From positions 1-64,000 of the forward strand of contig JAGWUI010000002.1 of assembly GCA_028868515.1 (NCBI GenBank): a DNA stretch of 64,000 nt, given 5' to 3'. Origin of the DNA: Gammaproteobacteria bacterium (lineage in GTDB: Bacteria > Pseudomonadota > Gammaproteobacteria > Pseudomonadales > Moraxellaceae). This document shows positions 1 to 64,000 of this stretch, piece after piece. Under the pieces are notes generated by a model, which saw nothing but the letters and a program-made list of their open reading frames with translations, was not told the DNA's origin and made no database searches. Position 1 is the first letter of the stretch; the number at the start of each line of letters is the position of its first letter. Both the position numbers and the translations under genes were made by a program.

Positions 1-749
1 CAGATGGATTGCAAAACTCTGACAGCTTGACTTGATAGGGGCAAGACCGAGGGAACGCCTTTGTTTGCTTTATTTGTAATGTAAGCAGGTAGTCTGATCA
101 TTCTGGTATTTAAATCTATCCATTCCCATCGCAACTGAAAAAGAACGCCTTGGCGTAAACTGGTTTCAATCGCGAGCTCAAATGCCACGACGGCATATTT
201 ATTGGATTGATCGGATAACATATGATGGATTTTTTCATATTCTCCGATTTCAAGCCTTCTAGTGCGTGCTTGACTTCCTTGTGGTTTACGAATGTTTTTT
301 AATGGATTGGCAAGATACTCCATTCCCCATTCTTTTCTGGCGATTTCAAACATATGGCTAATGAGCTGAAGCTCAAGTCGTATCGTATTTTCAGCACGGC
401 CAATTTTTCTTCTTTCATCTCTATATTTTGAAAAATCAGCACCTTTGAGGCTGGATAAAGTCTTATAACAAATATCATATTTTAACCATCGATCAATGCG
501 ACCATTTTCTTGATTAGGACAGCTCTTTGTTGGGATAATTTCACGGCGATATCGCTCAAGTGCGGTACTTAGTGTTGTTCGCTCAGCTTCAGTTTTATCG
601 CTATATAAACCAGAATCCATTTCAGACTCGATGCGCCGAGCCCAAAGTTCGGCCTGTTTTTTTGTATCAAAGGAGCGGTAGATCGGTTTGTTGCCTTTAC
701 GACGAACTTCGGCACACCAAGCGCCGTTACGTTCTTTAATAGAAGCCAT
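1..749 (-). CDS. Tyrosine recombinase (phage/island integrase), C-terminus off the left edge
   Basis: Site-specific recombinase of the lambda-integrase family, expected to insert and excise a mobile element. Translating the minus strand from the ATG at 749 gives 249 codons with no stop before the window edge. It starts MASIKERNGAW, which fits the N-terminal arm-binding domain, followed by a SAM-like core-binding domain (about 60-150) and the start of the catalytic domain. Residues 194-201 (IETSLRQG) match the family's box I, so R199 should be the first catalytic arginine; K227 or K230 may be the beta-hairpin lysine. The other catalytic residues (HxxR, H/W, Y) lie outside the window, so intactness is unknown. 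It lies 157 bp beyond the 3' end of a tRNA gene on the same strand, the usual position of an integrase beside its attachment site. Confidence 0.85.
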   Translation of the reverse strand, partial: MASIKERNGAWCAEVRRKGNKPIYRSFDTKKQAELWARRIESEMDSGLYSDKTEAERTTLSTALERYRREIIPTKSCPNQENGRIDRWLKYDICYKTLSSLKGADFSKYRDERRKIGRAENTIRLELQLISHMFEIARKEWGMEYLANPLKNIRKPQGSQARTRRLEIGEYEKIHHMLSDQSNKYAVVAFELAIETSLRQGVLFQLRWEWIDLNTRMIRLPAYITNKANKGVPSVLPLSSQAVRVLQSI

Positions 750-854
750 TTCAAAATCTCCAAGCGTTAGGTTAATGCTTGGTTTGAATCATCTCATTGC
801 GGAAAATTTGCGACAAAGGCTAGTTTTTGAATAATTCAGGCTCATATTTTAGGC

Positions 855-887
855 AATAAAAAAGCCTTAGCTATATGCAAAGGCTTG
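855..887 (-). terminator. Rho-independent terminator downstream of the tRNA gene
   Basis: A 7-bp perfect stem (AAGCCTT at 862-868, AAGGCTT at 880-886) is followed on the minus strand by a run of T. It lies 20 bp beyond the CCA end of the minus-strand tRNA and before the integrase gene, so it should end tRNA transcription and insulate the integrase. Confidence 0.75.
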
Positions 888-906
888 ATTTTAAATAACT
901 ATAATA

Positions 907-983
<77 letters not shown>

Positions 984-1190
984 ATATTTGGATAAAATCT
1001 TTAATTACATGTTGTTGCTTGTTTATACTTTTATGCAAAAGCAGTGAAAAAGTACAAGTCTTTCGCTGTGTATATCCAATATAAATGGCGCAATCTGATT
1101 ACGACCGATTCGTCATTTATTGCGAGCGCGTATCTTACACCATGTCAACCTAAAGAATAAAGATCATAAAAGCGTTTGTTTACTATGACT

Positions 1191-1901
1191 TTATAGAAAA
1201 CCTAATAGCGCAGCTTTAATTGTTGCTGAGATTTTGTTAGTTGCATTTAGTTTTTGAATGGAGTTGGCAATATGGAAGTTAATGGTTCTTTCAGAAGCAT
1301 TTAAAATACAGGAAATTTCATAAGAGGTTTTTCCTTCTGCGGTCCACCGTAAAACTTCAATTTCGCGGTTTGTCAGCTGTGCACGTGATTCTGGAATACT
1401 TTTAGCTTGTACCATCTTGGAGATAGTCATATGTGTTGCTTGTGCTAACCAATACATCTCCTTGTGGTGACTTTGAAGTTCTTTTTCTGAGATAGATTCT
1501 GTAGAGCGAGCAAGCGTCAACATACCTTGCGCACCATGTGCATCACGACAAGCTTGAACCCATCCGTGACGAAGTCCAAATGACGTTGCATCTTCCCATA
1601 AGTCACGCGCTGAAGTGAATAATGGGTCTGTCCAGATGATTGGATCTAATGAGTGCATACAATGATGCACAGTAGGATCAATTGTGAAGTAATTTTTTTC
1701 TGCGTAAATACGTTGCCAATCTTGTGAGTAATTATTCAGCATGACGATTTTAGGGACTGCAATTGCTGTAGGGATACGCAAACCATAAGCACAATAATCA
1801 AACCCTAAATTAGAGGATATCCGTCGAACCTCTTCAAATACTTCTTGTTCTGTTGTGAGATTTGAGAGTGCTGAGAGCTGATCTTCTTGCCAGATTTTCA
1901 T
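1191..1901 (-). CDS. abaR: LuxR-family acyl-homoserine-lactone receptor and transcription regulator (AbaR-like)
   Basis: Quorum-sensing activator that binds the signal made by the LuxI-type synthase encoded at 2623. The ATG at 1901 gives 236 aa starting MKIWQEDQL; an in-frame GTG at 1919 would add six residues but has a poorer upstream site. Counting from the GTG, the autoinducer-binding domain shows the conserved ligand-pocket residues W68, Y72, D81-P82 and W96. The C-terminal LuxR helix-turn-helix starts at LTNREIEVLRW (about 182) and contains the invariant E and G positions. The gene is transcribed away from the RsaM-like gene and luxI, with a lux-box-like site between them. The symbol rests on the Acinetobacter-like locus order. 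Confidence 0.88.
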   Translation of the reverse strand: MKIWQEDQLSALSNLTTEQEVFEEVRRISSNLGFDYCAYGLRIPTAIAVPKIVMLNNYSQDWQRIYAEKNYFTIDPTVHHCMHSLDPIIWTDPLFTSARDLWEDATSFGLRHGWVQACRDAHGAQGMLTLARSTESISEKELQSHHKEMYWLAQATHMTISKMVQAKSIPESRAQLTNREIEVLRWTAEGKTSYEISCILNASERTINFHIANSIQKLNATNKISATIKAALLGFL

Positions 1902-2000
1902 GATTTTCTTCTTCGTCACTCTTTTGTTGAGTATTGTATTTTAAGAAATGGGTTTGGTTTTCGTATTATAAGTGTTTGATTCAGTAGAAACTAGATGGAA

Positions 2001-2020
2001 ACCTGTTATATATAACAATA
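2001..2020. promoter_or_regulatory. lux-box-like operator in the luxR / rsaM-like divergent region
   Basis: The left half is an exact ACCTGT; after 8 nt the right half reads ACAATA against a canonical ACAGGT, so the 6+8+6 geometry of a lux box is kept. Inside it is a perfect 14-bp palindrome, TGTTATATATAACA (2004-2017). It is 35 bp upstream of the ORF at 2055 and 100 bp upstream of the luxR start. LuxR binding is an inference from geometry and position. Confidence 0.55.
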
Positions 2021-2054
2021 TTCTAATTGTCTATTAGCGTGTATGGTTTAGTCT

Positions 2055-2537
2055 ATGAGTTACAGAATCACTGAGACGGCTATGACGAAACACACCGATA
2101 GCATAAATATGCCAATCTATCAAGATATACAAGACGTGATTATGGAACTTTCAGACGATGGCTTTATTCGTATGGTATTTGATGAGTTGATGGAAACTCA
2201 ATTATTCCATTTGATCTCGATTAATGAAGAACATAATTTTGGTGATCCTTATACCAGAATGTTTGGTTATACCGAATGGGTAAGCCAGACGCCTTCTATT
2301 ATTAGTATTGGCTGGGATTGGAAGCTTAAGCATGATGATCGAGTGATTGATATTGTGAGAACTGGATTACCGAGAAGTAATCTTATGCTGACTGATAATT
2401 TAGAGTGCGATATTGGATTAGATCAGACATTGCATCTAATTAGCCAAAAAATTGACTCGATTGCATGGGAGGTGATCGTGAAAGATCAAATCCTAAAATC
2501 CCCAACCTACGACCATATGACATTTAGTTATTCATAG
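2055..2537 (+). CDS. abaM: RsaM/AbaM-like quorum-sensing modulator
   Basis: A small soluble acidic protein of up to 160 aa encoded between luxR and luxI, reading with luxI. Proteins in exactly this position in Acinetobacter (AbaM) and Burkholderia (RsaM) are negative modulators of homoserine-lactone signalling. The YTRMFGYTEW and SIGWDWKL stretches (about 73-105) look like the conserved core of that family. No DNA-binding motif or signal peptide is visible. The start is uncertain: ATG 2055 has no clear ribosome-binding site, while ATG 2082 has GAGACGG just upstream. The function is inferred from position plus weak sequence recognition. Confidence 0.6.
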   Translation: MSYRITETAMTKHTDSINMPIYQDIQDVIMELSDDGFIRMVFDELMETQLFHLISINEEHNFGDPYTRMFGYTEWVSQTPSIISIGWDWKLKHDDRVIDIVRTGLPRSNLMLTDNLECDIGLDQTLHLISQKIDSIAWEVIVKDQILKSPTYDHMTFSYS

Positions 2538-2539
2538 CA

Positions 2540-2559
2540 ACCTGTCAAGCTTACCAGTT
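2540..2559 (+). promoter_or_regulatory. lux box upstream of the LuxI-type synthase
   Basis: ACCTGT-CAAGCTTA-CCAGTT matches the canonical ACCTGT-N8-ACAGGT arrangement at 10 of 12 half-site positions. It lies 63 bp upstream of the synthase ATG and just after the rsaM-like stop codon. That is where a LuxR-type activator would bind to drive the positive feedback loop. Confidence 0.7.
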
Positions 2560-2622
2560 ATGAAATGTTGAGTTTTACGGTGAAATGCAACCTCGGATTT
2601 AATTTTATCTCGGGGTCTGTGT

Positions 2623-3195
2623 ATGGAATTTATTACAGGCAATTCAGCAAATCTATCTAATAATTTATATTCTAGAGTTGCTAACTATCGTCATAAAATC
2701 TTTGTTGAACGTCTAGGATGGGCGTTGAACACAAGTAATAATCAAGAACTAGATCAATTCGATCGACCAGACACAGTCTATATCATTGCACAAGATCATC
2801 TTGAGCAAATACATGGCTGTGCTCGTTTATTGCCAACAGATAAACCTTATCTATTAGGCGAAGTCTTTCCCCAACTGATTCCCAATGGCTTATCGTTACC
2901 CAACTCAAGTGAAATTTGGGAGCTGTCTCGGTTTGCTGCGGTGGATTTAGATAACCAACATACTGCAAGTGATGGACAGTTTTCATCGTCTGTTGCTGTC
3001 GGCTTATTACAAGCTGCAATTAATTGTGCTGCGTCTAAAGGCGCCAAACGGATTATTACCGTTTCGCCTGTTGGCGTGGAGCGATTATTGAGAAAGGCTG
3101 GATTCTATGCTCATCGAGCGGGTCCTCCAATGATTATTGATGGTTATCCGCTGTTCGCTTGTTGGATTGAGCTTGCTCCAGAAAATAAAATCTGA
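2623..3195 (+). CDS. abaI: Acyl-homoserine-lactone synthase (LuxI family, AbaI-like)
   Basis: Makes the quorum-sensing signal from S-adenosylmethionine and an acyl-ACP. The 190-aa length is normal for the family. The invariant LuxI residues are present: R23, F27, W33, D44, D47, R68, F82, E100 and R103 (ELSRFA motif 100-105). The start MEFITGNS is the only sensible ATG. A lux box at 2540-2559 suggests control by the neighbouring LuxR protein. Acyl chain length cannot be read from the sequence; Acinetobacter relatives mostly make 3-hydroxy-C12 signal. Downstream is a strong hairpin before the convergent DUF3108 gene. Confidence 0.93.
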   Translation: MEFITGNSANLSNNLYSRVANYRHKIFVERLGWALNTSNNQELDQFDRPDTVYIIAQDHLEQIHGCARLLPTDKPYLLGEVFPQLIPNGLSLPNSSEIWELSRFAAVDLDNQHTASDGQFSSSVAVGLLQAAINCAASKGAKRIITVSPVGVERLLRKAGFYAHRAGPPMIIDGYPLFACWIELAPENKI

Positions 3196-3339
3196 ACAGG
3201 TGGAGGTTAGAAGTTATTGGCAAGTATTGCTCACAGGTATACACATTACCTGTGACTATATAAAAAGAAAGTGTATAAATGAGCATAATAATAATCTAAA
3301 AACATAACAAGACCTTATAAGAAGACTCATGAAGTTTGA

Positions 3340-3371
3340 CTTGAGGTACCGGGCAGGGCCGGTGCTTCAAG
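3340..3371. terminator. Long hairpin between convergent genes
   Basis: CTTGAGGTACCGG pairs with CCGGTGCTTCAAG across a 6-nt loop with one or two mismatches. It lies between the stop of the synthase gene and the stop of the convergent DUF3108 gene, so it can end transcription from either side. The following T tracts are weak, so it could instead be a repeat remnant. Confidence 0.5.
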
Positions 3372-3409
3372 GATATTTCTAGTTTGAATTGAAGTTTTTT
3401 TATTGAATG

Positions 3410-4747
3410 TTAAAAATCTGTTTCTTGTTTGATATCTTGTGGCAAGTCGCCTGTTGATTTCAAATGTGAAGAGTCGTCATTTTCATCTTGTGGCGGATAT
3501 TTTTTACCAAAAATAACAGTGCCTTCGATAGAGAGTGAACTGAGGCTTTGAATGAGAGTCCTTCCTCCGCTGGACACTTTGACTTTAACAGGCATATTTC
3601 GATAGTCAGGTGCGAGCCAAATATCAGCAGTTGCAGGTTCTCCACTTAAACTTTGTCCTTGGATATGCAAAGTTCTGACTACCCCAACAGGAAGTTTGAG
3701 CTGTTCTTCATCAAGTAGTTTAAGGTGAAGCGGGAAGATACCTGTGCCGTAAGTGATTTGAACGTCCTGCTCTTTATCTCCATAAGCCAGAGCCATTTGA
3801 AAACCGATGCTCGAAATATCCTGAATACTTGGATTAAACGACATTTGATGTGGATTGTCAGGTCTACCATATGTCATGATCATGTTATTGCGATCAAATT
3901 TTGCAAACTTATAGATATTATTATTGAAGAAAATTTGAAACTTCTCTGGTTCAAGACCTCGTGAGGTTATTGAGCCTTCGCTGATCATGGATCCTTTCAT
4001 ACCAAATAAATTTGCAGAATCAGTGATGCTGTAGTGTCGACCTTCCATACGCCACTCACGATAGATATTTAAACTTAAGCCCAAGACGGTTGTTCTATAT
4101 CTCGCGTGAATTTCAACAGGAAATGCTGGGGCTGAATTCGTTGCTTGATTAGCGTTATTTTTTCCTGAAGCAACCAGTGATGCTGCCGGTGTTCCTTGCA
4201 CTGGAGCTGTTGACTGTGGAGTAATGTGTACAGTCGTATTATCAATCAGTGTATTTTGATTGACGTCATAGGGTGGAGTAGGATCATCTGTGCCGTCACT
4301 TTGTTCATCAGTTGACGCACTTGCAGTAGGCGTCGGTGTAGACATCAGTTGTGTATATAAGTCTTCAGCAGGTTTTTGTGTGCCTTTGCTGTGGGATGTT
4401 TTCTTTGCAAGTGATTTTTTAGTAGTTGAATTGAGCGGCGGCTGTGGTGGCTTAACAGGTTGTTCTTTAACTAATCGGATTGTAATGATATTTGGTGATA
4501 AATGCTGATTTGATGCTGAGTCAGCGTCTAGATTTAAACTGACTTTAGGAACGGATTCAGCTTTCTTGCGTGCGAGTATCTGATCTGGTGTTTCTGGATG
4601 CAAAAGTTGGTTAATTTTTTCGCGTAATGTTGTGATAATTTCTTGCCAAGACATATCCAGAACAATTGGCGTAAGCACAATTGTGTGCAGTATGAGTGAA
4701 GCTATCAACGCAATGATGACGAAATATTTGCGTCCGCGTCTGAACAT
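3410..4747 (-). CDS. Inner-membrane-anchored DUF3108 protein
   Basis: 445-aa protein with one N-terminal membrane anchor (about 8-32, after the basic start MFRRGRKYF). A Pro/Thr/Ser/Lys-rich linker follows (about 85-195) with a TonB-like PVKPPQPP segment. A C-terminal periplasmic DUF3108 domain covers about 200-415 (VEIHARYRTTVLGLSLNIYREW). The function of DUF3108 is not known; its layout suggests an envelope-associated protein. It stands alone: holA starts 130 bp away upstream in transcription terms. No paralogue or partner is visible nearby. Confidence 0.8.
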   Translation of the reverse strand: MFRRGRKYFVIIALIASLILHTIVLTPIVLDMSWQEIITTLREKINQLLHPETPDQILARKKAESVPKVSLNLDADSASNQHLSPNIITIRLVKEQPVKPPQPPLNSTTKKSLAKKTSHSKGTQKPAEDLYTQLMSTPTPTASASTDEQSDGTDDPTPPYDVNQNTLIDNTTVHITPQSTAPVQGTPAASLVASGKNNANQATNSAPAFPVEIHARYRTTVLGLSLNIYREWRMEGRHYSITDSANLFGMKGSMISEGSITSRGLEPEKFQIFFNNNIYKFAKFDRNNMIMTYGRPDNPHQMSFNPSIQDISSIGFQMALAYGDKEQDVQITYGTGIFPLHLKLLDEEQLKLPVGVVRTLHIQGQSLSGEPATADIWLAPDYRNMPVKVKVSSGGRTLIQSLSSLSIEGTVIFGKKYPPQDENDDSSHLKSTGDLPQDIKQETDF

Positions 4748-4876
4748 AAATGGCGTCTACATTTGATTGATGAATAATATTATAAGTAAGAGTGTATCAA
4801 AATGTGAATAAAGATATGTTTGTATTATGATGCTGATCATACATTTTTATCTTGTTAGTATTGAGTTATCTTGTAT

Positions 4877-5869
4877 TCAATCAAATAGTTGTTTTCCTGC
4901 AAGTGAAACGCTGGCTTGTAGTAATAGATCTTGTGGACTTTCTACACCGACGCCTTTAATTGCTTGATCGCAACGTAGCAGTAAGTTTAACCAATGGGTT
5001 GTTTGTTCACGTTTGATGCGTTTCATCGCTTTTTGATAGAGACTTTGTCGGTTTGACCAAATCCCTAACGCTTGATAGTTCACAGGATGTGGTTGATCTA
5101 ATAGTTGAATCAGTAAACGCATTTCACGCGAAATAGTCCATAAAATGAGAGACTCTGCTTCACCTGATTCAAATAGATAATTTAATACACGAACAGTTCG
5201 TTCGACATTGCCTTGTAATGCAGCATCAGATAAATCAAATAAGCTATAACGGGATTGATCAGACAAGGCTGGTAGAAGCTGCTCTATATCAATCGTCGTA
5301 TTTGACTCTGTCAAAAAGGAAAGTCTAATCAGAGCTTGTTGTGCGGCAAGAAGATTATTTTCCGTTTGTGCTAATAGGGTAGTCCAAGCTGCAGGTGTGA
5401 GTTGTACTTGGAGGTTTTCAGCTTGAGCATTTAAGAAAATTTGACGTTCTTGTTCATTTTGGATGCTGAGAGAAACAACAAGACCATTTGCATCGAGAAG
5501 TTGAAAGAATTTTGTTTTTTGTCCTGCTGCATCTTGTTTAGGCATGACAATGATCAAAATATTATCGCCTTGATGTTGCATGTAACGCTCTAATGCCAAC
5601 ATTCCAGCAGCATCAGGTTTATGACTTCCGTGAATTTCTAGTGCCATTGTATTGGAGAATAAGGATAAATTATCCAATTGCGCCAGTGCTTCACGCCAAT
5701 CTGATGCACTAGCTAAATCAACACGATGACGTTCTACATCAAGCGATCGCCACTGTTGGCGACATTCATCAAGTAAACTTTGCGCAAGCAGAGGCTCGTC
5801 ACCATGCAGTAGCCACGCACCCTTCATGTTCTGGATGCGTTTCCGTGCGCTTTGGTAATCTGCTTTCAT
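4877..5869 (-). CDS. holA: DNA polymerase III delta subunit
   Basis: Delta subunit of the clamp loader, which opens the beta sliding clamp. At 330 aa the length is typical. The N-terminal AAA+-like region includes GAWLLHGDEPLLAQSLLDE (about 17-35), the HolA signature that replaces a Walker A motif, and LEIHGSHKPDA in domain I. The C-terminal collar domain (about 215-330) contains FDLSDAALQGNVERTVRVL and the final helices. The gene follows lptE by only 7 nt, so the two are co-transcribed, the usual lptE-holA pairing. No odd features. Confidence 0.93.
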   Translation of the reverse strand: MKADYQSARKRIQNMKGAWLLHGDEPLLAQSLLDECRQQWRSLDVERHRVDLASASDWREALAQLDNLSLFSNTMALEIHGSHKPDAAGMLALERYMQHQGDNILIIVMPKQDAAGQKTKFFQLLDANGLVVSLSIQNEQERQIFLNAQAENLQVQLTPAAWTTLLAQTENNLLAAQQALIRLSFLTESNTTIDIEQLLPALSDQSRYSLFDLSDAALQGNVERTVRVLNYLFESGEAESLILWTISREMRLLIQLLDQPHPVNYQALGIWSNRQSLYQKAMKRIKREQTTHWLNLLLRCDQAIKGVGVESPQDLLLQASVSLAGKQLFD

Positions 5870-5876
5870 GAAAAAA

Positions 5877-6413
5877 TTAGTTTGGTTTTGCGATGGCTGG
5901 CATACGACCAGTAGCTAATTGTCTAATAATTTGCTGTGCAGCAGCTTCGTACAAATCATTTTGCAGTAAATCTTCTTGTTGGCTTTGAATGCCGACAGTA
6001 TTTTTGTTGTATTGGAAGCTGCGATGCGAAGTGATTGAGCGTGTTACTGTAAGTGGATTACCTTGAGCATCTTCGAGACGAAACTCGACTTCAACGCCAA
6101 TCTGAATTTCGGTTAACGATCCTACTAATTCTTGGCGTGTTGGGCGTATAGCGAGGATATGCAAAATTGGTGAGGTTGGTTCATCAAGCTGTACATGCAT
6201 TCCAGTAAGCTCTGCGCGAAGCCATTTAGTAAGTAAGCTATCTTGTTGCACTTTGAGCTGTAGGTGTTGGTAAACGTCAGGGATATTTCCTGCATCACGC
6301 AAATGAAAACCGCATGCGCCAAGTAATAAGACTAAAGCAACGACAACAGTTGCGCGAAAGTTATTCAAGTTGTCTCGGATCGCTATGGTTTTATTCATCA
6401 TTTTCATGTCCAT
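5877..6413 (-). CDS. lptE: LPS-assembly lipoprotein LptE
   Basis: Outer-membrane lipoprotein that plugs the LptD barrel and helps insert LPS/LOS in the outer leaflet. The signal peptide ends in a lipobox LLLGAC (about 29-34), followed by GFHLRDAG, the typical LptE start of the mature protein. At 178 aa the size is normal. It lies between leuS and holA on the same strand, a conserved gammaproteobacterial arrangement. Either MDMKMM or the internal MM could serve as start; the first is used here. Confidence 0.9.
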   Translation of the reverse strand: MDMKMMNKTIAIRDNLNNFRATVVVALVLLLGACGFHLRDAGNIPDVYQHLQLKVQQDSLLTKWLRAELTGMHVQLDEPTSPILHILAIRPTRQELVGSLTEIQIGVEVEFRLEDAQGNPLTVTRSITSHRSFQYNKNTVGIQSQQEDLLQNDLYEAAAQQIIRQLATGRMPAIAKPN

Positions 6414-6489
6414 GAGTATTCATTGCTAGAATTTAACGTCGATTTAACACCGAGATGCAGCAAGGACTTGCATCTTATTACTAATGGTT

Positions 6490-6522
6490 ACATGTTACAT
6501 CTGCGACTGAGGTGTAACATGT
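6490..6522. terminator. Hairpin between leuS and lptE
   Basis: A perfect 10-bp stem (ACATGTTACA at 6490-6499, TGTAACATGT at 6513-6522) lies in the 129-bp gap between the leuS stop and the lptE start. The T-rich tail (TTGTTTT) is on the plus-strand side, so as a minus-strand leuS terminator it is weak. It may act as an attenuator or an mRNA-stability element. Confidence 0.45.
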
Positions 6523-6542
6523 TGTTTTATGATCAGGCTTGA

Positions 6543-9194
<2,652 letters not shown>

Positions 9195-9295
9195 TCAAAA
9201 AAGATTTGGCATAGCATAGCCGAATTAGGCTGTGTATTGGGAGATGTGAAGTGATGTGAAAGAGTTTTATTTAAATAAAAAACAATCTTTAAGCT

Positions 9296-9326
9296 AAGGC
9301 ATCTCAAGATTAAGAAGAGATGCCTT
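9296..9326. terminator. Hairpin after the DUF4124 gene
   Basis: A perfect 10-bp stem (AAGGCATCTC at 9296-9305, GAGATGCCTT at 9317-9326) lies 15 bp past the stop of the minus-strand gene ending at 9341 and before leuS. The trailing sequence is only moderately T-rich, so termination is likely but not certain. Confidence 0.6.
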
Positions 9327-9340
9327 GAAAAACAGACATT

Positions 9341-9817
9341 TCAGGGACAGTCTTTTTGGATCTGTGCATTGGCTTGCTGAACTTGAGTTGCTTTTTGGTC
9401 TTCAGTTAAGTAGCTGCGTTCACCTTTTGCATCAGTGCCATAGAGACGTCTTCCGCTTTGTAACTGTGCTAAAGATGTTCTGAGTTGCTGACATTCCGCA
9501 GTGTTTTTAGCTTTACGTGCAGCCTCAGCGGCAGCTTTTTCTTTATTCTTATCAGCTTCTTTTTCAGCATCATCATCTGCTTTTAGATCTGCTTTGCTTT
9601 GAGTGTTTACGTTTTTAATCGAAGTTGCACTATCCGCAGGGATATGCGTATTGATATCTACTTTTTTGACTTCTTTTTGAGGAGGCGGCGTTTGAGTGTA
9701 GTGAGTCGCTCCTTTTTCGTCGATCCACTTGTAAAATGGCGAGGCATGACTCATTTGCCCGAAAACAAAGGGCGTTAGTGAGAGTGCAGTTAAAATCCAT
9801 TTATTCATGAGAGTCAT
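9341..9817 (-). CDS. Secreted DUF4124 protein
   Basis: 158-aa exported protein. The N-terminal signal peptide ends near SHA (about 25). A DUF4124 motif follows (FYKWIDEKGATHYTQTPPP, about 28-46), a short beta unit common in proteobacterial envelope proteins. Next comes a Lys/Ala/Glu-rich, probably helical stretch (about 75-110), and the C-terminus carries two cysteines. The start at 9817 has AAGGAC a few bases upstream; ATG 9808 is also possible. Molecular role unknown. The next gene upstream encodes another small secreted protein with a similar N-terminal domain, suggesting an old duplication. Confidence 0.75.
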   Translation of the reverse strand: MTLMNKWILTALSLTPFVFGQMSHASPFYKWIDEKGATHYTQTPPPQKEVKKVDINTHIPADSATSIKNVNTQSKADLKADDDAEKEADKNKEKAAAEAARKAKNTAECQQLRTSLAQLQSGRRLYGTDAKGERSYLTEDQKATQVQQANAQIQKDCP

Positions 9818-9914
9818 ATCAAAGTCCTTAGATATATTGAGAATCTACACTTGAATCAAGATAAATCTCCATTTCACTCGATTCAATGATATTCAGCTTG
9901 AATATTATATACCT

Positions 9915-10316
9915 TTATTCATTTGGCGTTTGTGGCGGCTTTGGTGTATTTGCATTAGGTGTGGTTGGAGCTGGAGCTGGAGCAGTAGCAGTAGCAGTTC
10001 CCGTATTTGCTGGAGCGGTGCTTGTTTGAGCAGTGTTTGTTTGAGCAGTTGCTGCAGTGGCTGTAGAAGTGGTTTTTGCTGCTTCTGGTTTAGGTGTTGC
10101 GTTTGGTGTAATGTGGTGGCTGATTGCAACAGTCTTCATTTTTTTGCAGCCTTTATCGGATGCAAGCGTGTAAGTCGCATTACCATCTTTGTCGAGTGAT
10201 TTACAATATTGTTCAGCATGAGCCGCACCGAAGCTCATAAGACTGATGCTTAGGCTTACGGCTGTTAAAGATAAAATCTGTTTGATCAGAGATTTATGCG
10301 ATGTGTGTGTAGACAC
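9915..10316 (-). CDS. Small secreted protein with low-complexity Ala/Thr/Pro tail
   Basis: 133 aa. The signal peptide ends at AHA (about 34). A short domain EQYCKSLDKDGNATYTLASDKGCKKM (about 35-60) has two cysteines likely to form a disulfide and resembles DUF4124. The C-terminal half (about 75-133) is almost only Ala, Thr, Pro, Asn and Gln and should be disordered, perhaps spanning the periplasm. No catalytic motif is visible and the function is unknown. The coding strand was chosen because only this frame has a signal peptide and sensible composition. Confidence 0.65.
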   Translation of the reverse strand: MSTHTSHKSLIKQILSLTAVSLSISLMSFGAAHAEQYCKSLDKDGNATYTLASDKGCKKMKTVAISHHITPNATPKPEAAKTTSTATAATAQTNTAQTSTAPANTGTATATAPAPAPTTPNANTPKPPQTPNE

Positions 10317-10484
10317 TTGAACACTCCTTGTAGATTCTTTTGTTATCCGCCTTTATAGACAAGATTAAAGCATATTTCAAGATGAAATACTTAATCTATT
10401 ATCACGTTAGATAAAAACTAAAAATAAGGATGAATTAAAATACTATAATAACGACAAAGCGTGTTTCTTTGGGATTGGTTGGTT

Positions 10485-11501
10485 ATGCTGGTTTTGGGTT
10501 TGGAAACGTCATGTGACGAAACAGGTTTGGCTTTATTTGATAGTGAAAAAGGCTTACTTGGGCAAGTCTTACATAGCCAGATTGCGTTGCATGCTGAATA
10601 TGGCGGTGTTGTTCCCGAACTTGCATCGCGCGATCATGTGCGCAAAATGATCCCATTGCTAGAAACATTGCTGACGCAAACAAAATTAAAAAAATCAGAT
10701 ATTAATGCCGTTGCATTCACACGAGGTCCTGGTTTGATGGGCGCGTTGATGACGGGTGCGTTGTTTGGTCGGACGTTGGCGTTTTCCTTAGGTGTTCCTG
10801 CAATTGGTGTGCACCATATGGAAGGACATTTATTAGCGCCACTACTTTCCGACACACCGCCAGAATTTCCTTTTGTCGCGCTTTTGGTTTCAGGAGGACA
10901 TACTCAACTGATGGCTGCTTATGGCGTTGGTCAATATGAGTTGCTTGGTGAATCGATTGATGATGCAGCAGGTGAGGCATTTGATAAAGTGGCAAAGATG
11001 ATTGGATTACCTTATCCAGGGGGGCCGAATGTTGCTAGATTGGCTGAATCTGGCGATCCGAAGGCATTTGATTTACCTCGTCCAATGCTACATCAAGGTC
11101 TAGACTTTTCATTCAGTGGTATGAAAACAGCTGTTTTAAATCAATATAATAAGGTCAAAGGGCAAGGTCGAGACGCCGATCTTGCTGCAAGCTTTCAAGA
11201 AGCGATGGTCGATACCTTGGTCAAAAAATGCTTGCGTGCGTTGAAGCAAGTTGGATTAAAACGGCTGGTGATCGCAGGTGGTGTGAGTGCAAATCAGGCT
11301 CTACGCGGACGGTTAGAACAAGAGCTTAAACGAATTGGGGCATCAGTTTATTATGCCGAGCCCGCGTTATGTACGGATAATGGGGCGATGATTGCATACG
11401 CAGGTTGGCAACGATTGAAAGCGGGACAGTGTGATGATTTAGCCGTGACCACTACGCCGCGTTGGCCGATGGTTGAGTTAACTGCGCCAGATATTCCATA
11501 A
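10485..11501 (+). CDS. tsaD: tRNA N6-adenosine threonylcarbamoyltransferase
   Basis: Transfers threonylcarbamoyl to A37 of ANN-decoding tRNAs, with TsaB and TsaE. From ATG 10485 the protein is 338 aa and starts [14 protein letters not shown], the universal N-terminus of the family, so the upstream in-frame GTG at 10461 is rejected. The metal-binding HHMEGH motif (H111, H115) and the ASKH-fold nucleotide motifs (SGGHTQ, AGGVSAN) are present. It is transcribed towards the tus operon, with only 20 bp between the stop codons. Confidence 0.97.
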
Positions 11502-11521
11502 CTCAATCATAATCATCAATG

Positions 11522-11845
11522 TTATAAACAATTAGCGGGCTTCGGCAGTCCCGCTAATCGTGCTAAGGTTCGTGCGACTAATCCTGTTTGAAACAAAGCC
11601 ATTAAATGCGCATTGGTTAAGTCGTTGCTGACCGTTTGCATCAAAAATTTAATCAATGGTCGTGTCGCGGGTGCGTGTTCAAAGCGCCGATAGTATTCAC
11701 GCATACCTTCTAGCACTTTTAAATGTTCATCACCCAGAATGAGGTCGTCTCGAGCAGCGAGCAGGTGCGCAACCTCTGGTGTCCAATCGAGATGATTGAC
11801 TAGATGACCATCTTTATCGAGCGTGGGTAATAGGGTATCTGACAT
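11522..11845 (-). CDS. tusE: TusE sulfur-relay protein
   Basis: Last carrier in the Tus relay: takes persulfide from TusD and hands it to MnmA for 2-thiouridine synthesis at tRNA position 34. At 107 aa the length is normal. The C-terminal arm GLPKPANCL has the essential penultimate Cys106. There is no cysteine ten residues earlier, which separates TusE from the sulfite-reductase partner DsrC. It is the last gene of tusDCB-tusE, 4 bp from tusB. Its last codons also form a 9-bp hairpin, listed separately. Confidence 0.93.
   Translation of the reverse strand: MSDTLLPTLDKDGHLVNHLDWTPEVAHLLAARDDLILGDEHLKVLEGMREYYRRFEHAPATRPLIKFLMQTVSNDLTNAHLMALFQTGLVARTLARLAGLPKPANCL
11525..11554 (-). terminator. 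Terminator-like hairpin inside the end of tusE
   Basis: ATTAGCGGG pairs perfectly with CCCGCTAAT around the codons for the C-terminal arm of TusE. On the minus strand it is followed by TTGTTTATAA. It seems to end the tus operon while lying in the coding sequence, because only 20 bp separate it from the convergent tsaD stop. Confidence 0.5.
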
Positions 11846-11849
11846 CGAG

Positions 11850-12152
11850 TTAGCGCCATGTCACTGTGCGTTGATATTGTACTGTCCAAGCTGCCCAATC
11901 TGAGGTTGTGGCGATTTTAATTGGGCTTAGAACTTCCTCATTCATCACCTCTAGACGCATTAAATCAGAATCTAAAACAGCCACTTGTGGGAACTGATTA
12001 AACACCTTTGAATTAAACCCTTGTGCACCTTCCGCGATTAATAGTAATAAATCACCTTCGTGCCAAACTGCTGAGATTTGAGGGATCAGTTTGAGCCAAT
12101 GACTTGGTGCAGCTGCGAGTAGATGTAGTGTATTTTGTGCAGGGATTACCAT
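11850..12152 (-). CDS. tusB: TusB (DsrH-family) sulfur-relay subunit
   Basis: 100-aa subunit of the TusBCD heterohexamer. The sequence MVIPAQNTLHLLAAAPSHW...LIPQISAVWHEGDLLLLIAEGAQGF has the DsrH fold pattern. The catalytic cysteine is not in this subunit. It overlaps the end of tusC by 7 bp and precedes tusE by 4 bp, so translation is probably coupled. Assignment rests on order and fold pattern rather than on a strong motif. Confidence 0.82.
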   Translation of the reverse strand: MVIPAQNTLHLLAAAPSHWLKLIPQISAVWHEGDLLLLIAEGAQGFNSKVFNQFPQVAVLDSDLMRLEVMNEEVLSPIKIATTSDWAAWTVQYQRTVTWR

Positions 12153-12508
12153 CTGAGCACTCCATCAAATGATGCTAAAACATCCGAATTTAAATTAATC
12201 ACTTCATGCTCAATGGCAGTCGTTGCTAATAAAGTATTATTCGCAACGCTATCTTTTTGATCAATCCAAATCGGTAATAGGTCATAAAACTCAAAGCTTT
12301 CGACCAGCGAAAAAGCTGATTTAAAAGGGCGGACTAGAGTATTCGTTTGAGATTGATTTACTGGACGTAATAGTGCAACTGCGTCGCCTGTGAGGCATAT
12401 TTTTATCTGGATACCATATGTTGCTAAAACCATTGCGGCAGACAATGATTCCAATAAATGTTGTCCTGCAAGAGGACTATGGCTAATCATGATTAATAAT
12501 GATTTCAT
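12146..12508 (-). CDS. tusC: TusC (DsrF-family) sulfur-relay subunit
   Basis: 120-aa DsrE/F-like subunit. MKSLLIMISHSPLAGQHLLESLSAAMVLATYGIQIKICLTGDAV is the typical beta-alpha-beta N-terminus of the family. Partner of TusB and TusD in the sulfur-transfer hexamer. It is separated from tusD by 73 bp without an obvious terminator and overlaps tusB. Confidence 0.87.
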   Translation of the reverse strand: MKSLLIMISHSPLAGQHLLESLSAAMVLATYGIQIKICLTGDAVALLRPVNQSQTNTLVRPFKSAFSLVESFEFYDLLPIWIDQKDSVANNTLLATTAIEHEVINLNSDVLASFDGVLRW

Positions 12509-12581
12509 ATTGATCGCAATAGGATTTTAACTAAATAGAATTTTAAATCTTTCATGTCGCTATTTGAGCTGTAATGATTCA

Positions 12582-12953
12582 TTAAAGATGAACCACGCGC
12601 GTGGCTTGTAAGGTGAGGTCTGCAAGTTCGCCAAGTCCAACGAGTTGAAAACCATCAGCGATATTCTCGCCAGATAGGTCATGGCGTTCCGAGTTGTCTT
12701 GATCCGTCACACCGCGTACAAGTGCTGCGCTGACACAAACACGACGTTCGATAGGAAGTGCTTGCCACGCTTGAGTTAAATTCGGTTCATCACTGGGTCG
12801 CCAATTGAGGCGATTTGCGATATCTACCGCGTTTTGATAGAAGAATACATCAACAGGAATATTTTGCTGAATCAATGTTTTTGCCAACGCTAAACCATGC
12901 CAAGCCAGTGGCGAGGTGATTGATTCAGTGAGTAAAAGTAAAACACGATTCAT
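12582..12953 (-). CDS. tusD: TusD (DsrE-family) sulfur-accepting subunit
   Basis: 123-aa protein holding the catalytic cysteine of the TusBCD complex: C73 in RRVCVSAALVRG, the position that accepts persulfide from TusA. N-terminal MNRVLLLLTESITSPLAWHGLALAKTL is the DsrE fold start. First gene of the four-gene relay tusD-tusC-tusB-tusE. The acceptor enzyme MnmA is encoded at 50349-51569. Confidence 0.92.
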   Translation of the reverse strand: MNRVLLLLTESITSPLAWHGLALAKTLIQQNIPVDVFFYQNAVDIANRLNWRPSDEPNLTQAWQALPIERRVCVSAALVRGVTDQDNSERHDLSGENIADGFQLVGLGELADLTLQATRVVHL

Positions 12954-13106
12954 AGCGGATATCAGCTCGCTGGATTAAAAAAATTGATTATCAGAAATTG
13001 CATCATGAATGCCTGAGTTGCAATAATGAACATGATTCTTTAAAAATTAAATGCATAATAACAGCAATTCATGGCAGTACCTAAAGAACTTATGCAAGGG
13101 GTTGAG

Positions 13107-14105
13107 ATGATTTTATTGACTGGTGGACTGGGTTATTTGGGTTCACACATGGCAGCGCAAATGATCGAACAGGGTCGCGATGTGGTATTGATTGATAACT
13201 TGTCTAATTCGCAACTGGTTGTATTAGATCGGTTAGCAAAACTGACTGGTCGAACAATTCCTTTTGTCCAAATGGATGTGCGTGATAAAGACGCGCTGCG
13301 GCAAGTTTTTGCTCAATATCCAATTCAACAGGTTGTGCATTTTGCTGGGTCAAAGTCAGTAAATGAGTCGCTACAACAACCACTTGATTACTATGATAAT
13401 AATGTAAATGGTTTGATTTCATTGCTGCATGTCATGAAAGAAGCACAAGTTAAAACCATAGTATTTAGTTCAACTGCTGCAATTTATGGTGAGCCAGAGG
13501 TTTTGCCAATTTCAGAAGATGCGCGTCAAGCACCGATTACGCCTTATGGGCGGAGTAAACAAATTTGCGAACAGATTTTGCAAGATTTGGCACATGCTGA
13601 ATCAGGGTGGAGGATTGCTGCTCTACGTTATTTTAATCCTGCTGGTGCTCATCCGAGTGGGATTATTGGTGAGATACCAAATGGCATTCCGAATAATCTA
13701 GTACCCTATATTGCACAGGTTGCGCATGGTGAAAGACCATTTCTGCAGGTGTTTGGTAATGATTACAATACGATAGATGGAACGGGAGTACGCGACTTTA
13801 TCCACGTTCAGGATTTAATAGATGGTCACACTAAAGCTCTTGGCTGGCTTGCAACACAGACACAGGCGTTTGAAATTCTCAATTTGGGACGTGGTGAGGG
13901 GGTTTCAGTCAAACAGATGTTAGATGCGTTCTCTAAGGCTGTAGGGCGTGAATTACCTTATAAAATAGTTGCGCGACGTGATGGAGATTCTGCCAGCGTT
14001 TATGCCGATGCATCCTATGCAAATCATTTACTGGGCTGGCAAACAACTCGAAGCGTAGATGAGATGGCGGTCGATACGTGGCGGTTTTATGAGAATTTAG
14101 TTTAA
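13107..14105 (+). CDS. galE: UDP-glucose 4-epimerase
   Basis: Interconverts UDP-glucose and UDP-galactose for surface polysaccharide or LOS. From ATG 13107 (AAGGGG 12 bp upstream) it is 332 aa. The Rossmann motif is TGGLGYLG (5-12). The active site has S122/T123 and Y147xxxK151 (PYGRSKQ). NPAGAHPSG and the later GTGVRDFIHVQDL match GalE. Upstream in-frame ATGs at 13071 and 13092 would add residues before the Rossmann strand and are rejected. Single gene, ended by a strong terminator shared with proS. Confidence 0.93.
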   Translation: MILLTGGLGYLGSHMAAQMIEQGRDVVLIDNLSNSQLVVLDRLAKLTGRTIPFVQMDVRDKDALRQVFAQYPIQQVVHFAGSKSVNESLQQPLDYYDNNVNGLISLLHVMKEAQVKTIVFSSTAAIYGEPEVLPISEDARQAPITPYGRSKQICEQILQDLAHAESGWRIAALRYFNPAGAHPSGIIGEIPNGIPNNLVPYIAQVAHGERPFLQVFGNDYNTIDGTGVRDFIHVQDLIDGHTKALGWLATQTQAFEILNLGRGEGVSVKQMLDAFSKAVGRELPYKIVARRDGDSASVYADASYANHLLGWQTTRSVDEMAVDTWRFYENLV

Positions 14106-14118
14106 AAAAATTGGTCAT

Positions 14119-14152
14119 AAAAAAAGCGGACAATTGATGTCCGCTTTTTTTA
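14119..14152. terminator. Bidirectional terminator between galE and proS
   Basis: GCGGACA (14126-14132) pairs with TGTCCGC (14138-14144) around a 5-nt loop, flanked by seven A on the left and seven T on the right. It serves galE (+) and proS (-), which converge here. Confidence 0.93.
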
Positions 14153-14163
14153 TAGAGATTTGA

Positions 14164-15870
14164 TTATCCTTTTAGTGCTGCCATTAGCGCATCTTTGCTC
14201 AGTTCGCGGGCTTCAGTATCGCGACGACCACGATACTCAAAAGTCCCTGCATCTAGGCCACGTTCACCGATCACGATGCGATGTGGAATACCAATTAATT
14301 CAAGATCAGCAAACTTCACGCCTGGGCGTTCGTTGCGATCATCGAGAAGTACATCGTAACCTTGGGCTTTGAGCTCTTGATAGAGTTCTTCACTTGCTGC
14401 GACCGCGCGAGGTGATTTTGCTGCATTCATTGGTACGATGGCGACAGTGAATGGCGCAATTGCAGCTGGCCAGAGAATGCCATTGTCATCAAAGTTTTGT
14501 TCAATTGCAGCCGCAACCACGCGTGTTACGCCAATACCATAACAACCCATTGTCACCACGAGTGGTTTGCCATCTTCACCAAGAACTTTACAGTTCAATG
14601 CTTCTGAGTATTTTTGACCAAGTTGGAAAATATGACCGACTTCAATTCCACGTTTAATCGTCAATGTACCTTGACCATCAGGTGAAGGATCACCTTCGAC
14701 AACATTGCGAATATCGACGATTTGCGTGATTTGTGCATCACGTTCCCAATTTACACCCGTCGCATGTTGATTTGCTGTGTTTGCACCTGCAACGAAATCA
14801 GCCAAAACCGCAGCAGAACGATCGACGTATAGTGGAATCGATAAGCCGTGTACCCCAATTGAACCAACAGTTAGACCTAATCCAGCAATTTCTTCATCAC
14901 TGGCAAAACAAAGTGGACTGGCAACAGCATCAATCTTTTCAGCTTTAATTTCATTCAGTACATGATCGCCGCGTAGTGCGAGCGCAACCAAACCATATTT
15001 TCCAGTTTCATCTGCAACGCCACGAACGATTAATGTTTTCACCGTTGTATCTGCTGAGATTTTCAGAAATTGACATACTTCTTCAATGGTTTTTTGCGTA
15101 GGTGTATCAATCACCGTAAATGATTGAGTTGCTGCTGGGCGCTCTGCTGTCGTGATGGCTTCTGCCATTTCAATATTCGCCGCGTATTGCGAAACGTTTG
15201 AGAATGCAATGTCATCTTCGCCACTTTCAGCCAATACGTGGAATTCATGTGAAGCAAAGCCGCCAATCGATCCTGTATCCGCTTGTACGGCACGGAAGTG
15301 CAGACCTAAACGCGTGAAAATGCGGCTATATGTGTCATACATGACTTGGTAGGTTTCTGCTAAAGACTCACGAGTTGCGTGGAAGGAGTAAGCATCTTTC
15401 ATGACAAACTCGCGAGAGCGCATTACACCAAAACGTGGACGAATCTCATCGCGAAATTTAGTTTGAACTTGATAAAAGTTGATTGGCAACTGTTTGTAGC
15501 TTTTTAGCGTTTCACGCGCGATGTCTGTGATGACTTCTTCATGCGTTGGGCCAAGTACAAATGGACGATCATGACGATCTTTAAAGCGTAATAGCTCTAA
15601 GCCATATTGCTGATAGCGTCCAGACTCCTCCCAAAGTTCCGCAGGTTGAGTGACAGGCATTTTAAGTTCAAGTGCGTGGCTGGCATTCATTTCTTCACGA
15701 ATGATTTGTTCAACCTTTTGCAAAACGCGCAAACCTAGAGGCATCCAAGTATAAAGACCAGAGGCGAGTTTACGAATTAAGCCTGCACGCAGCATTAACT
15801 GGTGGCTAATGACTTCAGCATCGCTTGGTGTATCGCGCAATGTGGAAAAAAAATACTGGCTGGCGCGCAT
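14164..15870 (-). CDS. proS: Prolyl-tRNA synthetase
   Basis: Class II synthetase charging tRNA-Pro, bacterial type with an inserted editing domain. From ATG 15870 ([13 protein letters not shown]) it is 568 aa; the ATG at 15885 would add five unusual residues. Motif 1 lies in [15 protein letters not shown], motif 2 in [18 protein letters not shown]...[18 protein letters not shown], and motif 3 in [14 protein letters not shown]. The INS/YbaK-like editing domain spans roughly 225-390. Free-standing gene with the galE terminator behind it. Confidence 0.96.
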
Positions 15871-16145
15871 AAAACAATCCTTCAAAAGCGTCTATCAAGA
15901 ATTCGTGTGAATCGAGGCGTGATTAAAGCGAGTATGTTAGGTGCAAATGATGATGAATAAAAGCAGATTTATCAGTTTTGTGGATTGTTTATTATCTGTC
16001 ATGAATGGCAGGTTTACGTTTTCCAAAGTTGTATGAATGTATATTTGTATCTTGTGTTTATGGCTAAGCTTGACGAGCCATAAGACATCGACACAGAAAT
16101 CCCTTATAATTCCCAATATTGCCCAATCACGGGCGCATTGAAAAG

Positions 16146-17285
16146 ATGAAAATCCATTTAGAGTCGTTCATGAATAAGCGTCAACTTGCCTGTAAACGTG
16201 TTGTTGTAAAAATTGGTTCAGCACTCTTAACCGCAAATGGGCAGGGGTTGGATCATGCTGCAATTGCGAGTTGGGCGGAGCAATTGGCAACGTTGCATGC
16301 GCGTGGTTGCGATGTGATTCTGGTGTCTTCTGGTGCAGTTGCTGAAGGCATGGTGCGTATGAAACTTGCTGGACGACCAGATAGCTTGCCTGGGTTACAA
16401 GCGTGTGCGGCGATTGGACAGATGGGTTTAGTGGAAGCATGGTCAGGCGCATTGCTTGATCATCAGATTCAAAGTGCACAAATTTTACTGACTCATGATG
16501 ATCTGTCTGATCGTCAACGTTATTTGAATGCAGGCAATACTTTACGTCAATTGATTGATTGGCGAGTGATCCCTGTGATCAATGAAAATGATACGGTTGC
16601 GACTGATGAAATTCGTTTTGGTGATAATGACACGCTAGGGGCGTTAGTGGCTGCGCTAGTTGGTGCGGATTTGCTCATTATATTGACCGATCAAGAAGGT
16701 ATGTTTGACCGTGATCCACGCAAAGATAGTAGTGCAACATTACTATCTAGTGTACGAGCGATGGATGAGACATTATTCGAAATGGCGGGTGGCGGAGGCA
16801 TATTAGGTCGCGGTGGTATGGTGACCAAAGTCCGCGCAGCACGTTTAGCTGCGAAATCAGGTTGTCCGACGTTGATTGCCAGTGGTCAGGCGCAGCAAGT
16901 ATTACTTCGTTTAATTGATGGAGAGGAGTTGGGCACGCTATTGACTCCTGATGACGATCGATTAACTGCACATAAACAATGGTTAGCCGCACATTTACAG
17001 ACTGCTGGACGATTGGTTCTAGATGAGGGGGCGATTCGTGCGCTAAGAATAGATAAGCGGAGTCTACTGCCCGTTGGTGTGCAAGCGGTTGAAGGTGTCT
17101 TTGAGCGGGGAGACGTGGTTGAATGCGTCAGCGCTCAAGGTCAGCGAATTGCAGTTGGATTGGTGAATTTTGATTCAGTCTCTGCGAGTCGTATCGTGCG
17201 TCAGCCATCGCATAAGATTACTGAGCTACTCGGTGAGCAACATGCGATTGAGATGATTCACCGCGATCAAATGGCTGTTTTTTAA
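16146..17285 (+). CDS. proB: Glutamate 5-kinase
   Basis: First step of proline synthesis: ATP-dependent phosphorylation of glutamate. The kinase domain ([19 protein letters not shown] at its start) has the family motifs [28 protein letters not shown] and [17 protein letters not shown]-terminal PUA domain covers about 285-370. ATG 16146 (379 aa) is used; ATG 16170 (371 aa) is equally plausible, and neither has a strong ribosome-binding site. No obg or proA gene is adjacent in this window. Confidence 0.95.
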
Positions 17286-17314
17286 AAAAGAATTAATACT
17301 CTTAATTTTTAACT

Positions 17315-18541
17315 TTAGTTGTTTGAATCGTCGTCATTATTGTCATTGTTTTGACTAGAACTTTTCTCAAAGCTGTATCGTCTACCAATGCGTTCACAAC
17401 GTTGAAACCGTCCATTGACACGTTTTGCATACCAGTTTGTGTCATAGTCGCGACTGAGTTTCGGCCCTGAAATTTCAACATGTGGCATGACAGCATAAGG
17501 TGCTTCTTTTTTGAACTTTTCTAAATAAAATGCATTGATTTTCTTGTATGTGGTGGTGTTTTCGAATTCAGCTGTTTTTTCTTTTAATAGATCCCCGCGA
17601 ATACTTGCATTGGATAATCCAAACTTATTTTCTTGAGCTAAAATGTCAAGCTGCGTTTCAGTGCTAGATCGGTCTGCAAGTGCATGCTGTTCTTTATCAT
17701 AAATGAGTAAATCGCCATCGAGATCGAGTGGAAAGTCAGATAAATCACTGATTATTTGCTGAAAAGCCGCATTGCGACTTGAGTAGATCCCAGAGTTGTA
17801 GTCGGCAAATCGATAAATCGGTTTATTGTAGTTAGCGGGATAACCGAGTAATCGTGAAATCCCATAATACAATCCACCATATTGGGTATACATTTCATCG
17901 CGAATAGCGACTGTATTGGATGTCGTATGTGGATGAGCAAATGCATAGTTTACATGCACTTGCATAGAGCCTAGTGTCTTCACGGGGTTTAAGTATTCTT
18001 TAATATCAACGCCTGCGATTAGACTAGCTGGCGCTGTTAATAGCGCTAATCCGTAGTGATATTTAAAATAATCAAACATCTTGCGATATAACACATCTAA
18101 ATCTTGCTCAGTTCTGAGCTTGTTAATCTGCATCATGAAGTTGTCATCGGGAGCAGGTTTACTCAGTAGCATTTTTTTGAATTGAATAACGCCTGTATCC
18201 CCTAATTTATCTTGAATACGTTCGAATAAGGCTTTTTTTGCATCTTGTGGAAGGTTGGGAACGGCTGGGTTTGCATGGAAATTTGATTCTTGATCGACAA
18301 TCGCAACAATGCTGCACAAGTTATTGAGCGTATGTGGAATTTTTTCTTCATCCATCACGGCAAGCATATCTGTTGCCCACAGTTTTCTGTTGGGTACTCG
18401 TTCTGGAATTAAGCGTGCGACTTTGTCGCGTTCAGACAGTTGATCTTCGTCGTTTGTATCTTTATGACAACCTGAAATACTCATGAGGCAGGACAGCGCT
18501 AAGAGTAGAGTTGTTCTTGATTTTTGGGGTAAATAGCGCAT
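17315..18541 (-). CDS. DUF1615 lipoprotein
   Basis: About 408 aa from ATG 18541 (MRYLPQKSRTT); the upstream in-frame ATG at 18601 would put 20 extra residues before the signal peptide. The lipobox LMSISGC makes it a lipoprotein. The body (KVARLIPERVPNRKLWATDMLAVMDE...) matches DUF1615, whose members look lysozyme- or transglycosylase-like with E-S-N-F and GSMQVHV segments. The C-terminus is Ser/Asn/Asp-rich. The exact function is unknown; a cell-wall role is an inference. Confidence 0.8.
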   Translation of the reverse strand: MRYLPQKSRTTLLLALSCLMSISGCHKDTNDEDQLSERDKVARLIPERVPNRKLWATDMLAVMDEEKIPHTLNNLCSIVAIVDQESNFHANPAVPNLPQDAKKALFERIQDKLGDTGVIQFKKMLLSKPAPDDNFMMQINKLRTEQDLDVLYRKMFDYFKYHYGLALLTAPASLIAGVDIKEYLNPVKTLGSMQVHVNYAFAHPHTTSNTVAIRDEMYTQYGGLYYGISRLLGYPANYNKPIYRFADYNSGIYSSRNAAFQQIISDLSDFPLDLDGDLLIYDKEQHALADRSSTETQLDILAQENKFGLSNASIRGDLLKEKTAEFENTTTYKKINAFYLEKFKKEAPYAVMPHVEISGPKLSRDYDTNWYAKRVNGRFQRCERIGRRYSFEKSSSQNNDNNDDDSNN

Positions 18542-18668
18542 TGAGCATGTGCCTGCATAATCGTGATGAAAATCATATCGATGAAACACTAAAGCAATCA
18601 CAAATGCAAGCCAAATGCTTGTCTGAAAATAAGCGTTTCGCTATGATCATTGATATCAAAATTATTTT

Positions 18669-18744
18669 GCCGGAATAGCTCAGTTGGTAGAGCAGCGCAT
18701 TCGTAATGCGAAGGTCGTAGGTTCGATTCCTATTTTCGGCACCA
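18669..18744 (+). tRNA. tRNA-Thr (CGU anticodon)
   Basis: 76-nt cloverleaf with encoded CCA. Acceptor GCCGGAA pairs with TTTCGGC with one G-U, anticodon loop TTCGTAA (anticodon CGT), T loop TTCGATT. Reads ACG codons. Confidence 0.95.
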
Positions 18745-18833
18745 GTGTTTTCAATGGTTTAAACCTCTTATTGAGTAATTCGTAAGAGGTATTTTTATTT
18801 TGAGAGTCCAGCAATAGGAACAGATATCGAATA

Positions 18834-18861
18834 GGTGCAATGCGCCTTGGCTTATTGCACC
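18834..18861. repeat. Short palindromic repeat (REP-like)
   Basis: GGTGCAAT (18834-18841) and ATTGCACC (18854-18861) form an 8-bp stem with GCGCCTTGGCTT in the loop, followed by CTACGCTGGC. This form (GTAGGGTGCAATAAGCC... on the other strand) is like dispersed ERIC/REP-type repeats of many proteobacteria. It lies between tRNA-Thr and a small secreted-protein gene. Confidence 0.5.
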
Positions 18862-18901
18862 CTACGCTGGCTAGGTCGATGTCTGATTAGTAGGTTTCCT
18901 T

Positions 18902-19261
18902 TTATCTGTAAAAATGAGTATTCCCGTATGTGTAGGGATTTTTGTAAGGTGTCGAGCCTAACGGCGGTAGGCTGTTCCAATCGTTGTCTTTTTTCGCTTC
19001 TTTACGTCTTTCGTTGTCAATGAGTTCATTGCTTTCGATGCGTGGTGAACTGATCACGATGTCATCTTGTACATACTTTGTTGCGACTGTATGTGTTTCA
19101 ACAATTGGCTTAATGATGACTGTATTTACCGTTTTCTGGTTTTTGCTACATGGCGTATCTGTGAAATTAATATGACCATTTTTCATCTTACAGTGATAAA
19201 CCAAAGTGTCTGCATATACTGGAGTGCTTATAATAATTATGAATATAATGATTTTTTTCAT
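18902..19261 (-). CDS. Small periplasmic DUF4124-like protein
   Basis: 119 aa. The signal peptide MKKIIIFIIIISTPVYA is followed by a DUF4124-like unit LVYHCKMKNGHINFTDTPC (about 20-38) with two cysteines. The rest is polar, and the C-terminus is rich in Pro, Tyr and Asn. Function unknown. It is more A+T-rich than its surroundings. It resembles the two small secreted proteins at 9.3-10.3 kb in its N-terminal domain only. Confidence 0.65.
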   Translation of the reverse strand: MKKIIIFIIIISTPVYADTLVYHCKMKNGHINFTDTPCSKNQKTVNTVIIKPIVETHTVATKYVQDDIVISSPRIESNELIDNERRKEAKKDNDWNSLPPLGSTPYKNPYTYGNTHFYR

Positions 19262-19413
19262 GAAAATACCTAACTTTTGATTTAGTGCTGTGCTTAGTCA
19301 ACCTTGTCAACGCAGCGCAAAGTCTAGCACCTCAGCTAAACATCGAATGCACTAATTCTTGAAGTTAGGGATTTATATTATTTTGCTGGAGTAAAACCAC
19401 AGTCTATTTTTGC

Positions 19414-19776
19414 TTAAACCAACATTAAATACTGATTACGATATTCTCCAGGGGTAATGCCTGTCCATTTCTTGAATGCTCGATAGAACGTGCTTTGTTC
19501 ACTAAATCCAACTTTTTCAGAGACTTCTTCGATTGTTAGGTCAGGAAATTTTAAAAGATCCATGGCGATATCGCAGCGGAGTTCATTTTTTAATTTTTGG
19601 AAACTGACGCCTACGGAGGCGAGTTGGCGGCGCAAAGTTTGTGATGTCATATAGAGCATAGATGCAATATCGTTGAGGGTCGGCATTTCTTTGCCGATGT
19701 GGGCTTTTAATAATTCACGAATTTTTGAAACGAGTGAGTGACCACGAACAGCGATATAACCAACAATCTTCTTCAT
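19414..19776 (-). CDS. AraC-type DNA-binding protein lacking a sensor domain
   Basis: 120 aa consisting almost only of an AraC double helix-turn-helix (about 33-113): IASMLYMTSQTLRRQLASVGVSFQKL then IEEVSEKVGFSEQSTFYRAFKKWTGITPGEYR. In sequence it resembles the C-terminal third of the 330-aa arabinose-binding-type AraC proteins, such as the one encoded divergently at 19998, rather than MarA/SoxS. It may therefore be a shortened relic or an autonomous DNA-binding protein. It starts at a normal ATG and shows no broken N-terminal domain immediately upstream. Confidence 0.7.
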   Translation of the reverse strand: MKKIVGYIAVRGHSLVSKIRELLKAHIGKEMPTLNDIASMLYMTSQTLRRQLASVGVSFQKLKNELRCDIAMDLLKFPDLTIEEVSEKVGFSEQSTFYRAFKKWTGITPGEYRNQYLMLV

Positions 19777-19900
19777 GATATGTGAATACCTATATTTAAT
19801 AAAAACAATGCAATGTTTGTTTTATTCAACTCTTGGGATCTGAATCATTCTTATATATAAAATGATTGCATGGACTTTAATCATTTAAAGATGGATAAAA

Positions 19901-19938
19901 TTGCCTTTTGGTGACATAATTTTGCCATTTGGCGACAT
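19901..19938. promoter_or_regulatory. Direct-repeat operator, probable AraC-type binding sites
   Basis: Two 17-bp direct repeats, TTGCCTTTTGGTGACAT (19901-19917) and TTGCCATTTGGCGACAT (19922-19938), are 21 bp apart, two helical turns. They lie between the divergent AraC-type genes. On the other strand each reads TGTC(G/A)C-N6-GCAA, close to the half-site published for Pseudomonas ArgR, an AraC-family protein. Binding by the local regulators is inferred. Confidence 0.6.
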
Positions 19939-19997
19939 GTCTTTTGACAATATGCTTTCTGATTACATAGCTTCTTATATAGCTTCGTGGTGATGAT

Positions 19998-20999
19998 ATG
20001 GTGAGTCTAATTCGATCTTTACCGCTAAAAGGTTATTCTGAATTGGTGCTGGAGTTGGGTGGCAATCCAGTGGAGCTATTACAACGATTTCATATTGCTC
20101 AGAATATTCATTTGAAGCAAGATACTTTTTTGCCGTTTCATAGTTTAAACGGGTTGTATGAAACGAGTGCCAAAGAGCTGAATTGCCCTGATTTTGGATT
20201 ACGACTTGCCCGTCGCCAAGGTTTGGAGATTTTAGGTGCGATTGCTGTAGTTGCGCGTAACTCGGATTCTGTAGGTAGTGCTTATCAAGCGATTGCGCAA
20301 TATTTGCATGTTCATAGTCCAGCATTACGCTTGAATTTGGATTTTATTGACGATGGTTCATTGTGGTTGACGCTCGATATACTTGAACCGAATCTGCCTC
20401 AAGTGAGCCAAAACATTGAGAATGGTCTTGGGGTCGGGCTACAAGTTCTTCGTTTTCTTGCAGGGCCTGATGCATCGCCATTGTCAGTTTCTTTTTCTCA
20501 TAAACAGCTCGCAAAAACGCATGTTTATAAAGATTTTTTTCGTTGTAAAGTTTCGTTTGAACAGCCGATTAATGGTCTGCAACTCCCTTCAACACTACTC
20601 ACTCAAAAAATTAAATCGGCAGATCCAGAAGTTAAGCGTATTGCAGAAAAGTATCTTGATCTTGATCGTGCATCGACCGCGAGTTTATTGCATGAAGGAG
20701 TCTCACATCTGATTCGACGACTGTTGCCGACAGGGCATTGCCGAATAGAAGTTGTGGCAGAAGAATTATCTATGCATAAGCGTACACTCCAGCGCCAGTT
20801 AGCAAAGGAGGATGTACAGTTTGAGGATTTGGTTGATCGTGAGCGGCGTGAACTCGCATGGAAATATCTCACCGAGTCAAATTTTCTTCTGACCCAAATC
20901 GCTGGGCTGCTGGGCTATGCTGAGCAAAGCGGATTGAATCGTGCATGTCGCCGATGGTTTGCAGCCACTCCACGCTCAATTCGTGCTCATAAAAAGTAA
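19998..20999 (+). CDS. AraC-family transcription regulator (arabinose-binding-domain type)
   Basis: 333 aa. An N-terminal Arabinose_bd-type sensor domain (about 15-205) is followed by a C-terminal AraC helix-turn-helix (about 235-330: VVAEELSMHKRTLQRQLAKEDVQFEDL and LTQIAGLLGYAEQSGLNRACRRWFAATPRSIR). Members often control catabolic or lipase genes. The divergent shorter AraC gene and the convergent lipase gene (3 bp between stops) are the neighbours; the target cannot be deduced beyond likely autoregulation through the repeats at 19901-19938. Confidence 0.87.
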   Translation: MVSLIRSLPLKGYSELVLELGGNPVELLQRFHIAQNIHLKQDTFLPFHSLNGLYETSAKELNCPDFGLRLARRQGLEILGAIAVVARNSDSVGSAYQAIAQYLHVHSPALRLNLDFIDDGSLWLTLDILEPNLPQVSQNIENGLGVGLQVLRFLAGPDASPLSVSFSHKQLAKTHVYKDFFRCKVSFEQPINGLQLPSTLLTQKIKSADPEVKRIAEKYLDLDRASTASLLHEGVSHLIRRLLPTGHCRIEVVAEELSMHKRTLQRQLAKEDVQFEDLVDRERRELAWKYLTESNFLLTQIAGLLGYAEQSGLNRACRRWFAATPRSIRAHKK

Positions 21000-21002
21000 A
21001 AT

Positions 21003-23042
21003 TTATTTCGTTACTGTCATTTGTGGTGGTTGTTCCGTTGTTTGAGTGGATTTATTAAAGGATGCGCTATCAGAATCTCCTAAATCTTCATGCAAAATTC
21101 GTCGAATTTCTAGAATAGATTCAGGCGTTCCTTGCACACTGTGAGATGAAATAATTATTTTTTCAGAACTTGCTCCATCTAGATGTGCACTACGATAAGG
21201 AACAACGCCATCGTCAGAGTCTAATAGCGGCGTGGAGGCTTTGCGTTTTGCGATGATGGAGTGGTAAGTGACTTTGGGTGAGATAGGCAATGTTGCTGCC
21301 ACTCGGATAAATGGATCTGTGTCTTTAAGGTTATCTATACTATTCGGAATTAAGCGATCTTTTCCTGATGAAAGATTGATGTTGCCCTCTGTCAGAATTT
21401 TAGTCACATCCTCAAAGCGAGTTAATAAACTAATCGGTAACTTGATGGTATTACCAATCCATCGTCCAATGGTATTGTTTGCGATGGGTGTTCCGCGATG
21501 AGGGGCTGCAATAAAAATCACACGACTTACGTTAGGCATGGGGTTAAAGCGTAATATTGGATCAAGTCGAGTTCGAACTTTATCGAGACGATCATCGGTT
21601 AGCTTGGTGTTTGCAAATAGAGCATTCCATATTTGGTCTTGTGAAGTAGAGACTAAAAGTCTCGATAGTACGCCACCCATACTATGACCAATCAGGATCA
21701 TATGGTTGGATGCAGGTGCAGTTCCTGTCGGATCAAAGTGCTTTAATGTTTGTGTCAATGCATCACGAATGGTGGAGAGGTTATAAGCTAGCGGAGCATT
21801 GGTGGGATAATACACTTGCCAAACTTGATAATGCTGCCTTAAAGCAGCATCGCCTAATACTTCATTGGTCACATTGACCCATGCTTCTGGGCTGCTTGCT
21901 AGACCATGCAACATAACAATAATTCGACGTTGAGGATCATAAGGTTGCATGAGGTAGACATGGGGCGCGCTAATTCCTTCTGATAGCCCCAGAACTGTTC
22001 GTAGCGATTGAGTTGCAAATCCTGATCGCGCCAGCCAAAGACCGTAACCCGCAGTAAAGTTCGCAGCAAGAGGAATCTGCTGTCCACGAATATCGATCTT
22101 TGATTGCATGTACGGGTCATATACCGCAAGTTGTAATTGATGTGTTCTTAAGATGTCTTCTAATTTATCGCCATTAAATTTAAATAAAACAGTAATCTCA
22201 GGCGATGACATTTCACTATATGCAACAGATTTGAGTGGTTGCTTGAGTAGTTTTTTAAGAATTAATGTGTTGTCCGCTAATGTGGATTGTGGATATACGG
22301 CGACTAATTCCGCACCGAAACCATCCCGCCGATAGACGCTTCTGAGTCCATTGAATCGTAATGATGCTGCTGGAATAATTTCTTGTGGTGTTTTGCGATT
22401 TTCATCCTGAGGAAATGCGGATAAATCGAGATCAATTGTCCATTGACCTAAATGTGTCGAGTCCGAAGTTTTTAAATTGCTTTCAACATCATTATTTTTG
22501 GATGCAGCTTGTTGGCGTTGAAAAAGTAAAGCAACGGCTTGTTGTACAGCGTAATTATAATAGTCTTTGACTTGTGTTTGGCGGTCTTCAAATGCGCGTT
22601 CATCTGGTGAACGAGTGGTAAAAAATAGATACGCGTAGGCATAGCGTGCAACTTCAAGCCAAGCTTCAATGATTTGTTCTGAGTCAGCTGAATTCCCTTG
22701 TTGAGTCAAGGTCATTGCAGATAGCATCCATGTCTCAGATAAACTTGATAATCGTCGTTCATCGTTGATTCCAGCTGTCTTCTGGAGTGTCGCGATACAT
22801 ATTGTGATTTTGCTTCGGCATTGTTCTGCATCCAAATTAGCGACATTCAAAGTATCTTGTGTTGCTAGACTAAGTTTGCCTGTAGTCAGAACATCCCCGC
22901 GTTGTAAAGCAATATAATCATTCGGTTTCATTGTGCTGACTTTGACCATTGCACAGCCATGAAGTGTTACAAGTAACACGGTGGTTATGATGGTTTTGGC
23001 TAAATGCAGATGATGTATTCTTTGTATAAAATTCCGCATCAT
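21003..23042 (-). CDS. Alpha/beta-hydrolase lipoprotein (esterase/lipase)
   Basis: 679-aa envelope lipase/esterase. The signal peptide has the lipobox LVTLHGC (Cys30). The N-terminal 340 residues are of unknown fold. The hydrolase domain starts near RRIIVMLHGLASSPEAWVN, the oxyanion region. The nucleophile elbow GHSMGG places the catalytic Ser at 454. The later D and H probably lie in LDSDDGVVPY and SSHSVQG. It overlaps the upstream DUF4105 gene by 4 bp (ATGA), so the two form an operon. The substrate is not known; phospholipid or membrane-lipid hydrolysis is possible. Confidence 0.85.
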   Translation of the reverse strand: MMRNFIQRIHHLHLAKTIITTVLLVTLHGCAMVKVSTMKPNDYIALQRGDVLTTGKLSLATQDTLNVANLDAEQCRSKITICIATLQKTAGINDERRLSSLSETWMLSAMTLTQQGNSADSEQIIEAWLEVARYAYAYLFFTTRSPDERAFEDRQTQVKDYYNYAVQQAVALLFQRQQAASKNNDVESNLKTSDSTHLGQWTIDLDLSAFPQDENRKTPQEIIPAASLRFNGLRSVYRRDGFGAELVAVYPQSTLADNTLILKKLLKQPLKSVAYSEMSSPEITVLFKFNGDKLEDILRTHQLQLAVYDPYMQSKIDIRGQQIPLAANFTAGYGLWLARSGFATQSLRTVLGLSEGISAPHVYLMQPYDPQRRIIVMLHGLASSPEAWVNVTNEVLGDAALRQHYQVWQVYYPTNAPLAYNLSTIRDALTQTLKHFDPTGTAPASNHMILIGHSMGGVLSRLLVSTSQDQIWNALFANTKLTDDRLDKVRTRLDPILRFNPMPNVSRVIFIAAPHRGTPIANNTIGRWIGNTIKLPISLLTRFEDVTKILTEGNINLSSGKDRLIPNSIDNLKDTDPFIRVAATLPISPKVTYHSIIAKRKASTPLLDSDDGVVPYRSAHLDGASSEKIIISSHSVQGTPESILEIRRILHEDLGDSDSASFNKSTQTTEQPPQMTVTK

Positions 23043-24076
23043 TTTGTTTTCTCATTGGCTAAATCTATACCCGGTACGCCTTGTCGAATCCGTGCCGAGA
23101 ATTCTGGATCATTGTTGGCGGCGATTGCGCGGCTATTGATATGTCCACGTTCTTGTAGGGTTTTGATACTAAAGTTAGGTGTTAGCAAATGAATATCGTA
23201 TGCATACTCATCCAAATATCCAGAGAGCAGGAGTCGATAATCGAGCGGTAAGGTTGGTGAGATGCGTTTCGCCAGATCGTAGACAATCGTGGTGCAGTTA
23301 CTGGTCAATGTATTATAAAACGTCGGTTGACTGGCTAATTGATTGGCTTCATTGGTGTAATTTAAAAACATCAGTTGCAAATCTTCTTGAGGCACATTTA
23401 AGCGATATAAATAAACTTGTTCACCGCGAATGTTGCTACGAACACGAACGATATCTCGTTCATCGGCAGCGATCATAATCGCTTCAAATTTACGAAAAAA
23501 ACCACCGATCGCGGAGAAACTTTCATGTCGTTCTTTACGAATTTCTAGAGAAAAAACGACATGGCTGCCATCTTTAAATCCAAACGAAACCAGCGTGTGA
23601 GCAATTTGAGGTCCCATCCAATAAGACAAAATTAAGTCAGCCGAGACGAGTTGACTCAAATCGTATTGGCGTGTTTCCCAGCGTGCTTCGTATTTTGTCT
23701 CGCTTTGCCAATTAAAATTGCGTACATGAGTTAGGGTCACTTGATTGCCATTGACATGTGCTTGCATAACTTGGGCGGTGTCGTCAGCCCAATCACGTTG
23801 ATTCGATGGCATGATCGTACTCCACCATCCAAGTAAGCAGAGCAATGTAAAACTAAAAATACATAAGGCTTGCCAAGGTTTGTTTCCGCCCCAGAGTTGC
23901 CAGAGCGTGATGCTACCTAAGCCTAGAAAAATGATGATGATGGCGGTCTTGCAGAGTTCTACACTGGGGAATTGATACCACAATGCAAAGCTGCCCCAGA
24001 TCATAGCGCAAACCAGAATGAGCGAAATGAATATTTGTCCAACTAATACTAAAAATGGATGAATATGAGAACTCAT
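23039..24076 (-). CDS. DUF4105 membrane protein
   Basis: 345 aa. Three hydrophobic segments in the first 100 residues anchor it in the inner membrane (FLVLVGQIFISLILVCAMIW and two more). The rest is a periplasmic DUF4105 domain (about 120-330) with YNTLTSNCTTIVYDLAKRI; the conserved NC-T and an upstream H suggest a papain-like NlpC/P60-related fold. Translationally coupled to the lipase gene behind it. Biological function not established. Confidence 0.8.
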   Translation of the reverse strand: MSSHIHPFLVLVGQIFISLILVCAMIWGSFALWYQFPSVELCKTAIIIIFLGLGSITLWQLWGGNKPWQALCIFSFTLLCLLGWWSTIMPSNQRDWADDTAQVMQAHVNGNQVTLTHVRNFNWQSETKYEARWETRQYDLSQLVSADLILSYWMGPQIAHTLVSFGFKDGSHVVFSLEIRKERHESFSAIGGFFRKFEAIMIAADERDIVRVRSNIRGEQVYLYRLNVPQEDLQLMFLNYTNEANQLASQPTFYNTLTSNCTTIVYDLAKRISPTLPLDYRLLLSGYLDEYAYDIHLLTPNFSIKTLQERGHINSRAIAANNDPEFSARIRQGVPGIDLANEKTK

Positions 24077-24161
24077 GAGGCGCTCTTAATCTTGTAATGT
24101 AATCTGTCCAAACCACTTTATGATTGATTTTATAGCATACTTTAGGTGAAAACTTCAGGGA

Positions 24162-24190
24162 TAAAAAAACCACCCTGATGAGGGTGGTCT
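24162..24190 (-). terminator. Terminator of the isovaleryl-CoA dehydrogenase gene
   Basis: ACCACCCT and AGGGTGGT form a GC-rich 8-bp stem with a 4-nt loop; a run of seven T follows on the minus strand. It lies 45 bp past the dehydrogenase stop and before the DUF4105 gene. Confidence 0.9.
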
Positions 24191-24234
24191 TGAAGCTAAA
24201 ACAATTGTTATTGAAATTTATTCATACAAGTAAA

Positions 24235-25398
24235 TTATTTCGTTTCATTAAACAGTTCACGCCCGATCAAGATACGACGTACTTCAGATGTACCTGCACC
24301 AATCTCACATAACTTTGCATCGCGCCATAAACGACCTGTTGGGGTGTCATTGATATAGCCATTTCCACCTAAGATTTGAATCGCTTGGCCAGCCATCCAA
24401 GTTGCTTTTTCTGCAGCATAGAGAATCACACCTGCGGCATCTTTGCGCGTGGCCTCACCGCGATCAGCGGCTTTTGCAACGGCATAACAATAAGCCGCGC
24501 AGACATTATAACCGACATACATGTCTGCTAATTTGCCTTGAATGAGCTGAAACTCTCCAATCGGTTGATTGAACTGCTGGCGTTCGTGGACATAGGGAAT
24601 CACGATATCGAGAGAAGCCGCCATGATGCCTAGCGGAATTGTCCCGAGTACGATGCGTTCATAATCGAGTCCTGACATGAGCACTTTCACGCCTTTATTG
24701 ACTTGACCTAGAACGTTTTCGACTGGAACTTTACAGTCTTGAAAAATCAATTCAGACGTGTTTGAGCCACGCATGCCTAATTTATCCAGCTTTTGTCCCT
24801 GACTAAAACCTTCAAAGCTTTTTTCAATAATAAAGGCTGTAATACCATGCTGATGCGCGGCTGGATCGGTTTTGGCATAGACGATGAGTACATCTGCATC
24901 TGGGCCATTGGTAATCCACATTTTATTGCCATTCAGGACGTAGTGGTCACCTTTTAATTCGGCACGGAGCTTCATACTGACAACATCGGAACCCGCTGTG
25001 GGTTCAGACATCGCAAGTGCGCCGATATGTTCACCAGTGACGAGCTTAGGCAGATATTTGTTTTTTTGTTCCCAACTACCATTCAGATGGAGTTGATTGA
25101 TACATAGATTGGAATGACAGCCATAAGACAGTCCAATCGCTGCCGAGCCTCGGGAAATTTCCTCAGTGACAACTGCGTGTTCTAAGTAACCAAGACCAAC
25201 ACCACCAAACTCCTCAGAGACGGTGATACCCAGTAATCCCAGATCTCCTAATTTACGCCATATCTCTTTTGGGAAGTGGTCATTTTTGTCGATTTGTTGA
25301 GCGATCGGCGTAATTTCGTTGGCGACAAATTGACGAACCATATCACGCAAAGCAACAGTAGATTCGGGTAAACCATGATTAAAACTAGGTGCGTACAT
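24235..25398 (-). CDS. Isovaleryl-CoA dehydrogenase-like acyl-CoA dehydrogenase
   Basis: 387-aa flavoprotein of the acyl-CoA dehydrogenase family, most like isovaleryl-CoA dehydrogenase of leucine breakdown. The FAD/substrate motif is [12 protein letters not shown] (about 128-139). The catalytic base is at the IVD-specific position, E247 in [10 protein letters not shown], not at the C-terminal position of medium-chain enzymes. The C-terminal [33 protein letters not shown] is intact. Unusually, the usual liuBCD partners (methylcrotonyl-CoA carboxylase and others) are not next to it. Confidence 0.88.
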
Positions 25399-25453
25399 CT
25401 ATTCTTATTCCCTGACAATGAGATTATGTTTGGCTATGTTTGACCATATTTGG

Positions 25454-26782
25454 CTAGGCGAGTCCTTCAATTGGAATTGTATCGGACTGATCCTGAAGGG
25501 AAAGATTGATCCATTTCAGTGCCTTAGTTTTGATTTTTTCAATATCTGCGACTGAGTATTTGACATCCGTGAAGGTAAAGGAAAAGGTCATTTTTCCTCG
25601 AATCGTCATGACGCATACAACGACTTCATCGAGTTTTCCAATCGTAGAAGGGAATATATTTTCAAATTCCAGTGAACCGAATTGACTTGGAAAATCTAAA
25701 TTTCCGAGATTGGTAATTGATAAGTCGTAGTCCATTTTGGTCAGTTGCTTGGCGATAAATCCTGGTGTAACGACTGGCACCAACTCATCCATCAAGGTAC
25801 AACCATCCGTTAATTCACTGAAAATGGATTGATCATCTGACTTTTGAACTAATGTTTTTTTAATTTCACGAGAAATATCCCAGAAATCACGTTCTGGATT
25901 ACAGTTGACATTGAATTTCACCGCATTGATATATAAACCAAATGCTTCACCGACTTTTGCAGTGAGTCGATTTCTAAGGTTTACGGGGTTTTGAATTTTT
26001 CTATTCCAGCCATCCCCATGAAATTCAGCAAATGCACGAAGAAATGCTGTACATAAGGCGGTGTGTACGGTTGCTTTTTCGGATTTACAGCGTGCTGCAA
26101 AAGCCGCAGTTTGTTCCTTACTCCATTCCCATGTCTGAATAAAATATTTTGGGTTAACTTCAGGAGTAGCCATACTGAACGAGGAGAGTTTAACCACGCG
26201 GAAGCTAAGTAGTAATTTCAGTAATTTAGCTTTGAGCTTGGCTAAAAACGTAATTCGCCATTTTCCTGAAAAGTTAGGAATCAGCGCGTTCAGTGGTGGG
26301 TATAACGGCAGTTTTTCAAACTTTAAGTCAGGATGTCCTAAGAGCGTTAAAATATCTCGAAGCACTAAAAAACCAGCTAAACCATCTGCAAATGCATGAT
26401 GACAAACAAGTAGAAGCTCTGAAACACCTTGACCACGAATCCAAACAATACGAATCGGTGGTTGAGTCAACATGTCAAAAGGAACGCCCATTTCAGTGGT
26501 TTGTATTTCGTTCCATGTGCTTGCAGTTTCGCGCTCGACAATTCGAAGTGGAATCACGAGGTCAGGGTTGGAAACAAATTCAGTCGTGCCATCTGGCTTC
26601 GGTACAACATGCATCGATAGTGTGGGATATTTGCCTTTAAGTCGTTCAATGGCATTGACGAGTTCATCGGTTGTGAATTCCCCCGTGATACGAAAGCTTG
26701 CCGTGAAGTTCTGGACAATTACCGTGGAGGCGAGCCAAACGGCGAGTTCAGCCCCCTGCATTTTCTGTTTTAATGAGGTCAT
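25454..26782 (-). CDS. Condensation-domain / PapA-like acyltransferase
   Basis: 442 aa from ATG 26782 (MTSLKQKMQGAEL). A CoA-dependent acyltransferase-superfamily protein: H128-H129-x3-D133-G134 (CHHAFADGLAG) is the catalytic HHxxxDG motif shared by NRPS condensation domains, PapA proteins and wax-ester synthases. The C-terminal half has the NLGNLDFPSQFG and VVVCVMTIRGKMTFSFTF segments typical of this fold. No carrier protein or NRPS gene is nearby, so it is a stand-alone enzyme. A lipid-ester or acyl-amide product is possible, but the substrate is unknown. Confidence 0.75.
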   Translation of the reverse strand: MTSLKQKMQGAELAVWLASTVIVQNFTASFRITGEFTTDELVNAIERLKGKYPTLSMHVVPKPDGTTEFVSNPDLVIPLRIVERETASTWNEIQTTEMGVPFDMLTQPPIRIVWIRGQGVSELLLVCHHAFADGLAGFLVLRDILTLLGHPDLKFEKLPLYPPLNALIPNFSGKWRITFLAKLKAKLLKLLLSFRVVKLSSFSMATPEVNPKYFIQTWEWSKEQTAAFAARCKSEKATVHTALCTAFLRAFAEFHGDGWNRKIQNPVNLRNRLTAKVGEAFGLYINAVKFNVNCNPERDFWDISREIKKTLVQKSDDQSIFSELTDGCTLMDELVPVVTPGFIAKQLTKMDYDLSITNLGNLDFPSQFGSLEFENIFPSTIGKLDEVVVCVMTIRGKMTFSFTFTDVKYSVADIEKIKTKALKWINLSLQDQSDTIPIEGLA

Positions 26783-26812
26783 AAAGTATTCCACATGAAT
26801 TTTTAGATGGCG

Positions 26813-27712
26813 TTATTTTTTTGCCGCGCGGTGAAACGCTTCCCCAGCTTGAATAGGATCATAGGTGAGGGCAAAGACATCTAGCCAAGTTGAATACTGT
26901 GCAATATGTGGCGCATGACACGGATGAAAATCGGGTTGAAAATATTCCAACCATGTTTTTGCCATCGGCGCGAGGATACCTTTGCGGTTGAATCCCCAAT
27001 GTAGACCCCGAGCAAGCAATTTCATGCGTTTTGGAAAGCTAAAACCATCTGCTTTTAAGAATGCATTGGTATTTACAATCAGTTCACGGGTCATATCGGC
27101 TGTGAGAAACAGCATTGCGCCTGCACGTTTTAGGTATGAAACGCGTGCGACATATTGCATAACATCATATGCAACTGATTTGTGTTCCATTTCTTCAATA
27201 GAATGCCAAGCGAGCATGGCGAGTACGCGGACATCCTGAACACCAGCCATCGTTTCGTGATTTCTGAAAAAGCATTCAACAAAGATTGCCGTGAGATGCT
27301 CACATGCCGCAGTAATGGCAAGGTTCATTTCTGGTGATAGCTTGCTTTGATTGAAGGCAAGTTTCTTTTTCAGCGCTTCTTCAACTTGGTTAATGGGCAA
27401 ACCTTGTTGACGTAATAGGTCATTAAACTGGGTGTGCACAATGCCGTGCTGACTTTCTTGGCGTATAAATTGACGTACTTCTTCTTTCAATCGAGGGCTT
27501 TGGATTTTTTCACGGAAATTGCGAACGCTTTGAATGAAGTATTTTTCGCCTTCAGGAAATGTTGCACACACGGCCTCTAACATTCTGGTTTTGACAGGAT
27601 CATTGTCAAACCAGTATTTGGGAATTGTACTATCCAGTTTGAAATCTAGGGATTCGCGGACAGTGATATCGGTTGGGATATTTTCGATATAGTTCGTAAT
27701 ACTTACCGTCAT
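26813..27712 (-). CDS. PF10118-type predicted metal-dependent hydrolase
   Basis: 299 aa. The motifs FPEGEKYFIQSVRNFREKI, FIRQESQHGIVHTQFND and WHSIEEMEHKSVAYDVMQY carry the conserved Glu/His pairs of PF10118, a ferritin-like helical family annotated as predicted metal-dependent hydrolases. No biochemical role is firmly known. It lies 30 bp upstream of the acyltransferase-like gene on the same strand, so both are probably co-expressed from a promoter within 27713-28105. Confidence 0.8.
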   Translation of the reverse strand: MTVSITNYIENIPTDITVRESLDFKLDSTIPKYWFDNDPVKTRMLEAVCATFPEGEKYFIQSVRNFREKIQSPRLKEEVRQFIRQESQHGIVHTQFNDLLRQQGLPINQVEEALKKKLAFNQSKLSPEMNLAITAACEHLTAIFVECFFRNHETMAGVQDVRVLAMLAWHSIEEMEHKSVAYDVMQYVARVSYLKRAGAMLFLTADMTRELIVNTNAFLKADGFSFPKRMKLLARGLHWGFNRKGILAPMAKTWLEYFQPDFHPCHAPHIAQYSTWLDVFALTYDPIQAGEAFHRAAKK

Positions 27713-27780
27713 GATAATCTCATCAAATATAGGTGTGTTGGTTAGTTTTGCTAAAATTGTCGCGTAAAAACTATTACTTA

Positions 27781-27806
27781 AGAATCATCGCATAGAATCA
27801 TCGCGT
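27781..27806. repeat. 13-bp tandem repeat
   Basis: AGAATCATCGCAT (27781-27793) is followed directly by AGAATCATCGCGT (27794-27806), with one mismatch. It lies 69-94 bp upstream of the PF10118 gene start, so it may be an operator of that gene. A related TCGCGTAAA stretch occurs about 25 bp nearer the gene. Confidence 0.6.
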
Positions 27807-27902
27807 AAATAGGCAAGGTGCTTTTGATGTCCAACACAAGTTGTTTTGGATGATCAAAGTAAGATTAGAATTGAATGTGGATTCATTCCGTGAGGTAACG
27901 TC

Positions 27903-27948
27903 CTGCCATCTGTGAGCAGTATCGATTAGATAACTGCTTGGATGGCAG
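27903..27948 (+). promoter_or_regulatory. Two-segment hairpin just before a Shine-Dalgarno sequence
   Basis: CTGCCATC (27903-27910) pairs with GATGGCAG (27941-27948); after an internal loop, AGCAGT (27915-27920) pairs with ACTGCT (27933-27938) around a 12-nt loop. Seven bases after the outer stem comes AGGAGG (27956-27961), then an ATG at 27968. The placement fits an RNA leader that could gate translation, but no function is known. Confidence 0.5.
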
Positions 27949-27967
27949 TGTATGTAGGAGGAATTTT

Positions 27968-28060
27968 ATGTGCAGGTTATCTGTAGACAATAATCGGTTA
28001 ATTACAGACAACTTGGATGAAAGGAGCTATGGCTTATTGATACAGGGATTGAGGATGTGA
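27968..28060 (+). CDS. Hypothetical 30-aa peptide
   Basis: ATG, 30 codons, TGA, preceded by an ideal AGGAGG at 6 bp spacing. The predicted peptide starts MCRLSVDNNR and is polar, without a membrane segment. It is bracketed by the hairpin at 27903-27948 and another at 28053-28081. No family is recognised. It is supported only by the ribosome-binding site and the context, so it may not be a real gene. Confidence 0.35.
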   Translation: MCRLSVDNNRLITDNLDERSYGLLIQGLRM

Positions 28061-28081
28061 TGAATTTTGAATTTCACATCC
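28053..28081. terminator. Perfect hairpin at the end of the short ORF
   Basis: GGATGTGA (28053-28060) and TCACATCC (28074-28081) pair perfectly, and AATT/AATT inside extends the stem. The left arm includes the TGA stop of the 30-codon ORF. It is 24 bp from the amidohydrolase stop on the other strand. No T run follows on either strand, so terminator function is uncertain. Confidence 0.4.
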
Positions 28082-28105
28082 AAAAGTGATTGTTATCGCG
28101 ATATT

Positions 28106-29179
28106 TTACTCATTGATTCGATAAAACCTCAGCGCATTTTCTCGAAAAATTGCTTTCAGTGCCGCATCGCCATAAGGTGCGATCATCTCAATTTTTGCTT
28201 CGATAATGTCAGGCAGCGTTGCTGTGACTTTATCCATTGGGAAGTTTGAAGCAAATATCAAACGCTCATAACCAAAGACATCGACAGCATGTTCAATAAA
28301 CGGAGAGAGTAGATCAATAATAGTATCTACATCAGCTAATTGACGTTGCTTGTGAAAAGAATGTCCAAGAACAGGCATGAGTAGCCCTGAGACTTTGGCA
28401 TGTACATGTTTTTGTTCAGCAAGTGTCGCAATATCGTCTTTCCACTGACTAAAAATTCCTGCGCGCTGGCTTGCTGTTTTTCCAGTTCCACGTCCGACTG
28501 AGCCAAAGACACCAACAGGTGTTGCCAAGTGATCAATGACGATGGCGATTTCAGGAAATTGTTTTGCCAAAAAAGTCACATCAGCCAGTTGGGTCGAGTA
28601 TGCCCAAGCATCAAAACTGAGATTATATTTTGCTAATAATTCAAAACGCTTCAGAAAAATAGGGTTGGTATAGGCATGAGGGTAAATATTCCAAGCGTGT
28701 ACGCCTGAATCTGGATGGTGTGCTGCCATGCAGCGTATACCACGAAATAAAGGCGAGGCAGCGATATGCGCACGGAGGATACTTTCAAATGCAGGATTGA
28801 GTGGGTCTGCTTTGCCAATGATTGCGCCGAGTTTTGGGCTTCGTTGTCCAAAAGGCAATTGGGCAATCCATCGCGTTTCTTCAACAGGGCCTAAACCGCG
28901 CTGATGATGCCAATCCGCCTCAACATGGACGACTGTTTCCACATTAAATGGTGCGCAATCTTGAACATAATCCTGAGGTAAATAAGGTGCTAAGGTGTAG
29001 TCTGTGAGTCCAATCGTATCAATCGTTGCTTGAGGTGCTCCGAGCCGTGCAACGCGATCGAGCACACGCGGAAAACGCCCCAAGAGCTTCACTGCTAATG
29101 CTGCTTGGTGTGGCGTGTGGTAAGGATCCCATTGGTGAATATGTGGATCAACGATTGAGAATGGCAGGTTTGTTGTCAT
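28106..29179 (-). CDS. COG3618-type amidohydrolase (lactonase-like TIM-barrel hydrolase)
   Basis: 357 aa of the amidohydrolase-2 family. The metal-binding HxH is in VDPHIHQWDP (about 10-19). Further ligands are the VVHVEADWH, IVIDHLA and FASNFPMDK segments, the last with the catalytic Asp. Characterised COG3618 relatives are lactonases for sugar lactones, muconolactone-type compounds or pyrones. The gene lies at the downstream end of the acyl-CoA/kinase/SDR cluster on the same strand, which suggests hydrolysis of a lactone feeding that pathway; this is inferred. Confidence 0.78.
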   Translation of the reverse strand: MTTNLPFSIVDPHIHQWDPYHTPHQAALAVKLLGRFPRVLDRVARLGAPQATIDTIGLTDYTLAPYLPQDYVQDCAPFNVETVVHVEADWHHQRGLGPVEETRWIAQLPFGQRSPKLGAIIGKADPLNPAFESILRAHIAASPLFRGIRCMAAHHPDSGVHAWNIYPHAYTNPIFLKRFELLAKYNLSFDAWAYSTQLADVTFLAKQFPEIAIVIDHLATPVGVFGSVGRGTGKTASQRAGIFSQWKDDIATLAEQKHVHAKVSGLLMPVLGHSFHKQRQLADVDTIIDLLSPFIEHAVDVFGYERLIFASNFPMDKVTATLPDIIEAKIEMIAPYGDAALKAIFRENALRFYRINE

Positions 29180-29331
29180 TTTTGATTATCCAAAAAACTA
29201 TAGTATTTCCAATATAAAGACCTACACATACAAGAACACTGAGCTTCGTTAAAGTATGGTTTTCATATCACCGCGCATTTCGACTTCGCTCAATGAGCTA
29301 TGCCGTTTTAGATCATAATTTTTGACGTAAA

Positions 29332-30075
29332 TCATCCGAGCTTAGAGACCCAGCGTAAAGGTAAAACTTTCATCAGTGCGCCTAAAGGCGCCCAAGGCCA
29401 ACTTGGAACACAAGCGGTACTTGGTTCACGTTCGATTGCGCGGACTAATGCCAGACTGCCAACAGCCTCACTGACTTCAAATGGCAGCTTTGCTGCACCT
29501 TCGTTGAGTTCGGTACGGATATAGCCAGGTAGAATTGTGCTGACCTTGATGGGCGTATCCATGAGTTCTGCGCGAATGCCCTCAGTCAGCGCGGCAAGTG
29601 CGGCTTTACTGGCGGCATAAGTTGTGAGGTGGCGAGGAAGACCACGAATCGCACTCATCGACGAGATGGTGACAAGGTGTCCAGCATTTTGGCGGCGGAA
29701 AATTGCAACAGCCGCTTCGCATTGTGCTAGTCCTGCGATGAAGTTGGTTTCAGCGGTTTGACGATTAATTTCAAAATGACCTTTGCCGATGCGTCGTCCA
29801 TTACCTACACCTGCGTTGACAATGATCCGATCGAGTTGACCAAATTCTTTGGCAAATTCCTCGAAGACTTCAAAAACTTGTGGGTAATTATTAACATCGA
29901 GTATGCGGATAGAAACTTGGACATTGTATTTTTCAGTCAGTTCTTTTTTGAGTTCTTCTAACCGTTCAATACGACGTGCGCATAATGCAAGATTATGTCC
30001 GCGCGCAGCAAATTCACGTGCCATGCCTGCGCCAATTCCTGAGCTAGCACCTGTGATGAGAATATTTTTACGCAT
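29332..30075 (-). CDS. Short-chain dehydrogenase/reductase
   Basis: 247 aa, classical SDR. The NAD(P) motif is TGASSGIG (8-15), NAG is at 87-89, and the catalytic S138/S139, Y153 and K157 (TTYAASKAAL) are present. CARRIERL after the second beta strand suggests NADPH preference. It lies between the amidohydrolase and the phosphatase genes, all on the minus strand. The substrate is unknown; the cluster context suggests a hydroxy- or keto-acyl compound. Confidence 0.87.
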   Translation of the reverse strand: MRKNILITGASSGIGAGMAREFAARGHNLALCARRIERLEELKKELTEKYNVQVSIRILDVNNYPQVFEVFEEFAKEFGQLDRIIVNAGVGNGRRIGKGHFEINRQTAETNFIAGLAQCEAAVAIFRRQNAGHLVTISSMSAIRGLPRHLTTYAASKAALAALTEGIRAELMDTPIKVSTILPGYIRTELNEGAAKLPFEVSEAVGSLALVRAIEREPSTACVPSWPWAPLGALMKVLPLRWVSKLG

Positions 30076-30115
30076 GATTCAGACTCCATAAAATGTTCAA
30101 TACTTGTGTTTCGTC

Positions 30116-30808
30116 TCAGCGATAGGTCAAAAGTTCGTGATGACGCCCACTGAAATGTCCATGTTCGTTCAGACTCATCAAATGACGGTTGCTGGATGTT
30201 TGTGCGATGCGGGTTAATCCGCAATTTGCTAGCGTCCAGTTTGTCCGAAAGGTTGTGAGGTCGCTGAGATCAAGCAAGGCTTTTGCAGCGACCGAAATAC
30301 ATCCACCAGATGTAAATACAAGCGCTTGTTGTTTATGTGCTAATTGCCCAATGGCGGTATCCAGACCTGTTTGAACACGGCGTTGGAATTGTGGCCAAGA
30401 CTCATCATATTCATCATGATGTTGACCTGCGACCCAGCGGGTAATGGCGGCTTTAAAGATATTCATAAAGGCTTCATCAGGGTGTGCATGCTTGACCATC
30501 TCGCTGGCAATCCAAGCGCGATCACGAATGCGTGGCTCATATCGCTCAAGGATATGTTCGTGATCAAACTCGTTGAAATCAGGAAGCACTTGTAATGGTA
30601 AGTCTAAGCCCATCGCTTCAAGACACGTTTCAGCGGTCTGACGATGTCGCAACATGCTGCCGATAAAGACTTGATCAATGGGTTCTTCGCGTACGCGCAG
30701 CATCGTGCCGAGTTGGCGTGCTTGCGCATAACCTGTGTCCGAGAGTTGGTCGTAGTTCTTTTTACCGAATGAGGCTTGTCCGTGACGAATCAGTATAAGC
30801 GTTGACAT
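30116..30808 (-). CDS. Histidine phosphatase family protein
   Basis: 230 aa of the phosphoglycerate-mutase-like superfamily. The phospho-histidine motif is LIRHGQASFG (R8, H9, G10). The second catalytic His is expected in the VFTSGG region (about 165), but the usual SHG is replaced by TSGG. This variation, common in divergent members, makes activity uncertain. It lies only 3 bp downstream of the APH-fold kinase gene, so the two are translated from one message and the phosphatase may act on the kinase's product. Confidence 0.8.
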   Translation of the reverse strand: MSTLILIRHGQASFGKKNYDQLSDTGYAQARQLGTMLRVREEPIDQVFIGSMLRHRQTAETCLEAMGLDLPLQVLPDFNEFDHEHILERYEPRIRDRAWIASEMVKHAHPDEAFMNIFKAAITRWVAGQHHDEYDESWPQFQRRVQTGLDTAIGQLAHKQQALVFTSGGCISVAAKALLDLSDLTTFRTNWTLANCGLTRIAQTSSNRHLMSLNEHGHFSGRHHELLTYR

Positions 30809-30811
30809 AGA

Positions 30812-31879
30812 TTAGCCTCGATCTGCACGAATAGTCTGACGACAACGACGCCAAATTGCCCAGTTAATCAGCCAAAAATACTTAAATGCTGGATTATCAG
30901 TTTGCTTATGATAATAACGATAATAGATCTGCTGCACGATTGCGGCGACGCGGAATAAGCCTGCCACTTCGTAGAATGCCCAATGCTTAATTTGCACGCC
31001 GGTTTTGGCTTTGTAATATTTCACCACTTCGTCACGCGTCAGCATGCCTGCAAGGTGGGTCGGCTGGCGACGCGTTTTGCGCAAAACGCCTTTATCACTT
31101 GCCTGAGTCCAGTAGGAGAGCACATTCCCGAGTTCCATCAGTGGATCACCGAGTGTTGCCATTTCCCAATCCAGCACACCGATCACTTGCGTTGGATGCT
31201 CAGGATCAAGCACAACGTTATCAAAACGCCAATCGTTATGAATCACACAAGTTGCAGAGTCAGCTGGTGTATTTTCCTTTAACCATGCTTGAATGCCTTT
31301 GTATGAAGGTACATTCCACGTATGAACTTTGTTATAACGATCACACCAACCATCGATTTGACGTTTACAGTATCCGTCGCCTTTGCCCAAAGACTCTAAA
31401 CCTGCTGCACGATAATCTATTTGGTGTAAGGCAATCAGTTGATCGAGCGTGTTGGTACATAACTGGCGAACTTCAGCTTCACTCATGGTGAGTTCTTTTG
31501 GTAAGTTTGCGCGTGGAATAATCCCTTCGATACGGCGCATGATATAAAAATCACTGCCAATCACAGCTTGATCTGTACATAACGCAATCATGTCAGCAAC
31601 GACAGGGTAGACAGCTTTCAGTTGTTTTTGTACATGATATTCGCGGCTCATATCATGCGCGCCTTTGGCTTTGGTGCCAGCAGGCGGTCTACGCAAGATC
31701 AGATCATGATTGGCGTATTTCAGGCGATATGTCCAATTCGATGCCCCGCCAGAATATTGCGTGACTTCAGGTAATCCGTCCGCAAGGTCTGGTAAAAAAG
31801 GGCGCAGCCAAGCATCGACTTTTTCAATGTCTAGTTCTTCGCCGTGGCGGATTGAACCACCTTGATCAATAAGAGCCAT
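30812..31879 (-). CDS. APH-fold phosphotransferase (ACAD10/11- or LvaA-like kinase)
   Basis: 355 aa of the aminoglycoside-phosphotransferase fold. The catalytic loop is HNDWRFDN (H214, D216, N221) and the metal motif is LDWEMATLGDPLMELG (D237). The nucleotide-binding part includes the lysine-equivalent LILRRPPAG, which is typical of the N-terminal kinase domain of ACAD10/ACAD11 and of bacterial LvaA-type 4-hydroxyacyl-CoA kinases rather than of drug-resistance enzymes. An ACAD10/11-like dehydrogenase is encoded two genes upstream. Kinase activity on 4-hydroxyacyl-CoA is a strong inference from family and context. Confidence 0.85.
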   Translation of the reverse strand: MALIDQGGSIRHGEELDIEKVDAWLRPFLPDLADGLPEVTQYSGGASNWTYRLKYANHDLILRRPPAGTKAKGAHDMSREYHVQKQLKAVYPVVADMIALCTDQAVIGSDFYIMRRIEGIIPRANLPKELTMSEAEVRQLCTNTLDQLIALHQIDYRAAGLESLGKGDGYCKRQIDGWCDRYNKVHTWNVPSYKGIQAWLKENTPADSATCVIHNDWRFDNVVLDPEHPTQVIGVLDWEMATLGDPLMELGNVLSYWTQASDKGVLRKTRRQPTHLAGMLTRDEVVKYYKAKTGVQIKHWAFYEVAGLFRVAAIVQQIYYRYYHKQTDNPAFKYFWLINWAIWRRCRQTIRADRG

Positions 31880-31953
31880 ATTTTACTTTCCTATCAGTCT
31901 TTTTAAGAATGTATTACTTTGGACTACGGATTAAGAGTCCGCTGTTCTAAGGT

Positions 31954-32766
31954 TTATCTTGGTTTCATTCGACTGACGCTACGTTGAAAGAGTTTGTTGT
32001 ATAAACGTTGTGGTAAATAACGTTTTGCCAGCCATAAATGTTCGCCTGATGCATGAGGCAGGATATATGCCTGTTGTTTTTCAACACCAGTGAAGATTTT
32101 TTCAGCCACTTGTTCTGCGGTCAACTTGCCGCTGCTGAGTAATTTTCCCATCATTTTCTTCATTCTTGGATCGGTCGTACGCATTGTTTCTTCGAGATTG
32201 GTTTGGAAGAAAGACGGGCAGACCACACTGACATGAATTCCATCATCCATCAGTTCTTGTTCCAGCGTTCCAGATAGCGCAACGACGGCGGCTTTAGTCA
32301 CGTTATAAGATGCCATACGAGGGACATCGAGTAATCCTGCCATAGATGCAATATTGACGATATGACCCGAACCTTGACGTTTAAAAATAGGCGTAAAAAC
32401 TTTGCAGCCACGCACGACACCAAGCAGATTGATATTGATAATCCATTCCCAATCACTGATGGTCACATCTTCAATTGCACCTGCTTGAGCGACGCCTGCA
32501 TTATTGATGAGTACATCCAGACCACCCCAGAGTTGACTTAACTCATCAGCAATCGCTTGTAGATCTTCTTCGCGAGTCACATCAGCATGACGATAGAGCA
32601 TTTCAGATCCTGAATAGGACAAGGCTTCAAGTTCTTTGCGAGTTTCTTCTCCGCGTAGATCATTCAGATCTGCGATACAGACACTCCAACCTGCACGCGC
32701 GTAATGCAAGGCGAGTGCGCGACCTAATCCACTTGCACCGCCTGTGATGAATACTCTTTTTGCCAT
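31954..32766 (-). CDS. Short-chain dehydrogenase/reductase
   Basis: 270 aa. Nucleotide-binding TGGASGLG (8-15), NNAG (88-91), catalytic S141, Y154 and K158 (YNVTKAAV). ADLND after the second strand suggests NAD(H). The basic C-terminus (KLFQRSVSRMKPR) is typical of SDRs acting on lipids. It lies 36 bp downstream of the ACAD10/11-like dehydrogenase gene. Probably oxidises or reduces a fatty hydroxy/keto-acyl group; the exact substrate is unknown. Confidence 0.87.
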   Translation of the reverse strand: MAKRVFITGGASGLGRALALHYARAGWSVCIADLNDLRGEETRKELEALSYSGSEMLYRHADVTREEDLQAIADELSQLWGGLDVLINNAGVAQAGAIEDVTISDWEWIININLLGVVRGCKVFTPIFKRQGSGHIVNIASMAGLLDVPRMASYNVTKAAVVALSGTLEQELMDDGIHVSVVCPSFFQTNLEETMRTTDPRMKKMMGKLLSSGKLTAEQVAEKIFTGVEKQQAYILPHASGEHLWLAKRYLPQRLYNKLFQRSVSRMKPR

Positions 32767-32802
32767 GACTGAAAGTTCCTTTTCTATTTCTACGATTGAC
32801 GG

Positions 32803-34035
32803 TTATTTAGAGAAACCACGTTTAGCAAGCTCGATACGAGCAATCACGCCTTTATGCACTTCATCAGGCCCATCGGCGAGTCGCAGGCTGCGCGCTTGCG
32901 CAAAGAACGAGGTCAATGGCGTATCTTGTGACATTCCTGCGCCGCCATGAATTTGAATCGCCATATCGACAACCTGTTGTAACACATTAGGCGCAACGAC
33001 TTTAATGGCTGAGATTTCAGTCATGGCACCGAAAGTACCCATCGTATCCATCTTCCATGCAGCATAAAGGGTTAATAAGCGCGCCTGATCAATTGCAATG
33101 CGAGCTTCTGCAACACGCTCACGATTTCCGCCGAGATTGATGAGAGGTTTACCAAAAGCGGTTCGCTGCATACCGCGATCAATCATCAGTTCCAATGATT
33201 TTTCAGCTGCGCCAATACAGCGCATGCAGTGATGAATACGACCTGGTCCAAGACGACCTTGTGCAATGGCAAAACCTTCACCAGGCCCGGAAATGAAACT
33301 ACTGATCGGGACTCGTACGTTGGTGAAAGTGACTTCGCCATGACCATGCGGCGCGTCATAATCACCGAATACAGGTAGCATCCGTTCGATTCTGATACCA
33401 GCAGTATCGAGTGGTACAAGTACCATCGAGTGCTGATTATGTCGGCCGCTGCTTGGATTAGGCGTGTGCGCCATGAAAATGGCAACTTTGCAATGCGGAT
33501 CACCAATGCCACTAGACCACCACTTGCGCCCATTGAGTACGATTTCATCACCTTCAATGATGGCAGTGGCTTGCATATTGGTTGCGTCAGAAGAAGCAAC
33601 ATCAGGTTCGGTCATGCAGAATACAGAACGGATTTCACCAGCCAAAAGTGGCATTAACCAGCGTTGTTTTTGTTCTTCACTACCATAACGCCACAAGACT
33701 TCCATATTGCCAGTATCTGGGGCATTACAATTGAATACGGTTGGAGCGAGTAAGCTACGACCTGTTTGTTCGGCAATATGAGCATATTCCTGAATATTTA
33801 GACCAGCGCCAAGTTTTTCGTCAGGCAGCCAAAGATTCCATAAACCTTGTGCTTTAGCTTTATCTTTGAGTTCTTCCAGAATGGCAGGAATTTTCCATTG
33901 AGTCCAATCACCACCTACGCAATTCTCACGGACTTCAGCCCAGAATGCTGGCTCTGCGGGTTCAATTTGATCACGAATAAAAACTTTGACGCGTTCTAAA
34001 ATATCTTGCCCGCGTGCGCTGAGTTCAAAATGCAT
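32803..34035 (-). CDS. ACAD10/11-like acyl-CoA dehydrogenase
   Basis: 410 aa from ATG 34035, preceded by AGGGAGAG; the ATG at 34083 would overlap a palindromic operator and has no ribosome-binding site. The flavin motif is FCMTEPDVASSDATN. GRLGPGRIHHCMRCIGAAEKSLELM is the signature of the ACAD10/11 (LvaC-like) subgroup, in which the usual glutamate base is not at the short-chain position. The C-terminal IHGGAGMSQDTPL and RLADGPDEVHK are intact. First gene of the minus-strand cluster, divergent from a LysR gene. Confidence 0.9.
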   Translation of the reverse strand: MHFELSARGQDILERVKVFIRDQIEPAEPAFWAEVRENCVGGDWTQWKIPAILEELKDKAKAQGLWNLWLPDEKLGAGLNIQEYAHIAEQTGRSLLAPTVFNCNAPDTGNMEVLWRYGSEEQKQRWLMPLLAGEIRSVFCMTEPDVASSDATNMQATAIIEGDEIVLNGRKWWSSGIGDPHCKVAIFMAHTPNPSSGRHNQHSMVLVPLDTAGIRIERMLPVFGDYDAPHGHGEVTFTNVRVPISSFISGPGEGFAIAQGRLGPGRIHHCMRCIGAAEKSLELMIDRGMQRTAFGKPLINLGGNRERVAEARIAIDQARLLTLYAAWKMDTMGTFGAMTEISAIKVVAPNVLQQVVDMAIQIHGGAGMSQDTPLTSFFAQARSLRLADGPDEVHKGVIARIELAKRGFSK

Positions 34036-34061
34036 GGCGGCTCTCCCTTGATGATGATCGC

Positions 34062-34082
34062 TGATTTCATGTAGAGAAATCA
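34062..34082. promoter_or_regulatory. LysR-type operator candidate
   Basis: A perfect inverted repeat TGATTTC-N7-GAAATCA contains a T-N11-A LysR box (T34066, A34078). It lies between the dehydrogenase start at 34035 and the divergent LysR start at 34153, where such regulators bind to control both genes. Confidence 0.65.
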
Positions 34083-34152
34083 TGCTAAAGACGTATCCTT
34101 ATCTTAGAGTTTGTCATACGATGTAGAAAATGATTATTTCTCATGGTATGTC

Positions 34153-35064
34153 ATGAATGAAACGAATGACTTAAACAAACTCGATCGTCTCGATCTTAAT
34201 CTATTTCGCGTCTTCGATACGGTTTATCGTGAGCGTAATTTAACGCATGCCGCAGAAATCCTTTGCTTGAGCCAATCTGCGGTGAGTCATGCGGTTGGAC
34301 GTCTACGAGCAAGCCTTGGTGATCCGTTGTTTGTGCGTGAAGGACAAGGTGTTGTACCGACGCCTTTGGCGGATCGTCTTTGGCCAGATGTTAAAGATGC
34401 ACTAGCACTGTTTCGTCAAGCAGTGATGCGTCATCAAAGCTTTGAGCCTGCGCGAGATTTGGCTCACATTACTTTGGCGATGAATGACAAACTAGAACCG
34501 AGCATTCTGCCCGTCATTACTAAAAAGTTACATGAAACTATCCCAGATCTTCAACTGGCAAGTATTCGCCTTGATCGTAGTAATCTACGCGCGGATCTCG
34601 TTGCGGGACGTATTGATTTTGCAATCGATGTGGCGCAGCCGACATCACCTGATATTTGCCATACTTTATTAATGAGAGATGAGTTTGCCGTTGTCTGCCG
34701 AGAGAATCGACAGATTAGTGCAGATGATTATTTGGCGGCACGTCATGTGACGGTGTCTTCGCGTCGTACAGGACGATCATTAGAAGAATATGGTTTGTCT
34801 CGTTTAGGCATAGAACGTGAAGTGGTCGTGCGCTGTCAATATTACGAAGCAGCATGTCGTCTGGTTGCGGATAGTGATCTTTTATTAACCATGCCACTTC
34901 ACCAAGCGACGACAATTAATGCCACATTAGGTAACGCCGTGCTACCGATGCCATTGCCATTATCTGGAATAGAGCTGCATTTATATTGGCATCAACAACG
35001 CGAGGTTGATCCAGCAAATCAATGGTTAAGAGGCGAATTGATGCAGATGTTTAATGCCTCATAA
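34153..35064 (+). CDS. LysR-family transcription regulator
   Basis: 303 aa from ATG 34153 (MNETNDLNKLDRLDLNLF); the ATG at 34111 would add 14 residues. The N-terminal winged helix-turn-helix is in LDLNLFRVFDTVYRERNLTHAAEILCLSQSAVSHAVGRLR. The substrate-binding domain covers about 105-300. It is transcribed away from the ACAD10/11-like operon with a T-N11-A box between, so it most likely regulates that operon and itself. The inducer is unknown. Confidence 0.9.
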   Translation: MNETNDLNKLDRLDLNLFRVFDTVYRERNLTHAAEILCLSQSAVSHAVGRLRASLGDPLFVREGQGVVPTPLADRLWPDVKDALALFRQAVMRHQSFEPARDLAHITLAMNDKLEPSILPVITKKLHETIPDLQLASIRLDRSNLRADLVAGRIDFAIDVAQPTSPDICHTLLMRDEFAVVCRENRQISADDYLAARHVTVSSRRTGRSLEEYGLSRLGIEREVVVRCQYYEAACRLVADSDLLLTMPLHQATTINATLGNAVLPMPLPLSGIELHLYWHQQREVDPANQWLRGELMQMFNAS

Positions 35065-35230
35065 AAGCGTATTATTAAACAAATTTTAAGAGGATGTATT
35101 AGTAAGAAATGTTCGCTAATTGATCGATTTATTGGGTTCAGTATAGTACGATATCAGCAAAGCGTTCGGAGAAAACGCAATGATATATGAGCTTGATAGC
35201 CCAGTGGAGTAAAGATCAAAGGATGATCAC

Positions 35231-36898
35231 ATGATTAGAACCGTATTTTTGGAATGGATGGATCATCATCGCCGTTCAATTCATATTGCGGCGATTCCGA
35301 TACTTCTGCTCATGGTCATGGGTGTCTATATCATTGTGTATAGGACAGGCGGTATTAAGTTTGTCTATTCACATTCTATGTATATTCCGATTCTCTTGTC
35401 TGGATTCATTCTCGGTGTTCGTGGCGGTGTGCTTGTCGGTTTACTGGCGGGGGTCGTGCTCGGACCTTTTATGCCGATTAATGTCCATACTGGTGAACTG
35501 CAAAATACAGCGAACTGGACATTTCGCATGGGAATTTTCACCCTGATTGGTTTTTTTAGTGGTGTAGCCAGTGATAGCGCCAGTTTTTATCAAGAAAAGC
35601 TCAAATGGATCTCTCAGCATAATCTTTCTACACGATTAAAAAATCGTAGTGCATTGCTTGATCATCTCACAGAGTTGCCTCATCAAAAAAATGATGGTGA
35701 CACATTTTTTCTAGCTGTGATTTCCTTTGAAAATGCGATGGAATTAAAAGCCGCTTTTGGTTTTGCAATTCTTGAAGAAGCTGTCCAGCAATTTTCCCAT
35801 CGTTTTTTTGACAGTGAATTGCTGGTCAATATTTACCACACCGAAACGACTCAACTGGCCATACTGTCAAACATCGATCATGCTGAAATAGAAAGTCTTT
35901 TACATGAATTGACAGAGGCTTGTCGTGAACCCATTTTATACAATGACGTTCTGATTCATATCGACACCCGTATGGGTTATGTCACATTCAATCATGTTAC
36001 TGAATCGGCTGATGCGTATTTACAAATGGCAGAAGCTGCTTTGACCGTCGCCTATGAAACAACGCGAGACAGTGTGATCTACACACCAGATATGATGAGT
36101 GCGACTGAGGACAATATCTCGCTGCTTGGTGAATTGAAAGATGCGATTAAAAATGGTCAATTGACGTTTCATTATCAGCCCAAGGTCGATATTGCGACAG
36201 GGATTGTCTATGGCGTTGAAGCACTGATGCGTTGGGATCATCCTAAACGCGGTAAAATTCCACCGAGTGAATTTATTCCACGCGCTGAACAAAGCACCTT
36301 GATTGAATTGATCACCGAATTTGCGTTGGAAGAAGCGATAGCCCAACAAGCGCAGTGGCAAAAAGAAGGCATTCATGTGACGGTTGCGGTGAATATTTCG
36401 ACGCATAATTTGTTGCAGTCTAATTTCACAGATTTCATTGTCCGTCTTTTGGATCACCATCATGTCCATGGTGAGTCTTTGGAGCTAGAGGTGACTGAAG
36501 GTGCGCTCATGATGGATATTGAGCGGACGATTGATGAATTAAGACGATTATCCGATCTCAAGATTGTGATTTCGATTGACGATTTTGGCACTGGTTATTC
36601 TTCGCTTCAGTATTTGCATCAGCTTCCGATTTCATTGATTAAGATCGATCAGTCTTTTGTCCAAAGATTGCCTTCTGATCAAGGTGCCGCTTATATTTTG
36701 GAAGCTGCTGTGATGTTGGCTCATAACATGGGCATTAAAGCGATTGCGGAAGGCGTGGAGAATAAAGAGGTCTATGATTTTCTTTATGATTTAGGCTGTG
36801 ATATGGCGCAAGGTTATATGATTTCTCGTCCAATGTCGGCAAAAGAATTTGGTGCATGGTACAAAGCATGTGATGGTCGATATATTGCGGCGAGCTGA
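35231..36898 (+). CDS. Membrane EAL-domain cyclic-di-GMP phosphodiesterase with degenerate GGDEF domain
   Basis: 555 aa. About four membrane segments (about 17-115) form an N-terminal sensory region. A degenerate GGDEF domain follows (about 130-285) without the GGDEF motif. The C-terminal EAL domain (about 300-545) has an intact active site: EALMRW, the N of VAVNIS, ELEVTEGALM, IDDFGTGYSSL, and the K/D pair of LIKIDQSF. It should therefore hydrolyse cyclic di-GMP; the dead GGDEF may regulate it. Single gene with its own promoter. Confidence 0.9.
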   Translation: MIRTVFLEWMDHHRRSIHIAAIPILLLMVMGVYIIVYRTGGIKFVYSHSMYIPILLSGFILGVRGGVLVGLLAGVVLGPFMPINVHTGELQNTANWTFRMGIFTLIGFFSGVASDSASFYQEKLKWISQHNLSTRLKNRSALLDHLTELPHQKNDGDTFFLAVISFENAMELKAAFGFAILEEAVQQFSHRFFDSELLVNIYHTETTQLAILSNIDHAEIESLLHELTEACREPILYNDVLIHIDTRMGYVTFNHVTESADAYLQMAEAALTVAYETTRDSVIYTPDMMSATEDNISLLGELKDAIKNGQLTFHYQPKVDIATGIVYGVEALMRWDHPKRGKIPPSEFIPRAEQSTLIELITEFALEEAIAQQAQWQKEGIHVTVAVNISTHNLLQSNFTDFIVRLLDHHHVHGESLELEVTEGALMMDIERTIDELRRLSDLKIVISIDDFGTGYSSLQYLHQLPISLIKIDQSFVQRLPSDQGAAYILEAAVMLAHNMGIKAIAEGVENKEVYDFLYDLGCDMAQGYMISRPMSAKEFGAWYKACDGRYIAAS

Positions 36899-36990
36899 GG
36901 TATCACAAAGTAGACTGTTTGGGGTCTTTTGCATGTTTGAATAAGCTATTTACCACAAGCTCCATGAACTTGTGGATGATGTGGAAACTT

Positions 36991-37779
36991 TTAAATCACA
37001 AGTGCTCTATAAAACATGACCACCGCCACAATCATCACAAAAGTAGCAAAAATCCGCTGTACAGATTGTGCCGTGAAATAATCAATCAACTGGCGTCCGC
37101 TAAACATTCCCATAATACAGGCAGCCATAAACGGCAAAGCGATATTCAACGGAATTGCAGAGTGTTGTAGAAAATTGGAAATAATTCCACCGCTACCAAC
37201 CAATGCGATCACCATGAGAGATGTTGCGACGATGCTATGAATGCTAATGTCTGTTGTCTTGCGTAAGACTGGAACGAGAACAAAACCGCCGCCAACACCG
37301 AGCAATCCAGTCAGAAATCCAGTGAGTGCACCAACCCCGCCTAAAACTACGACAGTCTTCGGTGTCCAATGTAAGCGACCAGTATTTGGATTCATTTGGC
37401 AATACGCATCTTTGGTTTCTTGTGTCGCTTGGGTGAAAAATAAGCGTGCGGCGACAACCAACATTGTTAATGAAAATACGATCATTAAATATTTTGCTGG
37501 CAATGCGTGAGATGCTTTGATGCCATAAGGCGTCACAATAATTCCAACAAGTGCAATCCACAGAGCTGCCTTATATCGAACAATTTTGCGAATAAAACCT
37601 TCGATTGCACCTACAATCGCTGCACTTGTGACAGCCATCAGCCCAATCGGCGCAGCTTGAGTCACCGACCAATTCTGGCTAAACATCAGTGCAGGAATCG
37701 CTAAAATTCCACCTCCTGCACCTGTTAGTCCCAAGATGATTCCGATCAATAGACCGAGTAGAAGTAGAGTCACCATCAA
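36991..37779 (-). CDS. TauE/SafE-family sulfite/organosulfur permease
   Basis: 262 aa with about eight membrane helices and the family's glycine-rich signature near both ends (GLTGAGGGILAIPAL, about 19-33, and GLLGVGGGFVLVPVL, about 165-179). These proteins move sulfite, sulfonates or related anions. It is the last member of the minus-strand sulfur group after the YeeE/YedE genes, though separated from them by a 146-bp repeat element. In BigR operons of other bacteria a TauE/SafE-type exporter is common. Confidence 0.87.
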   Translation of the reverse strand: MMVTLLLLGLLIGIILGLTGAGGGILAIPALMFSQNWSVTQAAPIGLMAVTSAAIVGAIEGFIRKIVRYKAALWIALVGIIVTPYGIKASHALPAKYLMIVFSLTMLVVAARLFFTQATQETKDAYCQMNPNTGRLHWTPKTVVVLGGVGALTGFLTGLLGVGGGFVLVPVLRKTTDISIHSIVATSLMVIALVGSGGIISNFLQHSAIPLNIALPFMAACIMGMFSGRQLIDYFTAQSVQRIFATFVMIVAVVMFYRALVI

Positions 37780-37865
37780 TTGATCCTATTTGCTGGAGTA
37801 ATGTCATTAGGAGCTATGTTTTGATCTATAGCTGAAACGTATTTTGTAATTCTTTGCTTTGAAGT

Positions 37866-38011
37866 CTTCCCCTCCAAGGGGAAGATTTAGATGGGGATGG
37901 TTTTAAAGTGAAATCAAAACCATCCCCATCCCGCACTACGCTATCGCTCCGTCTTGCGCTAGGGTGAAGCTGTGCTTCACTGATCCTAGCTCATCCCCTT
38001 GAAGGGGAAGG
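37866..38011. repeat. Multi-hairpin MITE-like repeat element
   Basis: About 146 bp bounded by related inverted ends: CTTCCCCTCCAAGGGGAAG at the left and a complementary CCCCTTGAAGGGGAAGG at the right. Inside, a perfect 15-bp stem (37890-37904 with 37916-37930) and a nested stem GTGAAGC/GCTTCAC within CTAGG/CCTAG (37959-37989) leave little unpaired DNA. No ORF. It separates the TauE gene from the YeeE/YedE genes. Related C-rich hairpin repeats are dispersed in many proteobacterial genomes; membership of a known family is not established. Confidence 0.7.
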
Positions 38012-38028
38012 AGAGAATTTTCAAGCAA

Positions 38029-38475
38029 TTAGTTGGATTTAAATGAATAACGATTGAATATCTCAAATAATCCCATACCGATGATCATCGCAATCACAAA
38101 TACAATGCCTTGAGGTATCCCGCTACCAAGCAAAACAAGTGACGGCCCTGGGCAGATGCCTGCTAAGCCCCAACCCATCCCAAAGATTAAACTTCCAATA
38201 ATCAGTCGGCGATCAATGTGACGTTGTGTTGGAATACGCATGGGTAGACCAAGCATAGAGAGTGTGCGTCGTCGGGCGAGGAGGAAACTGATTGTTGCAA
38301 CTGTGATTCCGCCGATCATGACAAACGCAAGCGATGGATCCCATGCACCAGCCAGATCTAGAAATCCAATGACTTTCTTAGGATTAGTCATGCCTGAAAT
38401 GATTAAGCCAATGCCGAAAATCAGACCTGCAATCCATGAAAATAAAATATTCATATGAGATTTACCTGTTTTCAT
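38029..38475 (-). CDS. YeeE/YedE-type transporter subunit (second half)
   Basis: 148 aa from ATG 38475, whose A overlaps the stop of the previous gene (TAATG), giving translational coupling; ATG 38454 is an alternative. About four membrane helices and the GWGLAGICPGPSLV motif of the sulfur-transport (DUF6691/YeeE) family carry the conserved cysteine used to relay thiosulfate or persulfide sulfur. A longer reading to 38754 lies inside the neighbouring gene and is rejected. Pairs with the product of 38475-38906 as a split transporter (PmpA/PmpB-like). Confidence 0.83.
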   Translation of the reverse strand: MKTGKSHMNILFSWIAGLIFGIGLIISGMTNPKKVIGFLDLAGAWDPSLAFVMIGGITVATISFLLARRRTLSMLGLPMRIPTQRHIDRRLIIGSLIFGMGWGLAGICPGPSLVLLGSGIPQGIVFVIAMIIGMGLFEIFNRYSFKSN

Positions 38476-38906
38476 TAAATTGCGATCACGTGACGAACGA
38501 TAAATACCGTTATAAATCCTGCCGCCATGAATGCTCCTGTCGCAGCCAATGAGCGTGGAGATAGTCGTGATAGACCGCATATGCCATGACCACTTGTACA
38601 ACCCGAGCCTAAACGTGTTCCAAAACCAACCAATACACCAGCCAACACTAAAACAGCATAGTTTGTGGTGATTTGTATGGTGGGTAATGATGCAAATAGA
38701 CGGTAAATCCATGGCGCCATCATAAGTCCAGCAATAAACGCGATGCGCCACCATGTATCATTTTTGGTAGGCTGCAATAAGCCACCTAAAATGCCGCTAA
38801 TTCCCGCAATACGACCATTAACCAAAATAAAGAGAAACGTCGAAAAACCAAGAATTAACCCACCAATTAAGGATGACCATGGTGTAAAACTACTGAAATC
38901 AATCAT
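38475..38906 (-). CDS. YeeE/YedE-type transporter subunit (first half)
   Basis: 143 aa, about four membrane helices. GTRLGSGCTSGHGICGLSRLSPRSL (about 95-120) is the conserved cysteine motif of YeeE/YedE thiosulfate transporters, with three cysteines close together. Its start overlaps the stop of the BigR-like regulator gene by 4 bp, and its stop overlaps the start of the partner subunit. Expected role: moving reduced sulfur species across the inner membrane under persulfide control. Confidence 0.87.
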   Translation of the reverse strand: MIDFSSFTPWSSLIGGLILGFSTFLFILVNGRIAGISGILGGLLQPTKNDTWWRIAFIAGLMMAPWIYRLFASLPTIQITTNYAVLVLAGVLVGFGTRLGSGCTSGHGICGLSRLSPRSLAATGAFMAAGFITVFIVRHVIAI

Positions 38907-39238
38907 GATGATTCCTCGCTGTCTTTAGGGCAGTACAGTTCGTAGAGTAAGTTCAATATCGATAAGACTTTTTGATCTGAGACAGAGTAAAAAATACGTT
39001 TCCCATCGCGGCGTGTTTGTACCAGTTTTTCTGTTCTGAGCACGCCAAGTTGCTGAGAAAGAGTTGGTTGCCGAATGTCTAATGCGCTTTCAAGATCACT
39101 GACTGACATCTCGCCTTGACTGAGTTGACAGAGCAATAACAGTCGATCTTCATTTGCTAGCGTACGTAATGCAGCAGTTGCCTCACTTGCGGCAGATCGC
39201 ATTTGAGAAATATGAGGGACTTGAATAGATGAGTTCAT
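38903..39238 (-). CDS. bigR: BigR/SqrR-like ArsR-family persulfide-responsive repressor
   Basis: 111-aa winged-helix repressor. The HTH is in MSVSDLESALDIRQPTLSQQLGVLRTEKLV. Cysteines C37 and C103 are 66 residues apart, the same spacing as the BigR dithiol (C42/C108), which forms a di- to tetrasulfide bridge in response to persulfide. The linked sulfur transporters and persulfide dioxygenase-like gene support the same role. It is divergent from that gene across an 87-bp region with a perfect inverted repeat. Confidence 0.87.
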   Translation of the reverse strand: MNSSIQVPHISQMRSAASEATAALRTLANEDRLLLLCQLSQGEMSVSDLESALDIRQPTLSQQLGVLRTEKLVQTRRDGKRIFYSVSDQKVLSILNLLYELYCPKDSEESS

Positions 39239-39257
39239 AGATATTTTAGACTAAGCA

Positions 39258-39297
39258 AACATTATGTTGACATATAATATATAAAAAAACATAATGT
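39258..39297. promoter_or_regulatory. Inverted-repeat operator between the BigR-like and persulfide dioxygenase-like genes
   Basis: ACATTATGT (39259-39267) and ACATAATGT (39289-39297) are exact reverse complements with centres 30 bp apart, about three helical turns. TTGACA (39267-39272) inside could be a -35 box. A repressor bound here would block both divergent promoters. Confidence 0.6.
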
Positions 39298-39325
39298 ATG
39301 TCAATAAAGTGTTTTGGAGTAGAGT

Positions 39326-40186
39326 ATGACCCCACTAGTTAAAAGCATTTTTGATACGGTTACAGGTACGATCACTTATATTATTTACGATGAGATCGGT
39401 GGCTATGCGGCTGTTATTGATCCAGTTTTAGAGTTCGATGCTAAATCTGGACGTACATCTACGCATCTGGCTGATGAGGTAATTGAGTTTGTTCAAAGTT
39501 CAAATTTAACAGTAGAGTGGATCCTTGAAACCCATGCTCATGCTGATCATCTGTCGTCTGCAAGTTATATTCAGAGCAAAGTTGGTGGACGAATTGCGAT
39601 TGGTGAGCGCATCACAGAAGTGCAAACGACATTCAAAAAAATATTTAATCTAGAGCAAGATTTTGCACAAGACGGTTCTCAGTTTGATTATTTGTTCACT
39701 GATAACGAAGTTTTTCGAGTAGGGAAACTTGAAGGCCGCGCGTTTAATGTATTTGGGCATACACCAGCAGATATGGCATATCAGTTTGGTGATGCGGTTT
39801 TTGTTGGTGATACATTGTTTATGCCTGATGTTGGTACTGCGCGCTGTGACTTTCCGGGTGGCGATGCTCATCGCTTGTATCAATCAATTCAGAAAATCTT
39901 AGCTTTACCTGCGCATACGCAACTTTACATGTGCCATGACTATCCTCCAAATGGCCGTGAACCCATGTGGCAGACCACGGTTGCGGAGCAAACGGCGACA
40001 AATATTCATGTTCATGCTGGAGTGACTGAAGAAAATTTTGTTCAGATGCGCCAAACGCGAGATTCGAGCTTAGAGATGCCGAAGTTGATTATTCCTTCAA
40101 TCCAATTGAATATTCGGGCAGGGCATTTACCGCCACCTGAAGACAATGGTCAAAGTTATTTCAAGATTCCAATCAATGTGCTTTAG
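39326..40186 (+). CDS. Persulfide dioxygenase-like metallo-beta-lactamase-fold protein (Blh type)
   Basis: 286 aa, ETHE1/Blh family. The metal motif HAHADH is at about 72-77, with further ligands in FGHTPADM, VGDTLFMPDVGTARCDFPGG and CHDYPPNGR. The C-terminal tail (LIIPSIQLNIRAGHLPPPEDNG) is typical of Blh. These enzymes oxidise glutathione persulfide to sulfite. No rhodanese domain is attached. Its promoter region contains the inverted repeat shared with the BigR-like gene, so it is probably induced by sulfide or persulfide stress. Confidence 0.9.
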   Translation: MTPLVKSIFDTVTGTITYIIYDEIGGYAAVIDPVLEFDAKSGRTSTHLADEVIEFVQSSNLTVEWILETHAHADHLSSASYIQSKVGGRIAIGERITEVQTTFKKIFNLEQDFAQDGSQFDYLFTDNEVFRVGKLEGRAFNVFGHTPADMAYQFGDAVFVGDTLFMPDVGTARCDFPGGDAHRLYQSIQKILALPAHTQLYMCHDYPPNGREPMWQTTVAEQTATNIHVHAGVTEENFVQMRQTRDSSLEMPKLIIPSIQLNIRAGHLPPPEDNGQSYFKIPINVL

Positions 40187-40214
40187 TAGGAACTGAGAGA
40201 GTTTTGAATGAAAA

Positions 40215-40290
40215 TGGTACGCTCTGCGGGACTCGAACCCACGTCGGTCGCTTAGGAGGCAACTGCTCTATCCAGTTAAGCTAAGAGCGT
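40215..40290 (-). tRNA. tRNA-Arg (CCU anticodon)
   Basis: 76-nt cloverleaf on the minus strand with encoded CCA. Acceptor ACGCTCT/AGAGCGT, anticodon loop CTCCTAA (anticodon CCT), T loop TTCGAGT. Reads AGG codons. Confidence 0.94.
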
Positions 40291-40373
40291 AGGATGCGGA
40301 TTAAATCATAAATTAGGGTAATATAATAAGTTATTTATAGATTTTTTGTTGACTTACTATCTGGATTGGTCGA

Positions 40374-40898
40374 ATGACGCAAAACGATACCGATGATCTG
40401 GCTCGTAGTTTTAAGCCAGTGATCAATGATTCAGCCAAAATTCTGATTTTAGGCAGCATGCCGGGCGTTAAATCACTTACAGAGCAGCAGTATTATGCGC
40501 ATCCACAAAATGCATTTTGGCGGATTTTAGCGGCGTTATTTCAGTTTGATCGAGATGCGCCTTATGCCGAGCGATTAGAGAGTTTACAAGCGCACGGTAT
40601 TGCATTGTGGGATGTATTGCATTCTTGTAAAAGAGAGGGAAGTTTAGATTCAAAAATCCAACGAGAGACGCAAGTCGCAAATGACTTCAAATCTCTATTT
40701 CAAAAATATCCAACGATTCGCTACGTTTTCTTCAATGGCGGTAAAGCAGAAAGTTATTTCCAGCGTCATATTGCAGCATCACTGGTGGAATATTCACTGA
40801 ACTATCAACGTCTACCATCAACCAGTCCAGCTCACGCGACACTGTCATTTGCAGAGAAATTGGAAGCTTGGCGTGTCATTCAGTCTTTTACCTCATAG
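40374..40898 (+). CDS. DNA-deoxyinosine glycosylase (UDG superfamily, family 6)
   Basis: 174 aa. Motif 1 is LGSMPGVKSLTEQQYYAHPQNAFW (about 25-48) and motif 2 is LPSTSPAHA (about 144-152), the hallmarks of family-6 (HDG) hypoxanthine-DNA glycosylases rather than of E. coli Mug, to which such genes are often assigned. Expected role: removing deaminated bases in base-excision repair. Free-standing gene, convergent with the rRNA methyltransferase gene (6 bp between stops). Confidence 0.85.
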   Translation: MTQNDTDDLARSFKPVINDSAKILILGSMPGVKSLTEQQYYAHPQNAFWRILAALFQFDRDAPYAERLESLQAHGIALWDVLHSCKREGSLDSKIQRETQVANDFKSLFQKYPTIRYVFFNGGKAESYFQRHIAASLVEYSLNYQRLPSTSPAHATLSFAEKLEAWRVIQSFTS

Positions 40899-40904
40899 CT
40901 GATA

Positions 40905-41699
40905 TTAGACCAAACGTTGTCTCACCATCTCAAACATACAGATTGCGCCAGCAATCGCAACATTGAGAGACTCTTGACCACCTGGTTGTGGGATTGTGAC
41001 GGCAATGGCATTGGACAATGCGATATCAGTCGCGCCTTGTCCTTCATTACCCATGAGCCATGCAGTAGGTGCTTTTAGATTAAGGGCATACAGGTTTTGA
41101 CTGGCATGTGAACTTGTTGCATGTAACGGTATGTCTAATCTCTGAATCACGTCAGAAATATCAGCTTGTTCAATGATGTCTAGACCAAATTGCGCGCCCA
41201 TGCCCGCGCGTAAGACGCGAGGTGACCATACAGAAGCTGTGCCTGTAGTACAAATGACTTGCTTAATGCCAGCGGCGGCGGCGGTGCGCAATAGTGTGCC
41301 GACATTACCTGCATCTTGCACATCTTCTAGGATCAGGACATCTGTTGTGAGGCGTTCTGGCAATGATGAATGGACGCTGTTAATCAGCGCCATGATGTCA
41401 ATGCCTTGACCAAGTGTCCGTAGTTCTTTGTATAAGGCATCTGGCAGTACAAAACGAGGAACTTGCTTCCAGCCATCCAACAGATCATTTACTTCTGGAT
41501 GAGTCAGCATGCTTTCGCTAAAAAAAATACTTTCAGGTGTAAAGCCCGCACGTTGGTAAGCATCTAGTAGATGAGCACCTTCCAAGACAGTTTGTCCTGA
41601 TTTTCGGCGTGCACTGGCTTGCTCCAGTAATCCGCGCAAATGTTTTAAACGCGGATTATCTCGAGAGGTAATTGCCAAAGGCATTTTTTCAGGAAGCAT
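40905..41699 (-). CDS. SpoU/TrmH-family RNA 2'-O-methyltransferase
   Basis: 264 aa. An N-terminal RNA-binding domain (RLKHLRGLLEQASARRKSGQTVLEGAHLL) precedes the SPOUT domain with motif 1 DAGNVGTLLRTAAAAG, motif 2 WLMGNEGQGAT and motif 3 IPQPGGQESLNVAIAGAI, which form the deep trefoil knot and SAM site. The target base is unclear; it could be an rRNA (RlmB-like) or tRNA methylase. It is 21 bp downstream of fbp. Confidence 0.87.
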   Translation of the reverse strand: MLPEKMPLAITSRDNPRLKHLRGLLEQASARRKSGQTVLEGAHLLDAYQRAGFTPESIFFSESMLTHPEVNDLLDGWKQVPRFVLPDALYKELRTLGQGIDIMALINSVHSSLPERLTTDVLILEDVQDAGNVGTLLRTAAAAGIKQVICTTGTASVWSPRVLRAGMGAQFGLDIIEQADISDVIQRLDIPLHATSSHASQNLYALNLKAPTAWLMGNEGQGATDIALSNAIAVTIPQPGGQESLNVAIAGAICMFEMVRQRLV

Positions 41700-41720
41700 A
41701 AGAGTCAGCGAATCCCTTAA

Positions 41721-42749
41721 TTATTCAAGAAAATCAGCGTCAGGCTGGACGTGATAATGCGTTACACGTAACACTTCGTTGCGTGAACCGAGTACGACAG
41801 GAATACGTTGATGGAGTCCAGTTGGATCAACGTCCATGATACGTTGGCGTCCTGTGGTTGATGCGCCGCCAGCCTGTTCAATCAAGAAGCTCATTGGATT
41901 TGCTTCATACATGAGGCGTAATTTGCCCGCTTTTTTCGGGTCTTTCAGATCGTATGGGTACATAAAAATACCGCCACGCATCAGAATCCGATGTACGTCG
42001 CCAACCATAGATGCAACCCAACGCATATTAAAGTCTTTACCGCGAACGCCTTCTTTACCTTCTAAGCATTCGTTGACATAACGTTGCATTGGTTTTTCCC
42101 AATGACGTTGGTTCGACATATTGATCGCAAATTCTTGTGTATCGGTTGGGATGCTGAGGCGCTCAGAGGTGAGAATAAATTCACCCAAGTCACGGTCAAG
42201 CGTAAAGACATCCACGCCATTACCCAGCGTTAAAACGAGTAGGGTTGATGGGCCATACAGCGCATATCCTGCGGCAACTTGATGCTGACCTGCTTGATAG
42301 AAGTCGCTGGTTTCAACTGAATTTGTATTCGGACGCTCAAGAATTGAGAAGATGGTTCCAACACTCATATTCACATCGATGTTGCTTGAACCATCTAATG
42401 GATCAAACAAAATCAGATATTTACCTGATTCACTTGCGACGATCATTTCATCCATTTCTTCTGATGCAAGTCCAGCCGCAATACCACCGCCGAGTAAGGT
42501 ATCTACCATGAGAACGTTTGAAATAATATCGAGTTTCTTTTGCGTTTCGCCTTGTACGTTATCTGAATTCGCGCTGCCCAAAACCCCAGCTAAAGCACCT
42601 TTATGCAATGCTGCACTGATGCCTTTACATGCAATTGCTGTTTGCAAAATCAATTGAGTCAGATCAGGAGTCAGGTGATTAATGCGCTGGGCTGAGTTGC
42701 TGGTGACTTGGCGTGTCAAAAGATATTGATTTAAGGTAATCGCAGACAT
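41721..42749 (-). CDS. fbp: Fructose-1,6-bisphosphatase class 1
   Basis: Gluconeogenic phosphatase converting fructose 1,6-bisphosphate to fructose 6-phosphate. 342 aa, typical. The metal-binding [23 protein letters not shown] motif is intact, as are the sugar-binding [10 protein letters not shown] region, [37 protein letters not shown] and the C-terminal [14 protein letters not shown]. Strictly gluconeogenic, fitting an organism that grows on organic acids. Confidence 0.96.
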
Positions 42750-42919
42750 AAGGCTACTCGATGATCCTATAAAATGGTGATGAAAATAAGCTGTGATAAT
42801 GAAATCATTGTGTCGCTTAAAATAGCAGCAAACAACAGCGGCAAAATATTAAATCTGATTCATTTGTAGTGTTACATGAAACTATTAAGTTAATTCATAA
42901 AATGAATTAAAAGCTTCTA

Positions 42920-43303
42920 TTACAAGGCATAAGCCATTAAATCTTCTAAGCTGACAACAGCTAGTGCTGCTTCATGACAGGCTTCTAACTTCACTTTTGG
43001 CGCAACACCTGCATCTAAAGCCTCTTTCCAGCGGGTGACACATAAACACCAAAAATCACCAGGAACTAAACCTTGAAACTCAAATTGAGGGAGTGGCGTG
43101 GTGAGATCATTGCCCATTTGCTGTGAGAAGCTTAAAAATTCTGACGTGACTTGCACACATACCGTATGCAAACCAAAATCTTGTATGCCTGTATGGCAAA
43201 AACCGTCACGATAATACCCAGTAATTGGGCTAAAACAGCAACTTGCCAAACGTTCACCCAAGACATTACGGGTATTGATCAATGGATCTGGGTGTATAGA
43301 CAT
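42920..43303 (-). CDS. DUF2237 protein
   Basis: 127 aa from ATG 43303 (MSIHPDPLINTRNVLG); an ATG at 43318 would add five residues. The family pattern LINTRNVLGERLASCC...TGYYRDGFC...FLSFSQQMGNDLTTPLPQFEFQGLVPGDFWCLCVTRWKEAL is clear, with several conserved cysteines. Soluble protein of unknown biochemical role. Stand-alone gene. Confidence 0.82.
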   Translation of the reverse strand: MSIHPDPLINTRNVLGERLASCCFSPITGYYRDGFCHTGIQDFGLHTVCVQVTSEFLSFSQQMGNDLTTPLPQFEFQGLVPGDFWCLCVTRWKEALDAGVAPKVKLEACHEAALAVVSLEDLMAYAL

Positions 43304-43482
43304 CAAGCCATCCTTCATAAAATCATGATGCGCATCAAGGAAACGTGCGAAATCAATTTATCTTGAGATCTGCTCTATTGTATCGCTAAAACGCTCAATT
43401 CCAAAATGTTTGACTCGAAATTGCAATCAAACTACCGCAGAATGTAACGCTATTTTGTTGAAAATATGGATTTCATATTTAA

Positions 43483-44256
43483 TCAGTGAAAGCTTTCAAG
43501 CTGGGCAAGTATGCCTGCACGTAATGGCTGTAAATGACCTTCAGCAAGTTGTAATTGATAAAATGTAAACCCGCCAATGATTGCCAGCACGATAAAGCTA
43601 CTGATACGAATCATTTGCCGCTGTTTTTGACTCATATTCTCTGTCAATGAAAATACTAATCCTAGTAATGCACCTGTGATGATGCCGCCGAGATGTGCTG
43701 CGTTATCAATGCCCGCGATGCTTAAACCTAATCCAAAGTTAATCGCCATAATGACGAGCAGTGGCTTGAGTTGTAAGGTTTGATTGGGATGTAGATTTGC
43801 TTTAGGTCGCCACGCAGCAACAATCAGTGCACCACCTAAACCCATAATTGCCCCTGATGCACCAGCGCTGACCACAAAAGCATTTGCGTCATTTAGTATC
43901 TGCTGATTGAACACGTTATGGATCACGCTCAGTAGACTTCCAACTAAACCCGCACTTAAATACATGGCAAGATAAAAGCGGCGACCATAATAAAATTCCG
44001 CGTAAACGCCCCAAATATAAAGCGCCCAACAATTTACCGCGAGATGAAGTAATCCGATATGTAGAAACATACTACTGAGCAAGCGCCACCAATCACCTGT
44101 TAACGTCAGTGGTGCATAATTTGCGCCCCAGATCAGTAAATCACCCATTCTCGGGCTAAATAGACTGACGCCACTTAAGATTTCGATCACAAACATGGAA
44201 ATGTTGATCAGCAACAAAAGTCCTGTGAGTTTCCAGATGCGTAGAGTTGAAAACAT
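43483..44256 (-). CDS. Rhomboid-family intramembrane serine protease
   Basis: 257 aa with six or seven membrane helices. The catalytic serine is in GASGAIMG and the catalytic histidine in NAAHLGGIITG; the conserved histidine and asparagine of helix 2 are in HLAVNCWALYIWG. All residues for a functional protease are present. Substrates are unknown. Stand-alone gene transcribed away from mtgA. Confidence 0.88.
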   Translation of the reverse strand: MFSTLRIWKLTGLLLLINISMFVIEILSGVSLFSPRMGDLLIWGANYAPLTLTGDWWRLLSSMFLHIGLLHLAVNCWALYIWGVYAEFYYGRRFYLAMYLSAGLVGSLLSVIHNVFNQQILNDANAFVVSAGASGAIMGLGGALIVAAWRPKANLHPNQTLQLKPLLVIMAINFGLGLSIAGIDNAAHLGGIITGALLGLVFSLTENMSQKQRQMIRISSFIVLAIIGGFTFYQLQLAEGHLQPLRAGILAQLESFH

Positions 44257-44503
44257 GCGTGAATGGTTCCTTTACTTGCTCAAATACTTCTTTCAAATGA
44301 TGAAGTTGTCATGCTCATGATCATGGGTGTCGTGTGTTTATGTATTGCTTGGAGCCAGACAACTTAGAAATCAATCTTAAAACGAATGAAAAATATTCGC
44401 TTTAACTGTAGATTCACTACAGAGTTATGTATTCAACACAGTGGATTGGCTGAAAATCGGCTATGCTTAGCTATCTTATCTTTTTTGTAGACATTAGGCG
44501 TAC

Positions 44504-45181
44504 ATGAAAGCTTTTTTTGCACGTATTTCGTTAATCCTATTCTCTTTATTTTTAGCGGTGCAGCTTTTTGTTTTTGCGAGCTTATTGTGGTGGAAGCATC
44601 ATGATGTTAATCGTTCTATGTTTATGCGTGAGTATTTATGGAGTGGCGATAATACAACGACGATTCAACATCGTACCGTGCAATATGATCAGATTAGCGT
44701 CCATGTAAAGCGTGCATTGATTGCTGGTGAAGATGCCAAATTTATGTATCATCACGGATTTGATTGGGATGGGATTCGTGCAGCTTTAGAAAAAAATGAC
44801 AAAAAAGGACATGTTGTTGCAGGTGGGTCGACGATCAGTCAACAACTTGCTAAGAACTTATTTTTATCCAATGAACGCTCTTATTTTCGTAAAGGCGAAG
44901 AAGCGATTATTACGTGGATGATGGAACGGATGTGGAGTAAAGAGCGCATTCTCGATGTCTATTTAAACGTGATCGAGTTTGGTGATGGCGTTTATGGCAT
45001 AGAAGCTGCTTCACAGTTTTACTATGGAAAATCTGCTGCTGAAATTAACGCAAACGAAGCTGCAAAATTAGCAGGGCTCGTGCCAAATCCAGTCTATTAT
45101 GAAATGCATCAACATGATCGAAAAATGCTGCGTCGTGTCGCGGTCATTCGACGTTATATGGGTTATTCTGCAATCCCATAG
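44504..45181 (+). CDS. mtgA: Monofunctional biosynthetic peptidoglycan transglycosylase
   Basis: 225 aa, GT51 family. One N-terminal membrane anchor (about 8-27), then the glycan-polymerising domain with EDAKFMYHHGFDW (catalytic Glu), AGGSTISQQLAKNLFLSNERSYFRKGEEAIITWMME and the second catalytic Glu in NVIEFGDGVYGIEAAS. No transpeptidase domain is attached, so it is monofunctional. Single gene just before ppk1. Confidence 0.95.
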   Translation: MKAFFARISLILFSLFLAVQLFVFASLLWWKHHDVNRSMFMREYLWSGDNTTTIQHRTVQYDQISVHVKRALIAGEDAKFMYHHGFDWDGIRAALEKNDKKGHVVAGGSTISQQLAKNLFLSNERSYFRKGEEAIITWMMERMWSKERILDVYLNVIEFGDGVYGIEAASQFYYGKSAAEINANEAAKLAGLVPNPVYYEMHQHDRKMLRRVAVIRRYMGYSAIP

Positions 45182-45337
45182 TGCATCGCTTAAAAAACTT
45201 GTATAGATAATAATTTAGCGATTAAGATCAAATAAATAGGCATCATTCAAGAAACTGTCATATTTTGTCGTCAAAATGAGGTAGAACAATAGAATGATTA
45301 GCTCATTATTTATTCTTTTCAAGAATTTAGGAATATC

Positions 45338-47422
45338 ATGAACCAAGCCGCTCAAGCACCCACTGACATTATTGAATTTGAACCTAGTGTCCGTTATATA
45401 AACCGTGATTTATCGCTATTGGATTTTCATTTACGCGTGCTTGAACAGGCTGTTGATCCACTTAATCCTGTGATTGAGCGTTTGGTATTTTTGCTGATTT
45501 TTTCTCGTAACATGGATGAGTTTTTTGAAGTCCGAGTTGCGGGATTGATGCAACAGTTGGGTTATAGCGACGACAGCACAACACCAGATGGGATGCATCC
45601 TTCAGAAGTGCTTGCCAAAATTTCAGAAATCGCACATGCCGCGATTGAGCGCCAATATCGTATTCTCAATGAAGAAGTTTTACCTGCGCTAGCAGAAGAA
45701 AATATTCGTTTCTTGCGTCGTGAAGAGCTGACACCTGATCAAGCCAATTGGGTGCATCAATATTTCCGTGAGCAAGTGCTACCAGTTTTAACACCGATTA
45801 GCTTAGATCCAGCGCATCCATTCCCGCGTTTAGTGAACAAAAGTCTGAACTTCATTGTGACTTTGGATGGTAAAGACGCATTTGGTCGTGATATCAAATT
45901 TGCAATTGTTCCTGCGCCGCGCTCATTGCCGCGTGTTGTTCGCTTACCTGATCATTTGACAGGCGGTTTTGAGCATCATGTGATGTTGTCTGCGATTATT
46001 CATGAACATGTCAGCGATCTGTTCCCAGGCATGTCTGCAACAGGATGTCATCAATTCCGCGTCACGCGTAATGCGGATTTAGAGTTTGATGAAGATGCCG
46101 AAGACGTTGCTAAAGCATTGAAAGGTGGTTTGAGTTCACGTCGTTTCGGTCGTGCTGTTCGTTTGGAAGTGACGAACCATTGCCCAGATAATATTATTGA
46201 TTATTTATTGCGTCGTTTTGGCCTTAATCAGACACAGCTTTATCGCGTCAATGGTCCTGTCAATTTGGCACGTTTGCTGTCGAATTTTAATCGTCCAAAA
46301 ATGCGCTATAAATCTTTCATTCCAGCAATGCCTGCAGCGCTACGCAGCTCAGAAGACATTTTTGCATCGATTAAGAAACAAGATATTTTGATTCATCATC
46401 CGTTTGAATCATTTGCACCAGTCATTAACTTCTTGCGCGAAGCAGCACGCGACCCGCAAGTGTTGGCAATTAAACAAACCTTGTATCGTAGCGGTGCAGA
46501 TTCTGAGATTGTACAGATTCTCGCGGATGCGGCACGTCAGGGCAAAGAAGTCACCGCAATCATCGAACTCCGTGCGCGTTTCGATGAAGAATCCAATATG
46601 GAAGTGGCGAATATTCTGCAAGAAGCGGGCGCGGTTGTTGTGTATGGCATCGTCGGTTATAAAACCCATGCCAAGATGATTCTAGTTGTGCGCCGTGAAG
46701 GGGATAAACTGACGCGCTATGTGCATTTAGGCACAGGGAATTATCATGCGGGTAATGCGCGAATGTACACCGACTATGGTTTACTGTCTGCTAATCCACA
46801 GCTTTCTGAAGATGTGCATAAGATTTTCCAAGAACTCACGGGAATGGGTAAAGCGGCGAAGTTGCAAAAATTGCTCCATGCGCCATTTACGCTACATCCG
46901 CAATTGATTGCGTTGATCAATGAAGAAATTGAGTTTGCAAAATCAGGTAAAAGCGGGCATATCATTGTCAAAGTGAATGCGTTAACTGAGCGCCATTTGA
47001 TTGATGCGTTGTATAAAGCATCGAACGCGGGTGTGAAAGTTGATTTGATTATTCGCTCGACTTGCTGCTTACGTCCGCAAGTTAAAGGCTTGTCTGAAAA
47101 TATTCGAGTTCGTTCAATCGTGGGTCGTTTTCTTGAACACACTCGCGTGTATTACTTTGCAAATGGCGGTGAGCCGAAGGTGTATTGCGCGAGTGCTGAC
47201 TGGATGGATCGTAATTTGTACTCACGTGTAGAAGTATGTTTCCCGATTGATAATGGTCATTTGCGCCGTCGTATCATTCAACAAGGTTTGCAGAATTACT
47301 TAGATGATAATCAGCAGGCTTGGGAGTTGGATAAAAATGGCGTGTGGAATCGTGTAGTGCCTGCAGAGGGCGCAGAGTTGCATATGGCACAGTCGATTTT
47401 GTTAGAGAAGTTAGCACGTTAA
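45338..47422 (+). CDS. ppk1: Polyphosphate kinase 1
   Basis: Makes long-chain polyphosphate from ATP reversibly. 694 aa with the four PPK1 domains. The start contains [20 protein letters not shown]. The catalytic-histidine region is [13 protein letters not shown], followed by [21 protein letters not shown]. The second active-site histidine is in [14 protein letters not shown], followed by [17 protein letters not shown]. No ppx is adjacent; a terminator follows. Confidence 0.96.
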
Positions 47423-47439
47423 GTTTGTTTTTATTAAAT

Positions 47440-47478
47440 TAAAAAAGCCAGTTTTGCGAGAGCAAGCTGGCTATTTTG
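47440..47478. terminator. Bidirectional terminator after ppk1
   Basis: AGCCAG (47446-47451) pairs with CTGGCT (47467-47472), extended by TTTGC/GCAA with small bulges, flanked by A6 on the left and ATTTT on the right. It sits between ppk1 (+) and the convergent membrane-protein gene (-). Confidence 0.8.
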
Positions 47479-47528
47479 ATGGATCAAACCATATTTTTCA
47501 ATGTGGTGGTCATATATTGGCGATTTGG

Positions 47529-47975
47529 TTAAGCTAAAAAGTTACTAATCAAGCGATAAAACTCTTCTCTTGGTTTCCAATTGTTTTGTAATGTTATTTT
47601 TTTACCAGTCCGTGTGCGAAAAACAGCTTTCATAAATGTTCCATCCGTTACAACGATAGAATGTACTGTGTTAACTTTATCTATATCCGCCCATAAAACT
47701 AGATTGGTTCCAAATAGCGTAGTTAATCTGAATCCCTTTTCATATACGGTGAACTCTGATCTGAGTTGGTTGAAAATATACAAAGGATAGCCAACTAACG
47801 TTATTATCCGAATTGACCAGCCTAAGCCATTTACGCCATCTGCCAACATAGCCATGGATATGAATAATAGAAACGGGGCTATTATTGTTGCGATAATTGT
47901 ATAAGTAAGAGTCTTTTTAAAGGTCTGAACTTTACGACCCATGCTAGCATTTTTATTTTTTAATAATGTTGTCAT
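47529..47975 (-). CDS. Small membrane protein of unknown function
   Basis: 148 aa. Two hydrophobic helices (about 27-48 and 52-70) are followed by a cytoplasmic C-terminal domain of alternating hydrophobic strands (FTVYEKGFRLTTLFGTNLVLWADIDKV...KAVFRTRTGKKITL) resembling bacterial PH-like domains such as YcxB or bPH. No family is certain. It is more A+T-rich than its neighbours and stands alone between ppk1 and purB, suggesting an accessory gene. Confidence 0.6.
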   Translation of the reverse strand: MTTLLKNKNASMGRKVQTFKKTLTYTIIATIIAPFLLFISMAMLADGVNGLGWSIRIITLVGYPLYIFNQLRSEFTVYEKGFRLTTLFGTNLVLWADIDKVNTVHSIVVTDGTFMKAVFRTRTGKKITLQNNWKPREEFYRLISNFLA

Positions 47976-48158
47976 GTTGCTTCCCTGAGTTAGTATAAAA
48001 AATATAATTGTTATGGTATATCACAACAGTATGAAAGATCTATTTAAATTCTTAATTGGTAATTTTAGAGCCGATGCACATAAATTAAAGTGGCCGAAAA
48101 ATTTTCCTTGTTAGACCACGTTATCATCGATTTACATTAGCTAGTTTTTCTTTGAATA

Positions 48159-48183
48159 GGCGGAGTAACTTCATCACTCCGCC
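48159..48183 (-). terminator. Hairpin after purB
   Basis: GGCGGAGT and ACTCCGCC form a perfect 8-bp GC-rich stem with a 9-nt loop, 8 bp past the purB stop. On the minus strand only TATTC follows, so the T run is weak; termination is still likely from the position. Confidence 0.6.
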
Positions 48184-48190
48184 GATCAAA

Positions 48191-49591
<1,401 letters not shown>

Positions 49592-49644
49592 CTATTCCAA
49601 GTGCAAAATAATGAGGTGTTGAAATGGGTTAGGTTTTGTTTCAG

Positions 49645-50349
49645 CTATGAGTTTTTTACCTTGTGACGGATTAAGGCGAGCTTACGAATATCTTCCAGCA
49701 TTGCATTCCGTCCAAAAAATAATTGCCAAGGGCGACCGCCAAGGTTGTTCCAAATATGTGCAGCTTGTATGCCCGCAAACAGGCAAGCGCGAATGCAATC
49801 GACATTGGTTGCATCAGTGAGCGTTGCTTGCTGTCCTTTCACTTTCAAACGTGCGCGGAGTGTGCCAGCGGTATTCAAATAGGTTGATGCCATACCAGCC
49901 AAGATCGAAGGATGCCGATAACGTTGATCGAAAAATGCAACGCGTTGATTCAAAATATTTTGTTGTTGGGTGATAAGGCTGACTAATTTTGGTCGGCGAT
50001 AAACTTTACGTTCAATCTGAAATAATGCAAAGGCATAACGCGTTGGTTCTGATGGACGTATTGATTTCGGTAATGAGTTTGATGATTTATATGAAAATAA
50101 ATAATTTTCTAGAAGTTTCATGCCTAATTGTAAATCATCAACATTCCCCAGTCGTTTGATGGGGTCTTTTTCATCAGATAATGCGAGTTTGAGCAGGATA
50201 TCCATCGCAGCTTGATGCCCATTTAATGCAGCCGCACCTTGAGATGCAAAGGCATATGCCAGTCCCGCAGCTTGAAAAATCGCTGCAAGGGCAAGTAGCC
50301 TGAGCTGGCGCGGTGTTGGCGCATTTGGATCTGGGTTAAATCCAGTCAT
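49645..50349 (-). CDS. hflD: High frequency lysogenization protein HflD homologue
   Basis: 234-aa all-helical inner-membrane-associated protein. Its start PRQLRLLALAAIFQAAGLAYAFASQG and the ARLKVKGQQATLTD and RACLFAGIQAAHIWNNLGGRPWQLFF segments match HflD. Its physiological role outside phage lambda is unclear, but it is conserved between mnmA and purB. The start overlaps the mnmA stop (TAATG). Confidence 0.88.
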   Translation of the reverse strand: MTGFNPDPNAPTPRQLRLLALAAIFQAAGLAYAFASQGAAALNGHQAAMDILLKLALSDEKDPIKRLGNVDDLQLGMKLLENYLFSYKSSNSLPKSIRPSEPTRYAFALFQIERKVYRRPKLVSLITQQQNILNQRVAFFDQRYRHPSILAGMASTYLNTAGTLRARLKVKGQQATLTDATNVDCIRACLFAGIQAAHIWNNLGGRPWQLFFGRNAMLEDIRKLALIRHKVKNS

Positions 50350-51569
50350 TAGGCTTTCGCTTGTAGATTATTTTGCAAGGCGCTGACATGTTGTCCAGCA
50401 TCAGTAGCACGGATAACACCGCCGCCTAAGCAGACTTCGTCTTGGTAAAACACAACACTTTGTCCTGGTGTGACTGCGCGTTGTAATTCATCAAAGATAA
50501 CTTTCACTGCACCCTGATTCGCTTCATCAATGTACACAGTGCACGCTTGATCGGCTTGGCGATAGCGTGATTTTGCGGTGCAGCGTAGTGGCTGACTTGC
50601 GCTTATCGGAATATCGCCTGATACCCAGTCGATTGGTTCTGACCACAAAGTTGTACTTAACATCAACGGATGATCGTGACCTTGACCGACGATCAATTGA
50701 TTTTTACTGAGATCTTTTGCCAAGACAAACCATGCACCTTCGGCTTGGTCTTTTAATCCACCGACTCCAATGCCGCCACGTTGTCCGAGGGTGTAATACA
50801 TCAAACCATCGTGTTGACCAATAATGCGGCCTTCGTCCGTCACAATCTCACCTTTTTGTGCAGGCAAATATTGTTGGAGGAAGTCTTTGAAGCGGCGTTC
50901 ACCGATGAAGCAAATACCCGTTGAATCCTTTTTAGTCGCAGTAGACAGTCCAAGCGCTTCTGCTTTGGCTCTGACTTGAGGTTTGATCAATTCACCCACG
51001 GGGAATAATGTTTTTGCGATTTCACGACCATGTACGGCATGAAGGAAATAACTTTGGTCTTTGTTGTGATCTAAGCCGCGTAAGAGTTGGGCGACATTTT
51101 CGCCTGACTGATTATGGAAAATTTCACCGCGGCGAGTGTAATGACCTGTGGCGATATAATCCGCACCTAAGGTCAGCGCATAATCTAAAAATGCGCGGAA
51201 TTTGATTTCTTTATTGCACAAAATATCTGGATTAGGCGTGCGTCCAGCTTGGTATTCTTTCAGAAAGTGCTCAAACACGCGATCCCAGTATTCCATCGCA
51301 AAATTTGCCGTGTGCAAAGGAATCCCTAAAGTGTCACAGACGCTTTGTGCATCAGCAAGATCACGCATCGCTGTGCAGTATTCGGTACCATCGTCATCTT
51401 CCCAGTTCTTCATAAACAGGCCTTCGACGCGATAACCCTGCTCAATAAGAAGTGCAGCCGATACAGACGAATCAACGCCGCCCGACATACCGACCATGAC
51501 GAATTTTTTTTGATTTTCAGAGTAAGCCTGTAATGCTTGTTCTGTGGAAATATCGGCGAATGTTGACAT
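50349..51569 (-). CDS. mnmA: tRNA-specific 2-thiouridylase MnmA
   Basis: 406 aa. Adds sulfur to U34 of tRNA-Lys, -Glu and -Gln, receiving it from TusE. The PP-loop is [12 protein letters not shown] (28-39). The conserved catalytic cysteines lie in [13 protein letters not shown] and [16 protein letters not shown]. The C-terminal ends match the PRC-like domain. The gene overlaps hflD and follows the Nudix gene by 2 bp. Its sulfur donors tusDCB-tusE are encoded at 11.5-13.0 kb. Confidence 0.96.
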
Positions 51570-51571
51570 GA

Positions 51572-52060
51572 TTATTCGCCTGTATTGCGTGGTTGTTCAA
51601 AAATCATAGATAGCGGAAAGCGTTGTCCTGCCACAGCATCTTCAATACAGCGAATGACAAGGGGGGAGCGCGCACGACCTGTCGCTTTGAGTTCATCCAG
51701 CGTCAGCCATACTGTACGGACAATCCCCGTATCTAACGTGCGTGCCGCATCAAAAGATTCAATATTGGCAAAAAAGCACATTCGATAATAAGTACATGTT
51801 GGATCATCAGGCGGTGTATAGGTGTAAATGCCTAATACACTATCAATAGAAACGCTGTATCCCGTTTCCTCTAATGTCTCACGAATTGCCGCTTCAACGA
51901 GCGTTTCATTGGCTTCGACATGACCTGCGGGTTGATTAATCACCAGATGAGGGAGATTAACGCTCATTTCTTCGACTAACAAAAAACGTGCATCGGAATC
52001 TTGTCCAGTAATATTTTGCTGAACAATCGTGGCGACGGTTACATGTGGAGTCCAATGCAT
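51572..52060 (-). CDS. Nudix hydrolase (NudJ-like)
   Basis: 162 aa from ATG 52060 ([16 protein letters not shown]); the ATG at 52087 would add nine residues not found in such proteins. The Nudix box is [22 protein letters not shown], with the metal-binding REXXEE intact. Similar genes upstream of mnmA in gammaproteobacteria are NudJ phosphatases of thiamine pyrophosphate and other pyrophosphates. Co-transcribed with mnmA, 2 bp apart. Confidence 0.87.
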
Positions 52061-52286
52061 CGTTGATTCCAAAGACAATATGATCAAGAAACTGTGTAAA
52101 AGAGACTAAAATATGTTTTATGGTGCATTGCACGTTCAAAAAACATTTAAGAGCAAACTTTTAACAGGTGATATGATACGGGATTACGACCAAATTCTCC
52201 ATTCTGATCTGCATAGGGATGCTGACAGATGTACCAGTTTGTATGATAAAACTTTAGTTTCCAGTGAGTCGTAACAGGGCTAATTC

Positions 52287-52835
52287 ATGACGTCTAAGCA
52301 AAAAACAACTTCCCAATCTACAGTGTCGACGACTACTTTGACTCATTTGGATGCACAAGGTGCAGCACACATGGTTGATGTTTCGGATAAAGCAACGACG
52401 CAGCGAACCGCAGTTGCGACAGGTTTTATTCAATTACAACCAGAAACACTTGCATTATTAAGAGATCAAGCATTGCCAAAAGGTGATGTTTTAGCGACTG
52501 CTCGTATTGCAGGAATTATGGCGGCAAAACAGACCTCATCATTGATTCCACTATGTCATCCATTACCTTTAACTAAAGTTGCTGTGGATTTAGAACTTGT
52601 TGATACACCTATTTCTGGGGTGAAAATACAGGCAACATGTCGCACAACAGGTCAAACTGGTGTGGAAATGGAAGCGTTGACTGCGGTCAGTGTCGCAGGC
52701 CTGACACTTTATGATATGTGTAAGGCTGTTGATCAAGACATGGTCATCGGTGCGATTCAATTGATCAAAAAAGCGGGCGGTAAACGTGATTTTGATAAAA
52801 GTTTCGACAAAACTACTGATAAAGCATCCATTTGA
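52287..52835 (+). CDS. moaC: Cyclic pyranopterin monophosphate synthase MoaC
   Basis: 182 aa. Second step of molybdenum cofactor synthesis, making cyclic pyranopterin monophosphate. Motifs [57 protein letters not shown] and [29 protein letters not shown] are intact, including the catalytic Lys/Asp/Met region. It overlaps moaD. No moaA or moaB is in this window, so the first step is encoded elsewhere. Confidence 0.95.
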
Positions 52836-52843
52836 GATTGAAT

Positions 52844-53089
52844 ATGACGGTTAAAGTATTATTTTTTGCAAAATTGCGTGAAAAAATGGGTATCAGTGAA
52901 GTTAACTTTACACTCAATCAATCGATAACTTTGAATGAGTTTCAAACATTATTTGCAACTGAATACCCACTTTTTTCAGATTTGCCACAACCGATTGTTG
53001 TTGCGATCAATCAAGAATTTGCGCAACCAGATCAGTTGGTTTCATCTGGCGATGAAGTGGCATTTTTCCCTCCTGTGACGGGTGGATAA
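52844..53089 (+). CDS. moaD: Molybdopterin synthase sulfur-carrier subunit MoaD
   Basis: 81 aa from ATG 52844; starts MTVKVLFFAKLREKMG and ends in the required diglycine (PPVTGG), which is thiocarboxylated by MoeB. Ubiquitin fold. ATG 52832 would overlap the moaC stop. The stop overlaps the possible GTG start of moaE, so translation is coupled. Confidence 0.94.
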   Translation: MTVKVLFFAKLREKMGISEVNFTLNQSITLNEFQTLFATEYPLFSDLPQPIVVAINQEFAQPDQLVSSGDEVAFFPPVTGG

Positions 53090-53102
53090 CTGGGCAACTG
53101 AA

Positions 53103-53681
53103 ATGTCTAAAATTCCTGATTTTGAGCCGATTAATATTCCGATTAATATTCCGATTAATATTCCGATTAATATTCCGATTAATATTCCGATTAATATTCC
53201 GATTAATATTCCGATTAATATTCCGATTGATGTTGCGATTTTAAATGAGCCTTTTAGCGCTTCAGACTTAGATCAAAGATTTAATGCTTTGAATTTGAGA
53301 TCGGGTGCGGCTGGCGCGGTTGTGACCTTTTTAGGTCAAGTGCGTGAATCTGGGGATCGTCAAGATGTAACGGGCTTAGTTTTGGAACATTATTCAGGAA
53401 TGACTGAGCGTGTTTTACATCAGCATATCGTCAATGCCTGTCAACGTTGGTCATTGTTAGGCGTTGTTGTGGTTCATCGTGTGGGAAGAATGGCGTTGGG
53501 TGAAAATATTGTCGGTGTTGTGGTTGCAAGCCAACATCGCCAAGCTGCATTTGATGCCGTGCAATATTTAATGGATTTTCTGAAAAATGATGTGCCTATC
53601 TGGAAACAGGAGTTAACCGATCAAGGTGCAGAGTGGGTGGAGCAAAAAGAAGCGGATTTAGGTACAGTTTCAAGATGGTGA
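53103..53681 (+). CDS. moaE: Molybdopterin synthase catalytic subunit MoaE with an N-terminal tandem repeat
   Basis: 192 aa from ATG 53103; a GTG at 53082 overlaps moaD and would add seven residues. The catalytic part (about 50-192) is normal: GAVVTFLGQVRESG, LEHYSGMTERVL, VVHRVGRMALGENIVGVVVASQHRQAAFDAVQYLMDFLKNDVPIWKQE. In front is an unusual segment of eight copies of the four-residue unit P-I-N-I, encoded by an exact 12-bp tandem repeat, so the protein is about 40 residues longer than E. coli MoaE (150 aa). The repeat replaces the normally short N-terminal strand and is probably tolerated as disordered or beta-like sequence. Confidence 0.94.
   Translation: MSKIPDFEPINIPINIPINIPINIPINIPINIPINIPINIPIDVAILNEPFSASDLDQRFNALNLRSGAAGAVVTFLGQVRESGDRQDVTGLVLEHYSGMTERVLHQHIVNACQRWSLLGVVVVHRVGRMALGENIVGVVVASQHRQAAFDAVQYLMDFLKNDVPIWKQELTDQGAEWVEQKEADLGTVSRW
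53127..53222 (+). repeat. Eight exact copies of a 12-bp tandem repeat in moaE
   Basis: The unit CCGATTAATATT begins at 53127 and repeats without mismatch eight times to 53222; a degenerate ninth unit (CCGATTGATGTT) ends at 53234. Being a multiple of three, copy-number change keeps the reading frame. Each unit encodes P-I-N-I. Confidence 0.97.
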
Positions 53682-53722
53682 TTTAAAAATAGATGGGTCG
53701 CGAAACCCATCTATTTTACGGT

Positions 53723-55123
53723 TTATTTAGAGGATGGCGGCACCGCTTTTGCAAAGATCACTTTTACAGCTTTACCTTGCATGCGTTCTGTAAACCACTG
53801 AGATATCTTCGTTTGATCACTGTTTTTAAGAGTACGTTTGGTGAGTACATTCAGAATCAATGTTTGATCCCCAACGGTTTCAGAATCCTTACCCCATGCT
53901 TGACCTTGTGATAACCAAATTTTCTGAACTTGAGGAAAAAGAACCATCATTTCTTGAGAGATTTGTTGGGTGTTTTGGCTGAGATCAAATTCTTTTGCCT
54001 GCTTTTGCTGTTGTTTATTCAACAGATTTTCTAGGATCTGAATCTGCTGGTCTTTTTGAGATTCTGATTTACTCGTGTAGGTATGCAAATCATTTAACAA
54101 ACCAGATTTTAGCGCATTGACATCCAGATCATGATTTGCCGCCTGATGTACTCGAAGTTGAGCATCTGGCACATACGTTTTCAGAGATTGTCTAAGTGCA
54201 TCGAGTTGATCAGAAGGGAGGAAGTCTCCCATCAATGTCACATCAATGACGTGTGCTTTGGGATCAATTTGGGCTTGTGCAACATAAACAGATTTAGAGC
54301 TAATTTTATCGCTGATAAACTGAGTTGCTTTTGCTTTGAAAACCTCATCCTGTACCAAGATGTAAGCAAGATAAAAACTGGGCAGAGCTGTCAGTAACGC
54401 GATAATGAATGTATAGCGTTTTACACGTCGTGTGGTTTGAGAATCGACAAAACTTTTAGGTTTGACATGTAGATAGCGAATAATAAACATAGAAGATAAC
54501 GCGATAAAAACACTGTTAATCGTAAATAAATACAGTGCTCCTGCAGCCAAAATCCAGCTACCGTTAGCGATTTCATAGCCAGCAGTACAGAGTGGTGGCA
54601 TCAATGCAGTTGCAATTGCGACACCAGGAATCACGTTTGATTTTTCTCGTCGCGTTACCCCAATAATCCCCGCTAGACCACCGAACAATGCAATCAGCAC
54701 ATCCCATAATGTGGGCGTTGTACGTGCCAATAGTTCAGATTGTGCATTTGTCAGTGGACTGATCATAAAATACAAGGTCGATGTCAGTAGGCTGATGAAG
54801 ATTGCAATGGCTAGATTTTTAAGTGATTGGCGAATTAAACTGGAATCATAAGTCCCTGCACCATACCCGACGCCAATAATCGGCCCCATGAGTGGTGAAA
54901 TTAACATAGCACCAATGATGACGGCTGTTGAGTTAACATTTAGACCAATGGATGCAATAAAAATAGCAAAAATAAGCACCCATAAGTTGGTGCCTTCCAT
55001 TTCAATGCCTGCTCGAACAGACTTATCAATCTCGGCATCTTCTGCTTTATCTTCAGTTAAACTGAAAGCATGTTTAAGTTCATATTTTATTTTATCCATC
55101 CAATGTGGAAAATTCGTGCTCAT
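53723..55123 (-). CDS. DUF389 membrane protein
   Basis: 466 aa, TIGR00341/DUF389 family. Six or so membrane helices in the first 270 residues, with the family pattern ASIGLNVNSTAVIIGAMLISPLMGPIIGVGYG. The C-terminal half (about 285-466) is soluble and helical, with a Q/K-rich coiled-coil segment (EKLLNKQQQKQAKE-like, about 360-390). Function unknown. Single gene convergent with moaE. Confidence 0.85.
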   Translation of the reverse strand: MSTNFPHWMDKIKYELKHAFSLTEDKAEDAEIDKSVRAGIEMEGTNLWVLIFAIFIASIGLNVNSTAVIIGAMLISPLMGPIIGVGYGAGTYDSSLIRQSLKNLAIAIFISLLTSTLYFMISPLTNAQSELLARTTPTLWDVLIALFGGLAGIIGVTRREKSNVIPGVAIATALMPPLCTAGYEIANGSWILAAGALYLFTINSVFIALSSMFIIRYLHVKPKSFVDSQTTRRVKRYTFIIALLTALPSFYLAYILVQDEVFKAKATQFISDKISSKSVYVAQAQIDPKAHVIDVTLMGDFLPSDQLDALRQSLKTYVPDAQLRVHQAANHDLDVNALKSGLLNDLHTYTSKSESQKDQQIQILENLLNKQQQKQAKEFDLSQNTQQISQEMMVLFPQVQKIWLSQGQAWGKDSETVGDQTLILNVLTKRTLKNSDQTKISQWFTERMQGKAVKVIFAKAVPPSSK

Positions 55124-55327
55124 ACAACATACCTTACTATTGCTTGAAAATTTATTATTGCGAATGATTGAACATATACAGGTTGATCAATAAACAACAT
55201 TATGGTTGCTCTTTGAGCATAACAAAAGACTCAATCATTATAGAAATTAGTGAGTCATTATTGTATTTGATCGGTGAAATCTGGTGGAAGAAACTTCCAA
55301 TATCTTAATTCTTGAAAAATAATCAAA

Positions 55328-55378
55328 AAATAAGCCAAAAAGTTTGATCAATGATCTAGCTTTTTAGCTTATTTTATT
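55328..55378 (-). terminator. Terminator of the D,D-carboxypeptidase gene
   Basis: AATAAGC with an A-rich extension pairs with CTTTTTAGCTTATT across a 20-nt loop; T-rich sequence follows on both sides. It lies 14 bp past the dacC stop, before the DUF389 gene. Some mismatches. Confidence 0.55.
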
Positions 55379-55391
55379 TAAAAAAATTCTT

Positions 55392-56552
55392 TTATTTAAA
55401 GAATTTGCTAAAGAACATCTTAATATGATCCAACATCCGAGAGAAGAAACCTGCTTCTTCAATAGGCTCTAATGCAATCAACGGACGCTCAGAGATTGTT
55501 TTGCCTGAGAGAGAAGCGATGACTTTACCAACAACCTGACCCTTTTGAATTGGTGCAGTGAGGTTAGGCATGATTGATAGTGCGATTTGCACTTGATTAG
55601 CTTGACCACGTGGCAATGTCACTTTTAAAGCATCTGAAAGACCGACATTTAATGTGTCAACTTTACCTAACCAGATTGGAGTTGTTGCTAATGATTGGCT
55701 CGCAGGACGCAGAGCTGTCGTTTCAAAGTTACTAAAACCATAGCTTAATAATGCACGCGTTTGGTTCGCGCGTTCATTCATGCTTGGTGTACCAAAAATT
55801 GCAGAGATCAAGCGCATTGAGCCGCGTTTAGCTGAGGTGACTTGGCAATAACCTGCTTCTTCGGTGTGACCTGTTTTTAAGCCATCTACACTAGGATCAG
55901 TAAAGAGCAGTGCGTTACGATTACCCTGTTTGATGTTGTTGTAAGTGAACCATTTTTCAGAATAGATAGGATAGTATTTCGCACTGTCATGAATGATGGT
56001 ACGAGCAAGAATTGCCGAGTCCATCGCTGATGAATAATGTCCATCCATTGGCAAACCCGTTGCATTCATGTAATGCGTATGTTGCATGCCGAGGCGTTTT
56101 GCTTCGCTGTTCATGATTTCAGCAAATGCGCCTTCATTGCCTGCAATATGTTCTGCAACTGCTTCTGATGCATCATTTCCTGATTGAATAACGATTCCTC
56201 GAAGCATGTCGAGAACAGATGCCGAACTATTCAACGGCACATACATACATGACTCGCTGCTGCTACCACGACACCAAGCTGATTCGTTCATACGAACTTG
56301 ATCGGTCTCTTTCAAACGACCAGACAATAGGCTTTGCTCAACAATGTAGCTCGTCATTAATTTAGTGAGCGACGCCATTGGTAATTGAACATCTGGATTA
56401 GATGATGCCAAAATTTGCCCAGAATCATAATCCATCAGGACATACGATTTATTGTCCAATGCGGGTGGAGATGGAACAACAGTGACAGCAGAAGCAGTAA
56501 GCGACCAGCCCGTAAGAAGGGTGGTAACAAGCAATACGGGTAGGCGAGACAT
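55392..56552 (-). CDS. dacC: D-alanyl-D-alanine carboxypeptidase (PBP5/6 type)
   Basis: 386 aa from ATG 56552, which begins a clean signal peptide (MSRLPVLLVTTLLTGWSLTASA); an ATG at 56648 would add a 32-residue leader and is rejected. Active site S61xxK64 (ASLTKLM), SGN at 124-126 and KTG at 226-228. The C-terminal domain ends in an amphipathic helix (FFSRMLDHIKMFFSKFFK) that anchors it to the inner membrane. Trims peptidoglycan stem peptides in the periplasm. Confidence 0.93.
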   Translation of the reverse strand: MSRLPVLLVTTLLTGWSLTASAVTVVPSPPALDNKSYVLMDYDSGQILASSNPDVQLPMASLTKLMTSYIVEQSLLSGRLKETDQVRMNESAWCRGSSSESCMYVPLNSSASVLDMLRGIVIQSGNDASEAVAEHIAGNEGAFAEIMNSEAKRLGMQHTHYMNATGLPMDGHYSSAMDSAILARTIIHDSAKYYPIYSEKWFTYNNIKQGNRNALLFTDPSVDGLKTGHTEEAGYCQVTSAKRGSMRLISAIFGTPSMNERANQTRALLSYGFSNFETTALRPASQSLATTPIWLGKVDTLNVGLSDALKVTLPRGQANQVQIALSIMPNLTAPIQKGQVVGKVIASLSGKTISERPLIALEPIEEAGFFSRMLDHIKMFFSKFFK

Positions 56553-56685
56553 TGGCGACGTCAACTCCAAAAGGGATAGTAAAAACAAAATTTGCAGAAT
56601 ATGTTCGAAGAAACGAGGCTGGATTCTAACAGACTCTCGTTTCGACATACTACAGCCAATAGGTGATTACTCGTTTACGATTTTG

Positions 56686-57936
56686 TTATACAAAGTCGAA
56701 TTCTACGTCAGGTTTTTTACCATCAATAATATCGGCAATCGCCTGAGCTGAACCACAAGAGTGAGTCCATCCCAGTGTTCCGTGACCTGTATTTAAATAC
56801 AAATTTGGAAACTTAGTTTTGCCAATATAAGGGACATTGCTTGGTGTTGCAGGACGTAAACCAGTCCAGAAAAGCGGTTTACTATAATCGGCAGCAGCAG
56901 GGAATAGTGCTGCTGTTCGTTTGATCAGTGCCTGACAACGAACGTCATTGAGGTTCAGATTGTAGCCATTTAATTCAGCTGTACCTGCAATTCGTAAACG
57001 ATTTCCTAAACGTGAGAAAACCAGTTTGTATTCATCATCTGTCATGCTGACCATTGGTGCATTTGCACCATCAGGTACTTCAACTGTTGCAGAATAGCCT
57101 TTAGCTGGATAAATGAGTAGCGAAATACCAAGATCGCGTACCATTAATGCGCTATAACTGGCGAGACAAACAACATAGACATCAGCTGTAATATCAAAGA
57201 CTTCCTCATGATGTTTGACGGTTACACCACTGACTCGACCTTGACTTTGTTTAATGTGGGTAATGGTATGGTCGAATAGAAAATTGACCCCTTTTGCGGC
57301 AGCAAGCACAGAAAGATTGTTGGTGAATTTTTGTGCATCGCCTGATTCATCGCTGGCAGTAAATGTTGCGCCGACAATTTTTTCGACTGAATTTGCAAAG
57401 GCTGGTTCAATTGCGACAATATCGCTTTTTTTATCAATGACATTGCGATCGCAGCCATAGTTACGCATAAATTCAGATGCCACAATTGCATCTTCAAATT
57501 CTTTTGGATCTGTATAAAAGTGCAAGATGCCTTTTGTGAGTTCATCATATTTGATGTTTGTATCCGCACGTAATTTTTGCAAAACGCCGCGACTATACAG
57601 CCCTAGACGCAGGATGTTGAGTGTGTTCTGACGTGTTTTGGTCGGAGAGCATTCTTTTAAAAATTGCCAGCCCCAGCGCCATTGATTGATGTCAGCTCGA
57701 AGACGGAAAAGTAGAGGAGCATCTTCTTTGCCGAGCCATTGTAAGATTTTTTTGGGAGCAGAAGGATTTGCCCAAGGTTCTGCATGACAAACAGAGATTT
57801 GTCCACCATTTGCAAAGCTAGTTTCAAGTCCAGCATTAGGTTGTCGTTCAATGACTGTGACTTCATGGCCTGCTTGATTGAGGAACCATGCTGTTGTTGT
57901 TCCGATGACGCCTGCGCCTAAAACCACAATTTTCAC
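56686..57936 (-). CDS. dadA: D-amino-acid dehydrogenase
   Basis: 416-aa FAD protein that oxidises D-amino acids, mainly D-alanine, to keto acids. The dinucleotide motif is VLGAGVIGTTTAW (5-17). ANGGQISVCHAEPWANPSAP and the C-terminal GHGTLGWTHSCGSAQAIADII are characteristic of DadA. dadX racemase is not adjacent here, unlike in many gammaproteobacteria. Single gene. Confidence 0.93.
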   Translation of the reverse strand: MKIVVLGAGVIGTTTAWFLNQAGHEVTVIERQPNAGLETSFANGGQISVCHAEPWANPSAPKKILQWLGKEDAPLLFRLRADINQWRWGWQFLKECSPTKTRQNTLNILRLGLYSRGVLQKLRADTNIKYDELTKGILHFYTDPKEFEDAIVASEFMRNYGCDRNVIDKKSDIVAIEPAFANSVEKIVGATFTASDESGDAQKFTNNLSVLAAAKGVNFLFDHTITHIKQSQGRVSGVTVKHHEEVFDITADVYVVCLASYSALMVRDLGISLLIYPAKGYSATVEVPDGANAPMVSMTDDEYKLVFSRLGNRLRIAGTAELNGYNLNLNDVRCQALIKRTAALFPAAADYSKPLFWTGLRPATPSNVPYIGKTKFPNLYLNTGHGTLGWTHSCGSAQAIADIIDGKKPDVEFDFV

Positions 57937-58150
57937 ATCTCACTCCATATATTGATCAAAAAATGGGGATTTGTTCTTCACGTTTCATGAGGTAAATACT
58001 CTGCATTTAGCATACCAGTTGTGGTTGTAATAAGCCTGATATTTTCAGCAAATGATAGGAAAATTTGATCTGTTAATGTGAGATAACAGATTGAGATATA
58101 TAGATCTTGAGATAAATGCTGATCAAATAGAATGGTGACTTTAAAAACAT

Positions 58151-58177
58151 AAAACCCGCCAAAATAGCGGGTTTTAT
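58151..58177. terminator. Terminator between panD and dadA
   Basis: AAAACCCGC (58151-58159) and GCGGGTTTT (58167-58175) form a 9-bp stem with a 7-nt loop. On the minus strand it follows the panD stop by 25 bp and ends in GGGTTTTATG. Confidence 0.85.
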
Positions 58178-58200
58178 AGAATCTGAGTGATTAAGCTGTG

Positions 58201-58581
58201 TTATGCAACTTGCACAGGAATGATATTCGCTGTGTGGCTAACACTGTTATCTTCATTGCAATAAACCAGTTGAGGTTTAAAGTTGATTAGCTCTTTTGCT
58301 TCAAAATTACCGAAAGTGGCAATGATGATAATGTCTCCAACTGACGCGTGATGTGCTGCACCGCCATTTACAGAAATCATGCCTGTACCTTCTTCACCAC
58401 GAATTGCATACGTTGAGAAACGAGCACCCGTAGTGACATTCCAGACATGAATTTGTTCATACTCAAGAATACCTGCGAGGTCAAGTAGATTACCATCAAT
58501 TGCACAGGAGCCTTCATAATGAAGTTCGGCCTGTGTAACGCGTGCGCGGTGGATTTTACATTTTAACATCGATGTTTGCAT
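58201..58581 (-). CDS. panD: Aspartate 1-decarboxylase
   Basis: 126 aa from ATG 58581 ([15 protein letters not shown]); an ATG at 58617 would add 12 unusual residues. Makes beta-alanine for pantothenate. The self-processing Gly-Ser site is in [10 protein letters not shown], where cleavage makes the pyruvoyl group. The [30 protein letters not shown] region forms the rest of the active site. Single gene, with the panB/panC partners elsewhere. Confidence 0.95.
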
Positions 58582-58771
58582 GGCGATGATCTCCGTGGGA
58601 GTAGGGCCAGATAGCACATGAATCTATAAAATCATTAGATCAATGATTTACGATTCGCATTGTGCAGTTTATGGCTGATTTGTACAACATTTAATCGCTA
58701 AATATTGCGACAAAACATTAAATAAAAATCTACTTCACTGATTCTAAAGCAGATTAACCATATAGCTCAAA

Positions 58772-59365
58772 TTAACTAGGCTTAAAACCATTCAATTGAC
58801 TCATGGCACGAGCAATATCACCCTGCACAATCATCGGAGTAAGACGTAATGCTTCATTCAGAGCTTGATCGAGCAAATCTTGCTCAAGCTTAGGTGCTCG
58901 ACCTAAAACATGCCCATGAACTTTTTCTTTGTGGCCCGGATGACCAATTCCAATTCTCAAACGATGAAAATCACTGCCAATTTGTGGAACAATGTCACGC
59001 AGACCATTGTGACCACCATGACCACCGCCAGTTTTCAAGCGGATACAGCCTGAAGGCAAATCAAGTTCATCATGAGCAATGAGAATATTCGAAGGAGCAA
59101 TCTGAAAAAACTTGGCCAAAGGTGCAACTGATCGACCTGATAAGTTCATGAATGTGGTGGGTAATAGCAACCGCACATCATGACCATCAATTGATCCACG
59201 ACCCACAAGACCAGAAAAGCGACTTTCTGCTTTTAGGGTGATGTTAAAACGCTGGGCAATGGCTTCAACATACCAAAACCCAGCGTTATGACGAGTCTGG
59301 GCATATTCCGTTCCCGGATTGCCCAGCCCTACAATGAGGGAAATACTCGTTTGTTCTTTAGACAT
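58772..59365 (-). CDS. pth: Peptidyl-tRNA hydrolase
   Basis: 197 aa, frees peptidyl-tRNA released from ribosomes. GLGNPGTEYAQTRHNAGFWYVE carries the catalytic His and Asn; FMNLSGRSVAPLAKFF, HDELDLPSGCIRLKTGGGHGGHNGL and RLRIGIGHPGH complete the active site. It is 22 bp downstream of rplY on the same strand, the usual rplY-pth pair. Confidence 0.96.
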   Translation of the reverse strand: MSKEQTSISLIVGLGNPGTEYAQTRHNAGFWYVEAIAQRFNITLKAESRFSGLVGRGSIDGHDVRLLLPTTFMNLSGRSVAPLAKFFQIAPSNILIAHDELDLPSGCIRLKTGGGHGGHNGLRDIVPQIGSDFHRLRIGIGHPGHKEKVHGHVLGRAPKLEQDLLDQALNEALRLTPMIVQGDIARAMSQLNGFKPS

Positions 59366-59387
59366 TAGCTAGAGAGCGGTGCTTAAA

Positions 59388-60011
59388 TTATTCAGCAGCA
59401 GCTTCTGCGTCGTCAGCTTTTTGACCTTTCGCTAAGTGAATGCTTGCGATTGGCAAGTCATGGCTGTCTGCGCCATGGCTGAGTTGAGTCAATTTAACGC
59501 CTTTTGGCAGTTTGATGTCTGACAAATGCAGAACTTGATCAAGTTTCACTTCGCTTAAGTCAACTTCGATGAATTCTGGCAAGTTAGCTGCCAATGTGCG
59601 AACTTCAACGTCGTTTACAGTGATCGACAATTGACCACCTTGTTGTTTCACGCCAACCGCAGTTTCTTGGTTAGTGAAGTGCAGTGGAACACGCATTGTG
59701 ATTTCGTGTGTTTTATCAACACGAACGAAGTCAGCATGCATTGGTGAGTTTTTTGCTGGATGACGTTGCAGAGCTTTCAGAACTACTTGTTCTGATTTGC
59801 CATCAACATTCAAAGTCAAAACGTGTGAGTAAAATGCTTCGCTTTCCAACGCTTTAACCAGTTCGTTAAAACGAATGCTGATTGATTGTGCAGCAGCAGT
59901 GCCGCCGTAAATCACGCCTGGAACGAGGTTTTGGTGACGCAGGCGGCGGCTCGCACCTTTCCCTTGCAAGTCACGTGCTTGAACATTCAAGCTGAAATCT
60001 GTAGTGCTCAT
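59388..60011 (-). CDS. rplY: 50S ribosomal protein L25/general stress protein Ctc
   Basis: 207 aa, long Ctc form: an N-terminal L25 domain (about 5-95) that binds 5S rRNA and a C-terminal TL5-like domain (about 100-190). Starts MSTTDFSLNVQARDLQGKGASRRLRHQNLVPGVIYGG. The C-terminus is acidic and Ala-rich (ADDAEAAAE). It lies between prs and pth; a hairpin upstream separates it from prs. Confidence 0.94.
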   Translation of the reverse strand: MSTTDFSLNVQARDLQGKGASRRLRHQNLVPGVIYGGTAAAQSISIRFNELVKALESEAFYSHVLTLNVDGKSEQVVLKALQRHPAKNSPMHADFVRVDKTHEITMRVPLHFTNQETAVGVKQQGGQLSITVNDVEVRTLAANLPEFIEVDLSEVKLDQVLHLSDIKLPKGVKLTQLSHGADSHDLPIASIHLAKGQKADDAEAAAE

Positions 60012-60070
60012 GGTATTTCCTATAACAGCAGTTTTAAAGTCTCAAAAATAGAGGCTTTAGTTGGTAAAAT

Positions 60071-60093
60071 GCCGAACTTGCGACCAGTTCGGC
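60071..60093 (-). terminator. Hairpin between prs and rplY
   Basis: GCCGAACT (60071-60078) and AGTTCGGC (60086-60093) form a perfect 8-bp stem with a 7-nt loop; on the minus strand ATTTT follows. It lies 62 bp past the prs stop and 59 bp before rplY, so it may end part of the transcripts from prs. Confidence 0.6.
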
Positions 60094-60155
60094 GGAGTTA
60101 AACGAGTTGCCCCGTTCAATATCAAATTACAAATTCTTAAAAAGTCTAAACTTAA

Positions 60156-61112
60156 TTAGTCAATCAGTTCAAACATTGCACTGATTGATTCTTCGTTGTT
60201 GATACGACGAATTGTCTCAGCTAATAAACTAGAAACGCTAATTTGGCGTACTTTAGTACAATCTTTGGCGCCTTGGCTTAATGGGATGGTATCAGTGACA
60301 ACCAACTCATCAATCGGAGAGCCATTCAAATTATCAATCGCTGCGCCAGACAATACTGGATGTGTACAATAAGCGACAACGCTACGTGCGCCATGTTCTT
60401 TAAGTGCGGCAGCAGCTTTGCACAGTGTTCCTGCAGTATCGACCATATCGTCAACAATGACGCAATCACGACCGCTTACATCACCAATGATATGCATGAC
60501 TTGTGCTTCATTTGCACGTAGACGACGCTTATCGATAATTGCAAGTTCGATGTCACCCAGTTGTTTTGCAACTGCACGAGCGCGCACAACACCACCGATA
60601 TCTGGAGATACTACGATCAAATTGCTGTTGTTGCCTTGTTTCTTAAGGTCAGTCAACAACACTGGCGAACCGTAGATGTTATCAACAGGAATATCAAAGA
60701 AACCTTGAATTTGGTCTGCGTGAAGATCCATGGTTAAAACACGGTCAATGCCCACAATACTCAGCATATCCGCAACAACTTTCGCGCTAATCGGTACACG
60801 AGCTGAACGTGGACGGCGATCTTGGCGTGCATAACCGAAATAAGGCAGAACTGCTGTAATACGACCCGCACTTGCACGACGAAGCGCATCGGCCATAACC
60901 AAGATTTCCATTAGGTTGTCATTGGTTGGCGCGCAAGTCGGCTGAAGAATAAAGACGTCTTTACCACGAACATTTTCGTTAATTTCGATAGCGATTTCGC
61001 CGTCAGAGAAACGATTGACCGTAGCAGCACCCAGTGGAACGTGCAAATGACTTGCGACTTTTTGTGCTAACTCAGGGTGAGCGTTGCCAGTGAAGATGAC
61101 GAGATTTGGCAT
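60156..61112 (-). CDS. prs: Ribose-phosphate pyrophosphokinase
   Basis: 318 aa. Makes PRPP from ribose 5-phosphate and ATP. Class I enzyme with the [23 protein letters not shown] start, the ATP/flexible loop in [17 protein letters not shown], and the PRPP-binding [27 protein letters not shown]. It lies between the tRNA-Gln genes and rplY, the standard arrangement in Acinetobacter. Confidence 0.97.
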
Positions 61113-61182
61113 AGCTCAATCCTGACAGTAAAGGCGGAAAAAATTCAGCAGAGTGAAGAGGATGTATCTTTAAAACAAAATA

Positions 61183-61258
61183 TGGCAGGGGCGGCTGGAC
61201 TCGAACCAACGGATGTCAGGATCAAAACCTGATGCCTTACCAACTTGGCGACGCCCCT
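61183..61258 (-). tRNA. tRNA-Gln (UUG), copy 1
   Basis: 76 nt on the minus strand with encoded CCA: acceptor AGGGGCG/CGCCCCT, discriminator G, anticodon loop TTTTGAT (anticodon TTG), T loop TTCGAGT. Identical to the copy at 61408-61483. Confidence 0.94.
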
Positions 61259-61407
61259 GTAGCGGCGGAAATAATAGTGATTTGATGTTTGATTGTCAAG
61301 AAAAAATTCTTAATTTCTTAACAACAAAAAGCGATCTTTCACCTATGGCATCTGTTATTTTTTATGAGAAAACAACAGTGTATTTCCATTTATAATTTGT
61401 TCACACA

Positions 61408-61483
61408 TGGCAGGGGCGGCTGGACTCGAACCAACGGATGTCAGGATCAAAACCTGATGCCTTACCAACTTGGCGACGCCCCT
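61408..61483 (-). tRNA. tRNA-Gln (UUG), copy 2
   Basis: Identical in sequence to the copy at 61183-61258, with 149 bp between. Both lie between ispE and prs. The flanking sequences differ beyond a few bases, so this is an old duplication maintained by selection or gene conversion. Confidence 0.94.
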
Positions 61484-61542
61484 GTAGCATGTAGTGGAAC
61501 ACGTCGATAGATTGCTGATGCAAGCTGTTCGACGGGGCGCAA

Positions 61543-62418
61543 CTATAACAAATTTAATGCGGAATGCACAGGTGATTGCCCAATTCCTGAACAAACAAAA
61601 CCCTTAAATGGTGATTGTTTGAGTATTTTATCAGCAAATGCACGTGTTGGTGTCAAAAGAAACACGCAAGCACCTGTTCCTGTGAGCTGTGGCGGTTCTA
61701 AAAGTTCAGCAGATTCTTGTTGAATCTTTTCCAAAAAACAAAGTGCTTGATCTACTTCAGGGTAAAGTTTTCGTACAACAATTTCGCAATCATTATGAGT
61801 TTGTTTGTCGTGCTGAGGATTTTTTAATTCTGTTAGAAAACTCATTTGATCAATGATTGGTGTATTGCGTGTTAAATCTGGATGATTAAAAATTTCTGCA
61901 GTACTTACAAAGCAATTTGGTGTCAGTACAACAAAATGACTATTGGGGAGTGAGATGGGCTTTAATATTTCACCAACGCCTTCTGCCCAAGCATTTTGCC
62001 CACGAACAAAAACTGGGACATCAGCACCAAGTTTTAAACCTAATTGCGCTAATTCATCGATATTGAGTTGGGTTTGCCAGAGATGATTTAAGGCAAGTAG
62101 TGTTGTTGCTGCATCAGATGATCCACCGCCTAAGCCACCACCCATTGGCAGGTTTTTTTCTAAAGTGATTCTTGTACCTTGATCACATCCACTTGCTTGT
62201 TGTAGGAGTTTGGCTGCACGAACAATCAGATTGTCTTGCGCGGGAAAAGGAAGGTCACTGACGAGCTCTAGCGAATTGTGCGGTTCAAAGGTTAGCCAAT
62301 CCATTTGGTCAATCAGTTGAAAGACGGTTTGTAATAAATGATAGCCATCATTTCGACGACCAGTAATATGCAAGAAGCGGTTGAGTTTGGCTGGTGCGGG
62401 AAGGCGAAGAAGACTCAC
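61543..62418 (-). CDS. ispE: 4-diphosphocytidyl-2-C-methyl-D-erythritol kinase
   Basis: 291 aa. MEP-pathway kinase of isoprenoid synthesis, GHMP family. PAPAKLNRFLHITGRRNDGYHLLQTVFQL is the substrate motif, and LPMGGGLGGGSSDAATTL is the ATP loop. TGTGACVFLLT is motif 3. It overlaps lolB by 4 bp (ATGA), the conserved lolB-ispE pair. Confidence 0.96.
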   Translation of the reverse strand: MSLLRLPAPAKLNRFLHITGRRNDGYHLLQTVFQLIDQMDWLTFEPHNSLELVSDLPFPAQDNLIVRAAKLLQQASGCDQGTRITLEKNLPMGGGLGGGSSDAATTLLALNHLWQTQLNIDELAQLGLKLGADVPVFVRGQNAWAEGVGEILKPISLPNSHFVVLTPNCFVSTAEIFNHPDLTRNTPIIDQMSFLTELKNPQHDKQTHNDCEIVVRKLYPEVDQALCFLEKIQQESAELLEPPQLTGTGACVFLLTPTRAFADKILKQSPFKGFVCSGIGQSPVHSALNLL

Positions 62419-63167
62419 GGAGCGTTACTCGTAGTTGTAGTTTCTGAGGTAGGTTGTTTAGTTGTCGCTGTTTCTGTTGCGCTTTTTTCTGTTGCAGCTT
62501 CCCGTTGAATCGTCAGTATCACGCGATTATGTGGTGCATTTGGATTCGATTGTTCTGATGATTGCGTTGCGCTCTGGGTCATGACGAGTCGGTTTGGAAA
62601 TTGGCTATTATCTTGATCATTATAGTTAAAATTAACATCCCAGCCGCCTTCATTTAATGTGATTAAGCGATGTTGCGGGTCACGCGTAACTTGGCTCATG
62701 GCATTGACTGGCTCGCCATTAATCCAATGCGGAAGATATGAAATCGGCGCTTGCCATCCTGTTGCACGCTCTAATAGCTCTTCTGGCGTAGTCGCTTCTA
62801 TATATCCTGTTTTGGCGCTTTGCAGGCTGACATGGTTGGGTATTCCCTCGATATGAGTTTGTCCGATTCCTAAAGCTCCAGTGAGATCAATCGCAGATCG
62901 TTCACCATCTTGCGACCATGCATAAAAAGCACTACCACTTTGCTTGGAGGTTCGAACACCAATTTTTCCCGTAATGTTGAACTGGATGGGTTGTGTTGTA
63001 TTCACAGTAGAGTCTGTCGCTGTGGTTATTATTGATGTGGGGATGTTCGGTAATTTGGGAGGGCGCAAGGATTGGCAAGCGGTCAATAGGCTGAGTAGCG
63101 GTATGACTGATAAATAAAGAACATGACTTTTACAAAAAGCTTTTTTCATAAGACTGCGGTGTTTCAT
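62415..63167 (-). CDS. lolB: Outer-membrane lipoprotein receptor LolB
   Basis: 250 aa. Receives lipoproteins from LolA at the outer membrane. Signal peptide with lipobox LLSLLTAC (Cys31), then the LolB fold with IQFNITGKIGVRTSKQSGSAFYAWSQ and IDLTGALGIGQTHIEG. The C-terminal tail (about 215-250) is Thr/Glu/Ala-rich and low-complexity, an extension not in E. coli LolB (about 207 aa). It overlaps ispE and follows the TPR gene. Confidence 0.9.
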   Translation of the reverse strand: MKHRSLMKKAFCKSHVLYLSVIPLLSLLTACQSLRPPKLPNIPTSIITTATDSTVNTTQPIQFNITGKIGVRTSKQSGSAFYAWSQDGERSAIDLTGALGIGQTHIEGIPNHVSLQSAKTGYIEATTPEELLERATGWQAPISYLPHWINGEPVNAMSQVTRDPQHRLITLNEGGWDVNFNYNDQDNSQFPNRLVMTQSATQSSEQSNPNAPHNRVILTIQREAATEKSATETATTKQPTSETTTTSNAP

Positions 63168-63219
63168 AGTTTAGGTTTCATCGTTTAGATTTCATGTTTT
63201 TATGTTTCGTGGTTTTGGG

Positions 63220-64000
63220 TCAGTGACGAATTACATTGGCAGTCATAGGACTCTTAATTGGTGATGGATGTTTGACTTTAGTGTGGTCAGGATTAGGTTG
63301 TATCGTGATTTGTGATTCATTTGGGAAGTGTTCTTTAAGCTCATTAATGAGTTGCAGACGTTCTGTATCATATTTTTTAGAGCTTGCGAGTGCTGTAACC
63401 AGATGCATTCCGATGTTCATACTTGGCTCTGCATGATATGCCGCACGTAGTGTATCAATTGCAAAGGAGTAATCTTTTTGAAGCAAGGCAATATAGCCAA
63501 GCGTATCTAAAATTGCAGGATGATTTGGTGCTAATTTATTGGCGCGTTCTGCTAATGCTCGCGCATCCGTCAAACGACGATTTTGTTGAGCGAGTGCAAA
63601 TGCAAAGGCATTGAGATAGACAGGGTTGTCTGGGCTGAGCGCGAGCAAATGTTCTGATTCACGATCAAGCAATTCGCTTTCGTTAGGTTTGAGTAGCAAA
63701 ATTCTGGCGTATATGAGGTCAGGTTGATTTGGTAGGCTGGCAATGGCTTCATTGAGAAGTTTACGGGCGGTTTCTGGGCGCTGATTATCTTTGAGTAATT
63801 GCGCTTGGAGTAAATATAAAAAACTGGTTTGTTCTGGATGCTCAATCCGCTCTTGAGTTAAATATTCCAATTCGTTATCGAGTTGATTATTTGCGGTCAT
63901 GATGACTGCAAGTTTTCTTTGCGCTTTGCGATACAGTTCATCACCTTGTACTTTGCGAAAGTAACTAATCGCGACGGCAATATGATTTTGACGTTCTGCG
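63220..64000 (-). CDS. Tetratricopeptide-repeat protein, N-terminus off the right edge
   Basis: The open frame continues past the ATG at 63900 without a stop to the window edge (upstream residues AERQNHIAVAISYFRKVQGDELYRKAQRKLAVIM), so this is the C-terminal 260 or so residues of a longer protein. TPR motifs are clear: ARKLLNEAIASLPNQPDLIY, NAFAFALAQQNRRLTDARALAERANKLAPNHPAILDTLGYIALLQKDYSFAIDTLRAAYHAEP. In Acinetobacter such TPR proteins precede lolB-ispE. Likely a periplasmic scaffold; exact role unknown. Confidence 0.85.
   Translation of the reverse strand, partial: AERQNHIAVAISYFRKVQGDELYRKAQRKLAVIMTANNQLDNELEYLTQERIEHPEQTSFLYLLQAQLLKDNQRPETARKLLNEAIASLPNQPDLIYARILLLKPNESELLDRESEHLLALSPDNPVYLNAFAFALAQQNRRLTDARALAERANKLAPNHPAILDTLGYIALLQKDYSFAIDTLRAAYHAEPSMNIGMHLVTALASSKKYDTERLQLINELKEHFPNESQITIQPNPDHTKVKHPSPIKSPMTANVIRH

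Follow-up and report, generated by a model that had tools for sequence, protein, structure and literature searches.

A widespread LysR-linked gene cluster of the predicted 4-hydroxyacyl-CoA type encodes a histidine phosphatase with an invariant serine in place of the second catalytic histidine

Introduction

Genes for the breakdown of 4-hydroxy acids via a phosphorylated CoA ester were identified in 2017 in bacteria and in 2024-2025 in mammals. The bacterial lva operon is described in later papers as carrying the sigma-54 regulator LvaR, lvaB, a ligase and a transporter (Rand 2017, via PMC6692424, PMC12440821). The levulinate cluster of Pseudomonas citronellolis LA18T (2019) contains lvaA, a histidine phosphatase, lvaC and lvaD and no lvaB, and phosphate removal from 4-phosphovaleryl-CoA was proposed for that organism (PMC6692424). 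In mammals, ACAD10 and ACAD11 unite kinase and acyl-CoA dehydrogenase (ACAD) activities on 4-hydroxyacyl-CoA in one fused chain, and ACAD10 has in addition a phosphatase domain of the HAD fold, with an incomplete active site, that restrains the kinase (PMC11342911, PMC12440821). The 4-phosphate is handled in ACAD11 by the binding set R626, H634 and R637 together with R631, and D753 is catalytic (PMC12440821). Those papers left open what the phosphatase-like parts (the ACAD10 HAD domain and the P. citronellolis phosphatase) do.

Here we describe a related locus in a 64,000-nt stretch of DNA (the window) from a bacterium related to Perlucidibaca. As in the lva operon, an APH-fold kinase, an LvaC-type dehydrogenase and an SDR are clustered (the comparison was made without the LvaA sequence). 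The window cluster differs from the lva operon in having a LysR regulator for LvaR, no recognisable lvaB and no ligase or transporter, and in adding a histidine phosphatase and a second SDR.

Layout of the locus

A first-pass annotation had placed six genes on one strand under the control of a LysR gene. The open reading frames were all confirmed, on the minus strand and in the stated order, with the LysR gene present and divergent from the ACAD gene. The gap between the kinase and histidine phosphatase genes is exactly 3 bp, as had been claimed, and the quoted motifs GRLGPGRIHHCMR and HNDWRFDN were both found. The features are as follows.

28106..29179, minus strand: Amidohydro_2 / COG3618-like hydrolase, 357 aa (PF04909, 77 bits)
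29332..30075, minus strand: SDR2, PRK08251-type SDR oxidoreductase, 247 aa (Pfam adh_short; NCBIfam)
30116..30808, minus strand: histidine phosphatase, 230 aa (PF00300, His_Phos_1, 78 bits)
30812..31879, minus strand: APH-fold kinase (clade A), 355 aa, proposed 4-hydroxyacyl-CoA kinase (PF01636, 151 bits)
31954..32766, minus strand: SDR1, PRK05650-type SDR oxidoreductase, 270 aa (Pfam adh_short; NCBIfam)
32803..34083, minus strand: acyl-CoA dehydrogenase of the ACAD10/ACAD11/LvaC type by sequence, 426 aa as listed (Pfam Acyl-CoA_dh)
34036..34152, no strand: LysR/ACAD intergenic region, probable regulatory region (by position only)
34111..35064, plus strand: LysR-type regulator, divergent, 317 aa as listed (Pfam LysR_substrate and HTH_1)

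Judging from homologues, the ACAD probably starts at ∼34035 (Met17) and LysR probably at ∼34153, which leaves ∼117 bp between the two genes. The best imperfect palindrome of this region (34130-34144) is weak. Promoter and terminator scans gave matches below shuffle expectation, so that the match at 29212-29185, ahead of the amidohydrolase, is not taken as evidence. The amidohydrolase gene lies 152 bp from SDR2. The gaps between the cluster genes are too small for a gene encoding an LvaB-like 12 kDa partner.

P. citronellolis LA18T is the closest published precedent: kinase, histidine phosphatase, LvaC-type ACAD and SDR occur together there in the absence of lvaB. It differs from the window cluster in gene order (kinase-phosphatase-ACAD-SDR), in its LvaR-type regulator and in the adjoining ligase and transporter (PMC6692424).

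Conservation of the gene cluster

The core of the cluster (LysR, then ACAD, an optional SDR, kinase, histidine phosphatase and SDR) recurs across five phyla and also occurs on a plasmid. This is no chance arrangement, since 80 named loci across many phyla share the order, as do 64-66 of the 70 related genomes. A LysR homologue, mostly divergent, is present at 40 of the 80 named loci. SDR1, which scored 377.7 bits against the PRK05650 model (cut-off 297), is facultative (22/80 loci). SDR2 (407.7 bits against the PRK08251 model, cut-off 253) was detected in 60/80, with a PRK07035-type SDR taking its place in others.

The amidohydrolase adjoins the kinase in only 6/70 genomes, from two genera (the host's own genus and g10, Alkanindiges). 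One genome of the own genus (G001) carries the amidohydrolase without any kinase, and in seven genomes of g15 (taken to be Acinetobacter) the two genes are far apart on the chromosome. The amidohydrolase is thus an accessory gene of the own genus and Alkanindiges and not part of the core. This distribution also bears on the reading of the cluster as a gamma-lactone catabolic operon, in which the amidohydrolase would open a gamma-lactone and the other enzymes would degrade the resulting 4-hydroxy acid. Gamma-lactones and 4-hydroxy acids interconvert chemically, and other candidate hydrolases adjoin the core elsewhere: a Str_synth/SGL (SMP-30/gluconolactonase-like) gene in Perlucidibaca and Paraburkholderia, a GDSL lipase in Acinetobacter, and alpha/beta hydrolases in Aliidiomarina, Nafulsella and Alteromonas. 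However, hydrolase genes are common anyway, the window amidohydrolase reached 58 bits against the curated fuconolactonase model (cut-off 400), and near its C-terminus it has Asn (ASNFP) where 4dlf has Asp (GSDWP). We consider a gamma-lactone operon unlikely, and the lactonase-like gene was dropped as a fixed member of the pathway.

Dehydrogenase and kinase

The best solved relatives of the window ACAD are 4hr3 (581 bits) and ACAD11 (463 bits; 54% identity over 404 aa), the next solved family following at 140 bits; in overall sequence it is therefore nearer to ACAD11 than to ordinary ACADs. The stretches QGRLGPGRIHHCMR and LADGPDEVH, identical in the two proteins, supply the counterparts of ACAD11 R626, R631, H634, R637 and D753. 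The HCMR motif is present in nearly all cluster ACADs.

The kinase matched 9o56 with 253 bits and the ACAD11 kinase domain with 173 bits, compared with only 19 bits for a macrolide kinase, and its catalytic residues H214, D216, N221 and D237 are invariant. As the first-pass annotation had supposed, sequence comparison assigns it to the ACAD10/11-like APH group and not to the antibiotic or choline kinases. The closer grouping with ACAD11 did not hold: in a tree built without P. putida LvaA (Q88G01), the rooting of which is weak owing to long outgroup branches, the window protein falls in clade A and the ACAD11 kinase domain with clade B. A second kinase of this type was not found in the host genome; the other two full-length APH matches are presumably a homoserine kinase and AmgK.

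Two clade-A kinases adjoin other ACAD types (G132 and G114), so substrates may vary within the clade. An apparent bacterial ACAD fusion in G114 was discarded, since the 745-aa ORF is a mere upstream extension of the ACAD frame without a kinase domain. No kinase-phosphatase fusion was seen among the ORFs inspected. We also dropped the equation of LvaB with DUF6285 (PF19802): this family was not found in the host genome, and in 47 relatives it accompanies the distant kinase clade C and ACADs without the HCMR motif.

Proposed pathway

Reasoning from these relatives, the conserved core is probably a LysR-linked operon that admits 4-hydroxylated acyl chains to beta-oxidation. The 4-hydroxyacyl-CoA would come from a ligase encoded elsewhere or remain when a longer hydroxy fatty acid has been partly beta-oxidised. 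The APH-fold kinase would phosphorylate its 4-hydroxyl, and the ACAD10/11-type dehydrogenase, using FAD, would eliminate the phosphate, yielding 2-enoyl-CoA. For the SDRs, a probable task is the interconversion of 4-oxo- and 4-hydroxyacyl-CoA, the role of LvaD, or else the handling of 3-hydroxyacyl-CoA. The phosphatase may act on or beside the kinase, either by dephosphorylating 4-phosphoacyl-CoA that resists the dehydrogenase, or as a partner that tunes the kinase in place of LvaB.

The complete set of 4-phosphate-binding residues in the ACAD and the near-universal HCMR motif argue for this pathway, the mechanism being that worked out for ACAD11 (PMC12440821). So do the ACAD10/11-like kinase with all its catalytic residues, the lack of a second such kinase in the genome, the conservation of the core across phyla, and the P. 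citronellolis precedent. The earlier claim that kinase and dehydrogenase are of the phosphorylating and phosphate-eliminating kind is supported by sequence matches, residues and tree. The separation of the window and ACAD11 kinases into clades A and B counts against the pathway, as do the two clade-A kinases beside other ACAD types and the absence from the genome of an oleate hydratase, a possible source of hydroxy fatty acids. The missing ligase, earlier regarded as a gap, is not one: eight AMP-binding matches (acyl-CoA ligase genes) lie elsewhere in the genome, and a P. putida strain lacking lvaE can still grow with levulinate (PMC6692424).

Alternatively, the kinase-dehydrogenase pair could act on a different hydroxylated ester of CoA, whether branched, aromatic or with a steroid side chain, and not on simple 4-hydroxy fatty acids. 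Histidine phosphatase-kinase pairs adjoin two-ACAD sets in G132 (L054) and Sulfitobacter (L266), an SBF/BASS-type transporter adjoins the core in several Alteromonadaceae, and the core holds two different SDRs. Such a substrate seems improbable to us, given that the phosphate-binding residues of the window ACAD match the ACAD11/LvaC set exactly, a set for which only 4-phosphoacyl-CoA substrates are known.

The Ser-type histidine phosphatase

The histidine phosphatase had been called unusual for such an operon. In fact it adjoins the kinase in 66/70 genomes, among its most constant neighbours, and the published P. citronellolis cluster has one as well (PMC6692424). The AlphaFold model (pLDDT 93.8) gave phosphoserine phosphatases as top PDB matches, and the protein has the fold and RHG nucleophile of branch 1 of the superfamily (phosphoserine phosphatase 4ij5, CobC, PhoE). 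It departs from branch 1 at the second catalytic His, which is replaced by Ser167, and in forming a separate clade with the other cluster phosphatases (SH-aLRT 99). The nucleophile His9 is kept, together with Arg8, Arg54 and Glu80; the RHG nucleophile, second Arg and acid Glu are likewise found in 95-96 of 96 copies (one RHA variant). Ser occupies the second-His site in all 96 copies of the loci set and in two plasmid copies (98/98), across several phyla and beside kinases of two clades. In contrast, His is kept there in 22/22 other histidine phosphatases used as controls and in all five solved structures aligned. This invariant exchange is the new observation of the present work.

One possible, though doubtful, explanation is that the protein is an ordinary house-cleaning enzyme in which the Ser is neutral, and that the cluster adds nothing to the arrangement published for P. 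citronellolis. Catalysis may well persist with His9, Arg8, Arg54 and Glu80 in place, and phosphate removal has already been proposed (Habe 2019, PMC6692424). Drift would be expected at a neutral position, and the invariance of the Ser against the controls therefore argues against neutrality.

Like the window cluster, ACAD10 includes a phosphatase-fold part whose active site is incomplete; it differs in that this domain is of the HAD fold and fused, whereas the window proteins are separate and the phosphatase has the histidine phosphatase fold. As that crippled domain restrains its kinase, a regulator or partner role for the Ser-type phosphatase is worth testing. We tentatively suggest that the Ser-type phosphatases may form a dedicated subfamily that does not carry out simple phosphate hydrolysis, binds the kinase or the phospho-product and controls phosphorylation. 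In systems without lvaB such proteins might stand in for LvaB, convergent with the HAD domain of ACAD10.

Conclusions

The locus represents a LysR-linked variant, found widely, of a type of pathway already known, and it offers one new feature open to testing. Since its phosphatase stands alone, nearly always accompanies the kinase and shows an invariant exchange in the active site, what such phosphatase-like parts do can be tested on small proteins and by simple deletions.

Gene content of the cluster

The window contig (C53) belongs to a genome of 3.34 Mb. ORF positions and Pfam/NCBIfam assignments verified the arrangement given in the first-pass annotation, in which six minus-strand genes (28106-34083: ACAD, SDR1, APH-fold kinase, histidine phosphatase, SDR2 and amidohydrolase) lie divergent from a LysR gene. 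The kinase-to-phosphatase gap is 3 bp, and the amidohydrolase gene is set off from its neighbor by 152 bp. An imperfect AT-rich palindrome, ATGATTATTTCTCAT, is found at 34130 (within 34036-34152), close to the probable LysR start. Three genes on one strand lie outside the conserved core:

24235-25398, ACAD
25454-26794, Condensation/PapA/AATase-like acyltransferase
26813-27712, PF10118 metal hydrolase

Elsewhere in the window, a quorum-sensing locus at 1191-3195 consists of a LuxR-type autoinducer-binding regulator (minus), a DUF4902 protein and a LuxI-type autoinducer synthase (plus). A 12-bp unit, CCGATTAATATT, is repeated 9.5 times at 53127-53240, within the 5'-terminal part of moaE (ORF 53082-53681); if read from the first start codon, it encodes a PINI-repeat N-terminal extension on MoaE.

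Kinase and dehydrogenase

The closest named relative of the kinase is from Perlucidibaca aquatica (80% identity). A phmmer search against PDB gave 253 bits for 9o56 (annotated as an aminoglycoside phosphotransferase), 173 for ACAD11 and 161 for 3dxp, vs. 19 for a macrolide kinase; the kinase thus passes the refutation test set in the first-pass annotation, under which an affiliation with antibiotic or choline kinases would have spoken against the ACAD10/11-like assignment. The HxDxxxxN catalytic motif is complete, as is the DWE aspartate, and both are invariant. The maximum-likelihood tree contains three kinase groups, A (with the window kinase), B (including ACAD11, SH-aLRT 96) and C (adjoining DUF6285), its root being unsure because the outgroup branches are very long. 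Identity to ACAD11 is 30-36% in clade A and 40-47% in clade B; the 29% identity between LvaA and ACAD10/11 is a published figure (PMC11342911). Clade C (loci L185-L204) is a different pairing: its distant APH kinase adjoins DUF6285 or is fused with it, and ACADs without the HCMR motif are present in many of the loci.

The top solved relatives of the window ACAD were 4hr3 (annotated as a putative acyl-CoA dehydrogenase, 581 bits) and ACAD11 (463 bits; 54% identity over 404 residues), the next family scoring 140. In ACAD11 the 4-phosphate is held by R626, H634 and R637, R631 is conserved and D753 is catalytic (PMC12440821). Counting along the alignment placed all five counterparts within QGRLGPGRIHHCMR and LADGPDEVH, where the two proteins are letter-identical. 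Exact QGRLGPGRIHHCMR occurs in 108 of 118 ACADs of the fetched loci (scores >480 bits), and eight others have one residue exchanged. In L213-L219 (family f21), an ACAD10/11-type ACAD adjoins LysR and no kinase was seen in the locus.

Judging from these relatives, the most likely route would run from 4-hydroxyacyl-CoA, phosphorylated by the kinase with ATP to 4-phosphoacyl-CoA, to a 2-enoyl-CoA formed by the FAD-dependent dehydrogenase for beta-oxidation. Ligases are encoded elsewhere in the genome, outside the cluster.

Conservation of the cluster

Window proteins were compared by tblastn with 80 named loci from Pseudomonadota, Myxococcota, Bacteroidota, Acidobacteriota and Actinomycetota, some cut by contig ends. 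ACAD was matched in 71 loci, SDR2 in 60, the phosphatase in 56, LysR in 40, SDR1 in 22 and the amidohydrolase in one (Alkanindiges). A PRK07035-type SDR often fills the slot where SDR2 is absent. Among 70 related whole genomes, each with a clade A kinase, 66 carry the phosphatase no more than 1.5 kb away from it and on its strand, and 64 have the ACAD at a distance of up to 2.5 kb. Of the four in which the phosphatase is not adjacent, two have an incomplete kinase match, so that a contig break is likely there. The same core (LysR, ACAD, SDR, kinase and phosphatase) also occurs on an Ideonella dechloratans plasmid.

The amidohydrolase, previously read as a lactonase-like member, lies within 6 kb of the kinase in six of the 70 genomes and is accessory to the core. 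Unrelated hydrolases (SGL/Str_synth, GDSL, alpha/beta) adjoin the core in other genera and would fit hydrolysis feeding the pathway, an argument that carries little weight. In several Alteromonadaceae loci (L096, L099, L112, L113, L115, L117, L120) the core is accompanied, in the same direction, by an SBF (BASS) family transporter, assigned by Pfam for the L096 copy and by sequence clustering and similar N-termini for the others. Its presence may point to uptake of an organic acid as substrate.

Ser-type histidine phosphatase

The aligned cluster phosphatases conserve R8, H9, R54 and E80 and carry Ser167 at the position of the second catalytic His of branch-1 histidine phosphatases; the profile alignment sets it against His in 5/5 solved structures printed. 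Ser was found in all 96 locus copies (86 beside clade A, nine beside clade B, one without a nearby kinase) and in two further copies on plasmids. These 98 include near relatives and genomes present twice from different collections and are not 98 independent events; the weight rests on the phylum span and on both kinase clades. Other histidine phosphatases of the window's genome and of related genomes kept His in 22/22 readable cases. In the phosphatase tree, whose alignment retained the Ser column, the Ser copies fall together on one side of a branch with SH-aLRT 99. The AlphaFold model is of high confidence (pLDDT 93.8) and is closest to phosphoserine phosphatases.

The HAD domain of ACAD10 has an incomplete catalytic motif; its mutation increases kinase output, from which feedback restraint was inferred (PMC11342911). 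The parallel with the Ser-type phosphatase is suggestive and is no evidence of the same role.

In P. citronellolis, Habe et al. described lvaA, a histidine phosphatase, lvaC and lvaD, with lvaB missing, and proposed that the phosphatase may strip phosphate from 4-phosphovaleryl-CoA (PMC6692424). The window cluster is therefore of published composition, with LysR in place of LvaR. Neither the Ser exchange nor the breadth of the kinase-phosphatase association was found in the literature searched.
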